In this document: in pieces, positions 1 through 54,300 of the stretch
How positions within the stretch are numbered: position 1 is the stretch's first letter
Layout of the letters: each line of letters starts with the position of its first letter
The notes under the pieces: generated by a model
Databases searched by the model: none
The model's input: only the letters and a program-made list of their open reading frames with translations
What the model was told of the DNA's origin: nothing
From: Yaniella sp.
Lineage (GTDB): Bacteria; Actinomycetota; Actinomycetes; Actinomycetales; Micrococcaceae
Assembly (NCBI RefSeq): GCF_030453185.1
Contig: NZ_JAKDKW010000006.1
Location: 1-54,300 of the forward strand
Reading direction: 5' to 3'
DNA length: 54,300 nucleotides
Translations under genes and position numbers: made by a program

Positions 1-2
1 AC

Positions 3-42
3 AATGGCCGGATTCTTATCGCTTTAATGGCCGACTTCTTAT
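3..42. repeat. Two-copy direct repeat at the left edge, downstream of the FtsK-like gene
   Basis: A 17-base unit at 3-19 recurs at 26-42 with 15 of 17 bases identical (AATGGCCG, two variable bases, TTCTTAT), a 23-base period. The array may continue beyond the window. The nine bases ATGGCCGAC from the second copy occur inverted at 1995-2003, between the integrase and the FtsK-like gene. Actinomycete conjugative elements carry short repeats (clt) recognised by the TraB pump, and these repeats lie just 3' of such a gene. That role is inference. Confidence 0.45.
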
Positions 43-152
43 TGACAGAACACAGCCAGCCGAAGGTCACCGGCAGTATTCAACATCCCGGAGCCACCGG
101 TACCCGGCAGCTCCGCGTGTATACCAACGGGGTAGTCAACTTTGCAGGCACA

Positions 153-1889
153 TTATTTTCTGTCACCAGGGCCATGGCCAGCCGCACCCAGCAGGGCATC
201 ATGTTGTGCCTGTGCTCGTGATCCCGGTGCGGAGTTGAATACCGGTGCAGGTTCAGCCGCTGAGGCGACATCATTCGGAGTGGGGTCCATCGGGCTGGAT
301 AGGTCGATTTCCGCGTCTTCACCAAAAACGTCTTCGACCTGTGCTCGGGTTGGACGGATGCTGTCGTTTCGTGGCACGCCCAGGCGATCAAGCCACTGCC
401 CATATTCGGAGGCCGGTCGGAAATACCCCTTGAAGACGGCGGGGTTGGAGCCTTGCGGTTCGATGGCACCGACACCTCGGGCGGCAGCAGGGTCTTCGCG
501 CAGATAGTCAGGGACTAGTGGAACACCCTCGGGGTCTGAGAAAATCAGACGACGGTTGCCTTCGGTGGGGTTGGCACCCATGAGCACCTTGTGACCGAGG
601 TTGGAGCGGAGTTTGGTTTTCACACCGGTGTCGGTGGAACCGACCTGGGTGGATAGCAGCAGGAAGATGCCGGCAAAGCGCATTTCTGCTGCGATGTCGT
701 TGATTCCTTTTTCTAAGATGTCCTTGGCGAAGTTCACCGCTTCAGCTTCGGCTTTCATGTCTTGCTGGCGCTGTGGGGAGTCTTTGGTGGCTTTTGGCAC
801 CGGGTCGCGAGCAAAAAGCACCGTGACTTCATCGATGACTAGCAGCAGCGGGTCTACCTGCTGACCGGGTGGTAGCTCAGCCCAGCCCTGCACTCCGTTT
901 TTGGCAATGATCATGGACCGTTTGGCTTTTTCTTTTTCGATAATTTCGGTCACGGTGGCGGCTTCAAAGATGTTTTCACAGCCCCACCCGCCAGGGATAA
1001 CAAAGTCTTTACACCAGGCGAAGTCCACGGCTTTATCTGGGGTGTCAATGATGGCTAACTGTGCACCGCGTGCCAAGAATTGTGCGATGTAGGCGTTGAT
1101 GACCGTGGACTTACCAGATTGGGCGATACCACCGATTTGAACGTGCTGGCTTGCCGATAAGTCGATGTTTTGGATTTCATAGTCCTCACCGGGATCAGGC
1201 AATGCGATGCCGATAGGGATTTTGAAGTGCTCCTTATTGCTTGGATCAAACCGCACTGCTTTTTTGGGTAGCGGCGTGGAATACATCGGTTCAAAGCTCA
1301 TGAGCTCAGCCGGGATAATCGAGCCGGTACGTTTGCGGGTGTCAGTGGTGAAATACCAGCCGGGTTCACCGATGATGGATTCAGTAACTTCTTTGAGGGC
1401 CTTGTCGTTGGTGGATGGCCGGTAGGTGACGGGCAGGGTGAACTCGAAGCCTCCGTCGTCTTCCCGTTGAACGACTTGAATATCCCAGGGGTAGCATTTC
1501 AACGCGGTAGCCAATGCGTCCCTGGCTAGGATGACCTCTTGGCTGAGCTTTGACAAGGTAGCTTGCCGACGGTGTGGCTCAAATAGGGTCATCACATAGC
1601 CGGGGTAGGTGTCAGCCAGACTTATAGCCAGGCGCTTGCCGTCGCGGTCGGTCACATCCGATGGCAAGGGTACTTCAATGGCTTTATTGCCCATGTGCGA
1701 GACGATTGCGTCCCGGTTTTCGCGCCGAAAAAAGGCTTTGCCAGTAGTGGCCTCATACCGGTCGAGTTCAAAGCCCTTGCCATACTCTTCATCAAGTTTG
1801 GCGATGACTTTTTTGACGTGCTGAGGTTTCTCCAGATCAAATTTGTGGCCGACGTTGACGGTGATCCGGTCGATACCTACTGCGGACAT
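153..1889 (-). CDS. FtsK/SpoIIIE-type DNA translocase of the integrated element
   Basis: This is a P-loop DNA pump of the FtsK/HerA family, probably the protein that moves double-stranded element DNA between mycelia or cells, as TraB/TraSA does in actinomycetes. Walker A (GIAQSGKST) lies near residues 255-264 and Walker B (LLLVIDEV) near 350, followed by an alanine/glutamate-rich helical stretch and a sensor-like LLLSTQVGS segment. The N-terminal ~230 residues have no clear membrane segment, unlike cell-division FtsK, which supports a plasmid/element protein. Residues after ~500 are a Pro/Ala-rich tail. ATG at 1889 is preferred over the upstream GTG at 1895 because an AGAGGTGAG Shine-Dalgarno lies directly before it; this gives 578 residues. 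A hairpin (1913-1929) sits in the leader. Confidence 0.75.
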   Translation of the reverse strand: MSAVGIDRITVNVGHKFDLEKPQHVKKVIAKLDEEYGKGFELDRYEATTGKAFFRRENRDAIVSHMGNKAIEVPLPSDVTDRDGKRLAISLADTYPGYVMTLFEPHRRQATLSKLSQEVILARDALATALKCYPWDIQVVQREDDGGFEFTLPVTYRPSTNDKALKEVTESIIGEPGWYFTTDTRKRTGSIIPAELMSFEPMYSTPLPKKAVRFDPSNKEHFKIPIGIALPDPGEDYEIQNIDLSASQHVQIGGIAQSGKSTVINAYIAQFLARGAQLAIIDTPDKAVDFAWCKDFVIPGGWGCENIFEAATVTEIIEKEKAKRSMIIAKNGVQGWAELPPGQQVDPLLLVIDEVTVLFARDPVPKATKDSPQRQQDMKAEAEAVNFAKDILEKGINDIAAEMRFAGIFLLLSTQVGSTDTGVKTKLRSNLGHKVLMGANPTEGNRRLIFSDPEGVPLVPDYLREDPAAARGVGAIEPQGSNPAVFKGYFRPASEYGQWLDRLGVPRNDSIRPTRAQVEDVFGEDAEIDLSSPMDPTPNDVASAAEPAPVFNSAPGSRAQAQHDALLGAAGHGPGDRK

Positions 1890-2030
1890 GCTCACCTCTG
1901 ATGTGTACTGCGTCGGGGGCGATCCCCGATCAATGCGGTTCAGAGGTTAAACATTCGGGCGTTTTAGTTCTCAGTCTTCCCGTACCGAAGAAACGTCGGC
2001 CATCGAACTGGTGCACTTAGTGCTGTGGCA

Positions 2031-3254
2031 TCAACCAGACTTGCGTTCATCACCTCGTGTGCTTTTGCCCAGGCGTTCTAATGAGGCAGCAAAGTCGATG
2101 ACTTTCCCATCGTCTTGATCCCAGTAGTGACGCCGTGTGACATCCGGGGTGGAGTGCCCACCTTGGGCTGAGGCGGCTTCGATGCCGTGCAGATCGGCGA
2201 TTTCTGTCAGCACGGTCTTGCGCGAGATGTGGAATCCCAGACGTTCAGGGGCATCAAGTCCTAGCTCTTCGCGTGCCAGGGCAAAAGCTCGTTCAGCAGT
2301 GCCATACAAGCTTCTGACATGGTAAGGGTTGCCTTTGCCATTGCGAAAGACTAACCCTGTGGTGTCGCCATCTTGCTGGCGTCGAGACAGAATGTCGATC
2401 CCAAATTGTGGCAGTGTCAGTTTCTTGGTCTTATTACCTTTGGGCAACCCCAGTTCATTGGTTTTCTTTCCTCGGGTCAATACGGCATCTTCGATGTAGA
2501 CCACTGCTGGTTCGCCAGGTGCTTGGGGCAGGGCTATGTTGTGCCAGTGCAAACCAAGTATTTCTGAGATACGACAGCCTGTGGCCAACGTCATATCGTA
2601 AATATCCAAGATATTCTGATTGGCATTGGGCACATGATCCATCCAGTAGCGAAGTGATTGCCGGATGACGTCGATCTGCTCATCATCCCAGGCTTCGGGT
2701 TGTGGGGCGCGGTAGCCAATTTGCGGGATACTGTGGGCAATGTTGTGACGGATATACCCCTCTTGGATGGCGAAGTCATAAAACTTGACCAAAAGGCTTC
2801 GACACTCGTGTGCGGTGCCCAACAGACTGCCATCAGGTTTGACGATGCTTTGCAACGCACGATGAAGAGAGCCAGCGGTGGTCTCTTCAAATGTCATCTC
2901 CCCGATCCGTTCACTGAGGTGATTGTTATACCTGCTTTCAGTATTGAACACAGTTCTCGGCAATGGCCTATTTTTAGATCTGTCGTTTTTCATATTCTCG
3001 AAGTATTCAGCGGCCACCCTGTCAAAAGTCTTGACCGTGGATGCTTCTTCTCGGGTCACGATCTTGACGGATAGTGCGTGCCACTTATTCTTCAGCGCGT
3101 TAGTTGCAGCACCCTTGGTTGCAGCCCGAGCAGTCAGTGTGCGTCGCTTACCCCAAGAGTCCCGATACAGACACGACGCTAACCATTTCTTGTCTTCAAT
3201 TTTGCGGGTGGTGATTTCTCCGCGTTCACCAATTCGTAACCTTTGTCTGGCCAT
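2031..3254 (-). CDS. Tyrosine recombinase (integrase) of the element
   Basis: Site-specific recombinase that would integrate and excise the element. The C-terminal catalytic domain shows the family residues: Arg in TGCRISEIL, the HxxR box as HISRK, a second His in GGHSTPDVTRR, and the nucleophilic Tyr in RRHYWD. The N-terminal half contains an AP2-like DNA-binding region (KKWLASCLYRDSWGKRR) and a SAM-like core-binding domain around FDRVAAEYFENM. About 407 residues is normal for actinomycete element integrases. ATG at 3254 is chosen because GAGGAG and GGGGAA precede it; a TTG at 3272 is also in frame. It is the outermost gene, next to the repeat-rich attachment region. No excisionase gene is visible beside it. 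Confidence 0.88.
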   Translation of the reverse strand: MARQRLRIGERGEITTRKIEDKKWLASCLYRDSWGKRRTLTARAATKGAATNALKNKWHALSVKIVTREEASTVKTFDRVAAEYFENMKNDRSKNRPLPRTVFNTESRYNNHLSERIGEMTFEETTAGSLHRALQSIVKPDGSLLGTAHECRSLLVKFYDFAIQEGYIRHNIAHSIPQIGYRAPQPEAWDDEQIDVIRQSLRYWMDHVPNANQNILDIYDMTLATGCRISEILGLHWHNIALPQAPGEPAVVYIEDAVLTRGKKTNELGLPKGNKTKKLTLPQFGIDILSRRQQDGDTTGLVFRNGKGNPYHVRSLYGTAERAFALAREELGLDAPERLGFHISRKTVLTEIADLHGIEAASAQGGHSTPDVTRRHYWDQDDGKVIDFAASLERLGKSTRGDERKSG

Positions 3255-3343
3255 TTCCCCTGAACTCCTCAAATAGTCGAATAGCTGTGTCCGATGGAAG
3301 AGTGTCCGGGGGATTTGTAGGGTTCAAATAAAAATGCAGTTTC

Positions 3344-3429
3344 AAAAGTGCTCGTACGGTCAACGTTCACTTTTCAGAGTCGAATTTGCAGCACTACCTC
3401 ATGCCGATTTTCTGTGCTGAAAAGTGCTC
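3344..3429. repeat. Direct and inverted decamers upstream of the integrase
   Basis: AAAAGTGCTC occurs at 3344-3353 and 3420-3429 in the same orientation. CACTTTTCAG at 3368-3377 is the exact reverse complement of 3417-3426. Repeated decamers within 170 bases of an integrase start are typical of integrase arm-binding sites or of an autoregulatory operator. Which of these applies cannot be told from sequence. Confidence 0.4.
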
Positions 3430-3439
3430 TGAAAACACA

Positions 3440-3479
3440 AGATCGGCCTGTCCATACTTCCGCATGAACAAGCCGATCT
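3440..3479 (-). terminator. Hairpin, probable end of the paf operon transcript
   Basis: AGATCGGCCTGT at 3440-3451 pairs with ACAAGCCGATCT at 3468-3479 (11 of 12 pairs, 16-base loop). Read on the minus strand it is followed by a T-rich TGTGTTTTC, and it lies 150 bases after the FKBP stop, as expected for a terminator. It could instead be part of the integrase site. Confidence 0.45.
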
Positions 3480-3565
3480 GAGGGTGTTCTTGCCCGTTTT
3501 CAGGGCGGTAAAAGCAGCCGTTTTTAGGCCGTAAACATCACTGTTTTGCGACCCAGAAACCCCCA

Positions 3566-3594
3566 ATGTCATATTTCCGTTTGCCAAATGACAT
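3566..3594. repeat. Inverted repeat ATGTCAT / ATGACAT
   Basis: Seven-base arms at 3566-3572 and 3588-3594 flank a 15-base spacer, 36 bases from the FKBP stop codon. Short imperfect arms around a spacer of this kind fit a tyrosine-recombinase core site, but the match is short and could be chance. Confidence 0.3.
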
Positions 3595-3629
3595 GTGGTC
3601 TCCTTGGAACGGATAGTTGGGTTTTGGAT

Positions 3630-4610
3630 TTATTCAGTTGCTTCGGGATTTTCTGCCGGCATCGGGTCTGCAGAATGCAGGATGTCGACGACAAAGACTA
3701 GAGTTTCATCTGCCAGTTCGTGGCCTTCAGATTCACCGTACGCCAGGTCTGGTGGGATCGACATGACGACCTGGGAACCGACCTTTTGGCCCTCGAGTCC
3801 CTCTTGCCAACCGGAGATGAGCTGTTGTAGTTCAAATTGTGCAGGCGCGCCAGTGTTGTCTTCGCCCCAAGACGAGTCGAATTCTTCGCCGTCGGACCAG
3901 GAAATACCACGGTAATGGATGGTCACATAAGACTCGGCTTGTACCTCTGCGCCGTCACCCTGTTTCAGCACGTCTACCGTCAGGTCTTCGGGCGGGGTGC
4001 CTTCGGGAGTCTCGATGCTTGGTGCCTGGGTGTCTTCATCAAGGCTTACTGACGGCAGTGACTCATCCAGCTCGGCAGCGTCGACTTCTTCGCCGGTGGC
4101 ATGGGTCTGCACAACATCTTCAAGAGAAATAATGTTCAGGTAGGCCGGGGTACCTTCACCCAGCGTATTTGCCGGCAAGTAGAACGCAATATCAGAGCCG
4201 ATTGGCGCACCGGTCATGGCTTCGTGTGCCTGAGGATTTGTTGAAGCAAATTCCTCGTTGAGTTGCAGAGTTGATCCACCCAGATCAAAGTCGTGACTGA
4301 GTACTTGTTGACTGTCAACATCCACGTTGGCGGTCAAGATTTGCATCAAGTCGCCTTCTTCAACGGGTTCGCCGTCCCCTTCATTCATAACCCACGCTGC
4401 AGGCTGGTCGAGTTCTAGCTCGCCGTCAATTTCAACCTCTTCGGTTTCTCCGGAGATGTCGTAGGAAATTTCGACATCGGGATCTTCGACCTGCTCCGTG
4501 GTCTCCTGGTTTTCCTCGTCATCAGATCCGCAGGCGGTCAAGGCCAGTGCTGCGGTGAGGACAATCCCCGCTGTGGTTGCGAGTTTGGAGCGGCTGTATT
4601 TCGTTGACAT
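3630..4610 (-). CDS. FKBP-type peptidyl-prolyl isomerase lipoprotein
   Basis: A secreted, membrane-anchored prolyl isomerase. Starting at ATG 4610, behind AAGGA, gives a signal peptide with basic start (MSTKYSRSK), hydrophobic core and the lipobox LTAC, so the mature protein begins at Cys with the acidic linker GSDDEENQE. The C-terminal ~110 residues are an FKBP domain (VTIHYRGISWSDGEEFDSS, LISGWQEGLEGQKVGS, PPDLAYGE). The middle ~150 residues resemble a degenerate second FKBP-like or unknown domain. The gene lies 57 bases after pafA on the same strand; an FKBP gene next to pafA is a common actinobacterial arrangement. The longer in-frame start upstream would bury the signal peptide and is rejected. 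Confidence 0.88.
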   Translation of the reverse strand: MSTKYSRSKLATTAGIVLTAALALTACGSDDEENQETTEQVEDPDVEISYDISGETEEVEIDGELELDQPAAWVMNEGDGEPVEEGDLMQILTANVDVDSQQVLSHDFDLGGSTLQLNEEFASTNPQAHEAMTGAPIGSDIAFYLPANTLGEGTPAYLNIISLEDVVQTHATGEEVDAAELDESLPSVSLDEDTQAPSIETPEGTPPEDLTVDVLKQGDGAEVQAESYVTIHYRGISWSDGEEFDSSWGEDNTGAPAQFELQQLISGWQEGLEGQKVGSQVVMSIPPDLAYGESEGHELADETLVFVVDILHSADPMPAENPEATE

Positions 4611-4667
4611 GTGGTTCCTTGTGGTTGGTTGTTGAGCCGTCCATAAGTTTAGCGGGATCAACAACGG

Positions 4668-6080
4668 TTAGAGGTCAGCTGAAGCGACTTTAGCAAACAG
4701 CTCATCGACGATTGAAATGTCGGTTTCGAATGCATCTCGAACATAGAGGGTCTGCATTGGGTGATGGTTGAGTTTCATATGCGTCCAGTCCATGGAGTAG
4801 TCCATGCCTAGCGCTCGTGCGCTGTGGATAAAACGGTGTCGCAACAGGGCCCGTGTCGTAGCCGGCGGGTTCTCGCGTGCTGCTTCAACCTTTGCGTCAG
4901 TTAGGACACGTGCAGCTGCTCCCCTGGCTTCTAATAGATTGAAGAGGCCGCGCTGCGGATCGATGTCATGGTACGACATATCCAGTTGGACCAGGCGCGC
5001 TGCTTCCCAATTCAGGTTGTTCTTCTGAGCATATGCGTTGAAGAATTTATATTTGATGGCCCAATCGATTTCTGTGTCGATTGCTGAATAGTTTTGGCTT
5101 CGAATCCCCTCGAGGGTACGTTCCCAGAGGCTCATAATCTGACCAATGTGCCCGTGGTGTTCCCCATTTTTTTCTAGGAAATCCTGTGCCATGGTCAGGT
5201 AATATTCTTGAATTTCTAGGGCGGTCATTGTGCGGCCGCCAACCAGTTCGAGCGGTGTGTTGCCAGTGAGATCGTGTGAGACACTGCGAATGGCTCGAAC
5301 GGGGTGAGCCAGTTGCAGGTTCGAGAGCGGTTTGCCGGCTTCGATGATTCGCAACAAAAGATCGGTGGCACCAAAACGTAGCAGTTGCGTGGTTTCTGAC
5401 ATGTTGGAATCGCCGACGATGACGTGCAGGCGTCGAAATTTTGAAGAGTCAGCGTGGGGTTCGTCCCGGGTATTGATCATGGGACGGGCTCGTGTGGAAG
5501 ACGACGAAATGGCTTCGTACATGTAATCGGCCCGCTGTGAGAACGCAAAATGTGGTTCACTCCGGGTCGGGAACTGATCGACCAGCGGAAGGGCGCTTGG
5601 GTCTTGGATCACCACACCACTACCGCTGATAAGCTGGCGGGTCACCATGAATGGTAATAGCGCTTCGGCCAGACGGCGGTACTGAGTGGTCCGCTCAATC
5701 ATGTAGTTTTCGTGACTGCCATATGAGTTGCCCAACGAATCGGCATTGTTGCGGTACAGGAACACCTGCCCGTCGAAGCCGTCGTTGGCCATGGCTTGCT
5801 GAGCTTGGGCCACTAACCGGTGCATGATGGCATCACCGGCAGCGTCACTGGCGATCAGTTCGTCCAGCAGGGTGGTTTCAGCGGTTGCATATTCCGGGTG
5901 AGAACCAACATCTAAATAGAGGCGAGAGCCATTGGAGATGAACACGTTTGATGAGTTGCCCCAGTCCACTACCGGTTTGAACATGTAGCGTGCTACTTCG
6001 TCCGGGGCCAAGGGGCGTTTGTTGGGGTGCACGGTGTGTACACCGTATTCGGTTTCCAGCCCCATGATACGGGTATCCAA
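4668..6080 (-). CDS. pafA: Pup--protein ligase PafA
   Basis: Ligates the C-terminal glutamate of Pup to lysines of target proteins with ATP. It belongs to the carboxylate-amine ligase family related to glutamine synthetase. The N-terminal GLETEYGVH carries the metal-binding Glu9, and SRLYLDVGSHPEYATAE carries the catalytic-base Asp at residue 57. YRNNADSLGNSYGSHENYM and the SREPHF-type nucleotide region follow, and the length of 470 residues is normal. The start is a TTG behind AGGAG. It begins 29 bases after pup, leaving no room for prcB and prcA, which usually sit between the two. Confidence 0.96.
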   Translation of the reverse strand: MDTRIMGLETEYGVHTVHPNKRPLAPDEVARYMFKPVVDWGNSSNVFISNGSRLYLDVGSHPEYATAETTLLDELIASDAAGDAIMHRLVAQAQQAMANDGFDGQVFLYRNNADSLGNSYGSHENYMIERTTQYRRLAEALLPFMVTRQLISGSGVVIQDPSALPLVDQFPTRSEPHFAFSQRADYMYEAISSSSTRARPMINTRDEPHADSSKFRRLHVIVGDSNMSETTQLLRFGATDLLLRIIEAGKPLSNLQLAHPVRAIRSVSHDLTGNTPLELVGGRTMTALEIQEYYLTMAQDFLEKNGEHHGHIGQIMSLWERTLEGIRSQNYSAIDTEIDWAIKYKFFNAYAQKNNLNWEAARLVQLDMSYHDIDPQRGLFNLLEARGAAARVLTDAKVEAARENPPATTRALLRHRFIHSARALGMDYSMDWTHMKLNHHPMQTLYVRDAFETDISIVDELFAKVASADL

Positions 6081-6109
6081 GTCCAGCTCCTAGAATATTC
6101 GGGGTTTAG

Positions 6110-6316
6110 TTACTGGCCGCCTTTTTGTACAAAGCCCTGGACAAATTCTTCAGCGTTGACTTCGAGCACGTCATCAATTTCGTCTAACAGCGAGTCCAAA
6201 TCAGAAGTCTGAGCACTTGCGGATCCCGGCGAAGGCGTGCCCTCGGGTAATGGGTCAGGAATATGCTGGTCTTCATCGCGTTGTTGGTGTGATGGGCGTT
6301 GTTGTCCTTGTGCCAA
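6110..6316 (-). CDS. pup: Prokaryotic ubiquitin-like protein Pup
   Basis: The small disordered protein tag of the pupylation pathway, 68 residues. The N-terminal half is Gln/His/Pro-rich and disordered. Residues ~38-60 (DLDSLLDEIDDVLEVNAEEFV) are the Mpa-binding coiled-coil helix, and the chain ends in GGQ. The final Gln means it must be deamidated by Dop to GGE before PafA can use it. The start is TTG behind AAGGAG, eight bases away. It is flanked by dop (21 bases upstream) and pafA (29 bases downstream). Confidence 0.97.
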   Translation of the reverse strand: MAQGQQRPSHQQRDEDQHIPDPLPEGTPSPGSASAQTSDLDSLLDEIDDVLEVNAEEFVQGFVQKGGQ

Positions 6317-6337
6317 AGTGAGCTCCTTAATGCCGGG

Positions 6338-8023
6338 TTAGTTGCGCCCTGTGACTCGATACGGTTGCAGCTGTTTTAAGAGTTGCGCTAGTTCTGCGTG
6401 GTTTGCTGGTGTATCGTCTAGCGTCAATTGTGGCTTGCCTGCCGCTAACATGCCGTTAATATGGTCCGCTGTTGCCGCAAGAGGTTCCAATAAATGGAAA
6501 CGTTGCAGCGGACCTTGACGGAAAGGACGCACCAGTACTGACTCCCAGGATACTCCCGCCAAGTGTGCACCGAAACGATCAATGAGGCGCCCGCGAGTCC
6601 AGGCTCTGGTCGTCGTTGGCGGCATGGACATCGCCTGGTGGATTTGCTCGCCACTGACGACGGTACGCATCGCTCCGCGTGACAAGAGCGTGTAGTACAA
6701 GCCTTTATCTTCACGTAGATCGGCCCACTGCAGATCAAGCATGGCTAACTTGGCGTCCGACCAATCCAATTTGTGCCGCTTGCGCATCCCGCTGAGTAGT
6801 TGATATTTTGCAATCCAATCAAGACGGTCAGCTAACTTAGCCGGATCCTGTTCGAGAAGATCTAGGACTTCAGCCCAGGCATCGACGACGTCGACAGTCT
6901 GTCTATCGTCAATGCCGTAGCGGTGGAGATAGTCTTGGGCGGCTTGTTGATATATGCGTTGGATTTCGATGGGGGTCATCCATCCGCGACCATTGACCAA
7001 TACCTGGGTTTGCAGGGATGGGTCGTGTGAGATATCTTTGAGCGCCTGAACCGGTTCGGCCAATTCCACCATCGGCAATTCACCCAGTTCGATCAACGAC
7101 AAGACCAGCGATGTCATTCCAACTCGCAACCAGGTGGAGTACTGAGACAGGTTAGCGTCGCCGATAATCACGTGCAGTCGGCGGTACGACTCAGGAGTAG
7201 CGTGTGGCTCGTCACGGGTGTTGATAATGGGACGTCGGATCGTGGTTTCTAAACCGACTTCTTCTTCAAAGAAATCTGCCCGCTGGGATATTTGGAATCC
7301 TGCGTGTTCGTTGAGGCTCCCGATCCCTACTCGGCCAGCGCCGGTGATAATCTGCCGGGTAGCGAAAAATCCAATGAGATGGTCTGATAGTTCGTCGAAA
7401 TCCAAATCGCGAGCTACCAGGTAGTTCTCGTGTGCCCCGTAGGAAACCGATTTAGAATCCGTATTATTTTTATACAAGATTAGCTCAGCAGCGCCGTTAG
7501 CATCCGCTATATGGTTGGCGGCTTGTTGAGCGATTCGGTCCCCCGCCTGGTCCCAGATCACGGCGTCGATTGGATTGGTGGTCTCAGGAGAGGAATATTC
7601 GGGGTGTGCGTGGTCGACATAAAAGCGTGCACCATTTGGCAGGATCAGGTTTACCAGCAGGTGGATTTCCTGACCGTCCTCGTTGGCTAATACTTGATCC
7701 GTGAGTTGTGAAGGATGCGCAATCGAACGGGGCATTTGCCAGCCTCGAGCGTCAGAGAGCGGCGACTCTTCGTTATAGTCCCATTCGGTACTGGCCACGT
7801 TCGTTCCTTCAGCCGCGAGTTTGTGACCATACGCATTGATGAGCTCGAGCGACATCACCGAGTGGGATGCCTGCGGATGTGCAGGTGCGTGGATGCCAAA
7901 TTCGGTTTCGAGTCCGACGACTCGGTGCACTCCGTAGCCGACCGTGGCACGGTCTGCCGGAAATTTCTTGGCTAAAGCTGTAGGAATCAACGACACGTGT
8001 GTCATCGAAGAATCACTGTCCAT
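6338..8023 (-). CDS. dop: Deamidase/depupylase of Pup, Dop
   Basis: Deamidates the C-terminal Gln of Pup and removes Pup from substrates; ATP acts as a cofactor. It is homologous to PafA: VVGLETEFGIHAPAH holds the metal-binding Glu, NGARFYVDHAHPEYSSPE the catalytic Asp, and YKNNTDSKSVSYGAHENYL and INTRDEPHA follow. The insertion after the first motif (HPQASHSVMSLEL...) is the Dop loop that distinguishes it from PafA. The start is uncertain: ATG 8023 (overlapping the mpa stop by 11 bases), ATG 8005 and TTG 8044 are all possible and none has a strong Shine-Dalgarno, suggesting translational coupling to mpa. About 561 residues is somewhat longer than the usual ~500. Confidence 0.93.
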   Translation of the reverse strand: MDSDSSMTHVSLIPTALAKKFPADRATVGYGVHRVVGLETEFGIHAPAHPQASHSVMSLELINAYGHKLAAEGTNVASTEWDYNEESPLSDARGWQMPRSIAHPSQLTDQVLANEDGQEIHLLVNLILPNGARFYVDHAHPEYSSPETTNPIDAVIWDQAGDRIAQQAANHIADANGAAELILYKNNTDSKSVSYGAHENYLVARDLDFDELSDHLIGFFATRQIITGAGRVGIGSLNEHAGFQISQRADFFEEEVGLETTIRRPIINTRDEPHATPESYRRLHVIIGDANLSQYSTWLRVGMTSLVLSLIELGELPMVELAEPVQALKDISHDPSLQTQVLVNGRGWMTPIEIQRIYQQAAQDYLHRYGIDDRQTVDVVDAWAEVLDLLEQDPAKLADRLDWIAKYQLLSGMRKRHKLDWSDAKLAMLDLQWADLREDKGLYYTLLSRGAMRTVVSGEQIHQAMSMPPTTTRAWTRGRLIDRFGAHLAGVSWESVLVRPFRQGPLQRFHLLEPLAATADHINGMLAAGKPQLTLDDTPANHAELAQLLKQLQPYRVTGRN

Positions 8024-9722
8024 TCTGCAGTACACGCAAGGCAATTGCCTGAGCGCCTCGGTGGCCTGCTAGTCGTAACCACTGTTGCGGTGCTGACGTA
8101 TCGGGTAGGTCCAGTTGCTGCGATTTTTCCTCACTGCTGGCCTGGAGCAAGTGGCTTGTCTTGAGTCCTTTGGCCGCATTGGCATCAGTGGCGCGGGCAT
8201 CGAGATAGTCTTTAATAGCGAGACGTTTTGCACGGTCCACGATATTGGCGATCGTGGCACCAGAGACGAAGTCAGCGAAGTACAGCACGACAACCGCGCC
8301 GTCTTGGTACGTTACTTCCACGAATTGATTGTCGCTGTGTCGAGCATAAAGTGATTCCACAGCCTGATTGATCATGTGCTCGACGGCGGCTTGTGACCCG
8401 CCGTGTTGCATTACTTCGTTTGGATGCACGGGGATTTCTGAGGTCAGATAGATCCCAAAGATTTCATGGGCGCCGGTGGCGTCTGGGCGGTCCACCCGGA
8501 TTTTTACATCCAAGCGGCCGGGACGCAGAATAGCCGGATCAATCATATCTTCACGGTTGGAGGCGCCGATGACGATCACATTCTGGAGCGATTCGACGCC
8601 GTCAATTTCGGCCAGTAACTGCGGAACAATGGTGGTTTCAACATCTGACGAAGTGCCGGATCCACGGGTACGAAACAGGGATTCCATTTCGTCAAAGAAA
8701 ATTACTACCGGATACCCCTCAGAAGCCATTTCACGTGCACGAGCAAATATGGTGCGTATGTGGCGCTCGGTCTCGCCCACATATTTATTGAGGAGTTCGG
8801 GACCTTTGATATTCAAGAAATACGAGTGAGCGACTCCGTCAACGCGCCCGCTCAATGATTGGGCAACAGCTTTGGCGATGAGCGTTTTACCGGTACCAGG
8901 TGGCCCGTAGAGCAAGATGCCTTTTGGCGGTTGGAGATGATGCTCGCGATAAAGCTCGGGATAGAGGAACGGTAATTCTACAGAATCGCGTATTTGGCCT
9001 ATTTGTTTTCCGAGTCCGCCGATGTCGTCGAAAGTCGCGTCGGGAACTTCTTCCAACATCACGTCTTGTACATCGGAGACATCCAGCACCTGGGTGGCAA
9101 AGCCCGAACGATAGTCCACCAGCACCGCATCCCCTACACGCAACCGTACGTCGCACAGTGCTGCAGCTCGGTTCACGACATGCTCGTCGTCACTTCGTCC
9201 CACGACAAGGATCCGGTTATCGTCAAAGAGCTCTTTGATGCGTCCAGTGTCGCCCGTGGGGTTCGGGCTGAGGACAGCCACGATGGATAATGCTTCATCG
9301 AGCAGGACATCGCTGCCGGCTGTTACGGCTTCAGCACTGAGCATCGGTGAGATATGAGTGCGCATCTTGCGCCCCGAATACAAGATATCCGCAGCGGGGC
9401 GCGCCACGGATGGCAGCTCAATGGATGGGTCATGTTCTCGCCCGGCGTGTACTTCGAGTACGGTAGCGAAGCTAAACGGCGGCTGCGCATTATCAGCGAT
9501 TGAGTCCTTAAGATCTGTGATCTCTTCGCGTGTGAGATTCAGGATCTCGACCATACGACGATTATTGCGTGACGCGGTATCGAGGTCTGCTCGCAGTTGC
9601 CGATTATTCTCAACCAGAGTGGCTAGCCTGCGCCGGGTTGAGTCATATTTCTGCTGCAGATTTGTGTGCACTTCGGCAGAGATCGACTCTCGTGGTGTTT
9701 CGATCGGCGCATTGTCAGACAA
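8013..9722 (-). CDS. mpa: Proteasome-associated AAA+ ATPase Mpa/ARC
   Basis: Hexameric ring ATPase that binds pupylated proteins through its N-terminal coiled coil and unfolds them. Residues ~18-75 are coiled coil, followed by tandem OB folds (~80-220) and one AAA domain with Walker A GPPGTGKT (273-280) and Walker B VIFFDEME (~340-347), plus Arg-rich sensor LRPGRLDVKI. The start is TTG behind GGAGGT. The protein ends ...RVLQNGQ. Proteasome-activating orthologues end in GQYL, so the docking tyrosine is missing exactly at the end. With prcBA absent from this locus, the ATPase probably works without a 20S core, as in Corynebacterium. Confidence 0.94.
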   Translation of the reverse strand: MSDNAPIETPRESISAEVHTNLQQKYDSTRRRLATLVENNRQLRADLDTASRNNRRMVEILNLTREEITDLKDSIADNAQPPFSFATVLEVHAGREHDPSIELPSVARPAADILYSGRKMRTHISPMLSAEAVTAGSDVLLDEALSIVAVLSPNPTGDTGRIKELFDDNRILVVGRSDDEHVVNRAAALCDVRLRVGDAVLVDYRSGFATQVLDVSDVQDVMLEEVPDATFDDIGGLGKQIGQIRDSVELPFLYPELYREHHLQPPKGILLYGPPGTGKTLIAKAVAQSLSGRVDGVAHSYFLNIKGPELLNKYVGETERHIRTIFARAREMASEGYPVVIFFDEMESLFRTRGSGTSSDVETTIVPQLLAEIDGVESLQNVIVIGASNREDMIDPAILRPGRLDVKIRVDRPDATGAHEIFGIYLTSEIPVHPNEVMQHGGSQAAVEHMINQAVESLYARHSDNQFVEVTYQDGAVVVLYFADFVSGATIANIVDRAKRLAIKDYLDARATDANAAKGLKTSHLLQASSEEKSQQLDLPDTSAPQQWLRLAGHRGAQAIALRVLQNGQ

Positions 9723-9795
9723 GCGAACCCTACCTCCAAAAGTTTACGGATACGTAGTCAACAGTCTACGTGCCTTGAAGATTCCCGTCTTGGGT

Positions 9796-10875
9796 TCATT
9801 CGGAATTCTCGTCGTCTTGTTGCGAATTTTTAGCGGTTCGCGCAGCATTGATCGAATCCTGCGACCGTTCGGCCTGGGCTTTGGACTGACGGACGGCTTT
9901 CTTGGCGCGTTTCGTGGTTGGCTCCCGATGACCGTGCTGTTCGGCACGCCAACGTTCGGGGGCTTCGGGTGTCCAAATGTCCATGTCTTCTTGCTTGAAC
10001 GTCTTAATACGTCGGCGCAGTTCAAGACCTTCTTGCCCCAGCGCCAATCTGCGGGCCATGACCAGGAAACCGGTATGACCGACCATTCGGTGCTGCGGTC
10101 GAACGGCCAGACCATCAAGATGCCAACCTCGAAGCATGGTTTCCGAGGCTTCGGCGGCCGTAAATCGGCCATCCTCCCGGATCGCTTCGTGAATCCGGGA
10201 TAGTTGTGTTGCTGTCGCCACGTAGTTCAGCCACACTCCCCCGGGTGCTAACAGCTCAGCAACGGTGTCCACGACCTCCCACGGCGCCAACATATCTAGG
10301 ACAACGCGGTCTATCGTGCCTGGCTCGTGCTGTTTGAGAGCTTCCTCCTGGACGTCCCCTAGAGTGATGCTAAAAGCAGGGTGCCGTTCACCAAAAAACG
10401 TAGTTACGTTCGCTTCGGCAATCTCGGCAAAATCTGCTCGGCGCTCATAAGAGAACACTTTGCCCTGGTCCCCCACTGCGCGCAGCAAGGAAATGGATAA
10501 GCCACCCGACCCGACACCGGCTTCAACCACACGTGCACCCGGAAAAATATCTGCCATATGAATGATTTGTCCGGTGTCCTTGGGGTAAATCACAGTGGCA
10601 CCGCGGGGCATCGACAAAACGTAGTCGGATATCAACGGTCGCAGAACCTGGTATTCAAACCCGTGGGTATTTTCGATGACCACACCTTCAGGTCCGCCAA
10701 TCAACTCATCGTGGTGGAGCACTCCGTGCTGGGTATGGAATGACTCACCGGCTAACAAGGTGATGGTGTGGAGTTTGCCGCGTTCATCAGTGAGCTGGAC
10801 TCGTTCGCCGGCTCGTAGTGGGCCGCGACGACTTAGAGCTCCGACCGGCGGAGTGTTATCACCCGAGGTGGTCAT
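9796..10875 (-). CDS. trmI: tRNA (adenine(58)-N1)-methyltransferase TrmI
   Basis: SAM-dependent enzyme forming m1A58 (and m1A57 in some species) in the T-loop of tRNA. The N-terminal ~90 residues form the TrmI-specific beta domain (RAGERVQLTDERGK, HHDELIGGPEG). The Rossmann SAM motif VVEAGVGSGGLS is at 116-127, and the catalytic-Asp loop VVLDMLAPWE is at 191-200. A ~90-residue Lys/Arg-rich C-terminal tail (ERWRAEQHGHREPTTKRAKKA) is longer than in the minimal family and may bind RNA. The ATG has AAAGGA before it. It sits 73 bases upstream of mpa; this gene directly before mpa is the standard actinobacterial order. Confidence 0.93.
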   Translation of the reverse strand: MTTSGDNTPPVGALSRRGPLRAGERVQLTDERGKLHTITLLAGESFHTQHGVLHHDELIGGPEGVVIENTHGFEYQVLRPLISDYVLSMPRGATVIYPKDTGQIIHMADIFPGARVVEAGVGSGGLSISLLRAVGDQGKVFSYERRADFAEIAEANVTTFFGERHPAFSITLGDVQEEALKQHEPGTIDRVVLDMLAPWEVVDTVAELLAPGGVWLNYVATATQLSRIHEAIREDGRFTAAEASETMLRGWHLDGLAVRPQHRMVGHTGFLVMARRLALGQEGLELRRRIKTFKQEDMDIWTPEAPERWRAEQHGHREPTTKRAKKAVRQSKAQAERSQDSINAARTAKNSQQDDENSE

Positions 10876-10899
10876 ACAACAGTCCTTTCACAAACTGGG

Positions 10900-12066
10900 T
10901 TAGGCATTAAGGCGTCCGGCAAGAGTTTCCGGATTGATGATGCCAAGAATTCTGTGGGGTACTTGCGTTTCGTCGATCACCGCGATGACTTCGTTTGGGA
11001 ACTCCATAAACGTGGTGAAGAGATGTTCAACGGTATCGGAAGAATGAACTTGTGCTCCTGGATTTACCGTACGTGAGACGGTACTGACTGGCAGGTTCCA
11101 TGAACTCCGTGGGACGGATGCCAGCGCACCGGAGTCCACGATGCCGACAAGCACTTCATGCCCGTTATGCTCATTGAGGTCAAGTACGGCTATGGGCAGT
11201 TGCTGATATTCACGTCCGGGCCCGGCACCGTTTAGCAGCGGTATTAATTCTGAAATACTGGCGTGAGACAGCACGGTTTGGACCGGCGTCATTAATTCTA
11301 TGATGGTCAGTCGCTCAGCTAGGAGTTGTGCTTCGGCTGTCTTAATAGCAGCAGAGGCTGCCTGCCAAAGCATGGCACCCAGGAGCACAATGATCACCAG
11401 TGTGAACGGTGACAGCTCCCCGGTCTGGAGAAGTGGTACCAGTACCCCGCCGACGAATAGGAGCAGTACAATGACTCGACCAGACCAGCCCGCAGCCCGC
11501 ATGCCACGCGCTCGCGATCCTGTCGCAGCCCAGACCGAGGATTCTACAACGCGACCGCCATCGAGCGGATGGCCCGGTAACAGGTTGAAGATGCCAATCA
11601 AGAGGTTTGTCCATACTGTGATGGTCAAGAGCACCTGGGCCGTGCCCGAAGGGTCTAAGAGAACCTGCAGAAGTAACCATGCAGCTCCGGCAATGACCAG
11701 GTTGGAAATCGGACCGACAATTGCAACTGTCAGTGAACGTAGCGGAGTTTGTTCTTTTCCGGTGGACGAATGTTCATAAATTGTCGCGCCACCCCAAAAG
11801 TTGAGAGTGACCTCATTGACTTTCCACCGAAAACTGATGGCCGCCAGCGCGTGAGCGAGCTCATGGATTAACACTGTGCCGAACATGATGAGCACAAAGA
11901 ACGCAGCGACCGCCCACGTCCAAGCCGTCGAAGCATCTGGCAACGCTTGAGAAAACGTAGGGCGGAAGACCACCATGATCAGCGCGGCAAAGAACCACCA
12001 CGACCAGCTGACATAAATTGGTATGCCAGCCAGCGAGGCAATCTTCAGGCCTTTTTTGGCGGTCAT
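10900..12066 (-). CDS. M50 site-2-type membrane metalloprotease with CBS domains
   Basis: Intramembrane zinc protease of the S2P/M50 family (Rv2625c-like subgroup with CBS domains). Starting at ATG 12066, behind an AAGGATGGAG stretch, it has about six membrane segments: SWSWWFFAALIMVVF, WAVAAFFVLIMFGTVL with the zinc motif HELAH at 68-72, AIVGPISNLVIAGAAWLLL, and NLLPGHPLDGGR (161-172) holding the third zinc ligand Asp, then two more. The C-terminal ~130 residues are a CBS pair (ELMTPVQTVLSHAS, VLVGIVDSGAL, RTVNPGAQVHSSDTVEHL), which usually bind adenine nucleotides. It is the first gene of the trmI-mpa-dop-pup-pafA run, 24 bases before trmI. Substrate unknown. Confidence 0.88.
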   Translation of the reverse strand: MTAKKGLKIASLAGIPIYVSWSWWFFAALIMVVFRPTFSQALPDASTAWTWAVAAFFVLIMFGTVLIHELAHALAAISFRWKVNEVTLNFWGGATIYEHSSTGKEQTPLRSLTVAIVGPISNLVIAGAAWLLLQVLLDPSGTAQVLLTITVWTNLLIGIFNLLPGHPLDGGRVVESSVWAATGSRARGMRAAGWSGRVIVLLLFVGGVLVPLLQTGELSPFTLVIIVLLGAMLWQAASAAIKTAEAQLLAERLTIIELMTPVQTVLSHASISELIPLLNGAGPGREYQQLPIAVLDLNEHNGHEVLVGIVDSGALASVPRSSWNLPVSTVSRTVNPGAQVHSSDTVEHLFTTFMEFPNEVIAVIDETQVPHRILGIINPETLAGRLNA

Positions 12067-12289
12067 GCTAAAGGCTCCATCCTTATTTATCGCTGACAGG
12101 GGGTATTCGTTAAACCTTGCCACATTTTCGAAACACCATCGTGCGTGATGAGCACGGTGGCTGAATTGCGCTGTGGGCGTGGCACAAGGTTCCCGGGAGC
12201 TCATACTCTACGCGGTGTCAGCGAACACGGGTATCACGGGAGGAAACAGTTGGCTAAGCTGGAGTGTACAGAGTGACTGAACGTATTGA

Positions 12290-13246
12290 ATGGATTGTAT
12301 GTCTGAATTTTCTGGCGTGGATCAGAGCTTCCTGGGCTGGTTAGCGAAGCACACTCCGACCCTGTCTGGGCGGACTTCTCGTGCGGCAAGGGTGATGGTC
12401 GCGGCTTTCGAGGGTTGGTCCGATGCCGGCGACGCCGCGACGGATGCGATTGAAGAAATCGCCCGGCAAACGAATGCCGAGCTCATGACCGAACTGAATC
12501 AAGACGACTATTACGACTACCAAGTCACGCGTCCGGTCGTCACCCGAAATACTGATGGCACCAGTCAGATTGCTTGGCCAAGCACCCGAGTATTTCACTC
12601 CGTTGCGGGCCAAACCCAACCTGATCAGCCAGAACTGTTTATGATTCTTGGGACTGAGCCCAGTCTGCGTTGGCGGTATTTTGTTAAAGAAATATTGGAC
12701 TACGCCGAAGAGTGGGACATCGATGCGATCGTCGTCACCGGTGCCCTCTTGGCAGATGTGCCGCACTCGCGCCCGCTGACGCCTTCAAAATCCTCTGCTC
12801 ACCACGAACTGCGAGATGCTTTAAAAGGCTACGCTCAACCTACATATGAGGGACCAACGGGCATTACCGGCGTGCTGACCACTGCCTCGGCTTCCCGAGG
12901 TTTTCCGACAGTTTCGACGTGGGTTACAGTCCCCCACTATGTGGCTCAAGCGCCATCACCCAAAGCACAGTTGGCATTGGTTCGAGAACTCGAAGATCTC
13001 CTTGGGCTGCGTTTGGACATGAACCTCTTATCTGATGATGCAGCGGCCTGGGAGCGTGGCGTCGATGAGCTTGCTGGCGAAGACCCAGATGTAGCGGCCT
13101 ACATTGAACAATTGGAACAGGCTCGTGACACGGAACAATTGCCGGAGGCATCCGGCGAACAAATTGCAAAAGAGTTTGAACGCTACCTCAAGCGGCGTAA
13201 TAACGACGACGGTGGTACTGCCTCCCGAGGAGACGGTACACACTAA
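12290..13246 (+). CDS. PAC2 family protein
   Basis: Belongs to the PAC2 (proteasome assembly chaperone 2) family of actinobacteria, whose bacterial function is unproven. The hallmark N-terminal segment RVMVAAFEGWSDAGDAATDAIE and the later LGTEPSLRWRYFVKEILDYAEE and TGALLADVPHSRP segments are present, and residues after ~270 are an acidic/basic tail (YLKRRNNDD). It is 318 residues from the first ATG; a second ATG at 12299 is nearly as good and neither has a strong Shine-Dalgarno. It is convergent with mshC, with a strong shared terminator between them. Despite the family name, no proteasome gene is visible here. Confidence 0.85.
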   Translation: MDCMSEFSGVDQSFLGWLAKHTPTLSGRTSRAARVMVAAFEGWSDAGDAATDAIEEIARQTNAELMTELNQDDYYDYQVTRPVVTRNTDGTSQIAWPSTRVFHSVAGQTQPDQPELFMILGTEPSLRWRYFVKEILDYAEEWDIDAIVVTGALLADVPHSRPLTPSKSSAHHELRDALKGYAQPTYEGPTGITGVLTTASASRGFPTVSTWVTVPHYVAQAPSPKAQLALVRELEDLLGLRLDMNLLSDDAAAWERGVDELAGEDPDVAAYIEQLEQARDTEQLPEASGEQIAKEFERYLKRRNNDDGGTASRGDGTH

Positions 13247-13262
13247 AAGACTTGTGAGAAGA

Positions 13263-13306
13263 CTCAGGGCACCCACGAACCATTCGTTGGGTGCCCTGAG
13301 TTTTTT
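13263..13306. terminator. Strong terminator between the PAC2 gene and mshC
   Basis: CTCAGGGCACCC (13263-13274) and ACGAA pair with TTCGT and GGGTGCCCTGAG (13283-13300) around a CCA loop, with one bulged T. Six T residues follow on the plus strand. The stem can also end the convergent mshC transcript, although the minus-strand tail is less T-rich. Confidence 0.9.
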
Positions 13307-13315
13307 CTTGGTGAG

Positions 13316-14590
13316 TTAGTACAGTTTGATGCCTAAGAGGGCATCGACCACAACCGCTACATTTACAGACTGTAGATTTGGATCCCGCGGCACAGCTTTT
13401 TCACTGGCACGCTCGGCCCAGTCGTCCACGGCTTGTAGAGCGCGCGGAGCATCCAGATCGTCCGAGAGCGCCGAGAAAATTTCTCTCGTCAGTGCTTCAG
13501 CCTCGCCGCGTTGTTCAAACGCCATCGCGGATTTCCATGATTCGAGACGCTGAGTTGCTGTCGAGAGGGCTTCATCCGTGTAGGACCAGTCGCTGCGGTA
13601 GTGGTTATCCAACAGCAGGGTGCGAATTGCCATCGGCGATTCGCCACGGGCGACCAGTCTCGAGACCAATTCCAGGTTCCCAAGGGACTTGGACATTTTC
13701 ACGCCATCGAGGCCAACCATGCCGGAGTGCACATAGTGTTGAGACATTGGGCTGTCGGTCACTGATGTTGCGTGGGCAGCGGAGAATTCATGGTGTGGGA
13801 ACCGTAGATCTGAGCCGCCGCCCTGAACGGTAAAGGGCACCGGCAGTGTGTGGTGTGCGATCGCAGAGCATTCGACGTGCCATCCAGGACGACCTGCTCC
13901 AAGAACGTCGTCATCCCAGGAGGGTTCGCCGTCACGACGAGCCGACCAGACCAACGGATCGAGTGGATTCTTTTTGCCCGCACGGCCGGGATCACCGCCA
14001 CGTTCTGGGAAGATCTCTGCCATCTCGTCATGCGAATGTGCGCTGACGGAACCCAGGCGCCAGTCTGTACGCTCCTCGGCTGCCTCGATGGAGAAGTAGA
14101 TGTCTCCCTCAGGGTTCTTGTCGTCGCCGGGAACGGTATAGGCAACGCCGGCCTCCACCATTTGGCGCACCAGAGTTCGAATCCAATCAACCGTTTCTGC
14201 CACACCCAGGTAATGTGATGGCGCTAAGACGTTGAGGTGTTGCATGTCAGAGCGGAACAGGTCGGTTTGTTCTTCCCCCAGTTCTCGATAGTCCACACCG
14301 ATTTCTCGGGCCCGTTCGAATAAGGGGTCGTCAACATCGGTGACGTTTTGCGTGTAGGTAACCCGATATCCTGCCGCAATCCAATAACGGTATAGCAAGT
14401 CGAAAGCCACGTATGTGTTGGCATGGCCCAAGTGCGTGGCATCGTAGGGGGTGATGCCGCAAACATACATCGTGGCGTGGTTGTCATTAACGGTGACCCG
14501 TTGTTTTTGTTGGGTAGCCGTATCAAAGAGTTGAAGATCATCTTCCTGTACAGGAAGGGCAACCGGAAATGGAGTGATCCAAGATTTCAT
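13316..14590 (-). CDS. mshC: Cysteine ligase MshC of mycothiol biosynthesis
   Basis: ATP-dependent ligation of L-cysteine to glucosaminyl-inositol (GlcN-Ins), the third step of mycothiol synthesis. It has the class I aminoacyl-tRNA synthetase fold derived from CysS: zinc Cys in TMYVCGITPYD, HIGH box as THLGHA, HVECSAIAHH zinc region and KMSKS as KMSKSLGN. GITPYDATHLGHA and 424 residues distinguish MshC from cysteinyl-tRNA synthetase (~460, with a longer anticodon domain). The ATG has AAGGAAC at 13 bases. It follows uppP by 62 bases on the same strand; uppP-mshC-PAC2 neighbourhoods are common in actinobacteria. mshA lies at 19,081. Confidence 0.95.
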   Translation of the reverse strand: MKSWITPFPVALPVQEDDLQLFDTATQQKQRVTVNDNHATMYVCGITPYDATHLGHANTYVAFDLLYRYWIAAGYRVTYTQNVTDVDDPLFERAREIGVDYRELGEEQTDLFRSDMQHLNVLAPSHYLGVAETVDWIRTLVRQMVEAGVAYTVPGDDKNPEGDIYFSIEAAEERTDWRLGSVSAHSHDEMAEIFPERGGDPGRAGKKNPLDPLVWSARRDGEPSWDDDVLGAGRPGWHVECSAIAHHTLPVPFTVQGGGSDLRFPHHEFSAAHATSVTDSPMSQHYVHSGMVGLDGVKMSKSLGNLELVSRLVARGESPMAIRTLLLDNHYRSDWSYTDEALSTATQRLESWKSAMAFEQRGEAEALTREIFSALSDDLDAPRALQAVDDWAERASEKAVPRDPNLQSVNVAVVVDALLGIKLY

Positions 14591-14652
14591 GAAAACTAGC
14601 GTGTTCCTTACGAATGATGTTTATCCGATGAGGGTTTTGTAGAGGCTATGGG

Positions 14653-15486
14653 TTAGGCGTTAATGATTCCTAAACCAAGCAGGACATACAGGGCAGCACC
14701 CAGCAGGATGCGATACCAGACAAAGACTTTGAACGAGTTATTCGAAATGAATCTCATGAGCCATGCGATGATCGCATATCCGACGAAGAAGGCCACTACT
14801 GTCGCTACTAAAGTTTCGAGCATGCCGTAGGTCGCGGAAGGATCAGGGCTGGAAATCGACTGAGCCAGTTTATAGAATCCCGAGGCAAAGACTGCGGGAA
14901 CCGCCAGCAGGAACGCATAGCGCGCTGCTGCCTGACGGGTGTAGCCCAGTGCTAGGCCCATGGTGATAGTCCCGCCGGAGCGCGACACACCTGGAATGAG
15001 CGCCATTGCTTGGGCGAGGCCATACAGGATGCCGTCTCGCCAGGTCAGTTTCCTGATGGGCTTGACCTGTTTGCCCCAGGTGTCTGCCATCGCGAGAATC
15101 ACGCCGAAAACGATCAGCATGGTGGCCACAAGCCAAAGCGATCGGAACGTAGTGTCAATATACTCTTCGAATAATAAGCCGAGCACACCAATGGGTATAG
15201 AACCGACGATGATGAGCCAGCCCATACGGACATCGGGATCCGAGTGGGAGACTTTCCCCGCTAATGCTCGACACCACTGACTGATAATTCTCGTGATATC
15301 TCGCCAGAAGTAGAGGAGCACAGCGAGTTCGGTACCTATTTGGGTGATGGCGGTAAACGCCGCCCCGGGGTCTGCTGCGCCAGGTAAGAATTCACCAATG
15401 ACGCGCAGGTGCGCCGACGATGAGATCGGCAAAAATTCGGTAAGGCCTTGCACCAGGCCTAGGATGATAGCTTCAATCCAGTTCAC
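14653..15486 (-). CDS. uppP: Undecaprenyl-diphosphatase UppP (BacA)
   Basis: Integral membrane enzyme that dephosphorylates undecaprenyl diphosphate so the lipid carrier of cell-wall synthesis can be reused; it confers bacitracin tolerance when abundant. The two signatures are present: [18 protein letters not shown] near the start with the catalytic Glu and Ser residues, and [18 protein letters not shown] near residue 165 with the active-site Arg. About eight hydrophobic segments can be counted and 277 residues is the family length. The start is GTG behind AGGGTTG. Convincing full-length gene, probably cotranscribed with mshC. Confidence 0.96.
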
Positions 15487-15546
15487 TCGGTCAACCCTAC
15501 GACACTCAAGTGGAAAAGTTTTGAAGCTACGACACGTTGACCCTAG

Positions 15547-15852
15547 TTAGTCGTCCTCTTCACTATCGCTCTCGTCCTCAATGACGAGGCCGTCGAAGTC
15601 ATCCTCGTCATCTTCGTAGTCGTCGAAATCGTCATCATCGTCGTCGTCTTCGTCTTCGAATATGTCTAATGGAGTGACCTCGCCGGTGGCATCATAGAGG
15701 GCGTCTTCGTAGCCTTCGAATGCGTCAGCAAGCGCGTAATAGGTGTGCTCCAAAGTTGGGTCATCTTCGCCACGTTTGTTCGTTGCTGCAGCAAAGTGTT
15801 CTTGGAGTGCGGAAACAAGTGCGTCTAGCGAGACGCGCGGATCGGTGCTCAT
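15547..15852 (-). CDS. Small highly acidic protein, function unknown
   Basis: 101 residues. The N-terminal ~55 residues look folded and helical (SLDALVSALQEHFAAATNKRG, HTYYALADAFEGYEDALYD). The remaining ~40 are almost entirely Asp and Glu, including a run of seven Asp. Similar small acidic proteins next to uppP are found in related actinobacteria and have sometimes been labelled primosomal, but nothing here supports that name. The start is ATG at 15852, without a clear Shine-Dalgarno. It lies 60 bases upstream of uppP on the same strand. The acidic tail could mimic nucleic acid or bind metals; that is speculation. Confidence 0.75.
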   Translation of the reverse strand: MSTDPRVSLDALVSALQEHFAAATNKRGEDDPTLEHTYYALADAFEGYEDALYDATGEVTPLDIFEDEDDDDDDDFDDYEDDEDDFDGLVIEDESDSEEDD

Positions 15853-16019
15853 GGAGTCTAGATTATCTTGGATTAAGACTGGTGACTACACTTTATGAGT
15901 TTATGTGCTTGGCCTGCTGCGAAACCGCAAAATTGATACGTTCCGGTTTCGAGACAGGCTGACTACAGTAGATGTACTATTCCAAGAATAGGCGCGCTAC
16001 CAAGTAGGAGGACCAGCGA

Positions 16020-16259
16020 GTGCGAGAGACCCCGATTGTCAGCAGTATCGATGCTCTAACCCGGAAGAACGCTTGGGAATATTTGGTGATAACTGTTGCG
16101 CCCGATGATTCACTGGCAGCGGCCCGACAACGTTTAGTCGAACATGCTGAGTATGGACACTGGGAATTGCAAAGATCGCTGCTCTACAAGGGTGGGACTC
16201 GACGCTTTTGGTTGCGACGCAAGGCCATGAAGGTCGAGTCCACGCTGCTTGTAGTCTGA
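16020..16259 (+). CDS. DUF5703 family protein
   Basis: A 79-residue actinobacterial protein of unknown function. The recognisable core is WEYLVITVAPDDSLAAARQRL...AEYGHWELQRSLLYKGGTRRFWLRRK; proteins of this group are near-constant in length and keep the Trp-Glu pair and the Arg-rich RRFWLRRK strand. The start is GTG with AGGAGG ten bases upstream. Its stop codon (16257-16259) directly abuts the stop of the convergent acyl-CoA dehydrogenase gene with no base between, so no intergenic terminator can exist there. Confidence 0.85.
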   Translation: MRETPIVSSIDALTRKNAWEYLVITVAPDDSLAAARQRLVEHAEYGHWELQRSLLYKGGTRRFWLRRKAMKVESTLLVV

Positions 16260-17435
16260 CTATTCGCTGAGCGGGCCCAGTCCGAAGCTAGCGAATGTGG
16301 TGTGAGCTGATTCATCATCCGAGGGATGATATACGCCGGCCATGACGTCACGATAGAGCCGCGCAATCTCTTCGGTGCGATGGAAGCCTGCTCCCCCGGA
16401 AGCCTCGAAGGCATAGTCCACTTGTGCTTTGGCGACTCGAATAGCAGAAATTTTGTTGGCTACTAAACGAGTAGACCATTCGTCTCCGTAGTCTGTGAGC
16501 TGCGTGATCGCTTCGGCCAACCCTGTTATTTGCTGGTCCTGACTCATTTGACGCAAAATTGCCTCGCCGTGTTTATAGCGCAGGATCGGGTCTTGTGACA
16601 GTGCGGCACCGTTGACCTTTGATATTCGGCTTTGCAGTTTTTGGGCGGCGATCTCCACGGCGCGATCACCAATGCCTGCGTAGACAGCGGACGTAAACGT
16701 GAGGAACGCAGCAAAAATACCAAACGTTAGTAAGTCTTGATTTGGCCCGGTCGGGATGCGACGAATGATTCTATCGGCGGGGACCACGACTCCATTGAGA
16801 TGTGTGACAAACGAGTGCGTTGCGCGCATACCCAACATGTCCCAGCTGGAACCATCGGACTCGGTATTGCCTTCTGATCGATCGAGTACCGCATAAATTA
16901 ATTCAGCACCATCCGGGGATTTGCCGAATATGCCCAAGCGCGTCCAAACGGGTGACAGCGTAGTGAAAATTTTGGTGCCAGTGAATTTGACTGAGCCATC
17001 GACTTGTTCTTCTGCCACGGTCCCTGAATCGAACAGCACAGCGTCGTTGCCTGCTTCGGAGATCCCGAAAGCATAGGTTTCGCCAGCCCCGGCTTCCTGA
17101 AGGATGAAGTCGAGGTCAGGATTGCCATTCGCCTGGAAGATACTGGCTACGCCGGACCAAATCAGATGCATATTGACGGCCAAGGCGGTGGCTGGGGCGT
17201 AGGCTGCAAGTTTTTTCTGAGCATCAACAACGGCGGCGAAATTCCAGCCTAGTCCTCCATCTTTTTCTGCGGAAAGTGCAGCCAAGTACCCTGTGTCCCG
17301 AAGCACTTCAAGATCTTTGTAGGGAAATTCATTACGTTCGTCATAACCAGCAGCACGTTGACGAATGCCCGTCAAAATTTCCTCGGTGAGCACCGTATCG
17401 ATCTGTTTCTGATATTGCGAATGAGGTAAGGCCAT
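16260..17435 (-). CDS. Acyl-CoA dehydrogenase-fold flavoenzyme
   Basis: Flavin-dependent enzyme with the acyl-CoA dehydrogenase fold. Residues ~30-130 are the N-terminal helical domain, FGISEAGNDA and KFTGTKIFTTLSPVWTRLGIF the flavin-binding beta domain, and IAAQKLQSRISKVNG the C-terminal helical domain. The end of the chain (GGAGFHRTEEIARLYRDVMAGVYHPSDDESAH) resembles the DszC/NtaA-like branch of the superfamily, whose members are often FMN/FAD monooxygenases rather than true dehydrogenases. The usual catalytic Glu of classical dehydrogenases is not obvious in its place. 391 residues is normal. ATG at 17435 lies 10 bases after the M20 peptidase, so the two are likely one operon. Substrate unknown. 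Confidence 0.85.
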   Translation of the reverse strand: MALPHSQYQKQIDTVLTEEILTGIRQRAAGYDERNEFPYKDLEVLRDTGYLAALSAEKDGGLGWNFAAVVDAQKKLAAYAPATALAVNMHLIWSGVASIFQANGNPDLDFILQEAGAGETYAFGISEAGNDAVLFDSGTVAEEQVDGSVKFTGTKIFTTLSPVWTRLGIFGKSPDGAELIYAVLDRSEGNTESDGSSWDMLGMRATHSFVTHLNGVVVPADRIIRRIPTGPNQDLLTFGIFAAFLTFTSAVYAGIGDRAVEIAAQKLQSRISKVNGAALSQDPILRYKHGEAILRQMSQDQQITGLAEAITQLTDYGDEWSTRLVANKISAIRVAKAQVDYAFEASGGAGFHRTEEIARLYRDVMAGVYHPSDDESAHTTFASFGLGPLSE

Positions 17436-17445
17436 CTATGTCCTT

Positions 17446-18789
17446 TCAGGAACCATTCTGTGCTGGTTCTAGAATGCGCAGCAGTGCGCGCACACCAAAA
17501 TCCAGTGAGTCGATCGGCATACGTTCGTCGATGCCATGGAAGAGTTTTGGAAATTCCAAATCTGGTGGAAGCTGGAGCGGGATAAAACCATATCCAGCGA
17601 TGCCCAGTTGAGACAGTGCATTGTTGTCGGTTCCGCCGGACATCATGAACGGTAGAACGACGGCTTCTGGATCCTCTTGGGCAATGGCATCGATCATGGC
17701 CTCAACGAGAGCTCCGGAATATGGCGCCTCAATGGCTTGTCTGCCGTGTTCGTACGTTACCTGCACATCGTCGCCAGCCAGAGATCGAATAGTCTCCAGC
17801 AGGTGTTCGTCCTGACCAGGCAGTGGCCTGGCATCAAGAGTCGCCTCGGCCTTGCCGGGAATGACATTGTGTTTGTAACCGGAGGTTAAACCGGTTGGGT
17901 TCGACGAGTTACTCAGTGTGGAACCAACAAAGGTGACTGCAGATCCGATGGCTGCCAGCTGGGGGCTGGGGTCACTGTCATCGAACGTGACCCCCATGAG
18001 TTCCGAGACCTCCTCCATTAATTGTCGGGTGGTATCGGTGTAGTGCAGCGGCCATTGGTGGTGCCCAATGGCTGACATAGCATCCGCCATCTTTGTCACC
18101 GCATTATCGGTATGCCGAGCTGAACCGTGTCCCGGTGTTCCAATGGCAGTGAGATTGAGCCACGCAATACCCTTTTCGGCCGTTTGTAAAAAGTAAGCCC
18201 GTTTGCCAGCAACAGTAGCTGTGAACCCTCCGACCTCGGAGATGGCTTCTGTGGCACCAGCAAAAAGATCGGGACGATTAGCCACAAGCCACGCGGAACC
18301 GTATACGCCGCCTGCCTCTTCGTCGCCAAACAGTGCAAGGATGATGTCGCGTCGTGGTTGTTGGCCCGTGGCGTGTAAGTGCTCCAAGGCACTCAGCATG
18401 ATCGCGTCCATGCCCTTCATGTCGGCTGCACCGCGACCATAGATCACATCGTCGATAACTTCGGCACCGAATGGATCAACAGACCATTCAGACGCATCAG
18501 CGGGAACCACGTCGATATGGCCGTGCAAAATTAAGGCCGGTGCAGTTGTGTCCCAACCTTTCATTCGCCCAATAACGGAAGCGCGACCAGGTTCCGACTC
18601 AACTATCTCCGGATTCATGTCTAGGGCGTCCATGAGTTTGGCGCAGTATGCCGCAGCTTCGGGCTCACCGCGTGAGTCGTTGCCACCGTAATTTGTGGTG
18701 TCTATTTGAATCAGGTCGCGAGTGATTTTCGCTACCCGATCTCGGAAAGTTCCTGGCGCAATCGCGCCACCATCAGTGTATTCAGGCAT
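17446..18789 (-). CDS. M20 family metallopeptidase
   Basis: Zinc-dependent exopeptidase or deacylase of the M20/M25/M40 family. The first zinc ligand is in HGHIDVVPA, the bridging Asp in GRGAADMKG, the catalytic Glu pair in FGDEEAGGVYG, and the last His in FHGIDERMP. A dimerisation lid domain interrupts the catalytic domain around residues 195-310 (GTPGHGSARHTDNAV). It is 447 residues, typical of actinobacterial succinyl-diaminopimelate/peptidase-like members. The exact substrate cannot be read from sequence. Upstream lies the oppositely oriented tRNA-Leu gene; downstream the flavoenzyme gene follows after 10 bases. Confidence 0.9.
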   Translation of the reverse strand: MPEYTDGGAIAPGTFRDRVAKITRDLIQIDTTNYGGNDSRGEPEAAAYCAKLMDALDMNPEIVESEPGRASVIGRMKGWDTTAPALILHGHIDVVPADASEWSVDPFGAEVIDDVIYGRGAADMKGMDAIMLSALEHLHATGQQPRRDIILALFGDEEAGGVYGSAWLVANRPDLFAGATEAISEVGGFTATVAGKRAYFLQTAEKGIAWLNLTAIGTPGHGSARHTDNAVTKMADAMSAIGHHQWPLHYTDTTRQLMEEVSELMGVTFDDSDPSPQLAAIGSAVTFVGSTLSNSSNPTGLTSGYKHNVIPGKAEATLDARPLPGQDEHLLETIRSLAGDDVQVTYEHGRQAIEAPYSGALVEAMIDAIAQEDPEAVVLPFMMSGGTDNNALSQLGIAGYGFIPLQLPPDLEFPKLFHGIDERMPIDSLDFGVRALLRILEPAQNGS

Positions 18790-18898
18790 AATGTCACTCT
18801 ATCGAACACGACAATGCCCGGCCATGGTGCAACCACTGGAAAGTTTGTGTTATGCTTGTCGCTGTTGCCTTCTCCAGTACCTGGAGGAATCACCACCA

Positions 18899-18984
18899 GC
18901 GCGGGTGGCGGAATTGGTAGACGCGCAGCGTTGAGGTCGCTGTGAGCTTTATCGCTCGTGGGGGTTCAAGTCCCCCTCCGCGCA
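18899..18984 (+). tRNA. tRNA-Leu (anticodon GAG)
   Basis: An 86-base cloverleaf: acceptor GCGCGGG pairing with TCCGCGC (one G-U), D-arm with GGTAGA, anticodon stem CAGCG/CGCTG holding a TT-GAG-GT loop, a long class II variable arm (TGAGC/GCTC), and T-arm GGGGGTTCAAGTCCCCC. The long variable arm and the GAG anticodon make it a leucine tRNA reading CTC and CTT. The CCA end is not encoded. A terminator hairpin follows within 20 bases. Confidence 0.97.
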
Positions 18985-19000
18985 CGTTGTACGATTGAGA

Positions 19001-19039
19001 ATCGGGACATGGGAAGCACACCGTGTCCCGATTTTTTTT
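19001..19039 (+). terminator. Intrinsic terminator of tRNA-Leu
   Basis: ATCGGGACA (19001-19009) pairs perfectly with TGTCCCGAT (19024-19032) and is followed by eight T residues. It separates the tRNA from mshA, so mshA needs its own promoter between here and 19081. Confidence 0.92.
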
Positions 19040-19080
19040 AATCTCGACGCTAGTCTTCTTTGGTACCAGGTGAGGATTTC

Positions 19081-20298
19081 TTGGGCACACAACTTACGAT
19101 CGTCATGATCTCCATGCATACCTCTCCATTGGCACGGCCCGGACAGGGTGACGCTGGAGGCCTGAACGTGTATATCAGAAACCTCACAGAGGGTTTGATC
19201 CGTGCCGGACATCAGGTGCTGAGTTTCACACGAAAAACTGCGGCAACAGATCACATCGTTGAACTTGATCAAGTCACCGGATCGAAGGTGATTCCGCTGA
19301 GTGTTGGTCGACTATCTTTGCCCAAAGAAGCTCTGGACCAGCTGACCGCGCAATTTGCTGACGATCTTGTCCGCGGTGTGGAGCAATACGCCAAACACCC
19401 GGTTGTGTTGCATTCGCATTACTGGCTTTCTGGCATGGTGGCTCATCAGGCCACGCTGCAGCTCAACGCCCCTATCGTACACACGATGCATACTTTGGGT
19501 GCTACAAAAAATAGTTCAGCACCCGGTACTGAGCCGCCGTATCGAATTGAACGTGAAGCCTTTATTTGTGCGCAAGCACAAGTAGTGACCGCCAATACCC
19601 TGGTGGAAAAGCAGGAATTGATACACCATACCCGGGTTGCCCCTCAACGCGTGGAAATCGTCCATCCAGGTGTGGACCATGAGATTTTTCATCCCAACGG
19701 CGCATCGGTGTGGCCCGGACGGGTGGCTGATACAGCCCCGCGCATCCTTTTTGCGGGTCGACAGCAACGGTATAAAGGACCACATGTACTGCTGCAAGCT
19801 CTAGCCACACTGCGAGACCGCGGCTTTCATACCTTGCCGGTGGTGCACTTTACCGGTGCTGTTTCCGGGTCCTCGGATTACGATTTGCATGCCAAGGCGC
19901 ATTTACTGGGCGTGGCGCCATGGTGTTCATTTTCGGCTCCGGTAAACCCCGAAAAGCTTGCCAGCTATATGCGCGCTGCTGATGTCGTGGTCATGCCTTC
20001 GGTCACCGAATCATTCGGTCTGGTTGCTGTTGAAGCACAAGCCTGTGGCACTCCGGTCCTGGCGCACAAGGCAGGCGGGCTGACGACTGCGGTAGCGGAC
20101 GGGTTCAGCGGGCAACTGGTGGATTCGCTCGACGCGGTTGCCTGGGCGGACGCACTGGAAACCGTTGTTGAGGACCCCCAACGTTGGCGAGATTATGGTG
20201 TTGCAGGGGTCCACCATTCAGCACAGTTCTCCTGGTCCGCCATGGCGGAACGAATGGTAGAAATTTATTCGTCTTCGGTGACGGCATCAACGTCATGA
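19081..20298 (+). CDS. mshA: D-inositol-3-phosphate glycosyltransferase MshA
   Basis: First enzyme of mycothiol synthesis: transfers GlcNAc from UDP-GlcNAc to 1L-inositol 1-phosphate. GT-B fold, family GT4. The N-terminal segment MISMHTSPLARPGQGDAGGLNVYI is diagnostic, followed by HSHYWLSG, the central FAGRQQRYKGPHVLL, and the donor-site PSVTESFGLVAVEAQACGTPV with its E(x7)E motif. TTG at 19081 is chosen because AGGTGAGGA lies just before it and it places the conserved MIS motif close to the N-terminus; an upstream TTG at 19060 and an internal ATG at 19105 are alternatives. It gives 405 residues. mshC at 13,316 completes the evidence for mycothiol. Confidence 0.94.
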   Translation: MGTQLTIVMISMHTSPLARPGQGDAGGLNVYIRNLTEGLIRAGHQVLSFTRKTAATDHIVELDQVTGSKVIPLSVGRLSLPKEALDQLTAQFADDLVRGVEQYAKHPVVLHSHYWLSGMVAHQATLQLNAPIVHTMHTLGATKNSSAPGTEPPYRIEREAFICAQAQVVTANTLVEKQELIHHTRVAPQRVEIVHPGVDHEIFHPNGASVWPGRVADTAPRILFAGRQQRYKGPHVLLQALATLRDRGFHTLPVVHFTGAVSGSSDYDLHAKAHLLGVAPWCSFSAPVNPEKLASYMRAADVVVMPSVTESFGLVAVEAQACGTPVLAHKAGGLTTAVADGFSGQLVDSLDAVAWADALETVVEDPQRWRDYGVAGVHHSAQFSWSAMAERMVEIYSSSVTASTS

Positions 20299-20303
20299 TA
20301 AAG

Positions 20304-20345
20304 ACGTTGACCGGCTCCCGAAATTTGTCGGGAACCGGTCAACGT
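20304..20345. terminator. Long hairpin between mshA and the MaoC gene
   Basis: ACGTTGACCGG-TCCCGA pairs with TCGGGA-CCGGTCAACGT with one bulge on each side, about 17 pairs. There is no T tract on the plus side, so termination would rely on the stem alone or on Rho. It lies between two convergent genes. Confidence 0.6.
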
Positions 20346-20367
20346 GAGCGCTGCGTGTTTGTTCGAG

Positions 20368-21285
20368 CTAGTGGAGCCGAATCTCAGCTGCGAAATTGAG
20401 CTTCTCTTTTCGGGCGTTCCAGCCGGTGATGAGCTGCCGGTCATTGGCGTGACGATAGTTCACTGCGACTTTGGTTGGCAACCGCATCGGAGAGGCAAAT
20501 TCGATGGCCCAGGTATACGGCGCCGGAGTTTCGCGTCCTGCTAGCATCCGTCCCGCAGCGTACATGCCGTGAGCAATGGCTGAAGGCATGCCGAGAGCCT
20601 TTGCTGTGATGTTGGAGAGGTGAATCGGGTTCCGATCGCCTGAGACGGCAGCGTAGCGCCGACCGATATCTTTTGGCAGATGCCACTGAGCAGTCATGGC
20701 CGGTGGTCGAAAGGGTTCTCGAGCAGGTCGTGGTGGTTGTTCCGCGCCCGGCAACTTCACTGACTGAGATAAGTACAGTGCCATGGACTGCCACAACAGC
20801 TTATCGGTCGTAGGGTCAAAGATTTGCACCCAAATTTCCACCGTCGTGCCCGCATGATGGGGAGCCAAATTTTGGGCCCAGGTGGCAATGCGAAGCGGTT
20901 GATCGATTGGAATATCAGACATATGCCAAACCTTGTGCTGCAGATGCACCATGCCCAAAAGCGGCAGTGGGAAGCCCCGCTCGGCCATCATTGCGGTGGA
21001 GAGACCAAAGGCCGTGATATGTGCGGTTAAAGATGGTGCGGAGTTATGTCCGACGTCGCCGGAAGCACTCAACAGTGTGTTGTAATCGTCCACCAGCTGA
21101 CGGGAAATTACATCAGTGGTTTCCCAGCATGTACCAGGCAGACTCACCGCCATGGGTCTTTTGCGACGGATAACACCGGCTGCAACTTTGCCATACGAGG
21201 AAGTCAGAGAAGGCGTCTCGTTGACGGAGATGATCCGCAATGATTCTGTTTTGGGATCTGAGTCGATAATATTTGGTGTCACCAT
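20368..21285 (-). CDS. MaoC-type hydratase, HtdX-like
   Basis: Probable (R)-specific enoyl-thioester hydratase/dehydratase with a double hot-dog fold, 305 residues. The MaoC hydratase-2 motif is in the second half: YAAVSGDRNPIHLSNITAKALG with the catalytic Asp and His, then AIAHGMYAAGRML. The first half is a degenerate hot-dog (LTAHITAFGLSTAMM). ATG at 21285 overlaps the stop of the FabG4-like gene as TAATG, so the two are translationally coupled. MaoC-FabG4-thiolase is the order seen in the mycobacterial htdX-fabG4-fadA2 cluster. Acts on CoA or ACP thioesters; which one is not evident. Confidence 0.85.
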   Translation of the reverse strand: MVTPNIIDSDPKTESLRIISVNETPSLTSSYGKVAAGVIRRKRPMAVSLPGTCWETTDVISRQLVDDYNTLLSASGDVGHNSAPSLTAHITAFGLSTAMMAERGFPLPLLGMVHLQHKVWHMSDIPIDQPLRIATWAQNLAPHHAGTTVEIWVQIFDPTTDKLLWQSMALYLSQSVKLPGAEQPPRPAREPFRPPAMTAQWHLPKDIGRRYAAVSGDRNPIHLSNITAKALGMPSAIAHGMYAAGRMLAGRETPAPYTWAIEFASPMRLPTKVAVNYRHANDRQLITGWNARKEKLNFAAEIRLH

Positions 21286-22649
21286 TATTGCCCCACCATC
21301 GATTGGCCGCATACTCGCAAGGTTGTGCCGTTAATCCCAGCTGATGCGTCTGCGTGGAAGAGCGCTATGGCTTCGGCTACGTCGACTGGACGACCACCCT
21401 GCTGCATTGCATTCATTCGACGTGCCACTTCGCGGGTTGCTGTTGGCATTGCATCGGTCATGGCCGTCTCGATGAACCCTGGTGCTACGGCGTTGATCGA
21501 GCCACCGGTCTCCCCCAGGGTTTCTGCATAGGCCTGTGTCATGCCCATGACACCGGCTTTTGCGGCAGCATAATTGGTCTGGCCTCTGTTACCTGCGATG
21601 CCTGAGGTTGATGACAGTGAAGTGATCCGGAAGTTGTCGGCTAAGACCCCATCGCCGCGTGCTTGGAGAAGCTGCTCATTTATACGCAGCGGCGCACTAA
21701 TATTCACCGCGATCAGCGAGTCCCAGCGACTGTCATCCATATTGGCAAGAAGCTTGTCACGAGTTATGCCGGCGTTATGGACAATGCCGTCGAGCCGACC
21801 GAATCGTTCCCTGGCCTTCTGTAGTAGCTGGACCCCAGCGTCTTCGGCGGTAATATCCATTTGAACACTGATGCCGCCGACTCGGTTCATGACATCGGTC
21901 AAGGCGTCACCAGCAGACGGCATATCGACCCCGATCACGGTTGCGCCGTCACGGGCTAAGAGTTCACTAATCGCCGCGCCGATTCCCCGAGCAGCACCGG
22001 TCACCACGATGACTTTCTCGGCTAGCGGGGTATCCCAGTTACTAGGCACCTCGCCGGCTGACGAGGACACTGTGAGAAATTGTCCGGCGACATAAGCAGA
22101 GCGACCAGAGAGAAAAAACCGGATCGCTGATTGTGCTGAGGCAGAGGTCATTTCGACATCGTCACTCAGTACAATACCGTTGGCGGTAGCACCGCGTCGC
22201 ATTTCTTTAGCTAGAGATCGAGTCAAACCTTCGACGCCCCGTCGGGCGGCAAGTGCTGTCGCATCGTTGGCAACTGAGGCATCGTTGGGATCACGGAAGA
22301 TCGTTATGACTCGACCATTAGAATCTAGTCGGCGGAGGGCTTGCCCCAGTTCCAGGACTGTGTCAGACAGATCCTGTGGGTGCCGTATTTCGTCGAGTGC
22401 CACGACAATTGCCGAGAATTTTTGTTTGAGGCCGACGTCGCGACGGACGTCGTATTCTTCCCGCCACAGTTGTTTCGCTACGGTCTCGGCCGCTGCTGAT
22501 TCACCAAGTATGAGGATGGGCCCGGTGACCAGGGGGTCGCCAAGTGTGTGGCGACGTAGTGGTACGGGTTGTGGTAGGCCTGCTGCTTTAGCAATTTGTT
22601 TACCAAGCGGCCGGTTGACGAACCGGGTATAGCCGTCTGTTTGTGACAT
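21285..22649 (-). CDS. High-molecular-weight 3-oxoacyl-thioester reductase, FabG4-like
   Basis: Reductase of 3-oxoacyl-CoA or -ACP, 454 residues, about twice the size of ordinary FabG. The N-terminal ~210 residues form a flavodoxin-like degenerate SDR domain without a complete catalytic set. The C-terminal half is a functional SDR: VVTGAARGIGAA, IVHNAGITRDKLL, TSLSSTSGIAGNRGQTNYAAAKAGV with catalytic Ser, Tyr and Lys, and FIETAMTDAMP. FabG4 of mycobacteria has this two-domain build and uses NADH. ATG at 22649 follows AAAGGA; the longer frame upstream is not needed. It lies 38 bases after the thiolase gene and overlaps the MaoC gene. Confidence 0.88.
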   Translation of the reverse strand: MSQTDGYTRFVNRPLGKQIAKAAGLPQPVPLRRHTLGDPLVTGPILILGESAAAETVAKQLWREEYDVRRDVGLKQKFSAIVVALDEIRHPQDLSDTVLELGQALRRLDSNGRVITIFRDPNDASVANDATALAARRGVEGLTRSLAKEMRRGATANGIVLSDDVEMTSASAQSAIRFFLSGRSAYVAGQFLTVSSSAGEVPSNWDTPLAEKVIVVTGAARGIGAAISELLARDGATVIGVDMPSAGDALTDVMNRVGGISVQMDITAEDAGVQLLQKARERFGRLDGIVHNAGITRDKLLANMDDSRWDSLIAVNISAPLRINEQLLQARGDGVLADNFRITSLSSTSGIAGNRGQTNYAAAKAGVMGMTQAYAETLGETGGSINAVAPGFIETAMTDAMPTATREVARRMNAMQQGGRPVDVAEAIALFHADASAGINGTTLRVCGQSMVGQ

Positions 22650-22687
22650 AAAGTACTCTTGTCCTTTCAAAAATCCCAACTCGTCGT

Positions 22688-24007
22688 TTAGCGGCCGCGC
22701 AGCAAGGCAACTGCGCCTTGACCGCCTGCAGCACATACTGATATCAAGCCCAGCGAACCGGGTCCTTTCTCATGCAGCATCTTGGAAAGACTCGCGACGA
22801 TGCGTGGACCCGTGGCAGCAAACGGGTGTCCAGCGGCCAAGGAAGAGCCTTTAATATTCAGTTTTGTCGGGTCGATCTGACCCAGTGCTTTGTCACGACC
22901 AAGGACGTTCTTGTTGTAGTCTTCATCGGCCAGTGCCTTCATAGTGGCTGCTACCGTACCTGCGAATGCCTCGTGAATTTCGAAAAAATCTATGTCTTCT
23001 AGTCCAAGACCATGTCGATCGAGAATTCGAGGAATCGCATAGGTGGGAGCCATAAGCAAGCCGTCTTGACCGTTGACGAAATCAACAGCGGCGACTTCGA
23101 AGTCAACGAATTCGGCGAGAATAGGCAGGTTGTTTTTCTGTGCCCAATCTTCGGAAGATAACAGTGCAGCCGCGGCGCCATCGGTCATGGGCGTTGAGTT
23201 GCCCGCTGTCATGGTCGCTTCCTCACCGAGCTGCTTTCCAAATGCGATCCGTAGTTTGCCGAGTGATTCAAGGTCCGAACCTGGGCGCATGTTGTTGTCG
23301 CGGTCTAGGCCGCGGAATGGCGTCATCAGATCATTGAAGAAACCTTCTTCATAGGCTGCCGCCATATTTTTGTGCGAGTTCATCGCAATTTCGTCTTGCT
23401 CGTGCCGAGTGACGCCCCAGTCATGGGTGGTGAGGGCTTGGTGTTCTCCCATGGAAAGACCGGTACGGACTTCTCCGGCTTGAGGCGCAAGCGGGGCAAA
23501 GTGCTTCGGGCGAAGCTTCATCGCGACTTTGATCTTGTCCTGCGTGGTGCGGGCCCGGTTCAATTGCATGAAGAGTTCACGAGCTTCATTGTTGAATGCA
23601 AGTGGCGCGTCAGAAATGGTGTCGACTCCCCCGCCGATACCTGAATCTATTTGCCCTAGACGGATTTTGTTGGCTATACCACCAACGGTCTCAATACCGG
23701 TTGCGCAGGCGGTCTGAACATCGTGTGCTGGTGTGTGGGCCGCCAGTGAGGTGCCCAGGACCGATTCCCTTGTCAGGTTGAAATCTGCCGAGTGCTTCAT
23801 GACAGCGCCGGCAACAACTTCTCCAAGCTGTTCGCCTTGAAGACCGAACCGAGCGATCAGGCCTTCCAGTGTGGAGGTGAGCATGTCTTGGTTTGAAGCG
23901 CCAGCGTAGGCCCCGTGCGCCCGGGCAAATGGAATACGGTTACCGCCGAGCACTACTGCTGGGCGGAGGGATCCACCGGCACTTGCCGCATTTGATGTAG
24001 AAGTCAT
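22688..24007 (-). CDS. Acetyl-CoA acyltransferase (thiolase), FadA2/FadI-like
   Basis: Thiolase that cleaves 3-oxoacyl-CoA in beta-oxidation or condenses acyl-CoA units. The nucleophilic Cys is residue 101 in VQTACATGIE. The oxyanion and acid/base motifs are FEIHEAFAGT, GSSLAAGHPFAATGPR and ISVCAAGGQG. At 439 residues it is longer than the 390-residue FadA type and matches the FadI/FadA2 group, with an insertion around LRPKHFAPLAPQAGEV. First gene of the thiolase-FabG4-MaoC operon. It starts at 24007, divergent from the TetR gene; the palindrome at 24066-24080 lies in the shared promoter region. Confidence 0.92.
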   Translation of the reverse strand: MTSTSNAASAGGSLRPAVVLGGNRIPFARAHGAYAGASNQDMLTSTLEGLIARFGLQGEQLGEVVAGAVMKHSADFNLTRESVLGTSLAAHTPAHDVQTACATGIETVGGIANKIRLGQIDSGIGGGVDTISDAPLAFNNEARELFMQLNRARTTQDKIKVAMKLRPKHFAPLAPQAGEVRTGLSMGEHQALTTHDWGVTRHEQDEIAMNSHKNMAAAYEEGFFNDLMTPFRGLDRDNNMRPGSDLESLGKLRIAFGKQLGEEATMTAGNSTPMTDGAAAALLSSEDWAQKNNLPILAEFVDFEVAAVDFVNGQDGLLMAPTYAIPRILDRHGLGLEDIDFFEIHEAFAGTVAATMKALADEDYNKNVLGRDKALGQIDPTKLNIKGSSLAAGHPFAATGPRIVASLSKMLHEKGPGSLGLISVCAAGGQGAVALLRGR

Positions 24008-24065
24008 TCAAATCTCTTTCGCATTGTTTTTGCTGTGCATGTGTTTACCAACACTCACTTTACCT

Positions 24066-24080
24066 GATACTCTCAGTATC
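24066..24080. promoter_or_regulatory. Perfect palindrome, candidate TetR operator
   Basis: GATACT-CTC-AGTATC is a perfect 6+3+6 palindrome that ends immediately before the GTG proposed as the start of the TetR gene and lies 59 bases from the thiolase start. A TetR dimer bound here would cover the tetR start and could control both divergent transcripts. Site assignment is inference from position and symmetry. Confidence 0.55.
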
Positions 24081-24731
24081 GTGAAGATCTCTGAGACACC
24101 TATCCCTGACGGGCGTAATACACGCTGGGCAGAACACCGTCGTCAACGTCGTAGTGAGCTTATTCGTTCAGCCCGCGCTGCCGTCCACCTTATTGGCCCC
24201 GAGGTCTCTATGGAAGAAATCGCCAGCCATGCTGGTACTTCCAAATCAGTGTTCTATCGTTATTTTGAGGATAAACGGGGCCTGCAGCAGGCAGTCGCTC
24301 AGGGCTCCATCGACTTCATGGAAGCCGAACTGAAAAAGGCGGGAAAATCTGCCACCAGCGCTCAGGATGGTCTTTTCACCATGGTGCTGTCTTATCTCCG
24401 CCTCGCTGACTCTTCCCCGAACGTCTACAATTTTTCGATCGCCATTCCAACAGGCATGGCGATCATTACCGAAAACATGGCGCGATTTTTGCAACGCAGT
24501 GTAGAGCACGTTCTCCCTGAATATAAAGGCGAAAATGGCAATAAAAACTTGGCCTATTACTGGGCTACCGCAGCCGTTGGATTCGTACGTGCCGCCGGTG
24601 AATCATGGATTGCAGATCCAAAACAACGTCAACAACTCAGTGCCGAAGTATTGGCCCGTAGCATCTCCGACTGGCTGCTCACAGGCATCGATACATCTGG
24701 CAGTACCAATGAACAGCATGAGGAGCACTAA
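24081..24731 (+). CDS. TetR family regulator of the fatty-acid cluster
   Basis: DNA-binding repressor with an N-terminal helix-turn-helix (SMEEIASHAGTSKSVFYRYFEDKRGLQQAV) and a ligand-binding helical C-terminal domain, 216 residues. The GTG at 24081 is preferred because a longer reading frame (from 24024) would make the adjacent palindrome part of the gene; no Shine-Dalgarno supports either start, so a leaderless or near-leaderless message is possible. Its stop overlaps the start of the next gene (TAATG), so it is cotranscribed with the acyl-CoA oxidase-like enzyme. Likely senses an acyl-CoA, by analogy with other regulators of such clusters. Confidence 0.85.
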   Translation: MKISETPIPDGRNTRWAEHRRQRRSELIRSARAAVHLIGPEVSMEEIASHAGTSKSVFYRYFEDKRGLQQAVAQGSIDFMEAELKKAGKSATSAQDGLFTMVLSYLRLADSSPNVYNFSIAIPTGMAIITENMARFLQRSVEHVLPEYKGENGNKNLAYYWATAAVGFVRAAGESWIADPKQRQQLSAEVLARSISDWLLTGIDTSGSTNEQHEEH

Positions 24732-26764
24732 TGTCGTCCAAGCATAAGAATCTACGAGTTAACCAAGCCGAACTCCAAGAGCACCTCCTTGGCCCTTGGG
24801 CAGAAGATCGCCGGCAACTCCGCAAGATTATGGAAGAGCCAATTTTTCATTATCAATTCAACCTCACGAAAGAAGACCAACGTGAGTTGGCGATGCAGCA
24901 AATCCAGGAGTTGGCTGATCGAAAGCTCATTGGCAAAGCGTATCCCAAGGCTTTTGGTGGCAAGGAAGATCCCGGTGGCAATGTCGCAGGATTCTCCGAA
25001 ATGTTCCACGCTAACCCGTCCATGCAAATTAAAGGCGGTGTGCAGTGGGGGCTTTTTGGCTCCGCAATTCTAACCCTGGGTAATGAGGAACAGCATCAGC
25101 GTTGGCTTCCGGGTGTCCTCAGTCTTGAACTCCCCGGTGTATATGCAATGACGGAGATTGGTCATGGTTCGGACGTGGGCAACGTCGATACCACGGCTAC
25201 CTTCATCCCTGAAGACGACGAGTTTGAGATCCACACACCGTTTCGAGCTGCTTGGAAAGAATTCCTCGGCAACGCCGCCAAAGACGGTAAAGCCGCAGTA
25301 GTGTTTGCTCAGTTGATCACGAAGAACGTCAATTATGGTGTTCACGCTTTCTTTGTGCCGTTGCGCGATGACGACGGTAATTTTTTGCCCGGTGTCGGTG
25401 GTGAAGACGATGGCTTCAAAGGCGGCTTGAACGGTATTGATAATGGTCGTTTGCACTTTACACACGTGCGAATCCCACGGACGAACCTGCTGAACAAATT
25501 AGGCGACGTCGATGAGAACGGAGATTACACTACGTCGATCCCATCATCGGGACGCAGATTCTTTACTATGCTGGGTGCACTGGTGCAAGGTCGAGTATCA
25601 CTTGCGACAACAGCTGCGAATGCTTCCGCGCTGGCACTTACCGGTGCTATCACCTACGGAAACCAACGACGTCAGTTCAATGCCGCCTCGGATATTGAAG
25701 AACAGGTCCTGCTGGATTATGGGCTGCATCAACGGCGCTTGATTGACCGTTTGGCACGGACTTACGCTGACATCTTTACGACCAACGACCTGCTATCGAA
25801 GTTTCATGAGGTGTTCTCAGGTGAAGACGACACTGACGATAACCGTCAAGAACTTGAAACCCTTGCCGCCGGTATCAAAGCCGTGACGACTTGGAACGCC
25901 ATGGATACTTTCCAAGAATCTAGAGAAGCAACGGGCGGTGCAGGCTATATTGCTTCGAAGAACCGGTTCAGCGCCCTACGCGACGATTTGGACATCTACA
26001 CCACCTTTGAGGGAGACAATAATGTCTTACTGCAACTCGTGGGCCGCCGTCTATTGGGTGATTACTCCAAAGAATTGGCGAACCCCTCGTTTAAGGTCCT
26101 AAGTCGCTATGTGGCCGAACGCGCTGAGCAGACTCTGTATGAACGTTCCGGCCTGCGTCGTGTCGTCCAGCAAGTGAGCGACATTGGGTCAGATCGTCGC
26201 TCTGCGGCTTGGCTGAAAGACCCCGAAGTTCAGCGCAACCTCTTTACCGATCGCGTGCGTACTCAGATTGCAGAAGTTGCTGAAGCGCTACGCCCTGTAG
26301 CCAAGAAATCTCAGGAAGAACAGGCTCGGGTATTCAACGAAAACCAATACGAACTCATCAAAGCGTCGAAGTCCCATGCCCAGCTACTACAGTGGGAATC
26401 GTTTACCGATGCACTCGACGAGGTTAAAGATCCCGAGACCCAAAAGATCATGACCTGGATGCGGGACTTGTTCGCGTTGTCGACTATCGAACAAGACCTG
26501 GGGTGGTTTATCGAATACGGTCGAATCTCCCAGCAACGTGCACGGACTCTGCGCGAGTACACGAATCGTTTAGCGGCCCGATTGCGCCCACATGCTCAAG
26601 AGCTTGTCGATGCGTTTGGTTATAACCAAAACCACTTACGCATGGATATCACGTCGGGTATAGAACGTGAGCGCCAAGACGAGGCCATGGAATACTACCG
26701 TCACCTTCGTGCTTCGGGCGATGCTCCGATTCCTGAAAAAGTGTACCGAGCGCGTCAAAAATAA
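24731..26764 (+). CDS. Acyl-CoA dehydrogenase/oxidase, FadE5/ACOX-like
   Basis: Flavoenzyme for the first step of acyl-CoA beta-oxidation. At 677 residues it is far longer than ordinary acyl-CoA dehydrogenases (~380) and matches the acyl-CoA oxidase-type or FadE5 build. Visible features are AMTEIGHGSDVGNVDTTATF in the flavin-binding beta domain, HAFFVPLRDDDGNFLPGV, NGRLHFTHVRIPRTNLL, GGAGYIASKNRF, and TTFEGDNNVLLQLVGRRLL with the probable catalytic Glu. The C-terminal ~200 residues are an extra helical domain. Translationally coupled to the TetR gene. Whether electrons pass to O2 or to ETF cannot be told from sequence. Confidence 0.88.
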   Translation: MSSKHKNLRVNQAELQEHLLGPWAEDRRQLRKIMEEPIFHYQFNLTKEDQRELAMQQIQELADRKLIGKAYPKAFGGKEDPGGNVAGFSEMFHANPSMQIKGGVQWGLFGSAILTLGNEEQHQRWLPGVLSLELPGVYAMTEIGHGSDVGNVDTTATFIPEDDEFEIHTPFRAAWKEFLGNAAKDGKAAVVFAQLITKNVNYGVHAFFVPLRDDDGNFLPGVGGEDDGFKGGLNGIDNGRLHFTHVRIPRTNLLNKLGDVDENGDYTTSIPSSGRRFFTMLGALVQGRVSLATTAANASALALTGAITYGNQRRQFNAASDIEEQVLLDYGLHQRRLIDRLARTYADIFTTNDLLSKFHEVFSGEDDTDDNRQELETLAAGIKAVTTWNAMDTFQESREATGGAGYIASKNRFSALRDDLDIYTTFEGDNNVLLQLVGRRLLGDYSKELANPSFKVLSRYVAERAEQTLYERSGLRRVVQQVSDIGSDRRSAAWLKDPEVQRNLFTDRVRTQIAEVAEALRPVAKKSQEEQARVFNENQYELIKASKSHAQLLQWESFTDALDEVKDPETQKIMTWMRDLFALSTIEQDLGWFIEYGRISQQRARTLREYTNRLAARLRPHAQELVDAFGYNQNHLRMDITSGIERERQDEAMEYYRHLRASGDAPIPEKVYRARQK

Positions 26765-26792
26765 TCGGATGAATACCTAACCAACCTCGAAG

Positions 26793-26840
26793 TGTCGCCG
26801 TTACCCACGGTAGCGGCGACACAGTGCTTTAAAGCACTTT
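26793..26840 (+). terminator. Tandem terminator hairpins after the acyl-CoA oxidase gene
   Basis: TGTCGCCGTTACC (26793-26805) pairs with GGTAGCGGCGACA (26809-26821) apart from one G-U. It is followed by a second perfect palindrome AGTGCTTTAAAGCACT (26823-26838) running into T residues. Together they insulate pepN. Confidence 0.85.
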
Positions 26841-26900
26841 TAAGGTACAGCATAAAATTGTGCCGTTATATGAGTGAGCCGAACCAAAACGAGTGATTGA

Positions 26901-29555
26901 ATGAGAGCCATGTCGAATACTCCACTTTTAGATGATGCTCGCTTGACCCGCAATGAGGCAAACGCTCGTTCTGAACTCATTGAGATAGCCAGTTATCATC
27001 TTGAGCTTGACCTGCGCGATGCTATGGACCTGGAGCGGGCCACCTATCCGGTGACCACCACCTTGCACTTCACATCGACCACAGCGGGCGCGGATACATT
27101 TTTGAATTATATGGGTCACACAGTTGAATCTGTAGTGCTCAATGGCGAATCTCTGGATGTTGATCAGGTGGCGGGCTCAGCGCGGATCCTACTGCCGGGC
27201 CTAGCAGAACAGAACACCGTAGTGATCCGCTCGCAAAGTTACTATTCACATTCGGGTGAAGGCTTGCATCGTTTTGTGGACCCCGTCGATGGGCAAGTGT
27301 ACTTATATTCACAGTTTGAACCTGCAGACGCTCGCAGGGTATATCCCAATATGGAGCAACCTGATCTCAAAGCTGCCTTTCACGTGACCATGATCGGTCC
27401 AGACACCTGGACTCTTGCGTCTAATGGCGTCGAAACGGATCGCGAGCAATTGACCGAAGGCATCGCGCAAGTGCAGTTTGCACCGACTAAACCTACGTCC
27501 ACCTATCTGACAACGTTCCTGGCTGGGCCCTATGCTCAGTTTGCAGACACCTGGAACGGTCATGAGGAAACTGGCGCGGCGCCCGTCGACTTGCGGATTT
27601 TTACCAGGCAGTCGCTGGTCGAGTATGTTGACGTCGCCGAGCTCTTTGACCAGACACAACGTGGGTTGACCTGGTTTCACGATCAGTTTCAAGTTGCCTA
27701 TCCCTGGGGCAAATACGACCAGGCGTTTGTACCTGAGTACAACCTCGGCGCTATGGAAAATCCGGGTCTGGTGACGTTTAATGAAGCCTACATCTTCACT
27801 TCTCGCGCGACGATCTCGCAGCACACCAGCAGAGCCACAACAATCATGCACGAAATGTGTCACATGTGGTTCGGGAACCTGGTCACCATGAAATGGTGGG
27901 ACGATTTGTGGTTGAAAGAGTCTTTCGCTGATTTCTTTGGCTCCAAGGCTGTGGCCGACGCGACAAATCTGCCGGGTGCTTGGCAATCTTTTGCCCATCA
28001 ACGTAAGGCATGGGCCTATCTCCAGGACTCCTACCCCACCACCCATCCCATTGTCGCCGACATCGTTGATCTCGAAGCAGCACGTCAAAATTTCGATGGC
28101 ATCACCTATGCCAAGGGAGCTGCCGTGATTAAGCAGCTCTTCCACTATGTGGGTGAAGCTGCGTTTCTGCAGGCATGTCAAACTTACTTCGAACGCTTTG
28201 CCTTCGGCACCGCAGAACTGCCTGATTTTTTAGAAATTCTTGAAGAGGTTTCAAATAGGGACATGCACGAGTGGTCGGCGGCTTGGTTACAGACCTCCGG
28301 CCCCGCGACACTCCACGCGACCGTTGAACCGACCGGGGCGGTCACAATACGTCAGGATTCCACTGATCCGTTGACGGGCGAAACAGTGCTTCGTCCACAT
28401 CACATTTTCGTGTCGATTTTTACTCTCGATGATAACGACCAACTGGTCAGTAGTTCGGAATCCGAGGTTATTATACCAACCGGCGAAACTTCCGTCATCG
28501 TAGAAGACTTGACGATTCCAGCGGAACAACCGCGTGTGGTGTTAGTCAATCACCACGACCAGACGTATGCCCAAGTAGCATTTGACCAGGCTTCCCTGGA
28601 GGCTGTGACCACCTACCCCGTGATAGACCCACATTCCACTGCGATCGCGACAGTCTGGTCAACACTCTGGACCATGGTCCGTAATGCGACATTTTCTGCG
28701 ACATCATTCGTAAGAGCTGCGGCAAAACTTGCTAACTCTATCGATGATGTTTCCATGCACGACAGGGTGCTCCAACAAGCCGTTGCGGGGATCAAGGAGT
28801 TTGCACCCGAGGGCCAGCGAAAACGGCTGACGAAAATTCTCAGCACGGCCCTCATGGACGGACTTGTACAGCTGGAACCGGGATCTGACCGCCAGCGATC
28901 GGTCGCACGAGCACTGGCCATACTGAGTCAGGACACAGTTTCATTGGCAGCAGAAATAACGTTCCTACTTGCCGGCGACGAAACATCCGAGCTCTCTCCC
29001 GGTCTACAAATCGACGACGAGATGAAGTGGTTGCTCCTGAGCAGACTCGCATCACTTGAGCGGATAGACATGATCCGCCTTGATGATGAACTCACCGCAG
29101 CACATACCGCCACCAATGAGTTGTACTATCGAACCGCTGTAGCAGCGCTACCCGATCAGGCGCATCGTACGGCTCTGTGGGTGCAAGTATATAACGGTGT
29201 TGATGCCGAAGGAACTCCGCTGAGCAACGCCCACCTCACAGCGACCGCCCTAGGATTGTCAGCATCACAACCTGGGTTCCTTGCAGAGCACTTCCAAGCA
29301 CTATTGGAAGGACTCATGTTCATCTGGGAGTCCCGCTCCAATAACCTGGCCACCAGAACAATTAACGGGCTCTTTCCCATGAACCATAAGCCGATTAAAG
29401 GTGGCCCAGCTGTCCAAGAAAAGCACCCAGTGGTCGTGAGCATCGACGCTTGGTTAGCTCAATATACAGACGCGCCGGCTGCATTGCAGCGCATTGTGGT
29501 TGAACGTCGTACAGACATTGTCAATCGACTGGTAGCTCAGGCCACGAAGTTCTAG
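26901..29555 (+). CDS. pepN: Aminopeptidase N (M1 family)
   Basis: Cytoplasmic zinc aminopeptidase that removes N-terminal residues from peptides. The exopeptidase motif GAMENPG is near residue 283, and the zinc site HEMCHMWFGN with the following KESFAD Glu near residue 317. TTFLAGPY and FVPEYN flank the active site as in actinobacterial PepN, and the C-terminal ~400 residues are the helical ERAP1-like domain. 884 residues from the ATG at 26901; an ATG at 26910 (MSNTPLL) is an equally good start. There is no signal peptide. It ends 14 bases before the convergent lipoate ligase gene with no terminator visible. Confidence 0.95.
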   Translation: MRAMSNTPLLDDARLTRNEANARSELIEIASYHLELDLRDAMDLERATYPVTTTLHFTSTTAGADTFLNYMGHTVESVVLNGESLDVDQVAGSARILLPGLAEQNTVVIRSQSYYSHSGEGLHRFVDPVDGQVYLYSQFEPADARRVYPNMEQPDLKAAFHVTMIGPDTWTLASNGVETDREQLTEGIAQVQFAPTKPTSTYLTTFLAGPYAQFADTWNGHEETGAAPVDLRIFTRQSLVEYVDVAELFDQTQRGLTWFHDQFQVAYPWGKYDQAFVPEYNLGAMENPGLVTFNEAYIFTSRATISQHTSRATTIMHEMCHMWFGNLVTMKWWDDLWLKESFADFFGSKAVADATNLPGAWQSFAHQRKAWAYLQDSYPTTHPIVADIVDLEAARQNFDGITYAKGAAVIKQLFHYVGEAAFLQACQTYFERFAFGTAELPDFLEILEEVSNRDMHEWSAAWLQTSGPATLHATVEPTGAVTIRQDSTDPLTGETVLRPHHIFVSIFTLDDNDQLVSSSESEVIIPTGETSVIVEDLTIPAEQPRVVLVNHHDQTYAQVAFDQASLEAVTTYPVIDPHSTAIATVWSTLWTMVRNATFSATSFVRAAAKLANSIDDVSMHDRVLQQAVAGIKEFAPEGQRKRLTKILSTALMDGLVQLEPGSDRQRSVARALAILSQDTVSLAAEITFLLAGDETSELSPGLQIDDEMKWLLLSRLASLERIDMIRLDDELTAAHTATNELYYRTAVAALPDQAHRTALWVQVYNGVDAEGTPLSNAHLTATALGLSASQPGFLAEHFQALLEGLMFIWESRSNNLATRTINGLFPMNHKPIKGGPAVQEKHPVVVSIDAWLAQYTDAPAALQRIVVERRTDIVNRLVAQATKF

Positions 29556-29569
29556 GGGTTCGCCACGGT

Positions 29570-30658
29570 TTAGGGGACGCGGTGAATCCATTCACTTGTC
29601 ATGAATTTTTCCTCGGCTAATGCCTCTGCCCTTGCGAGTTCATCGGGGGTGACCTCGCGCGTTCTCGCAGTGTAGCGTTCGGCGAAGGTATCGATCATGA
29701 CATCCCAAATATCAGACCGAGACATACCGGTCTGACGGCGTAGCGGATCAACGCGGGATTGTGCCGAAGTAATCCCCTTATCGGAGATCTTTTCACGCCC
29801 AATACGCAACACATCCGTCATCTTTTGTGCGTCAATGTCGTAAGACATGGTCACGTGGTGCAACATCGAACCTGCGGCCAAGCGTTTCTGCGCGGCACCA
29901 CCGATCTTTCCTTCGGGGGTAGCAATGTCATTGAGCGGCTCGTAGAAGGCCTTAACCTGCATTCGCGCTAAAGCGTCCATTACCCAAGCATCCAGAAAAG
30001 GGTATGAATCGGTAAAGCTCATGCCATCGACCATGGAGGTCGGAGTGTAGAGCGAATACGTGACTGCATTGTCAGCTTCCATGAACATCGCACCGCCGCC
30101 AGAAACACGGCGGACGACTTTAATGTTGTGCTTAGCTACGGCATCAGCGTCGACTTCGTTGCTGTAGCTCTGGAACGAACCGATGACGACGGACGGATCC
30201 GAGAGAGGCCAGCGCCACAACCGCATTGCGGGTTTTGCTCGGCCAGCTGCCACGTCTTCAGTCAGAATCTGATCAAGTGCCACTTGGGTGAAGATAGGTA
30301 TTTCCGTTGGCAAGATGATTTCCCAATCGTGGTCCTGCCAACTGGTAGCGAAACCGGTTGCACGCCGAACTGCAGTGGCTATCGCATGTGCATCGAAGCC
30401 GAACATCACCACTGAATCATCGACAGCTGCTTCAACTGCGCCAGCAATGACTTTGTGGCTGGCATCATATTTCAAGCCGACTAGTGCTTCATTGATATCG
30501 GCGAGTGCCTCATCGGGTTCCAAAAAGAAGTCGCCATTGATATTGGCTTGGGATATAACCCCGTCAGTTACGTTGAGGTCGGCAATCACCAGTTTGCCAC
30601 CAGGCACTTTGAATTCGCCGTGAAATTGTTTGCCAGGAAACCCTTGTGTCGCAGTCAT
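29570..30658 (-). CDS. Lipoate-protein ligase A family protein with N-terminal accessory domain
   Basis: Attaches lipoate (or octanoate) to E2 subunits or the glycine-cleavage H protein. Residues ~110-340 form the LplA/BPL catalytic domain: WPLSDPSVVIGSFQS, RRVSGGGAMF at 183-192 and GKIGGAAQKRLAAGSMLHHV with the conserved Lys. Residues ~10-95 (VPGGKLVIADLNVTDGVI, INGDFFLEPDEALADIN, ALVGLKYD) look like the small domain that in E. coli LplA sits at the C-terminus and in archaea is a separate LplB subunit, so the domain order here is reversed. 362 residues. ATG at 30658. Other members of the family transfer octanoate, so the acyl donor is not certain. Confidence 0.85.
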   Translation of the reverse strand: MTATQGFPGKQFHGEFKVPGGKLVIADLNVTDGVISQANINGDFFLEPDEALADINEALVGLKYDASHKVIAGAVEAAVDDSVVMFGFDAHAIATAVRRATGFATSWQDHDWEIILPTEIPIFTQVALDQILTEDVAAGRAKPAMRLWRWPLSDPSVVIGSFQSYSNEVDADAVAKHNIKVVRRVSGGGAMFMEADNAVTYSLYTPTSMVDGMSFTDSYPFLDAWVMDALARMQVKAFYEPLNDIATPEGKIGGAAQKRLAAGSMLHHVTMSYDIDAQKMTDVLRIGREKISDKGITSAQSRVDPLRRQTGMSRSDIWDVMIDTFAERYTARTREVTPDELARAEALAEEKFMTSEWIHRVP

Positions 30659-30792
30659 ATATCCATCTTACTTGTACCCGTTGAGAGGACGGAAAATGTG
30701 TGTCATGATGCCGGGTGGCGTAGTGGGCTCGCGTTGTAGTAACGGTCACGTCAAGCACTCATAAGATTCGACTTCAGGCTACCCTATCTATT

Positions 30793-31350
30793 ATGGGAAA
30801 TTCACAGCAAGTTGTTGCAACTGGTTGGCACAAAATAGCGATTCTAGGCGGCTGGATCGCCACCTTTCTGCTCGCAGCATGGATTCTCGTGCCCCGACTT
30901 ATTATCGGCACCGCCGTTCCCATTGCATTAGCCTTGACCATTCTTCTTCCGATCATTCTTCTTGCGATCGGTTGTACCGCACTTGGGGTTCCGATATCAC
31001 GCGGCCAGAGCCCTAGTGGGCGGGCAGTCGCATGGTTATGGTTTTCTTTTCTCAATGCATTTGTTGTTGGGCTCTTTTTTCCAGATGACACGATTTTTTC
31101 GGCGACGTCGCATGAGCAAGCAACAGCGTTGATAGCTGTGCTTTTTGGGCCGGGTTGGGAAGGCGCCGGTTCCGCCATTGCAAACCCAGCGGCGATCATT
31201 ATGATCATTTCTGGCATCATTGCGGCGGCATTTGCTGTGCTCGATTCCCGGGAGGGCGGTCCTATACGAACTGATGATGAAGACCACTTCCAAGGGCACG
31301 GTTACTTCGCGATACTGGGTGAGGACGAATACTATCGGCGAGAAAAGTAG
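30793..31350 (+). CDS. Integral membrane protein, unknown function
   Basis: 185 residues with about four hydrophobic segments: ILGGWIATFLLAAWILV, TAVPIALALTILLPIILLAIG, AVAWLWFSFLNAFVVGLFF and PAAIIMIISGIIAAAFAVL. A short acidic cytoplasmic tail follows (DDEDHFQGHGYFAILGEDEYYRREK). It was not recognised as a known family. The ATG at 30793 has no strong Shine-Dalgarno. Its 3' end overlaps the probable beginning of the FUSC-type gene, so the two may be expressed together. The transmembrane count is by eye. Confidence 0.7.
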   Translation: MGNSQQVVATGWHKIAILGGWIATFLLAAWILVPRLIIGTAVPIALALTILLPIILLAIGCTALGVPISRGQSPSGRAVAWLWFSFLNAFVVGLFFPDDTIFSATSHEQATALIAVLFGPGWEGAGSAIANPAAIIMIISGIIAAAFAVLDSREGGPIRTDDEDHFQGHGYFAILGEDEYYRREK

Positions 31351-31891
31351 ATTTTTAGGGCCCGAGACCAGACCACTTCGCAAGGTCCGCCAAGCCGCCA
31401 TGGCTATAGGCCCGCACGCTGGTGCCCATCGGGTTGCCATTCGTGCAGCGACGTCGATCGGTGTACCGCTCATCATCCTATATTTCATGGGGCGAATGGA
31501 TCTGTCGATCTACGCCTCCTTTGGCGCCCTGTCCTCGCTTTACAGTCGTTTTCATTACTACGGCGACCGAATCCGCATGCAGCTTGGCGCCGGTCTTATT
31601 TTTGTAAGTGTCTTGCTGATTGGCACGTTGTTGGCCGTTTTGGATACGGATACGAATGTGCGGATCATGACGATCGCTCTTGTCGCGACGTTGGTGACGG
31701 GAATCGTTGGTGGATACAAGTGGCATCCAGGTGGTGCAACTTTTGCTGTCTTTGCGGCGGGCGCAGTGGCCACGATGCCGGGTAATTGGATTAACCTGGC
31801 ACAAATACTGGTGGTGACGAGTGCTGCCGCAATATTTAGTGTCTCGCTCACTGCGGCATTAGGCCTGTTGCGCACACGAAGCTGGACTTAA
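31319..31891 (+). CDS. FUSC family protein, N-terminal half (frameshifted gene)
   Basis: First half of an aromatic-acid-exporter-like FUSC membrane protein. The typical N-terminal region is GPHAGAHRVAIRAATSIGVPLIILYFMGRMDLSIYASFGALSSLYSRF followed by hydrophobic segments to LTAALGLLRTRSW, then a TAA at 31889. FUSC proteins in related bacteria are usually single chains of ~350 residues, and the missing half lies immediately downstream in another frame. The start is uncertain: GTG 31319 overlaps the preceding gene, while ATG 31400 would begin at the conserved region. This is either a frameshift mutation, a sequencing error or a genuine two-part protein. Confidence 0.65.
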   Translation: MRTNTIGEKSRFLGPETRPLRKVRQAAMAIGPHAGAHRVAIRAATSIGVPLIILYFMGRMDLSIYASFGALSSLYSRFHYYGDRIRMQLGAGLIFVSVLLIGTLLAVLDTDTNVRIMTIALVATLVTGIVGGYKWHPGGATFAVFAAGAVATMPGNWINLAQILVVTSAAAIFSVSLTAALGLLRTRSWT

Positions 31892-31916
31892 AGTCTTTCG
31901 ACCTATACGCCGTGCA

Positions 31917-32393
31917 GTGTTTCAAGCCGATTGGTCGGTAGCAGTCACAGTGGGCATAGGTGCACTTTTAGCCGGTTTGATAGGCCAAACCTTTGACGAT
32001 GACCATTGGTATTGGGCGATGGTTGCCGCAAGTGTCGTGTTAGCCGGCGCTGCCACAACGTCTCGGCTGACCCGCAGCATTCAAAGGTTCATTGGGACAA
32101 CATTGGGGGTGCTCATGGCCGGAGTATTGCTTTGGCTTGAGATGCCAACTCTGGGTGTGGTCGGAGCGGTGATCGTCTTACAAGCCGCGGCAGAATTACT
32201 CATTGGTCGCAACTATGGTGTGGCGATGTTAGCAGTAACTCCATTGGCGTTATTGATGGTCAGTCTAGCTAATCCGATTGATCCCGAAATTTTGGTTGTT
32301 GACCGTGTGTTTGAGACCTTTATCGGTTCGCTTGTGGGTACAGCTATCGCGCTAGTATCGGCGAAGCTCCGATCAGACGAACAGCATAGTTAG
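31917..32393 (+). CDS. FUSC family protein, C-terminal half
   Basis: Second half of the FUSC protein: WSVAVTVGIGALLAG, HWYWAMVAASVVLAGA (the HPYWAM-like signature), RSIQRFIGTTLGVLMAG and RNYGVAMLAVTPLALLM. The frame is open upstream to 31863, and joining the two halves by a +1 step near 31889 gives the smooth sequence SWT-KVFRPIRRAVFQADW, which suggests one original gene. As a separate gene it would need the GTG at 31917, which has no Shine-Dalgarno. Followed by a strong terminator shared with the convergent rpmE2. Confidence 0.65.
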   Translation: MFQADWSVAVTVGIGALLAGLIGQTFDDDHWYWAMVAASVVLAGAATTSRLTRSIQRFIGTTLGVLMAGVLLWLEMPTLGVVGAVIVLQAAAELLIGRNYGVAMLAVTPLALLMVSLANPIDPEILVVDRVFETFIGSLVGTAIALVSAKLRSDEQHS

Positions 32394-32418
32394 GCATGCA
32401 GGATATTAGTTTTAACAT

Positions 32419-32454
32419 AAAACAGCGTCACACCCATTGGTGCGACGCTGTTTT
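32419..32454. terminator. Bidirectional terminator between the FUSC gene and rpmE2
   Basis: AAAACAGCGTC (32419-32429) pairs with GACGCTGTTTT (32444-32454), extended by CACC/GGTG across one mismatch, with a CATT loop. The A and T flanks serve both strands. Confidence 0.9.
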
Positions 32455-32481
32455 AAAGCTGAGATAGAAAAACCGTAGTGG

Positions 32482-32736
32482 TTACTTGCCACCGAAGCCT
32501 TTGAAACGAGCATTGAAACGCTCAACGCGGCCAGCAGTGTCCAAAATACGCTGCTTACCGGTGTAGAACGGGTGGGAGGCAGCCGAGATTTCAACATCGA
32601 TTACCGGGTAGGTGTTGCCGTCATCCCACTCAGCGGTACGCTCGGAAGTTGCGGTGGTACGAGTCAGGACGCGTTCGCCCGACGCCAGGTCATTAAAGAT
32701 TACGTAGCTGTAATCAGGGTGAATATCTTTTTGCAT
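32482..32736 (-). CDS. rpmE2: 50S ribosomal protein L31 type B
   Basis: Ribosomal protein L31 of the zinc-independent type [33 protein letters not shown] and the conserved [25 protein letters not shown]. It has no Cys pairs, in contrast to type A with its CxxC zinc site. It is 84 residues from ATG 32736; the frame is open further upstream but the conserved protein starts at MQKD. Type B L31 is often repressed by Zur and expressed under zinc limitation. A scan of the upstream 170 bases by eye shows no clear Zur palindrome. Confidence 0.96.
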
Positions 32737-32903
32737 GTCTAGTTCCTTCGTTGGTGCCACTGGATTTTGCCAGCCGCACGAAGACAGAGTTGGTAAGTTT
32801 TGATCAGCAGACCAAAACTACATATTACAGGTTTAAGACAGAACTAGCATCTTTGCTGAGCAGTGTGTTCGTACAACCTGATGTTGATGCTATCCGTCTG
32901 GTT

Positions 32904-33734
32904 TTAACTGCTCAGCAAGCGCAAGATCATTACGGTCAGACCAACCGAACCCACAATAACAATGACGCTGCGTAAAACGTTCGGTTTGATTCGTCGGCCG
33001 ATTTTTGCACCAACCGATCCGCCGATTAGTGATGAGACGGCAATTAGCAACACTGCCGTCCAGTCGATTCTGTCGAATGCAAACAGTAAGTAACCAGCAG
33101 CAGCGATGAGGTTGACGGCCAGTGAGAGCCAAGTTTTGATGGCATTGGCATGTACTAGCGTTCCGGATGTCAAAAAGACCCCGAGGATGCCCATCAGCAA
33201 GACCCCCTGCGCCGCAACAAAATAGCCCCCATAGATACCGGTCAGAAACACCAGGATGAATAGTGCCGGCGTAACCGGTCCAGTGGGTAGCGGAGCAATT
33301 TCGGCGCTGATGGGGTCATCCCCATCAGCTTCACGGCGTCGCCGTACCCAGGCATTTAAGCGAGGCTGGAAAACGACAAATAGTATTGCGAAAACGATCA
33401 GGACCGGTGCGACATAGTCGAACACCGTGGGTGGCAATGACATGAGCAACGTCGCCCCAATGAGGCCACCAGCAAGTGAGCCCCATGTCAACGTTTTTGC
33501 GATTCTACCGGCTTCTCGAAGTTCGCGACGATAGCCCCAGGTACCAGAAAACCCTGCAGCGACTAGTCCCATAGCGTTCGATATTTGTGCAGTAACGGGT
33601 GGGAAGCCGACCGCTACCAGGACTGGAAATGTAACAAGTGTGCCGGATCCGACAACGGAGTTGATCGTACCGGCCCAGAAGCCGGCCAACAGCACCAGCA
33701 GTATTTGCCACCACTCTAAACCAAAGAGCTCCAT
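32904..33734 (-). CDS. TSUP family (TauE/SafE) membrane transporter
   Basis: Probable anion or sulfur-compound exporter of the sulfite exporter TauE/SafE family, 276 residues and about eight membrane segments. The repeated family motif appears as GFWAGTINSVVGSGTLVTFPVL near the start and as GIYGGYFVAAQGVLLMGILGVF in the second half. A basic cytoplasmic loop (LNAWVRRRREADGDD) divides the halves. ATG at 33734 follows AAGGA and lies 17 bases after the ABC ATPase gene, so the two are likely cotranscribed. The substrate cannot be inferred. Confidence 0.9.
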   Translation of the reverse strand: MELFGLEWWQILLVLLAGFWAGTINSVVGSGTLVTFPVLVAVGFPPVTAQISNAMGLVAAGFSGTWGYRRELREAGRIAKTLTWGSLAGGLIGATLLMSLPPTVFDYVAPVLIVFAILFVVFQPRLNAWVRRRREADGDDPISAEIAPLPTGPVTPALFILVFLTGIYGGYFVAAQGVLLMGILGVFLTSGTLVHANAIKTWLSLAVNLIAAAGYLLFAFDRIDWTAVLLIAVSSLIGGSVGAKIGRRIKPNVLRSVIVIVGSVGLTVMILRLLSS

Positions 33735-33751
33735 GAGTATCCTTGGAAGGT

Positions 33752-34618
33752 TTAGGTGCGAGCAAACGCCGTGAAACGGCCCTCGGCATTGCGGGACACG
33801 TTCAAGGGTAGCCGGAAAGCCTCCGACAGGGTCTCTTCAGTCAAGGCTGTTTCAATTGGCCCCGCAGAGACAACTCGACCTTCACGTAGGAGCAAAGCGT
33901 GAGTGAAGTTTGGTGGAACTTCTTCAACGTGGTGCGTCACCAGGATCTGCGTTGGTGATAATGGATCGGCGGCGAGCTGAGATAGGGAGCGTACGAGGGT
34001 CTCGCGTCCTGCGAGGTCAAGGCCAGCGCCGGGTTCGTCCAGAATCAGAAGTTCAGGGTCTGTCATCATGGCTCGGGCGATCAGGGCGCGTTTGCGTTCA
34101 CCTTCGGACAGTGTGCGGAAACGACGATCGGCGTACTTTGCGATCCCCCATCGCGACAGCAGCTGTTCGGCCCGCTGTAAATCTTCCGGCTCATAAACTT
34201 CCCGCCAGCGACCGGTCACACCATAGGCTGCGGTGACTACCAGGTTGCGGACGGTTTCATTACCGGGGACCTGTTCCGCCAATAAGGTGGACGACAACCC
34301 GATGGAGGGGCGGAGATCAAAAACATCGACCGCACCCAGCACTTCACCTAAGATCGAAACATTGCCCGTGGTTGGGTGAGAGCGTGCAGCCGCTATATTG
34401 ATCATGGTGGATTTACCGGCGCCGTTCGGTCCCATAACGATCCACCGTTGACCTTCTTCCACCAGCAACGAAACGTCATCCAGTAACACGTTATTACCAC
34501 GTCGATAGGTGACATGGGACATGTGCACGACAGAGTCGTCTATAGGTATAAATTCATGTGGGGACATGATGGGACGTTGCGCGGTTGTTGCAGAGTAGGT
34601 CAGATCGGATGAGCTCAT
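33752..34618 (-). CDS. ABC transporter-type ATPase, stand-alone
   Basis: Single ABC nucleotide-binding domain of 288 residues: Walker A MGPNGAGKST, signature LSEGERKR in place of the canonical LSGGQ, Walker B ELLILDEPGAGLD and switch LVTHHVEEV. The signature variant and overall form resemble the YlmA/ModF-type single-domain ATPases. No permease of the ABC type lies beside it; the neighbour is a TSUP transporter, which does not need an ATPase. Its partner is therefore unknown. ATG 34618 has no clear Shine-Dalgarno; ATG 34567 is an alternative. Confidence 0.85.
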   Translation of the reverse strand: MSSSDLTYSATTAQRPIMSPHEFIPIDDSVVHMSHVTYRRGNNVLLDDVSLLVEEGQRWIVMGPNGAGKSTMINIAAARSHPTTGNVSILGEVLGAVDVFDLRPSIGLSSTLLAEQVPGNETVRNLVVTAAYGVTGRWREVYEPEDLQRAEQLLSRWGIAKYADRRFRTLSEGERKRALIARAMMTDPELLILDEPGAGLDLAGRETLVRSLSQLAADPLSPTQILVTHHVEEVPPNFTHALLLREGRVVSAGPIETALTEETLSEAFRLPLNVSRNAEGRFTAFART

Positions 34619-34667
34619 ATGAACCAGACTAGGCTAGATACAAGTGGAATTGGTGAAAGGAACCGGT

Positions 34668-35519
34668 ATGCCGACAAATACTGCCAACATGAAGATTGGT
34701 GACCGTGTGGTGGTCTATAACAATGCGGGGCACCCGCGTTTAGACGGGGTACCAACGTATGCAGAAGCTATCGATGGGGTGGGCTTTACCGGTTACCGTT
34801 GGATATCAGCTGCCGATCGTCTCAAAGATCTTCCGCAGGACTGGTACCCGGCAATCATGCAAGTTAAGCAGGTCGAAATTTTGAGCCAGCAGGCTCCCCT
34901 GGTTGTCTTAGATGTCGATTCGACGCTGATCCATGAGGAAGTTATTGAATTACTCGCAGCACACGCTGGCAAGGAACGCGAGGTTGCGGAAGTCACTGAA
35001 CGGGCGATGCGAGGGGAAATCGACTTCGCTGAATCCTTGCACTACCGTGTGGCCACGTTAGAGGGTTTGCCAGTGGAAGTACTCGACGAAGTCGCCGCAG
35101 CTGCCACAATTCACGACGGTGCCTATGAGCTTGTGCAAGCTGTTCACCGTGCTGGGGGCTATGTATATGCTGTTTCGGGTGGTTTCACGCACGCATTGGA
35201 ACCATTAGCGACCCAGCTGGGACTGGATGGTTTTGCGGCCAATACCTTGGAAACTGTGGATAATAAACTCACCGGTAAAGTGACTGGCCAGGTCATCGAT
35301 CGTGCTGCCAAGGCGCTGATGTTACGTCGTTGGGCTGCCGATCATGAGGTTCCTTTGGAAGCTACGGTCGCCGTTGGCGACGGAGCCAACGATCTGGACA
35401 TGCTTGAGCTTGCTGGTTACGGTGTAGGTTTCTGTCCGAAACCTATCGTCCGAGATCACGCGGATCTAATTGTCGAGGTCCCCACGCATGATGTGCTGCG
35501 TGTTGTGCTAGGTCTCTGA
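34668..35519 (+). CDS. serB: Phosphoserine phosphatase SerB
   Basis: HAD-superfamily phosphatase for the last step of serine synthesis. Catalytic motif I is DVDSTLIHEE (Asp82 and Asp84), motif II the Ser in YAVSGGFTHALEPLA, and motif III/IV Lys plus VAVGDGANDLDML. The N-terminal ~75 residues are a short extension rather than a clear ACT pair. ATG at 34668 is chosen because AAAGGAACC precedes it, giving 283 residues; an in-frame start 24 bases upstream is not needed. Divergent from the ABC ATPase gene with ~50 bases between. Confidence 0.93.
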   Translation: MPTNTANMKIGDRVVVYNNAGHPRLDGVPTYAEAIDGVGFTGYRWISAADRLKDLPQDWYPAIMQVKQVEILSQQAPLVVLDVDSTLIHEEVIELLAAHAGKEREVAEVTERAMRGEIDFAESLHYRVATLEGLPVEVLDEVAAAATIHDGAYELVQAVHRAGGYVYAVSGGFTHALEPLATQLGLDGFAANTLETVDNKLTGKVTGQVIDRAAKALMLRRWAADHEVPLEATVAVGDGANDLDMLELAGYGVGFCPKPIVRDHADLIVEVPTHDVLRVVLGL

Positions 35520-35521
35520 AC

Positions 35522-35546
35522 CCGGTTCTCGAACTGTGAGAACCGG
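35522..35546 (+). terminator. Hairpin after serB
   Basis: CCGGTTCTC (35522-35530) pairs perfectly with GAGAACCGG (35538-35546), starting two bases after the serB stop. The downstream tract TCTTCTGTTC is only moderately T-rich, so it is a plausible rather than strong terminator. Confidence 0.65.
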
Positions 35547-35582
35547 CCGGTCTTCTGTTCGTGTCCGGGTGACATTTATTGG

Positions 35583-35657
35583 TTATGCAGCCACGTCATC
35601 GGCCAGCATAATTTTGAAGTGCTCGCGGGATGCGTCACGGTTGAGCGCAGATACCAA
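35583..35657 (-). pseudogene. Possible 3' remnant of a lost gene
   Basis: Read on the minus strand, this stretch translates to a coding-like tail, LVSALNRDASREHFKIMLAD and four more residues, then TAA. It lies just downstream of the SDR gene and has no start of its own. It may be the degraded end of a gene whose front was deleted, or chance. No family was recognised. Confidence 0.2.
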
Positions 35658-35684
35658 CGGCGCCGGACGAATTGTCCGGCGCCG
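35658..35684. terminator. GC-rich perfect hairpin between serB and the SDR gene
   Basis: CGGCGCCGGAC (35658-35668) and GTCCGGCGCCG (35674-35684) form an 11-base perfect stem with a five-base loop, 20 bases after the SDR stop on the minus strand. Neither side has a T tract. It probably ends transcripts from one or both convergent genes. Confidence 0.6.
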
Positions 35685-35704
35685 TGTACTCGACAATCTC
35701 GGGG

Positions 35705-36475
35705 TTATTTATTTTTGAGCTGCTCGAAGTAGTCGTTTGCCCCGCCAACATATTCGGTATGACCAACGGCTAGATCATCCCTACCGACCAGCGCAGCAAT
35801 TTCCTCAGCGAACTCTTCTACAGTGTAAAGTCTTCCGGCTGCCTGGCGACGTGACTCGATAGCATCTGGGTTAAGACGGTTGAGCAGCGTTGCGGTAATG
35901 GTGCCCTCGATCATGTCTGCTGTCACCACCACGAAACCGATGCCTTTTTCTTTCAGCAGTGGAATGTGTTCCCGCAATGCGACTTCACCGGCGCGTTTTG
36001 ACTTGGCTACCGGTTCGTACTCGGGCATGGTCGGCACGTCGTCAATGAAATGCGCCTGGTGACTGGTGACAAAAACAATTTGCGATCCCGGCTCCATAAC
36101 TTCAGCTGCAGCTTTCAACATGGATACTTGAGCATCGCGGTTCAGTTGCATAGCATAGTCCGATCCGAGATCAGATTCCATACCACCAGAAGCGTTGAGG
36201 ATTAACACCTTCAAGCCGCCAAAGTTGTCGGTGGCTGCGTCAATCATGGCCTTGCGACCTTCATCAGTGGTGATATCTGCACCAACAGCTACGGCCTTGC
36301 CACCAGTCTCTTCGATCTGTTTGACAATTTTATTGGCGCGAGGCGCCTTCTGTCGATAGTTGATAACGACGCCGGCGCCGCGCTGAGCTAACAGTTGTGC
36401 GGTTGCAGCACCTACGCCACGTGATGAACCGGTCACGATGATGCCGGTATTTTCTAAGTCTTGAGTCTGTGTCAT
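35705..36475 (-). CDS. SDR family oxidoreductase, adjacent to fabG
   Basis: Short-chain dehydrogenase/reductase of 256 residues with the classical cofactor motif TGSSRGVG and NAS in the central strand (LNASGG). The candidate catalytic residues are Ser138 in FVTSHQAHF, Tyr153 and Lys160 in EYEPVAKSKRAGE, a Y-x6-K spacing like that of enoyl-ACP reductase FabI/InhA rather than the usual Y-x3-K. It follows fabG by 7 bases, the position occupied by inhA after mabA in mycobacteria. An enoyl-reductase role is therefore possible, but the TGxxxGxG motif is not that of FabI and the substrate is unknown. Confidence 0.82.
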   Translation of the reverse strand: MTQTQDLENTGIIVTGSSRGVGAATAQLLAQRGAGVVINYRQKAPRANKIVKQIEETGGKAVAVGADITTDEGRKAMIDAATDNFGGLKVLILNASGGMESDLGSDYAMQLNRDAQVSMLKAAAEVMEPGSQIVFVTSHQAHFIDDVPTMPEYEPVAKSKRAGEVALREHIPLLKEKGIGFVVVTADMIEGTITATLLNRLNPDAIESRRQAAGRLYTVEEFAEEIAALVGRDDLAVGHTEYVGGANDYFEQLKNK

Positions 36476-36482
36476 ATCTTTT

Positions 36483-37202
<720 letters not shown>

Positions 37203-37327
37203 TCAAGATTGATAAAGACGTTTTGTCTCTACTCTAAGCAGGAAAATGCGAGAATAGATGCTGCAACCCCAAAAGTAACGAAAAATTCTGTGCCCATGAG
37301 ACCACACGGTGCGAAAGGAGACTGTTT

Positions 37328-37822
37328 TTGGAAAATCTATCGAACACTTCCGATGCGCAGTCCCGACGGAATAGTGCACGGCGTCAGGACAAAAAAGAAA
37401 ACGATCAGGTCTATCTCATAACTGGAGCTTCTGAATCTGTCGTCGCTGATGCCAAGCGCAAAAACCGCACCTACGCCATCACCATTGGTGTGCGTATCGC
37501 TTCCCTATTCGTAGTGCTAGCGACTGATGGGTGGGTCCAAATCGCTGTCTTTGTGACCGGCATGTTGGCACCTTGGATTGGAGTGCAGATTGCGAATAAT
37601 ATCCGCCAAGTGGATGGTCGATCGATAGAATCGGTCCCTCCGCAACAAGAAGCGCTGGAAGTTGCAAAAAAGCAGGCACATGATGGCGACGACACAGTGA
37701 TCATTGGCGATTTCGTGGTCGAAGATCAGGGGCCAGCCACATCCACGCCTTCCGCGGAATCAGATGCCCAAGACGCCGATGTGGACCAGAATAAGAAGGA
37801 CAATGATGACACAGGGTCCTGA
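37328..37822 (+). CDS. DUF3099 membrane protein
   Basis: Actinobacterial protein of unknown function with the DUF3099 core VYLITGASESVVADAKRKNRTYAITIGVRIASLFVVLAT followed by a second membrane helix (IAVFVTGMLAPWIGVQIANNI). Residues after ~100 are a soluble, acidic, low-complexity tail. The start is TTG with AAAGGAG about eight bases upstream; 164 residues. The gene overlaps the next one by 17 bases, and SURF1 follows, so these three form an operon. The DUF3099-SURF1 pairing is common in actinobacteria, hinting at a link to the cytochrome oxidase or membrane redox chain. Confidence 0.85.
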   Translation: MENLSNTSDAQSRRNSARRQDKKENDQVYLITGASESVVADAKRKNRTYAITIGVRIASLFVVLATDGWVQIAVFVTGMLAPWIGVQIANNIRQVDGRSIESVPPQQEALEVAKKQAHDGDDTVIIGDFVVEDQGPATSTPSAESDAQDADVDQNKKDNDDTGS

Positions 37823-38063
37823 TCTACTCGGAAATCTTATGCAGACTGGTTCTGCCTCAACCGAACCGCAGGCGGCAGAATTACAATGCTCCCGCAAAGC
37901 GTGCAGCGCCGAGGCACTCTGGCAACTACTGTGGAATAATCCTAAAGTCCACACGCCAGAACGCCGTAAAATTTGGCTGGCTTGCGATAAGCACCGGCAA
38001 TTTTTAGCTGACTTTCTATCATCCCGATCCTTCCTTCAAGAGATTCAACCGCTACCCAGGTGA
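37806..38063 (+). CDS. Small Cys/His protein upstream of SURF1
   Basis: An 85-residue protein with LQCSRKACSAEALWQLLWNNPKVHTPERRKIWLACDKHRQFLADFL. Two Cys five apart (CSRKAC) and a CDKH pair make a plausible zinc-ribbon-like site. The frame is open further upstream, but the real start is ATG 37806, five bases after AAGGA (ATG 37803 is an alternative). It overlaps the end of the DUF3099 gene by 17 bases in another frame and precedes SURF1 by 7 bases. The family is conserved in this position in related actinobacteria; its function is not known. Confidence 0.8.
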   Translation: MTQGPDLLGNLMQTGSASTEPQAAELQCSRKACSAEALWQLLWNNPKVHTPERRKIWLACDKHRQFLADFLSSRSFLQEIQPLPR

Positions 38064-38070
38064 CATTTTC

Positions 38071-38973
38071 ATGACTAACGAACACCCCTCAGCGTCTTCA
38101 ACGAAGCCGAAATTGAATTTTCGGTTCTTGTTGTCTGGTGCCTGGATCGGTGGATTCGTCTTTTGTATCATCTTTGCGATCGCCACCGTATTCCTCGGCA
38201 ACTGGCAGATGGATCGACGCATGGACAAGCTTGATGAGATTAACACTATCGTCGATAACTATGATCTCGAGCCAGTATCGTACGCTGAAGCTTCGCATTT
38301 ATTCACTGGTTTTGACGAACAACAGAAGTGGACTCCCATTGTGGTCCGGGGTGAATATCTTGAAGAGGACACTCTGGTGGCACGTAACAGGCCTCGAGCG
38401 GGTCGCCCAGGATTTGAGGTCCTTGTACCGTTCGAGACTGACTCGGGCGACCGTATACTGGTGGACCGCGGTTGGTTACCCCTGGGCGCGGATGCATCTG
38501 CCCCAGAGGCCGTTCCTGCGCCGCCTGAGGGACAGGCGGAAATTATTATTCGGGCGATCCCCGGAGAGGTATCAGTGGATCGCGGTGCACCGGCGGGCCA
38601 AGTTGCTTCCATTCATCTGGCAGGCATTAGTGATCAATTGGGCTACGACATCGCTGATGATGCCTACGGGTTGATGGCTGCGGAATCTCCCGCGCCGGAT
38701 GAGGCCCCCCAGCAGATGCCTGAACCGCAACGTGATGAAGGACCACACTTGTCGTATTCGATGCAGTGGTTCACCTTCGGTTTGATGTCGTTTGTGGTGT
38801 GGGGCTGGTTGGCCTACCAGAAGGCCGTGCGAAACCGTGAAGATGAGATGTACGGCGAACGCGAAGAAGATGGCTTTATCTCTGCGCATCGCGTTGAACG
38901 CGTTAAACCGGTGAAACGTCGTAAAGGTCAGATGACCGATGAAGAGATTGAGGACGCCATGCTGAATGGCTAA
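38071..38973 (+). CDS. SURF1 family protein (cytochrome oxidase biogenesis)
   Basis: Membrane protein that assists heme A insertion or assembly of aa3-type cytochrome c oxidase. SURF1 hallmarks are the N-terminal membrane helix (IGGFVFCIIFAIATVFLGNWQMDRR), the strand GFEVLVPFETDSGDRILVDRGWLPLG and the C-terminal helix HLSYSMQWFTFGLMSFVVWGWL. A charged cytoplasmic extension follows (NREDEMYGEREED). 300 residues. ATG at 38071 follows AGGTGA. Fits with ctaA (48,183) and ctaB (49,829) in the same window. Confidence 0.93.
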   Translation: MTNEHPSASSTKPKLNFRFLLSGAWIGGFVFCIIFAIATVFLGNWQMDRRMDKLDEINTIVDNYDLEPVSYAEASHLFTGFDEQQKWTPIVVRGEYLEEDTLVARNRPRAGRPGFEVLVPFETDSGDRILVDRGWLPLGADASAPEAVPAPPEGQAEIIIRAIPGEVSVDRGAPAGQVASIHLAGISDQLGYDIADDAYGLMAAESPAPDEAPQQMPEPQRDEGPHLSYSMQWFTFGLMSFVVWGWLAYQKAVRNREDEMYGEREEDGFISAHRVERVKPVKRRKGQMTDEEIEDAMLNG

Positions 38974-39011
38974 GGTATTACTCCTCCCGGCAAGGCCGAG
39001 ACGGGGTTCAA

Positions 39012-40610
39012 TTATGCGAGTTCTACAAGCTCGAGGTATTCGTCAGACCAAATATCCTCGTCGGCGTCCGGCAAAATCAGCACTCGATCTGGATCCAGTG
39101 CCTGCACTGCGCCGGCATCGTGGGTGACTAGAATAATGGCTCCCACGTAGCTGCGGATAGCTCCAAGAATCTCTTCGCGGGAGGCTGGATCCAGGTTGTT
39201 CGTGGGCTCGTCTAGCAATAGCACGTTTGCTCCGGATACCACCAGTGTGGCCAGAGCTAGTCGGGTCTTCTCGCCACCCGAGAGGACACTCGCTGATTTA
39301 TATACATCGTCTCCGGAGAATAGGAACGAACCCAGTACAGTACGTGCCGAAGTGTCGTCAAGGTTGGGGGCTGCAGACATCATATTGTCTAAAACCGACT
39401 GATTGACATCCAAGGTCTCGTGTTCCTGGGCGTAGTAACCCAATTTAAGACCGTATCCGGGCTCGACGGCACCAGAATCAGGGTCATCCTGGCCCGCTAA
39501 AATTCTGAGTAGTGTGGTTTTTCCTGCACCGTTAAATCCAAGAATGACCACCCGTGAGCCCTGGTCAATGGCTAGGTCGACCCCGGTGAATACTTCGGTT
39601 GAGCCATAGGACTTCGAGAGTCCTGATGCAGTGAGCGGCACCTTACCGCACGGCGCGGGGTTGGGGAAACGTAAGTTAGCCACCTTTTCCTCAACGCGTT
39701 CATCAGCGAGTCCGGCAAGCAGACGGTCAGCACGTTTGGCCATGTTCTGCGCTGCGACCGCCTTAGTGGCTTTGGCCCGCATTTTGTCAGCTTGCAGGTG
39801 GAGCGCTGCCGCTTTCTTTTCAGCAGAAGCCCGTTCGCGACGTCGACGTCGTTCATCCACCTCACGTTGTTTCAGATACGCCCGGTAGCCCATGGAATAG
39901 ATATCGATGACCTGGCGTGTGGCATCGAGGAAAAAGACAATGTTCACGACTTCGTCAATCAGGTCCAAGTCGTGCGAGATGATCATCAGACCACCTTCAT
40001 AGGTTTTGAGATAATCTCGCAGCCATACGATGGAGTCTGCATCCAAGTGGTTCGTGGGCTCATCCAGAATCATAGTGTCGGGCTTTTCGAATAAAATACG
40101 CGCAAGTTCGACACGGCGCCGCTGACCACCCGACAACGTGTCGAGGGGGCGATCCATGATGGAGTTTTCTAACCCCAGGTTCGACGCAATCGAGGCTGCT
40201 TCAGCTTGTGCTGCGTATCCCCCGGCGGCCATAAATTCAGCTTCAGCGGCAGGATACCGACGCATGCCGCGTTCCATGAGTTTTGGATCGGTAGAACTCA
40301 TTTCGGTTTCAGCCCGGCGCATACGGCGTGTTAGTTCGGCAAGTTGACGGGCTGAAAGGATTCGATCCCGCACGGTTTGGCTGAGGTCACCCGTACGCGG
40401 GTCCTGAGGCAAATAGCCCACTGTGCCGGAACGCATAACAGTACCGCTTGCGGGGATAAACTCATCCATGAGCACTTTTGTCAGTGTGGTTTTGCCGGCT
40501 CCGTTACGTCCCACAAGCCCGATTCGATCACCGGGATTAATGTGAAATGTAACGTCAGACAGAAGAGTTCTGGAGCCGACCACAACAGACAGCTGTTGTG
40601 CTGAAATCAT
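39012..40610 (-). CDS. ABC-F family ATPase
   Basis: Soluble protein with two ABC domains and no membrane segments, 532 residues. The first domain has VGRNGAGKTT, LSGGQRRRVELARIL and MILDEPTNHLD; the second has GFNGAGKTT, LSGGEKTRLALATLV and LLLDEPTNNLD. The charged linker between them (EVDERRRRRERASAEKKAAALHLQ) is the P-site tRNA interaction motif region. ABC-F proteins bind the ribosome and act in translation, some protecting against antibiotics. Housekeeping versus resistance subtype cannot be assigned from this. ATG at 40610 follows GAGGTAG. Confidence 0.92.
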   Translation of the reverse strand: MISAQQLSVVVGSRTLLSDVTFHINPGDRIGLVGRNGAGKTTLTKVLMDEFIPASGTVMRSGTVGYLPQDPRTGDLSQTVRDRILSARQLAELTRRMRRAETEMSSTDPKLMERGMRRYPAAEAEFMAAGGYAAQAEAASIASNLGLENSIMDRPLDTLSGGQRRRVELARILFEKPDTMILDEPTNHLDADSIVWLRDYLKTYEGGLMIISHDLDLIDEVVNIVFFLDATRQVIDIYSMGYRAYLKQREVDERRRRRERASAEKKAAALHLQADKMRAKATKAVAAQNMAKRADRLLAGLADERVEEKVANLRFPNPAPCGKVPLTASGLSKSYGSTEVFTGVDLAIDQGSRVVILGFNGAGKTTLLRILAGQDDPDSGAVEPGYGLKLGYYAQEHETLDVNQSVLDNMMSAAPNLDDTSARTVLGSFLFSGDDVYKSASVLSGGEKTRLALATLVVSGANVLLLDEPTNNLDPASREEILGAIRSYVGAIILVTHDAGAVQALDPDRVLILPDADEDIWSDEYLELVELA

Positions 40611-40691
40611 GTATGTACTACCTCAAAAACAATTTAAACGGGGTGGGCCACCGATCACTTTAGGCGACGTTGGGTGCTTTAGCGATTCTGT

Positions 40692-41375
40692 TCACTCATC
40701 GGTGGTGTATTCAGCATCCATGCCGGCTTGAATCAAGCGGGCTAATTCTTCGTGCGGTGTTGCACCGCGTTGTTGAGCACGTTGGACGATCTTGTCAGCG
40801 AGTTCTTTGTCGAGGGGCGTATGCACAGTGACGGTGCCCTGGGGTTTGAGTTCAGGTGCGGGCATGCTGGCTGACGGAGGCGCCTCAGAGTCTGAGTTGT
40901 TGAGATTGAAGCCTGGCCCCGTGGCGACTGATGTACCACTTTGAAAAGCTTTTGCTGCAGCATTTGCACGAGTGTCCGCCGCCTCGTTGAGCGGGTGACC
41001 CGAGTGGCCTCGAACCCATTCGAATGTGATGGTTCTGCCGGCGGCTTTGGCAGCCGTCATGAGCTCATCAAGCTGGATCATGAGGTCCTGATTATTGACG
41101 GGCTTACCGTCGGATTTCTTCCATCCTTTGCGCTTCCACCCGGGCATCCACTTGGTAATGGAATTGATGGCGTACTGGGAGTCCGCGAGGATGCTGGCGT
41201 CGTGTGTTGTGTCCTTGGTGGCTTCGAGGAATTCGATAATACCGGAGAGCTCTCCGCGGTTGTTGGTGGAGTTTTCCCATCCACCTGCGGCCCAGTTGGA
41301 ATCGTCGATGTACCAGGCCCAGCCTGCAGGTCCTGGGTTGCCGAGTGCGGAGCCGTCTACTCCAACTGTGAGCAT
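40692..41375 (-). CDS. rnhA: Ribonuclease HI with a C-terminal extension
   Basis: Cleaves RNA in RNA-DNA hybrids. Catalytic residues are Asp7 in VDGSALGNPG, Glu42 in NNRGELSG, Asp65 in LADSQYAI and Asp134 in HPLNEAADTRAN, with His124 in RGHSGH. The RNase H domain ends near residue 145. It is followed by a Ser/Pro linker and a ~45-residue tail, TVTVHTPLDKELADKIVQRAQQRGATPHEELARLIQAGMDA, which resembles a ribbon-helix-helix DNA-binding unit. The Trp-rich basic patch (WMPGWKRKGWKK) is the substrate-binding protrusion. ATG at 41375 follows GGAGGAA. Confidence 0.94.
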   Translation of the reverse strand: MLTVGVDGSALGNPGPAGWAWYIDDSNWAAGGWENSTNNRGELSGIIEFLEATKDTTHDASILADSQYAINSITKWMPGWKRKGWKKSDGKPVNNQDLMIQLDELMTAAKAAGRTITFEWVRGHSGHPLNEAADTRANAAAKAFQSGTSVATGPGFNLNNSDSEAPPSASMPAPELKPQGTVTVHTPLDKELADKIVQRAQQRGATPHEELARLIQAGMDAEYTTDE

Positions 41376-41431
41376 GCTTGTTCCTCCAAGTGCGGTGATG
41401 GGTCGTTTCTAGTGTAGGGGGTTAAACGAAA

Positions 41432-41467
41432 GACCGGCCGCAAACCAAAGGTGGTTTGCGGCCGGTC
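41432..41467 (-). terminator. Strong terminator of the suf operon
   Basis: GACCGGCCGCAAACCA (41432-41447) pairs perfectly with TGGTTTGCGGCCGGTC (41452-41467) around a four-base loop. On the minus strand it is followed by TTTCGTTTAAC. It lies 17 bases after the last gene of the suf operon and separates it from rnhA. Confidence 0.92.
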
Positions 41468-41484
41468 CTGTTAAACCGTTGAGT

Positions 41485-41811
41485 TTAGATGTTGAACCCG
41501 AGGGCGCGCATTTGTTCGCGTCCGTCTTCGGTGATCTTTTCAGGACCCCAAGGTGGCATCCAAACCCAGTTGAGGCGCCATTCATCGACCATGGTCTCAA
41601 CTGCACGGCCAACCTGGTCCTCGATCACATCGGTGAGCGGGCAGGCAGCTGTGGTGAGTGTCATGTCCACGATGAGTGCGCCGTCTTCGGCGTAGTTCAA
41701 ACCGTAGAGGAGGCCTAGGTCAACGATATTAATACCCAATTCTGGGTCAATAACATCTTTGAGGGCTTCCTCAATGTCTTCAAGCGGTGTTTGTGCAACA
41801 GTTTCGGTCAT
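41485..41811 (-). CDS. DUF59/MIP18 family iron-sulfur assembly factor (SufT-like)
   Basis: A 108-residue protein of the DUF59/MIP18 family that helps mature iron-sulfur proteins; actinobacterial members end the suf operon. The family core is ALKDVIDPELGINIVDLGLLYGL and MTLTTAACPLTDVIEDQV with the conserved reactive Cys, then WVWMPPWGPEKITEDGREQMRALG. ATG at 41811 has GGAGGT close by. 44 bases after sufC. In many operons sufS and sufU stand between sufC and this gene; here they do not. Confidence 0.93.
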   Translation of the reverse strand: MTETVAQTPLEDIEEALKDVIDPELGINIVDLGLLYGLNYAEDGALIVDMTLTTAACPLTDVIEDQVGRAVETMVDEWRLNWVWMPPWGPEKITEDGREQMRALGFNI

Positions 41812-41855
41812 GGTACCTCCTGATCCGTCTGCTTGGCACGTTATCAGAAAAAGAC

Positions 41856-42620
41856 TTAGGCAGGTGCTTCGGTCTTCTCGTAGTTGACGTAGCCTTCATC
41901 TTCGAGGCGATCGGCCAGTTCTTCGTCACCGGAGTCAACGATCTTACCGTCGACGAATACGTGCACGAAGTCTGGCTTGATGTAGCGCAAGATGCGTGTG
42001 TAGTGAGTGATGAGCATGGAGCCCATGTCGTTGTTTTCCTGTGCCCGGTTGACGCCAGCGGACACAACGCGCAGGGCGTCAATGTCTAGACCGGAGTCGG
42101 TTTCGTCCAGAATGGCGAATTTTGGTTTGAAGAGCTCGAGCTGCAGGATCTCTGCGCGCTTCTTCTCGCCACCGGAGAATCCCTCATTCACATTACGAGT
42201 AGCGAATGCGGTTTCCATTTCCAGGTTGTCCATGGCGGTGCGAACGTCTTTGGTCCAGGTGCGAATGGCTGGAGCTTCGCCGTCTAGAGCAGTCTTAGCA
42301 GTACGCAGGAAGTTGGACATCGAAACGCCTGGTACTTCCACCGGGTACTGCATGGCCAGGAAGAGGCCTGCTTGTGCGCGTTCGTCGACTTCCATTTCCA
42401 GAACGTCTTCGCCGTCTAGCAGGATTTCACCGCTGGTGACGGTGTAGGACGGGTGTCCTGCAATGGCCTGGGCCAGGGTGGATTTGCCGGACCCGTTCGG
42501 GCCCATGAGGGCGTGAGTTTCGCCGGACTTGATGGTCAGGCTGACACCTTTGAGGATCTCTTTGTCGCCCTGATCGGTCTCAATGCTGACGTGCAGATCT
42601 TTGATCTCAAGTGTTGACAT
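41856..42620 (-). CDS. sufC: Fe-S cluster assembly ATPase SufC
   Basis: ABC-type ATPase that drives the SufBCD scaffold. Walker [10 protein letters not shown], the SufC-type signature [14 protein letters not shown] and Walker [19 protein letters not shown] with [10 protein letters not shown] ([10 protein letters not shown] here) are all present in the expected order, 254 residues. ATG at 42620 has AAGGAG 12 bases upstream. It follows sufD by 64 bases. Cytosolic, working as SufB1C2D1. Confidence 0.97.
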
Positions 42621-42684
42621 TGTTGTCTAAGTCTCCTTGTTGCCCGAGTGGTACGGGACTTTGAATAATGGCTACAGGTGGGGT

Positions 42685-43941
42685 TTAGAGCTCGAGGTCG
42701 GCGATTTCTTCTTCCATGACCTCGGTCACGGCAGCTTCGACGTCCTCTATGCCAATCTTTTGGATGATTTCGTTGAGGAAACCACGCACGATCAGCTTGC
42801 GAGCTAGCGGCTCTGGGATACCCCGAGCCATCAGGTAGAACAGTTGTTGTTCATCAAAGCGTCCAACAGAGGAAGCGTGTCCTCCTGAATCAATGATTCC
42901 GGTTTCGATTTCCAGGTTTGGAATCGAATCCGCCTGAGCACCTTCGGACAACAAGAGGTTCTCGTTCTTCTCGAAAGAGTTCGTGCCCGACGTGTTGCCA
43001 CGAATGAGGACATCTCCAACCCATACCGAACGAGCACCCTTGCCCTGGAGTGCGCCCTTGTACAGAGCGTCGGAGGTGCAGTTGTTGGTCGAGTGGTCGA
43101 TGAAGATGCGGTGTTCCATGTGCTGTCCGGCATCTGCGAAGTACAGGCCGTACATGTTGGTGGTGGCGCCTTCACCAGCAAACCGAGTGATCGGTGTGAG
43201 GCGAACGAGCGAACCACCGTAGGTAATGACCACATGTTTGAATGTGGAGTCTTTGCCTAACGATGCCTGTTGTGAACCAACGTGTACTGTCTCGTCGTCC
43301 CATGCCTGGATCGAGGTGACATTTGCAGTGGCACCCTCGCCGATGGCAAATTCCATGTTTTGGGAAACAACGGCTTTGCCGGTTTGGTTGACGACCAGGT
43401 TGACCTTGCTGTTTGCTCCGATGGCAACGTGAATGTGTTGCGCGGCTGGGTCAGTTGAGTTGCCCTCCACGGAAATCTTGACGGGCTCTTCGATGTTAAC
43501 GTTGTCAGCAATGGTGACGACGGTGGCTTCGCTGAATGAGTTCCAGGCAACAGCAGATGTGCGGTCGTCTGGGACCATGAAGGAACCAAGACGCTGATCG
43601 TCACGGCCGACGGTTTCGATGGAGACACCGTCTTGGTCGGTCACGGTTACCGCTGGTGCTGCACCGGTGAGAAGGTTGTCATCACCTTCAGGTAGGTGCA
43701 GGTTTGCCAGGCGGTGTAGCGGAGTGAAGCGCCAGTCTTCCTCTTCACCCGTTAGGACAGGAAAGTCGGCAAGATCAAAGCTGGTCTTACGATCCGCGCG
43801 TGAGGTACCAAACTTGGTCTCTTCATCTTCGGCAGGCTGGGTTTCGGCCTGCTGAACGACGAGTTTTTCGCCCTCTTCACCCATACCCGGGATGAGTAGG
43901 TCTGGTCCCTCGTCGAGTGTAGTTGCGTCAGTGTTGGCCAC
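42685..43941 (-). CDS. sufD: Fe-S cluster assembly protein SufD
   Basis: Scaffold partner of SufB with the same right-handed parallel beta-helix, 418 residues. The N-terminal ~90 residues are helical with an acidic linker, followed by the beta-helix core (VHVGSQQASLGKDSTFKHVVITYGGSLVR) and the C-terminal helical signature DSGGHASSVGRFDEQQLFYLMARGIPEPLARKLIVRGFL. The His in GGHASS is the residue implicated in cluster assembly at the SufB-SufD interface. The start is GTG, directly after the sufB stop (two bases between). Confidence 0.94.
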   Translation of the reverse strand: MANTDATTLDEGPDLLIPGMGEEGEKLVVQQAETQPAEDEETKFGTSRADRKTSFDLADFPVLTGEEEDWRFTPLHRLANLHLPEGDDNLLTGAAPAVTVTDQDGVSIETVGRDDQRLGSFMVPDDRTSAVAWNSFSEATVVTIADNVNIEEPVKISVEGNSTDPAAQHIHVAIGANSKVNLVVNQTGKAVVSQNMEFAIGEGATANVTSIQAWDDETVHVGSQQASLGKDSTFKHVVITYGGSLVRLTPITRFAGEGATTNMYGLYFADAGQHMEHRIFIDHSTNNCTSDALYKGALQGKGARSVWVGDVLIRGNTSGTNSFEKNENLLLSEGAQADSIPNLEIETGIIDSGGHASSVGRFDEQQLFYLMARGIPEPLARKLIVRGFLNEIIQKIGIEDVEAAVTEVMEEEIADLEL

Positions 43942-43943
43942 GC

Positions 43944-45404
43944 TTAGCCCACCGATCCTTCCATTTGCAGTTCAATAAGTTTGTTCAGTTCCAGTGCGTA
44001 TTCCATTGGCAGGTGACGTGAAATAGGTTCAACGAACCCACGCACGATCATGGCCATCGCTTCTTCTTCTGAAAGGCCACGGCTCATCAGGTAGAACAGC
44101 TGCATTTCAGAGACCTTGGAAACAGTCGCTTCGTGACCCAGCGTGACATCGTCTTCACGAATGTCGATGTATGGGTAGGTGTCGGTACGCGAGATGGTAT
44201 CTACCAGCAAGGCGTCACACTCGGTGTTGTTCGTTGAGCCCTTGGCGCCTTCGGTGATTTGGACCAGTCCACGGTATGCGGAGCGGCCACCACCACGGGC
44301 TACGGACTTGGAAATAATATTCGACTTGGTGTTCGGAGCCAGGTGTACCATCTTGGAACCTGTGTCCTGGTACTGGCCTTTGCCCGCGAATGCCATGGTC
44401 AAGGTTTCACCCTGGGCATGCTCACCGGTCAAGTAGACAGCTGGGTACTTCATGGTGACTTTCGAACCGATGTTGCCATCGACCCACTCCATGGTTCCGC
44501 CTTCTTCAACGACAGCACGCTTGGTGACAAGGTTGTAGACGTTAGTGGACCAGTTCTGGATGGTGGTGTACCGAACGCGAGCATCCTTCTTCACGATGAT
44601 CTCAACGACGGCGGAGTGCAGCGAGTCGGTCTGATAGATCGGTGCTGTACAACCTTCTACGTAGTGCACGTAGGAGCCCTCATCAGCAATGATCAGGGTG
44701 CGTTCAAACTGACCCATGTTTTCGGTGTTAATGCGGAAGTATGCCTGCAGCGGGATCTCGACGTGTACACCCTTGGGAACGTAGACGTAGGAGCCACCCG
44801 ACCATACGGCGGTGTTCAATGCGGAGAATTTGTTGTCACCAACGGGGATGACGGAACCGAAGTACTCACGAAACATCTCTTCGTGTTCCTTGAGTCCGGT
44901 GTCGGTATCCAAAAAGACGACACCCTGGCGTTCCAGTTCATCGTTAATCTGGTGGTAGACAACCTCAGACTCGTACTGTGCCGCAACACCGGCAACCAGG
45001 CGCTCACGCTCAGCTTCTGGAATGCCAAGACGCTCGTAGGTTTCGAGGATGTCTGCTGGCAGATCTTCCCAGCTGGTCGCCTGACGTTCGGTCGAGCGAA
45101 CGAAGTACTTGATGCGGTCAAAGTGAATACCTGAGAGGTCTGCACCCCAGGTTGGCATCGGTTTACGATCGAAGTACCGCAGACCCTTGAGACGGGTCTT
45201 CAGCATCCACTCTGGCTCGTCTTTCAGCGACGAAATATTGCGCACAACGTCTTCGTTAATGCCGCGTTGTGCGTTCTCGCCGGCTTGGTCCGGGTCATGC
45301 CAACCGAATTCGTATGCACCGATGCCTTCCAGCTCTGGGTTTGCATCCAGAACGTCTTGGATCACACCGGGATCGGCGGTTTCTTGACTGATTTGATCCG
45401 TCAT
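43944..45404 (-). CDS. sufB: Fe-S cluster assembly protein SufB
   Basis: The scaffold on which new iron-sulfur clusters are built. 486 residues with the SufB pattern: [64 protein letters not shown] with the acceptor Cys, [20 protein letters not shown] and [21 protein letters not shown]. The ATG at 45404 has AGAGG nearby; an upstream TTG at 45410 is in frame but less likely. It follows sufR by 88 bases. No intein is present, unlike in some mycobacteria. Confidence 0.97.
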
Positions 45405-45492
45405 TATCAACCTCTTTTATAAACGGGGCGTGGTTTGTGCCCATCGAGTTCCATTGGGCTGGAGTTTCTCGATGAATATTTTTTGTAGTTGG

Positions 45493-46242
45493 CTAGTTCT
45501 TTGATCCGCTTGCTGCGATTAGTGATGCGTGCGCAGCCCGTCCCAATGGTACGTGGGTGTTGCACACGTGGCCACCGGTGGGCATCGTCGACAGTCGCCG
45601 GACGTCTACTTGTAGTAAACGCGCAAATAGGTCAGTTTCTTCCTCACAGAATTGTGGAAACTCTCCGGCAAGCTCTTGGATCGGGCAGTGTCCCTGGCAA
45701 ATCTGTGCTGCACGCAGTGTCGTTACCTTGGCTGCGCGCCCAGCGCGACGTGTCGTCGCTGCGAAACCCAAGCCGGCAAGCACAGTCGTTAACGTTTGAA
45801 TTCGATCATTCAACATCGCATCTTCTGGAAGCTGCTTATGAAAACGTGTTTCAATATCTGCGAAATATTTACGGGCAAATCCGCGGAGCGCTTCTTGCCC
45901 ACCAAGCTCTACGAGTGCAGACATGGCTTCGCTGGCAACATCCAGATAATCATCACCGAGCTCTACCTGGCCCTGATGGGTGACGACATAACGACGCGAT
46001 GGACGACCTGCTCCACGCTGTGATCCCGAGACAGCCTTGACTTCCACAAGACCTTCTTCTTCTAGGGTGTCGAGGTGGCGGCGTACAGCAGCGGCAGTCA
46101 AGTCAAGTTCTTTACCAATGGTCGCTGCGCTCACCGGTCCCTGGGATAGGACGGCGTGCATGACCTTTTGACGGGTCGTGTGTGATGATCCGTTGCCGGT
46201 AGTGGGGCTGTCCGATGGGGCGTCTGCGAAATTAGTAACCAT
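45493..46242 (-). CDS. sufR: Iron-sulfur transcriptional regulator SufR
   Basis: Winged-helix repressor that senses iron-sulfur status and controls the suf operon. The N-terminal HTH is VMHAVLSQGPVSAATIGKELDLTAAAVRRHLDTLEEEGLV. The C-terminal domain holds four Cys, Cys182 and Cys186 (CQGHC), Cys199 and Cys227, the set that ligates the cluster in actinobacterial SufR. 249 residues. First gene of the suf operon, 88 bases before sufB. Its start lies only ~12 bases from a consensus -10 box, so the mRNA leader is very short. Autoregulation is expected by analogy with mycobacteria. Confidence 0.93.
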   Translation of the reverse strand: MVTNFADAPSDSPTTGNGSSHTTRQKVMHAVLSQGPVSAATIGKELDLTAAAVRRHLDTLEEEGLVEVKAVSGSQRGAGRPSRRYVVTHQGQVELGDDYLDVASEAMSALVELGGQEALRGFARKYFADIETRFHKQLPEDAMLNDRIQTLTTVLAGLGFAATTRRAGRAAKVTTLRAAQICQGHCPIQELAGEFPQFCEEETDLFARLLQVDVRRLSTMPTGGHVCNTHVPLGRAAHASLIAASGSKN

Positions 46243-46253
46243 TGTGTGTCCTA

Positions 46254-46259
46254 ATTATA
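46254..46259 (-). promoter_or_regulatory. Consensus -10 box of the suf operon promoter
   Basis: TATAAT on the minus strand lies 12 bases before the sufR ATG, giving a predicted start site about 5 bases from the ATG. The AGGA that would serve as Shine-Dalgarno overlaps the transcript start, so the message may be nearly leaderless. No convincing -35 is seen at 17 bases. Confidence 0.55.
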
Positions 46260-46434
46260 GACGAGATCCTGAGTTTGGCCACCCGCCGAGTCGGATTACT
46301 GGCTATGGACGATGTGATTTTGCTGACGGCCAATCTCAGACGAGGCAGTCTGGCCATCAGGGTGCAGATGTGTGGCTAGACTAAAGGCCGTGTTTACAGT
46401 CATTATTTGCTCGAGCTTTGTGAGTTCATAGTTC

Positions 46435-47364
46435 ATGCTGTCGTTAACGAATGTTCATCGCGATGTCCCGGCACGTGCCGGTCGTTTTCAGATCCTCAAG
46501 GGTGTGAGCTTTGATGCCAAGGCCGGAGAAGTCACGGCGTTATTGGGCCCCAACGGTGCCGGTAAAACGACCACCCTGTCGATTGCCCAAGGTATTGACA
46601 AAGCAAGCTCTGGAAGTGTGAAACTCTTAGGCGTTGACCCCTTTCGAGCCAATGCTGGACTGCGGAGCCAAGTGGGCGTCATGCTGCAAGAGGGTGGCCT
46701 TCCCATGGCTGTGACAGGTGAGCGCCTACTCTTCCATCTCGCCAGGCTGTATCAAGCTCCGGCTAATATCAGTGCCTTGATGGATCGGCTACAGATCCGT
46801 GAGTTCAAGGACCGTCAGATCCGCAGGCTCTCAGGTGGCCAACGCCAACGTCTGGGGATGGCAGCAGCCCTGGTAGGACGGCCGCGCGTCGTTTTCCTTG
46901 ATGAACCGTCAGCTGGTCTAGACCCGGTATCACGCTTGATTGTCTTTGAACTCATCGAAGAACTCAAAGCTGCCGGAGTGTGCATCATTTTGACGACGCA
47001 CCTGCTTGAAGACGCCCAACGATTAGCTGATCACGTCGTCCTCATTCGCGAAGGTCGTGTTGAGGCAGCCGGGAGCGTCGAAGAGTTGACTGCCACCGAC
47101 CTTCGTCCGCCATTTACGTTCCGACTTTCTCGTGCGCTTACTGAACAACAGCGGGCAGATTTTCCTTCGCATTTGACGCTGGTGGAAGATACCTCGTCTT
47201 CGCAGCCTGCTGTCTGGCGTGTCAACGGAATACATGGACCTGCAGATCTGCATGCGGTGACCGCATGGTGGCTGCGTCACGACCTGATGCCCTCCGATAT
47301 GGGACTGTCCGGCAAATCCCTCGAGGATGTTTTTTGGGAGCTGACTACGCATGACAAAGCTTGA
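46435..47364 (+). CDS. ABC-2 exporter, ATP-binding subunit
   Basis: ATPase of a drug- or lipid-export ABC-2 system, 309 residues. Walker A GPNGAGKTT, signature LSGGQRQRLGMAAAL, Walker B VVFLDEPSAGLD and switch LTTHLLEDAQRLADHVV are clear. The C-terminal ~90 residues are the extra regulatory domain of this subfamily, ending in SLEDVFWELT. The final 14 bases overlap the permease gene. Divergent from sufR and followed by ctaA, an arrangement seen in many actinobacteria, so a link with heme or cytochrome biogenesis is possible. The substrate is not inferable. Confidence 0.92.
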   Translation: MLSLTNVHRDVPARAGRFQILKGVSFDAKAGEVTALLGPNGAGKTTTLSIAQGIDKASSGSVKLLGVDPFRANAGLRSQVGVMLQEGGLPMAVTGERLLFHLARLYQAPANISALMDRLQIREFKDRQIRRLSGGQRQRLGMAAALVGRPRVVFLDEPSAGLDPVSRLIVFELIEELKAAGVCIILTTHLLEDAQRLADHVVLIREGRVEAAGSVEELTATDLRPPFTFRLSRALTEQQRADFPSHLTLVEDTSSSQPAVWRVNGIHGPADLHAVTAWWLRHDLMPSDMGLSGKSLEDVFWELTTHDKA

Positions 47365-48121
47365 TCTCACACCGGTCGAAGAACCGCATTCTTCTACTCT
47401 ATTATCCAAGGTCATAGCGCAAGGACGCTACGAAACGCGTATCACCATGACCAATGGTGAACAGCTGCTCGTGTCAATCATTTTGCCACTATTGGCACTG
47501 ACCGGTCTGTTCGTCACAGGGCTTTTCGACACCGTCGAGGGCCCTTCAACCATCGACATTGCGACTCCGGGGATTTTAGCGCTATCTGTGTTGTCCTCTG
47601 GTCTGACGGGCCAGGGCATTGCCACCGGCTTTGATCGTCGTTATGGGGTCTTGCAATATTTGGCAACCACTCCCCTAGGACCGATCGGCCTCTTGTTAGG
47701 CAAAGTTGTCGCCGTCCTGATGGTGCAGGTGACTCAAGTGATCGTGCTTGGCGCCGTCGCGTTATTGATGGGATGGTCACCGAACCTTGCGGGTCTAGGG
47801 ACCGCTGCACTGTTCATCGTGCTAGGAGCCTTAACCTTTACAGGGCTTGGACTCTTTATTGCCGGAACCGTGCGTCCTGAGGCAACGCTTGCGCTGACAA
47901 ACCTCTTGTGGGTCATTCTTGGGGCGATAGGCGGAGTAGTCTTTCCGGTAGCTGATTTCGCGGGCAGCGTTGTGATTGACTATCTGCCCTCTGCAGCACT
48001 TGGAAATGGGCTGAGATCTGCGCTAATAGATGGAAGTTTTGACGGCGCCGCATTTGTCATCTTGACTCTTTGGGGAATCATTTTAAGCGTGGGCACTATA
48101 CGCTGGTTTAAATGGCGCTAA
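47351..48121 (+). CDS. ABC-2 exporter, permease subunit
   Basis: Membrane subunit for the preceding ATPase, 256 residues, six hydrophobic segments (LLVSIILPLLALTGLFVTGLF, GKVVAVLMVQVTQVIVLGAVALLMG, LTFTGLGLFIAGTV, LLWVILGAIGGVVFPV among them). The cytoplasmic ERRYG-type motif appears as FDRRYGVLQYLATTPLG, which contacts the ATPase. ATG at 47351 overlaps the ATPase gene by 14 bases, so translation is coupled. Followed by ctaA 61 bases later. Confidence 0.9.
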   Translation: MTKLDLTPVEEPHSSTLLSKVIAQGRYETRITMTNGEQLLVSIILPLLALTGLFVTGLFDTVEGPSTIDIATPGILALSVLSSGLTGQGIATGFDRRYGVLQYLATTPLGPIGLLLGKVVAVLMVQVTQVIVLGAVALLMGWSPNLAGLGTAALFIVLGALTFTGLGLFIAGTVRPEATLALTNLLWVILGAIGGVVFPVADFAGSVVIDYLPSAALGNGLRSALIDGSFDGAAFVILTLWGIILSVGTIRWFKWR

Positions 48122-48182
48122 TACACCGCCCCGTCATGGATGCTCACTCTGCATCTGACAATTCAATTAGAGGATAATTTTC

Positions 48183-49199
48183 ATGACAACTACAGGCGAC
48201 CAGACGATTCGTCGGTGGTCCGATGTTCTGATGCCTCGCACCTTCACGCTGTGGACCATGGTGCTGGCTGTAGCATCAGTCATATCACAGGCCGGGATCA
48301 TTGTAACCGGCGGGGCAGTTCGGCTAACTGCCTCTGGACTGGGCTGCTCCGAATGGCCTCGCTGTACACCAGACTCATATGTCACCACCCCTGAGATGGG
48401 CATTAACGGAGCCATCGAATTTGGAAACCGTCTATTGACCTTCATCCTCGCTGCAATCGCCGTGCTGACTATTCTTGCTCTCTGGCGACTCCGCAAGACA
48501 CACGGCAAGCTCTTCGGAATGTCACTTTTTCTCATGCTTGTTATTCCTGCACAAGCGGTCATCGGCGGTATAACAGTCTGGACGGATCTCAATCCATGGG
48601 TTGTTATGCTGCACTTTTTGGTTTCAGCCCTGATGGTCTCGATTGCAACATTGCTTGCTTACCGTATTGGTGCTGAACGTCGTGCACGACTGACAAACAC
48701 CCCTGCGCTCAAAATCCAGGACGGGGCAACGACGTCTTTGACTCGTAGTTCCTCTATCGTCCTTTATATCGCCGGCTGGTTCACGTTGGTCATGGGTACC
48801 ATTGTCACTGGCTCTGGTCCGCACGGAGGAGACCCGACTGCTCCTCGTCATGATTTCGACCAATTGTTGGTGACTCGCCTGCACGCTGCACCGGTGTATC
48901 TGATGGTTGCGCTGACGGTCGTGTTGCTGGTCGTCATGTATCGAATCCAGACCTCAGCGCGTCAACGTCGAGCAGTATGGACATTGACGGCTGTCTTGAT
49001 TTTCCAGGGTCTGGTCGGCTTCTACCAGCATCTCAACGATCTGCCCATTGGGGCTGTATGGCTGCATATGTTCGGTATTGGTCTCGTGACCTGGGCAATG
49101 ACCGTCGTTATGGACGTGTTCAATTCCAAGTATGAAACCCGTCCAACACAACACGAACTTGCTCCAGACGACGGACAAGAGGCATTAACGCCTGCCTAG
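48183..49199 (+). CDS. ctaA: Heme A synthase CtaA (COX15 family)
   Basis: Membrane enzyme converting heme O to heme A for cytochrome aa3 oxidase, 338 residues and about eight membrane segments. ASVISQAGIIVTGGAVRLTASGLGCSEWPRC is the hallmark, with the Cys pair of the extracytoplasmic loop. EFGNRLLTFI carries the first heme-ligand-type Glu/Asn-Arg motif, and GLVGFYQHLNDLPIGAVWLHMFGI the C-terminal His pair. ATG at 48183 follows GAGGA. Convergent with the small lipoprotein and ctaB, with a strong terminator between. Confidence 0.95.
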   Translation: MTTTGDQTIRRWSDVLMPRTFTLWTMVLAVASVISQAGIIVTGGAVRLTASGLGCSEWPRCTPDSYVTTPEMGINGAIEFGNRLLTFILAAIAVLTILALWRLRKTHGKLFGMSLFLMLVIPAQAVIGGITVWTDLNPWVVMLHFLVSALMVSIATLLAYRIGAERRARLTNTPALKIQDGATTSLTRSSSIVLYIAGWFTLVMGTIVTGSGPHGGDPTAPRHDFDQLLVTRLHAAPVYLMVALTVVLLVVMYRIQTSARQRRAVWTLTAVLIFQGLVGFYQHLNDLPIGAVWLHMFGIGLVTWAMTVVMDVFNSKYETRPTQHELAPDDGQEALTPA

Positions 49200-49222
49200 T
49201 CCTGGTTTTGCTACCACACACA

Positions 49223-49268
49223 AAAGAACCGCCATCCTGAAAATCGAAAATCAGGGTGGCGGTTCTTT
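49223..49268. terminator. Bidirectional terminator between ctaA and the lipoprotein gene
   Basis: AAAGAACCGCCATCCTGA (49223-49240) pairs with TCAGGGTGGCGGTTCTTT (49251-49268) with one G-U pair and a ten-base loop. The A-rich and T-rich flanks serve both directions. Confidence 0.93.
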
Positions 49269-49289
49269 GCTGCTTAGACGGCCGAAAAA

Positions 49290-49826
49290 CTACTGACCTA
49301 GCCCCTCGCCGGGAACTGAGTCTTCGTCGTCACTGGAGGAACTATCCTCCTGGTTTGCATCCGTCACAACTTCCTCATACCAGAGATCCGAAATGAGACC
49401 GGTGTCGTCTACCTTCACGTGCAGGTCTAGCGGTGCGGAGGTGAGATCGGGAGTCAGCCGGGTAACGCCATAGTTCTCTTCTGGCTCGGTGTATTCAGCC
49501 GGGACGAATGGCAATGACGGTCGGAGATCAGCATTGAGCGTGCCCACCAGAGAATCCACGGGTATCTCATCACTCATTTCTGGAGAAACGCGTGGGTACC
49601 AGTCCTGCTTATTGATGGAGCGGGTGCCATTGATTTCATCGACAACCCACTTGGACATATTGCCCGCATCGGTGTCGGGGAAACTAATTTCCGCGACGTG
49701 AGTTGGTGCAGAGCCACGATCGGGTAATGTGTCAGCGGTTTCCGGATCCGCAACACAGCCGGTCAGAGACAGTGTGACCGCGGTCAATGCAGTGAGAAGT
49801 ATGGTGCGTGTTTTTGGTATTTGCAT
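49290..49826 (-). CDS. Small lipoprotein cotranscribed with ctaB
   Basis: 178 residues. Signal peptide with KTRTILLTALTAVTLSLTGC: basic start, hydrophobic core and lipobox LTGC, so it is lipid-anchored outside the membrane. Residues ~50-150 (MSKWVVDEINGTRSINKQDWYPRVSPEMSDEIPV, LVGTLNADL, LDLHVKVDDTGLISDLWYEE) weakly resemble the cystatin/NTF2-like N-terminal domain found in Cpe/ORF12-type beta-lactamase-like proteins, but no hydrolase domain follows. Low-confidence assignment. The C-terminus is Ser/Asp-rich. It starts two bases after the ctaB stop, so it belongs to the ctaB operon. Confidence 0.8.
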   Translation of the reverse strand: MQIPKTRTILLTALTAVTLSLTGCVADPETADTLPDRGSAPTHVAEISFPDTDAGNMSKWVVDEINGTRSINKQDWYPRVSPEMSDEIPVDSLVGTLNADLRPSLPFVPAEYTEPEENYGVTRLTPDLTSAPLDLHVKVDDTGLISDLWYEEVVTDANQEDSSSSDDEDSVPGEGLGQ

Positions 49827-49828
49827 AA

Positions 49829-50821
49829 TTAAGGTGCTGTAACCATGTCACCCATTAGCGGTGCGCCGACGAAAGGATCAACGGCCAGCGCAACAAAGAT
49901 CAGGGTGAGGTAAGTAATCGAAAGGTGGAAGACTCGCATTGCCTTCTTGTCGGTGAAATCCGGACGTTGCGAGTCGCGGTAGAGCTTGTGTGCCTCATAA
50001 ATGAACCAGCCACCTGACACTGCAGCGGTAGCGGTGTAGACGATGCCAGCCCATCCCATTGGGACCAGCAGCAGTGAGAAAATCACCGTCGCCCAGGTAT
50101 ACAGCACGACCTGTGAAGAAACACGACGTGAAGTGGCGATAGCGCCCAACATTGGTACATCAACTTCTTGATAGTCCTCTTTATACTTCAGCGACAATGG
50201 CCAGTAGTGCGGCGGAGTCCACAAGAAGATGACCACGAAGAGGACGACTGCGGGCCATTCGATGGTCCCACGGACTGCCGCCCAGGCAATCAACACTGGA
50301 AATGCCCCTGCAAGTCCGCCCCAGATAATGTTTTGTTGGGTGCGTCGTTTCAAGATCAATGAATAAATGACTACATAGAAGAAGATGGCGGCAATACCAA
50401 AGGCCGTTGCCAACCAGTTCGTGCCGACTGCCAGTAAACCAATGGCTGCGACCGTCAGCACCCAGGAGAATATCAAAGCCTCACGAGGAGTGACTTCGCC
50501 GGTAACCAGCGGACGGTTTTTTGTCCGCTCCATGTGTTGATCGATGTCACGATCGATATAACAGTTAAATGAGCTCGAGGCGCCAGCAGCAAGAGCTCCG
50601 CCCAGCATGGTCGCAAACACTGTCCAAAGTTCTGGCCAGCCACGTTCTGCGAGAATCATGGTCGGTAGCGTGGTGACCAGCAATAATTCCATGACGCGGG
50701 GCTTGGTCAGCGAAAGATATGCTTTCGCCTTGCGTCGAAATCCGATCTTCTGTCGAGTCGACTCCGTAGCAGTGGCGGGCGTAATACCCTGAGTGGCGGC
50801 GGACTCTAACGATGTTGACAT
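49829..50821 (-). CDS. ctaB: Protoheme IX farnesyltransferase CtaB (CyoE)
   Basis: UbiA-family prenyltransferase making heme O from heme B. Nine hydrophobic segments. The first Asp-rich motif [20 protein letters not shown] and the second in [26 protein letters not shown] are diagnostic; [21 protein letters not shown] precedes them. ATG at 50821 is preferred over the TTG at 50824; 330 residues. Together with ctaA it supplies heme A. Divergent from transketolase; that tkt-ctaB junction is conserved in actinobacteria. Confidence 0.95.
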
Positions 50822-51026
50822 CAATACTCTCGAGTTCTAAGTAACAAGTAAGTAAATCTTTGGACGCCGAAACATGTCGGCGCTCCCCTATATAGTGTAG
50901 CTGTTGTGTATTGCCTTGCGTGCAAATCTTGGCGTATGGAAGCGTTTGCCCGGTAAGCTTAGAATGGGTCTCTGCAACAACATGGTTGAAGAACTCAAAC
51001 TCAGCTACCTTTCAGGAAGGCAATAC

Positions 51027-53174
51027 GTGGCCCCCACCGCTTCAAACCCAGCCGATTCGACTTTTGCACTCAACCGCCACCTTCCAGCTCGTCAGTATGT
51101 GTACTCTGACCAGGACCAACGGGTGGTAGATACGCTGCGAGTCCTAGCCGCAGACGCGGTCGAAAAAGTTGGTTCAGGACATCCCGGTACCGCATTTTCG
51201 CTATCGCCTGTTGCGTGGCAACTGTTTCAGAATGTCATGCACTTTGATCCGGCTGATCAGCACTGGCAGGGACGCGACCGCTTCGTACTCTCCCCTGGCC
51301 ACACGTCCCTAACGCTGTACCTACAGTTGTTTGCCGCCGGAGCCGGCTTAGAGATAGAAGATCTTCAAGCGCTCCGCACCTGGGGTTCGAAAACACCGGG
51401 ACATCCTGAGTACGGCGATACTGACCACGTAGAGATCACCACCGGACCTCTTGGGCAAGGCTTGGCCTCAGCGGTCGGGTTTGCCTATGATCAGCGCAGA
51501 ATCCGCGGCCTTATGGACCCTGACGCTGCTCCAGGTACCTCTCCATTTGACCACCACGTGTACGTGATCGCCTCAGACGGTGATTTACAGGAAGGTGTCA
51601 CTTCCGAAGCGTCTTCTCTTGCCGGAACCCAAGAACTTGGCAACCTGATTGTTATTTGGGACGACAATAAGATCTCTATCGAAGATGACACCGATATTGC
51701 TTTCAACGAAAACGTGGAACAGCGTTATGAAGCGTATGGCTGGCACGTCCAACGGATTGACTGGCTACAGACCGGTGACTATGTCGAAGACACCAAAGCC
51801 CTCTATGAAGCGATCGCCAACGCCAAGCAGGAGACAGATAAACCGTCCCTGATTTCACTCCGCACGATTATCGGCTGGCCATCACCAAAGAAGCAGAATA
51901 CCGGTGGCATTCACGGTGCCAAACTTGGCACAGAGGAACTCGCGGGTTTGAAAGATGTATTGGGATTCAATACCGACGAACACTTCGTGATGGACGAGGA
52001 CCTTCTGACACACTCTCGCAGTGTTGGAGAGCGCTCCGCAGAGTACCGCAAGACTTGGGACCAGGCATACCAGTCCTGGCGTGCTGACAATCCAGAGCGG
52101 GCAAAACTCTATGACCGCCTAGTCGCTCAGGAACTTCCCGAAACCTTCGATGATGCCTTCCCAACCTTTGACCCAGCAGACGGCAACATGGCAACGCGTG
52201 CGGCGTCCGGTAAAGTCTTGAGCGGTCTGGCGGATGTTATGCCCGAACTCTGGGGTGGCTCCGCAGACCTCGCTGGTTCGAATAATACGACGATGGCGGG
52301 CGAACCTTCTTTCCTTCCGGTTGATCGTCAAACAACCTCTTGGTCGGGCCATCCATACGGCCGCACCTTGCATTTTGGTATTCGCGAACATGCTTCGGGG
52401 TCAATCATTAATGGCATCACCCTGGGCGGGATGACTCGTGGCTACGCCGGAACCTTCCTTATTTTCTCGGACTACATGCGTCCTGCGGTACGACTGTCTG
52501 CGCTAATGGGTGTGCCGTCGATCTTCGTATGGACACACGATTCGATTGGTCTTGGCGAAGATGGGCCGACGCACCAGCCGGTGGAACATTTGGCCGCTTT
52601 GCGGGCCATCCCAAATCTCGATGTCGTACGTCCAGCCGATGCCAACGAGGTTTCGGTCGCTTGGAAGACCATCTTGTCCCAGCGCCAACGCCCTTCAGGA
52701 CTTATCCTGTCTCGTCAAGGTCTACCGATCTTTGACCGGAACAAGGAAGCATTCCGTTCCGCCGATGGTGCTGCACGCGGAGCTTACACTCTCGTCGAAG
52801 CCACAATCGATTCTGGGGAAACTACCCCTGAAGTCGTGCTGATCGGTACCGGATCAGAAGTACAGCTCGCTGTCGATGCTCGTGAAACACTGCAAAGCAA
52901 AGGTATTCCGACGCGTGTGGTTTCTGCGCCCTCCTTGGAATGGTTTGATGCCCAGGATGAGTCCTACCGTAACGAGGTGCTCCCCGCCGGTGTCCTCACT
53001 GTCTCCATTGAAGCTGGCGTGGAACAGGGGTGGCAAAAGTACACCGGTGGTGACGGCCATTCAGTATCGCTTGAGCACTTCGGTGCATCCGCCGACTACC
53101 AGACATTGTTCACACAGTTCGGTATTACCGCCGACGCACTGGTAACAAAAGTCCAAAGCCTCTACAACGCCTAA
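51027..53174 (+). CDS. tkt: Transketolase
   Basis: TPP-dependent transfer of two-carbon ketol units in the pentose phosphate pathway. The N-terminal half holds VGSGHPGTAFSLSP, GPLGQGLASAVGFA and the TPP motif ASDGDLQEGVTSEA...WDDNKISIEDDT; the second half holds HFGIREHASGSIINGI, DSIGLGEDGPTHQPVEHL and VSAPSLEWFDAQDE. GTG at 51027 is chosen over an open upstream stretch starting at 50904 because AGGAAGG precedes it and the conserved N-terminus begins there; 715 residues is normal. Tal follows after nine bases, forming a pentose phosphate operon. Confidence 0.96.
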   Translation: MAPTASNPADSTFALNRHLPARQYVYSDQDQRVVDTLRVLAADAVEKVGSGHPGTAFSLSPVAWQLFQNVMHFDPADQHWQGRDRFVLSPGHTSLTLYLQLFAAGAGLEIEDLQALRTWGSKTPGHPEYGDTDHVEITTGPLGQGLASAVGFAYDQRRIRGLMDPDAAPGTSPFDHHVYVIASDGDLQEGVTSEASSLAGTQELGNLIVIWDDNKISIEDDTDIAFNENVEQRYEAYGWHVQRIDWLQTGDYVEDTKALYEAIANAKQETDKPSLISLRTIIGWPSPKKQNTGGIHGAKLGTEELAGLKDVLGFNTDEHFVMDEDLLTHSRSVGERSAEYRKTWDQAYQSWRADNPERAKLYDRLVAQELPETFDDAFPTFDPADGNMATRAASGKVLSGLADVMPELWGGSADLAGSNNTTMAGEPSFLPVDRQTTSWSGHPYGRTLHFGIREHASGSIINGITLGGMTRGYAGTFLIFSDYMRPAVRLSALMGVPSIFVWTHDSIGLGEDGPTHQPVEHLAALRAIPNLDVVRPADANEVSVAWKTILSQRQRPSGLILSRQGLPIFDRNKEAFRSADGAARGAYTLVEATIDSGETTPEVVLIGTGSEVQLAVDARETLQSKGIPTRVVSAPSLEWFDAQDESYRNEVLPAGVLTVSIEAGVEQGWQKYTGGDGHSVSLEHFGASADYQTLFTQFGITADALVTKVQSLYNA

Positions 53175-53183
53175 GGATTGTTT

Positions 53184-54300
53184 GTGACACAAAACCAAAA
53201 CACTAAAGCGCTGCACGATGCTGGCGTCTCGCTGTGGTTAGATGACCTCTCTCGCGATCGCATCGACTCTGGCGACCTGCAGAATCTGATCGGTACAAAA
53301 ACAATCACCGGTGTGACAACCAATCCGGCGATATTCGGTAAAGCACTCACCACTGGTGACGCCTATACCCATCAGCTGTCGAAACTCGCTGCTTCAGGTG
53401 CGGATGCGCAATCCGCCGTCGTCGAAATGACTACCGACGATGTTCGAGCAGCCTGCGACATTCTGGCGCCCATTTATAGAGCTAGTAACGGGTATGACGG
53501 CCGCGTATCGATCGAGGTGGATCCTCGTTTAGCGAAGGACACTGACCGATCCGTGGCCCAAGCGATCGAATTGGCCAATACCGTTGACCGGGAAAACGTC
53601 ATGATCAAGATCCCAGGAACCGTGGAAGGGCTTCCTGCGATTTCGAAGGTACTGACCGAAGGCATCAGTGTAAACGTCACGCTGATATTCTCACTCACCC
53701 GTTATAGAGAAGTCGTGAACGCTTGGTTAACCGGGCTAGAAGGTGCTCGCACCAACGGTCATGATCTCTCCAAGATTCACTCGGTGGCAAGTTTCTTCGT
53801 CTCCCGCGTTGATTCTGAAATTGACGCGCAGCTTGAAGCACTGGATATCCCTGCCCAGGATGTCATGCAGCTGCGGGGAAGAGCCGGAATAGGCAATGCG
53901 CGTCTGGCCTACCGGGTCTTCGAGCAGATGCAAGATACTGAACGATGGCGTCTCTTAGAATCAGCAGGCGCTCGACTGCAGCGTCCTTTATGGGCTTCGA
54001 CCGGAACAAAAAATCCGGAGTATTCTGATGTGCGCTACGTCAATGGTCTAGTGGGCGACTACACCGTGAATACGCTGCCGGAAGACACTTTGGATGCCGT
54101 CGCTGACCACGGCGAAATTACGGAAAGTCGCATCCCTGACAACTATGCTATGGACGACGATCATCTCGACGATTTGGCAAGAGCGGGTATTGATTATCAT
54201 CAAGTCGTGGCCAAGCTTGAAGACGAGGGGCTCGAGAAGTTTGTCGATGCCTGGAATCAGTTGCTAGGTAAGATCCAACAGCAGCTGGACGCGCAAGCCT
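53184..54300 (+). CDS. tal: Transaldolase (partial, runs off the right edge)
   Basis: Transfers dihydroxyacetone units between sugar phosphates. The start is GTG with AAGGA seven bases upstream, nine bases after tkt. Readable motifs are VSLWLDDLSRDRI, GVTTNPAIFGKAL, YDGRVSIEVDPRLAKDT, the Schiff-base Lys142 in VMIKIPGT, VNVTLIFSLTRY, VASFFVSRVDSEID and PLWASTGTKNPEYSDV. The frame is still open at 54300 after 372 residues, which is close to the full family length, so only the last codons are missing. It matches the longer actinobacterial Tal type. Confidence 0.95.
   Translation, partial: MTQNQNTKALHDAGVSLWLDDLSRDRIDSGDLQNLIGTKTITGVTTNPAIFGKALTTGDAYTHQLSKLAASGADAQSAVVEMTTDDVRAACDILAPIYRASNGYDGRVSIEVDPRLAKDTDRSVAQAIELANTVDRENVMIKIPGTVEGLPAISKVLTEGISVNVTLIFSLTRYREVVNAWLTGLEGARTNGHDLSKIHSVASFFVSRVDSEIDAQLEALDIPAQDVMQLRGRAGIGNARLAYRVFEQMQDTERWRLLESAGARLQRPLWASTGTKNPEYSDVRYVNGLVGDYTVNTLPEDTLDAVADHGEITESRIPDNYAMDDDHLDDLARAGIDYHQVVAKLEDEGLEKFVDAWNQLLGKIQQQLDAQA

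Follow-up and report, generated by a model that had tools for sequence, protein, structure and literature searches.

Cis-mobilizable elements (CIMEs) and tandem accretions of integrative and conjugative elements (ICEs) are a known kind of element. The SpyCI island of Streptococcus pyogenes integrates at the 5' end of mutL and parts this gene from its upstream promoter, as given in the available part of its description (PMC3430984). According to the same part, SpyCI is a phage-like island with demonstrated switching, whereas the locus described here holds a large plasmid-like element known from its sequence. The free plasmid pMP7017 of Bifidobacterium breve is described as conjugative and as having its own repeated promoter motif (PMC10832533, available part). 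In Arthrobacter aurescens, pafB and pafC are fused (PMC6789036, available part), as they are here.

The window, i.e. the whole stretch of DNA analysed, is the entire contig C23 (54,300 bp) of an Enteractinococcus genome. Positions 1-3583 are the left end of an integrated element that continues beyond the left end of the contig; the flanking chromosome carries the Pup operon (Table 1). The preliminary description had placed an element just downstream of pafA and an FKBP gene, near the 3' end of the latter and outside a tRNA. Its integrase and FtsK-like gene were confirmed, and insertion in a tRNA was rejected, the only tRNA found in the window (ARAGORN) being located at 18899-18985, distant from the insertion. 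The target is a different one, since the repeat and the empty-site alignments favour the start codon of the next gene, FKBP2, and the 3' end of FKBP1 was rejected. The integrase matches Pfam Phage_integrase with an E value of 3.6e-9, and R234, H348, R351, H373 and Y383, which we take to be its catalytic residues, are common to int1 and int2. The protein encoded at 153-1895 matched Pfam FtsK_SpoIIIE only at E 0.002 and 18.1 bits, below the Pfam cut-off of 24, and reached no Pfam family at E 0.001. It is 69-70% identical to the integrase-adjacent genes of KG10, an Enteractinococcus metagenome-assembled genome, and of E. helveticum. Matches to it were also found in 15 large-plasmid records, all classified as non-mobilizable by MOB-suite.

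Table 1. Features at the left end of the window and in the adjoining Pup operon
Feature	Position	Strand	Evidence or remark
FtsK/SpoIIIE-like translocase of element A	153..1895	-	580 aa, weak Pfam FtsK_SpoIIIE match
Tyrosine integrase int1 of element A	2031..3272, likely start 3254	-	Pfam Phage_integrase, Phage_int_M
CCGGACACT motif copy, upstream of int1	3301..3309	-	
Orphan FKBP2 start at attL, 18 codons, element-derived TGA	3538..3594	-	read from sequence
attL, 22-bp core AAGGAGACCACATGTCATTTGG	3584..3605	-	FKBP2 ribosome-binding site and start codon
FKBP1, chromosomal, left flank	3630..4664	-	Pfam FKBP_C
pafA (Pup ligase)	4668..6080	-	Pfam Pup_ligase
Second Pup_ligase-family gene, dop inferred from gene order	6338..8044	-	Pfam Pup_ligase
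mpa/ARC-like proteasomal ATPase gene	8013..9722	-	Pfam AAA, Prot_ATP_ID_OB domains

The attL repeat begins 24 bp beyond the FKBP1 stop, as part of the FKBP2 start. The direct repeat sought at the far end is present as an exact 22-bp copy of the core at C31:19647-19668, on another contig of the same genome, and the other half of the operon, sought beyond the element, adjoins it there: FKBP2, pafBC (a single fused gene, where two separate genes had been assumed), tatA and tatC. The FKBP2 gene remains whole despite the insertion, with the core repeated at both ends. The 18-codon stub is found at a third site on C31 (att_mid) and at attL of KG10 as well, these being close relatives and not independent of each other. 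In 6 of 8 other Enteractinococcus loci pafA-FKBP1-FKBP2-pafBC-tatA-tatC form one uninterrupted run, so the gene order of the relatives did not refute the proposed parting of pafBC from the Pup operon, which stands. Of the remaining two, L042 stops within pafBC at a contig end and the KG10 locus (L039) itself carries an insertion. The sequence of the empty-site relatives is continuous through the 22-bp core, and the joined flanks of the present genome align as one through the joint with all six tested (70.5-85.2% identity; a seventh relative, L042, was left out). An exact 22-base match at this joint is far beyond what would be expected by chance. FKBP1 and FKBP2 are adjacent in 46 of 49 genomes of the family and split in two (this genome and KG10); one genome gave a single match. 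A chromosomal rearrangement or a misassembly that split the operon, with the integrase genes there by coincidence, is very improbable: the draft has 156 contigs and the halves do lie on separate ones, but each of the two carries the repeat precisely at the empty-site joint, int and an excisionase-like gene lying on opposite sides, and the same arrangement is present in KG10. As in ICEs, there is a site-specific integrase, the insertion has a direct repeat at either end, and the site is empty in relatives. Large integrative elements thereby have a named chromosomal target, the FKBP2 start within the Pup operon, and natural strains with pafBC uncoupled from pafA exist.

The preferred reading, which together with the integration route and the megaplasmid kinship given below has a probability of roughly 0.87, is that two related elements are inserted side by side at this one site. 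The single element of the preliminary description was rejected because another integrase is encoded on C31, where a third att site, att_mid, diverged in sequence, lies between the two integrases. Element A ends in the window and has an interrupted dnaE and a diverged integrase. Element B (C31:19668-48607, 29 kb) carries iron-uptake cargo and keeps both att sites; it looks like a deletion derivative on account of this cargo, its KG10-type ends and its truncated FtsK gene. Each element is bounded by a tyrosine integrase gene and, at its opposite end, by an excisionase-like HTH gene, and small HTH_17 proteins of this kind adjoin attR and att_mid. In its sequence, element B resembles a CIME or a tandem ICE accretion in that it keeps both att sites, shares the ends of the full element, has lost most of the core and adjoins a second element. 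The chain from C31 to the window is not one assembly, and the A/B reconstruction joins separate contigs of the draft. The join from the end of C31 to the start of C25 is supported by the two ends of one insertion sequence that is whole in E. helveticum. C25 (22,590 bp) is free of the element motif described below, which bears on how much of element A remains. Genes of this family seen in the host genome itself were limited, as regards conjugation, to int, FtsK, dnaE and transglycosylase. The haem genes are less likely to be ordinary chromosome, as hmuT at 77% identity or above is restricted to 3 of the 8 genus genomes, all element-bearing; three other genus genomes gave matches of 24-29%. The gene lies on contig C78 of KG10, which is without the element motif, and to the left of int in E. 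helveticum, and its carriage on an element is demonstrated for the present genome alone.

From the observed att repeats, empty site and gene content, the two elements would have integrated successively at the FKBP2 start codon, the integrase recombining attP with the conserved start of this gene. Since the core carries the ribosome-binding site, the start codon and the first codons, FKBP2 would be rebuilt intact at attR and the 18-codon stub left at attL. The insertion separates FKBP2, pafBC, tatA and tatC from any promoter that may lie ahead of FKBP1. As in SpyCI, the insertion is at a gene start and parts an operon from its promoter, the upstream promoter being deduced here from gene spacing. 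By analogy, pafBC and tatAC might be switched reversibly by the insertion, excision restoring the operon and integration silencing or re-timing it. The geometry is that given for SpyCI, which sits at the start of a gene within a DNA-repair operon (PMC3430984, available part); the conserved residues of int are kept, excisionase-type HTH genes are present, and the 401 bp at attR showed neither a sigma-70-like promoter (shuffles: mean 0.3) nor an exact element motif directed at FKBP2. Such a switch is nevertheless unlikely, as the tandem elements and the interrupted dnaE suggest decay, and another kind of promoter may exist at attR.

The KG10 element is inserted at the same FKBP2 start, is 120-202 kb in size (spread over four contigs of the metagenome-assembled genome) and has a 67% identical integrase; the E. 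helveticum element is full-size and located at another place. The KG10 element encodes a DNA polymerase III alpha and a ligase of its own, as well as VirB4-like and FtsK-like ATPases. Its candidate conjugation genes are an FtsK pair, a transglycosylase and a coupling-protein-like pair, and a 1495-aa AAA_10 (VirB4-type) protein has a homing-endonuclease insert. In E. helveticum the coupling-protein match is below the Pfam cut-off. No relaxase was recognised among the matches listed. Of the 8 genus genomes searched, 3 have a third dnaE, exactly those with the integrase. Micrococcales megaplasmids of 375-608 kb also carry the FtsK-like, the coupling-protein-like and the dnaE genes. Those compared are pACHL01 (Pseudarthrobacter chlorophenolicus), pYJN5-1 and plasmids of Arthrobacter caoxuetaonis and Curtobacterium. 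The backbone that the KG10 and E. helveticum elements share with them comprises the FtsK pair, the coupling-protein-like pair, a NERD protein and dnaE. Identities are 39-41% for the big FtsK-like protein in Micrococcaceae (74% of its length aligned), 45-47% for the window FtsK, 28-36% for the coupling-protein-like gene and its partner, and 38.6-42.4% for dnaE, aligned across 34-35% of the KG10 protein. The megaplasmids differ in being free and circular, whereas the elements here are integrated at the FKBP2 start with int, an HTH gene and att sites. Related big and small FtsK-like proteins are encoded side by side on pMP7017 as well (25% over 474 aa and 31% over 406 aa); that plasmid is free and distant, and its motif, in the available part of the source, is of another sequence and overlaps a canonical -10 box. 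Given the replicative polymerase, FtsK-like translocases and coupling-protein-like pair of the full-size members (KG10, E. helveticum) and the several genes shared with free Micrococcales megaplasmids, the family is most likely an integrative form of this megaplasmid lineage, and it is probably conjugative.

A decayed prophage or phage satellite in place of a plasmid-like element is improbable. An integrase and an excisionase-like gene at the att site would suit it, as would genes for phage-type thymidylate synthase, dUTPase, dNMP kinase and YqaJ/RecE exonuclease, PHROGs matches named endolysin, lytic tail protein, virion structural protein, rIIA and rIIB, and one stretch encoding a relative, matched in an IMG/VR scan with int that gave no locus for it. 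The same scan with the window FtsK gave no match, however, and no terminase, portal or capsid family was present among the 50 of 102 PHROGs families listed, from a scan of 106 of 124 KG10 ORFs of at least 85 aa that left out KG10 contigs C23 and C34. Alignments of the big FtsK cover 18-23% of its length with 12 phages, against 74% with Micrococcaceae plasmids, and the VirB4-like AAA_10 protein and coupling-protein-like pair of KG10 also speak against a prophage.

An unexpected motif, CCGGACACT-N8-ATG, occurs element-wide with constant spacing, and otherwise dissimilar proteins, each with the motif ahead of its gene, share an N-terminal tag. A start motif of the same geometry is found in three of the megaplasmids and, together with the common backbone, ties the integrated elements to free ones. 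A tentative and rather doubtful joint reading is that of an integrative Micrococcaceae megaplasmid family with a private code for gene expression and protein marking. In it, the CCGGACACT motif would be a promoter read 17 nt before leaderless start codons, perhaps by the element's own sigma-like protein, with CCGGACACT-N8-ATG in the integrated family versus CCGCACACA-N8-ATG on the free megaplasmids; the tag of about 30 residues might be a signal for export with DNA into the recipient; and integration at the FKBP2 start would take over PafBC, the regulator of the host's response to DNA damage, and Tat. In KG10, one of five Sigma70_r2 matches lies on a motif-bearing contig (C23:20296-20442 of that genome) in an ORF with the motif at its start; at 24.4 bits in the genome search and 21.3 bits for the ORF (cut-off 24) it is a weak candidate for the reader. 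One of seven such matches in E. helveticum, also weak, is on C6 and none on C8; none of nine in genome G319 is on C71 or C90. Several results count against this account of the motif. The E. helveticum integrase contig, C6, has two motif copies in 83,094 bp, and C25 of the present genome has none in 22,590 bp; the 242-kb motif count was taken without these two contigs, whose element limits are not defined. No fixed-spacing motif stood out in the stretches from Glaciihabitans, Curtobacterium or pMP7017, and the signal of 6 in the A. caoxuetaonis stretch is barely above the 5 of the next unrelated word. Among the literature matches listed, no title tied CCGGACACT to a bacterial mobile element, and a search for Enteractinococcus with integrative and conjugative elements gave no match. 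At least one match to a 12-base pattern of the motif occurs in 102 of the 295 genomes of the family, for the most part 1 to 3 per genome, against up to 2 with the reversed-pattern control, and in genome G195 a cluster of motif copies is located about 460 kb away from a related integrase.

The draft assembly of this Enteractinococcus genome comprises 2.58 Mb in 156 contigs, and the window is its entire contig C23, of 54,300 bp. An FtsK-like gene and an integrase gene (int1) occupy the left end; to the right of int1 follow FKBP1, pafA and then dop- and mpa-like genes. The other half of the operon is found on contig C31, where a second FKBP gene (FKBP2) precedes, and tatA and tatC follow, a fused pafBC of 666 aa, which a WYL search identified as a single gene encoding both the PafC HTH and a pair of WYL domains. 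FKBP1 and FKBP2 are the only two FKBP matches in this genome. The order pafA-FKBP1-FKBP2-pafBC-tatA-tatC is uninterrupted in six of eight other loci examined in the genus, although the locus boundary truncates tatC in some of them. Of the remaining two, one stops inside pafBC at a contig end and the other belongs to KG10, a metagenome-assembled Micrococcaceae bacterium ranked in the same genus. Among the 49 genomes of the family in the FKBP search results, 46 have the two FKBP genes side by side, two have them apart (this genome and KG10) and one gave a single match. The Pup operon of the window is without proteasome core genes, and a Proteasome-family match was absent in all three Enteractinococcus genomes searched. 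The gap from the dop-like gene to pafA is only 257 bp and may contain pup.

FKBP2 opens with AAGGAGACCAC-ATGTCATTTGG, 22 bases that are repeated exactly in the window and on C31 (table). When the window flank was joined to the C31 flank, one alignment ran across the joint in all six empty-site relatives tested (identity 70.5-85.2%, 2,065-2,296 columns, 2 to 56 gap positions). The attachment sites of KG10 show a matching arrangement. FKBP2 remains intact at attR because the 22-bp core includes its first few codons along with the start codon and the ribosome-binding site. The leftover at attL is an FKBP2 stub of 18 codons, the frame being closed by a TGA supplied by the element; the stub has the same length at all three integrase-side sites read, two of them from close relatives. 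Across the seven empty sites compared, the opening codons of FKBP2 hardly vary, which may explain their use as a target.

The insertion consists of two elements in tandem, A and B. A third att site on C31 (att_mid) has six mismatches to the 22-mer, yet retains ATGTCATTTGG-TAAACG, and is flanked by a pair of small HTH genes on one side and by a second integrase (int2, 69% identical to int1) on the other. Read in operon direction, the window contig carries FKBP1, attL, int1, FtsK and the contig end. On C31, element A presents the start of dnaE, a transglycosylase, a lipoprotein-like gene, the two HTH genes and att_mid. Element B, about 29 kb long, follows with int2, a truncated FtsK, an AraC-type regulator and siderophore and haem uptake genes, and then a transglycosylase, a lipoprotein-like gene, an HTH gene, attR and FKBP2. 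The ends of B resemble the KG10 element (int 89%, FtsK 97% over 277 aa, HTH 95%, transglycosylase 94%). Its interior is iron cargo: FecCD permeases, binding proteins, HtaA proteins, a haem oxygenase and a siderophore-interacting protein. Close hmuT orthologs occur in only three of eight genus genomes, the same ones that have the element. The dnaE of element A is interrupted: a piece of 75 aa (71% to KG10 DnaE residues 85-159) lies at the end of C31 and the remainder on contig C25. These two contig ends correspond to the opposite ends of a single insertion sequence in E. helveticum (strain UASWS1574, ranked in the same genus).

In this genome at least 36 kb, made up of 29 kb from B and two pieces of 4.4 and 3.6 kb from A, separate FKBP2, pafBC and tatAC from whatever lies upstream of FKBP1; in KG10 the distance is at least 120 kb. 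A promoter scan found no sigma-70-like promoter in the 401 bp around attR, and no exact start motif (CCGGACACT) directed at FKBP2 was present there. The island SpyCI of S. pyogenes is described as parting mutL from its upstream region and switching mutL by excision, and in one decayed SpyCI a promoter within the integrase pseudogene rescues mutL (PMC3430984). The insertion at FKBP2 likewise separates FKBP2, pafBC and tatAC from their upstream region; the switching is described for the streptococcal island.

Positions of the features of the elements and their surroundings
Feature	Position	Remark
FtsK-like gene	window 153-1895	left end of window
int1 (integrase)	window 2031-3272	left end of window
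22-base repeat	window 3584-3605	
22-base repeat	C31:19647-19668	
Pup operon	window 4668-9722	
Haem/siderophore uptake genes	C31:25176-45809 (L036 10177 to L045 11809)	about 20 kb, cargo of B
Third att site	C31:48607	position of ATG
KG10 attL	KG10 C12:40727	
KG10 attR	KG10 C1:86296	
KG10 element, placed parts	KG10 C12:40727-59539 + C1:86296-187901	120 kb together
E. helveticum counterpart of KG10 C34 and C23	E. helveticum C8:23383-57285	
KG10 genes with LAGLIDADG inserts	L056:3606-9965; L110:7052-11539; L111:11560-15060	
UmuC-like gene and small neighbour	L063:14700-16566	
SecA-type gene; sortase	L065:8378-15231 and L054:5459-9870	KG10 element
Related element in another genus	G319:C90, C71 (L101, L102)	motif-bearing contigs
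Tagged ORFs	L054, L056-L067 set, L108-L111, L093-L095	e.g. L109:495-1721
Motif stretches	L036, L045, L054, L056, L063-L067, L081, L093-L095, L108-L111	

The KG10 element most likely also takes in KG10 contigs C34 (40.6 kb) and C23 (41.4 kb). Both bear the motif, and their gene order is largely that of an E. helveticum stretch lying between the C12-like and C1-like parts of C8; the total for the element would then be up to about 202 kb. It encodes DnaE with an intein, NAD ligase, thymidylate synthase, dUTPase and dNMP kinase; a UmuC-like protein, S24 proteins, YqaJ exonuclease, 8-oxoguanine glycosylase and C5 methylase; type I restriction genes, SecA, sortase, helicase, NERD and transglycosylase; and two FtsK-like proteins, a coupling-protein-like pair, rIIA- and rIIB-like proteins and a 1,495-aa AAA_10 protein of the VirB4 type. 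Of the eight genus genomes searched, three have a third dnaE, and these are the ones that carry the integrase; at E <= 1e-60 the integrase occurs in five of 295 family genomes, this genome included. LAGLIDADG intein- or homing-endonuclease-like inserts are present in three proteins of the KG10 element: DnaE, the VirB4-type ATPase and a helicase. The UmuC-like gene and its small neighbour, presumably UmuD-like, are kept in the KG10 and E. helveticum elements (77%, 85%); the insertion point of this element family adjoins a DNA-damage regulator gene. The sortase lies beside large surface-protein-like ORFs, and AvrD-domain and APH-family matches also occur in the KG10 element set. A related element was observed in G319, a genome of another Micrococcaceae genus (dnaE 57%, FtsK 50%, UmuC 52%, integrase 33%).

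The 9-mer CCGGACACT has 81 copies in the 241,837 bp counted as element (the window end, B, A on C31, the KG10 C12 and C1 parts and E. helveticum C8), where about 1.8 are expected at equal base use; the 75,149 bp of flanking chromosome hold none (0.6 expected). Of these 81 copies, 47 have an ATG at a distance of exactly 17 nt, counted from the first base of the 9-mer. Allowing up to one mismatch gives 65 ATG at offset 17 and no more than seven at each of the remaining offsets between 12 and 23. Other copies precede genes whose leader is longer and includes a ribosome-binding site, and for this reason CCGGACACT would be more in keeping with a promoter than with a translation signal. Per whole genome, CCGGACACT-N8-ATG occurs 45 times in KG10, 19 in E. 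helveticum and three in this genome, is absent from the six other Enteractinococcus genomes (one 71% complete), and is found 10, 6 and 5 times in three genomes of another genus. The 45 copies of KG10 are confined to four contigs (C1 22, C23 13, C34 6, C12 4), and in G319, which belongs to that other genus, the motif stands before the homologs of dnaE and the big FtsK.

An opening of about 30 residues like MTxPLTSAQxAQQxNRTxDGKYTTKSHSEAD is common to 18 ORFs (13 among the 230 of the KG10 stretches, five among the 88 of E. helveticum C8). Their bodies differ, and they include an RNase_T exonuclease and one protein with a weak Sigma70_r2 match. The exact motif lies ahead of the gene start in all 18. 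The tag pattern had no match in any of the remaining 16 stretches, among them the chromosomal portion of the window, though some ORFs in G195 and G305 open similarly. Four of the tagged proteins put to a Pfam scan matched no family. As a guess, the tag could be a targeting or export signal.

In tblastn searches of plasmids, the 1,119-aa FtsK matched 132 records, of which those from Paenarthrobacter, Pseudarthrobacter and Arthrobacter came out on top (39-41% over 74% of its length), and DnaE matched 135, with Micrococcales plasmids at the top (38.6-42.4%). The FtsK of the window matched 15 records of 149-608 kb (27-47%) from these three genera, Curtobacterium, Glaciihabitans and Bifidobacterium; the B. 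breve plasmid pMP7017 is described as conjugative (PMC10832533). The coupling-protein-like gene and its partner matched plasmids at 28-36%, and no relaxase was recognised. On the strength of these matches the family is best filed as an integrative relative of the Micrococcales megaplasmid lineage, and its transfer is inferred. Megaplasmid stretches were scanned for words anchored on ATG, with an identical scan anchored on GTA as control. The scan gave nothing clear in the Glaciihabitans, Curtobacterium and pMP7017 stretches. Three Micrococcaceae megaplasmids carry a word of equal geometry and other sequence, CCGCACACA-N8-ATG: pACHL01 has 12 copies (74 kb scanned), pYJN5-1 has 13 (42.5 kb) and an A. 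caoxuetaonis plasmid has six (31 kb); runner-up unrelated words reached 7, 8 and 5, and control maxima 4, 4 and 3, respectively. It appears to be a diverged version of CCGGACACT-N8-ATG.
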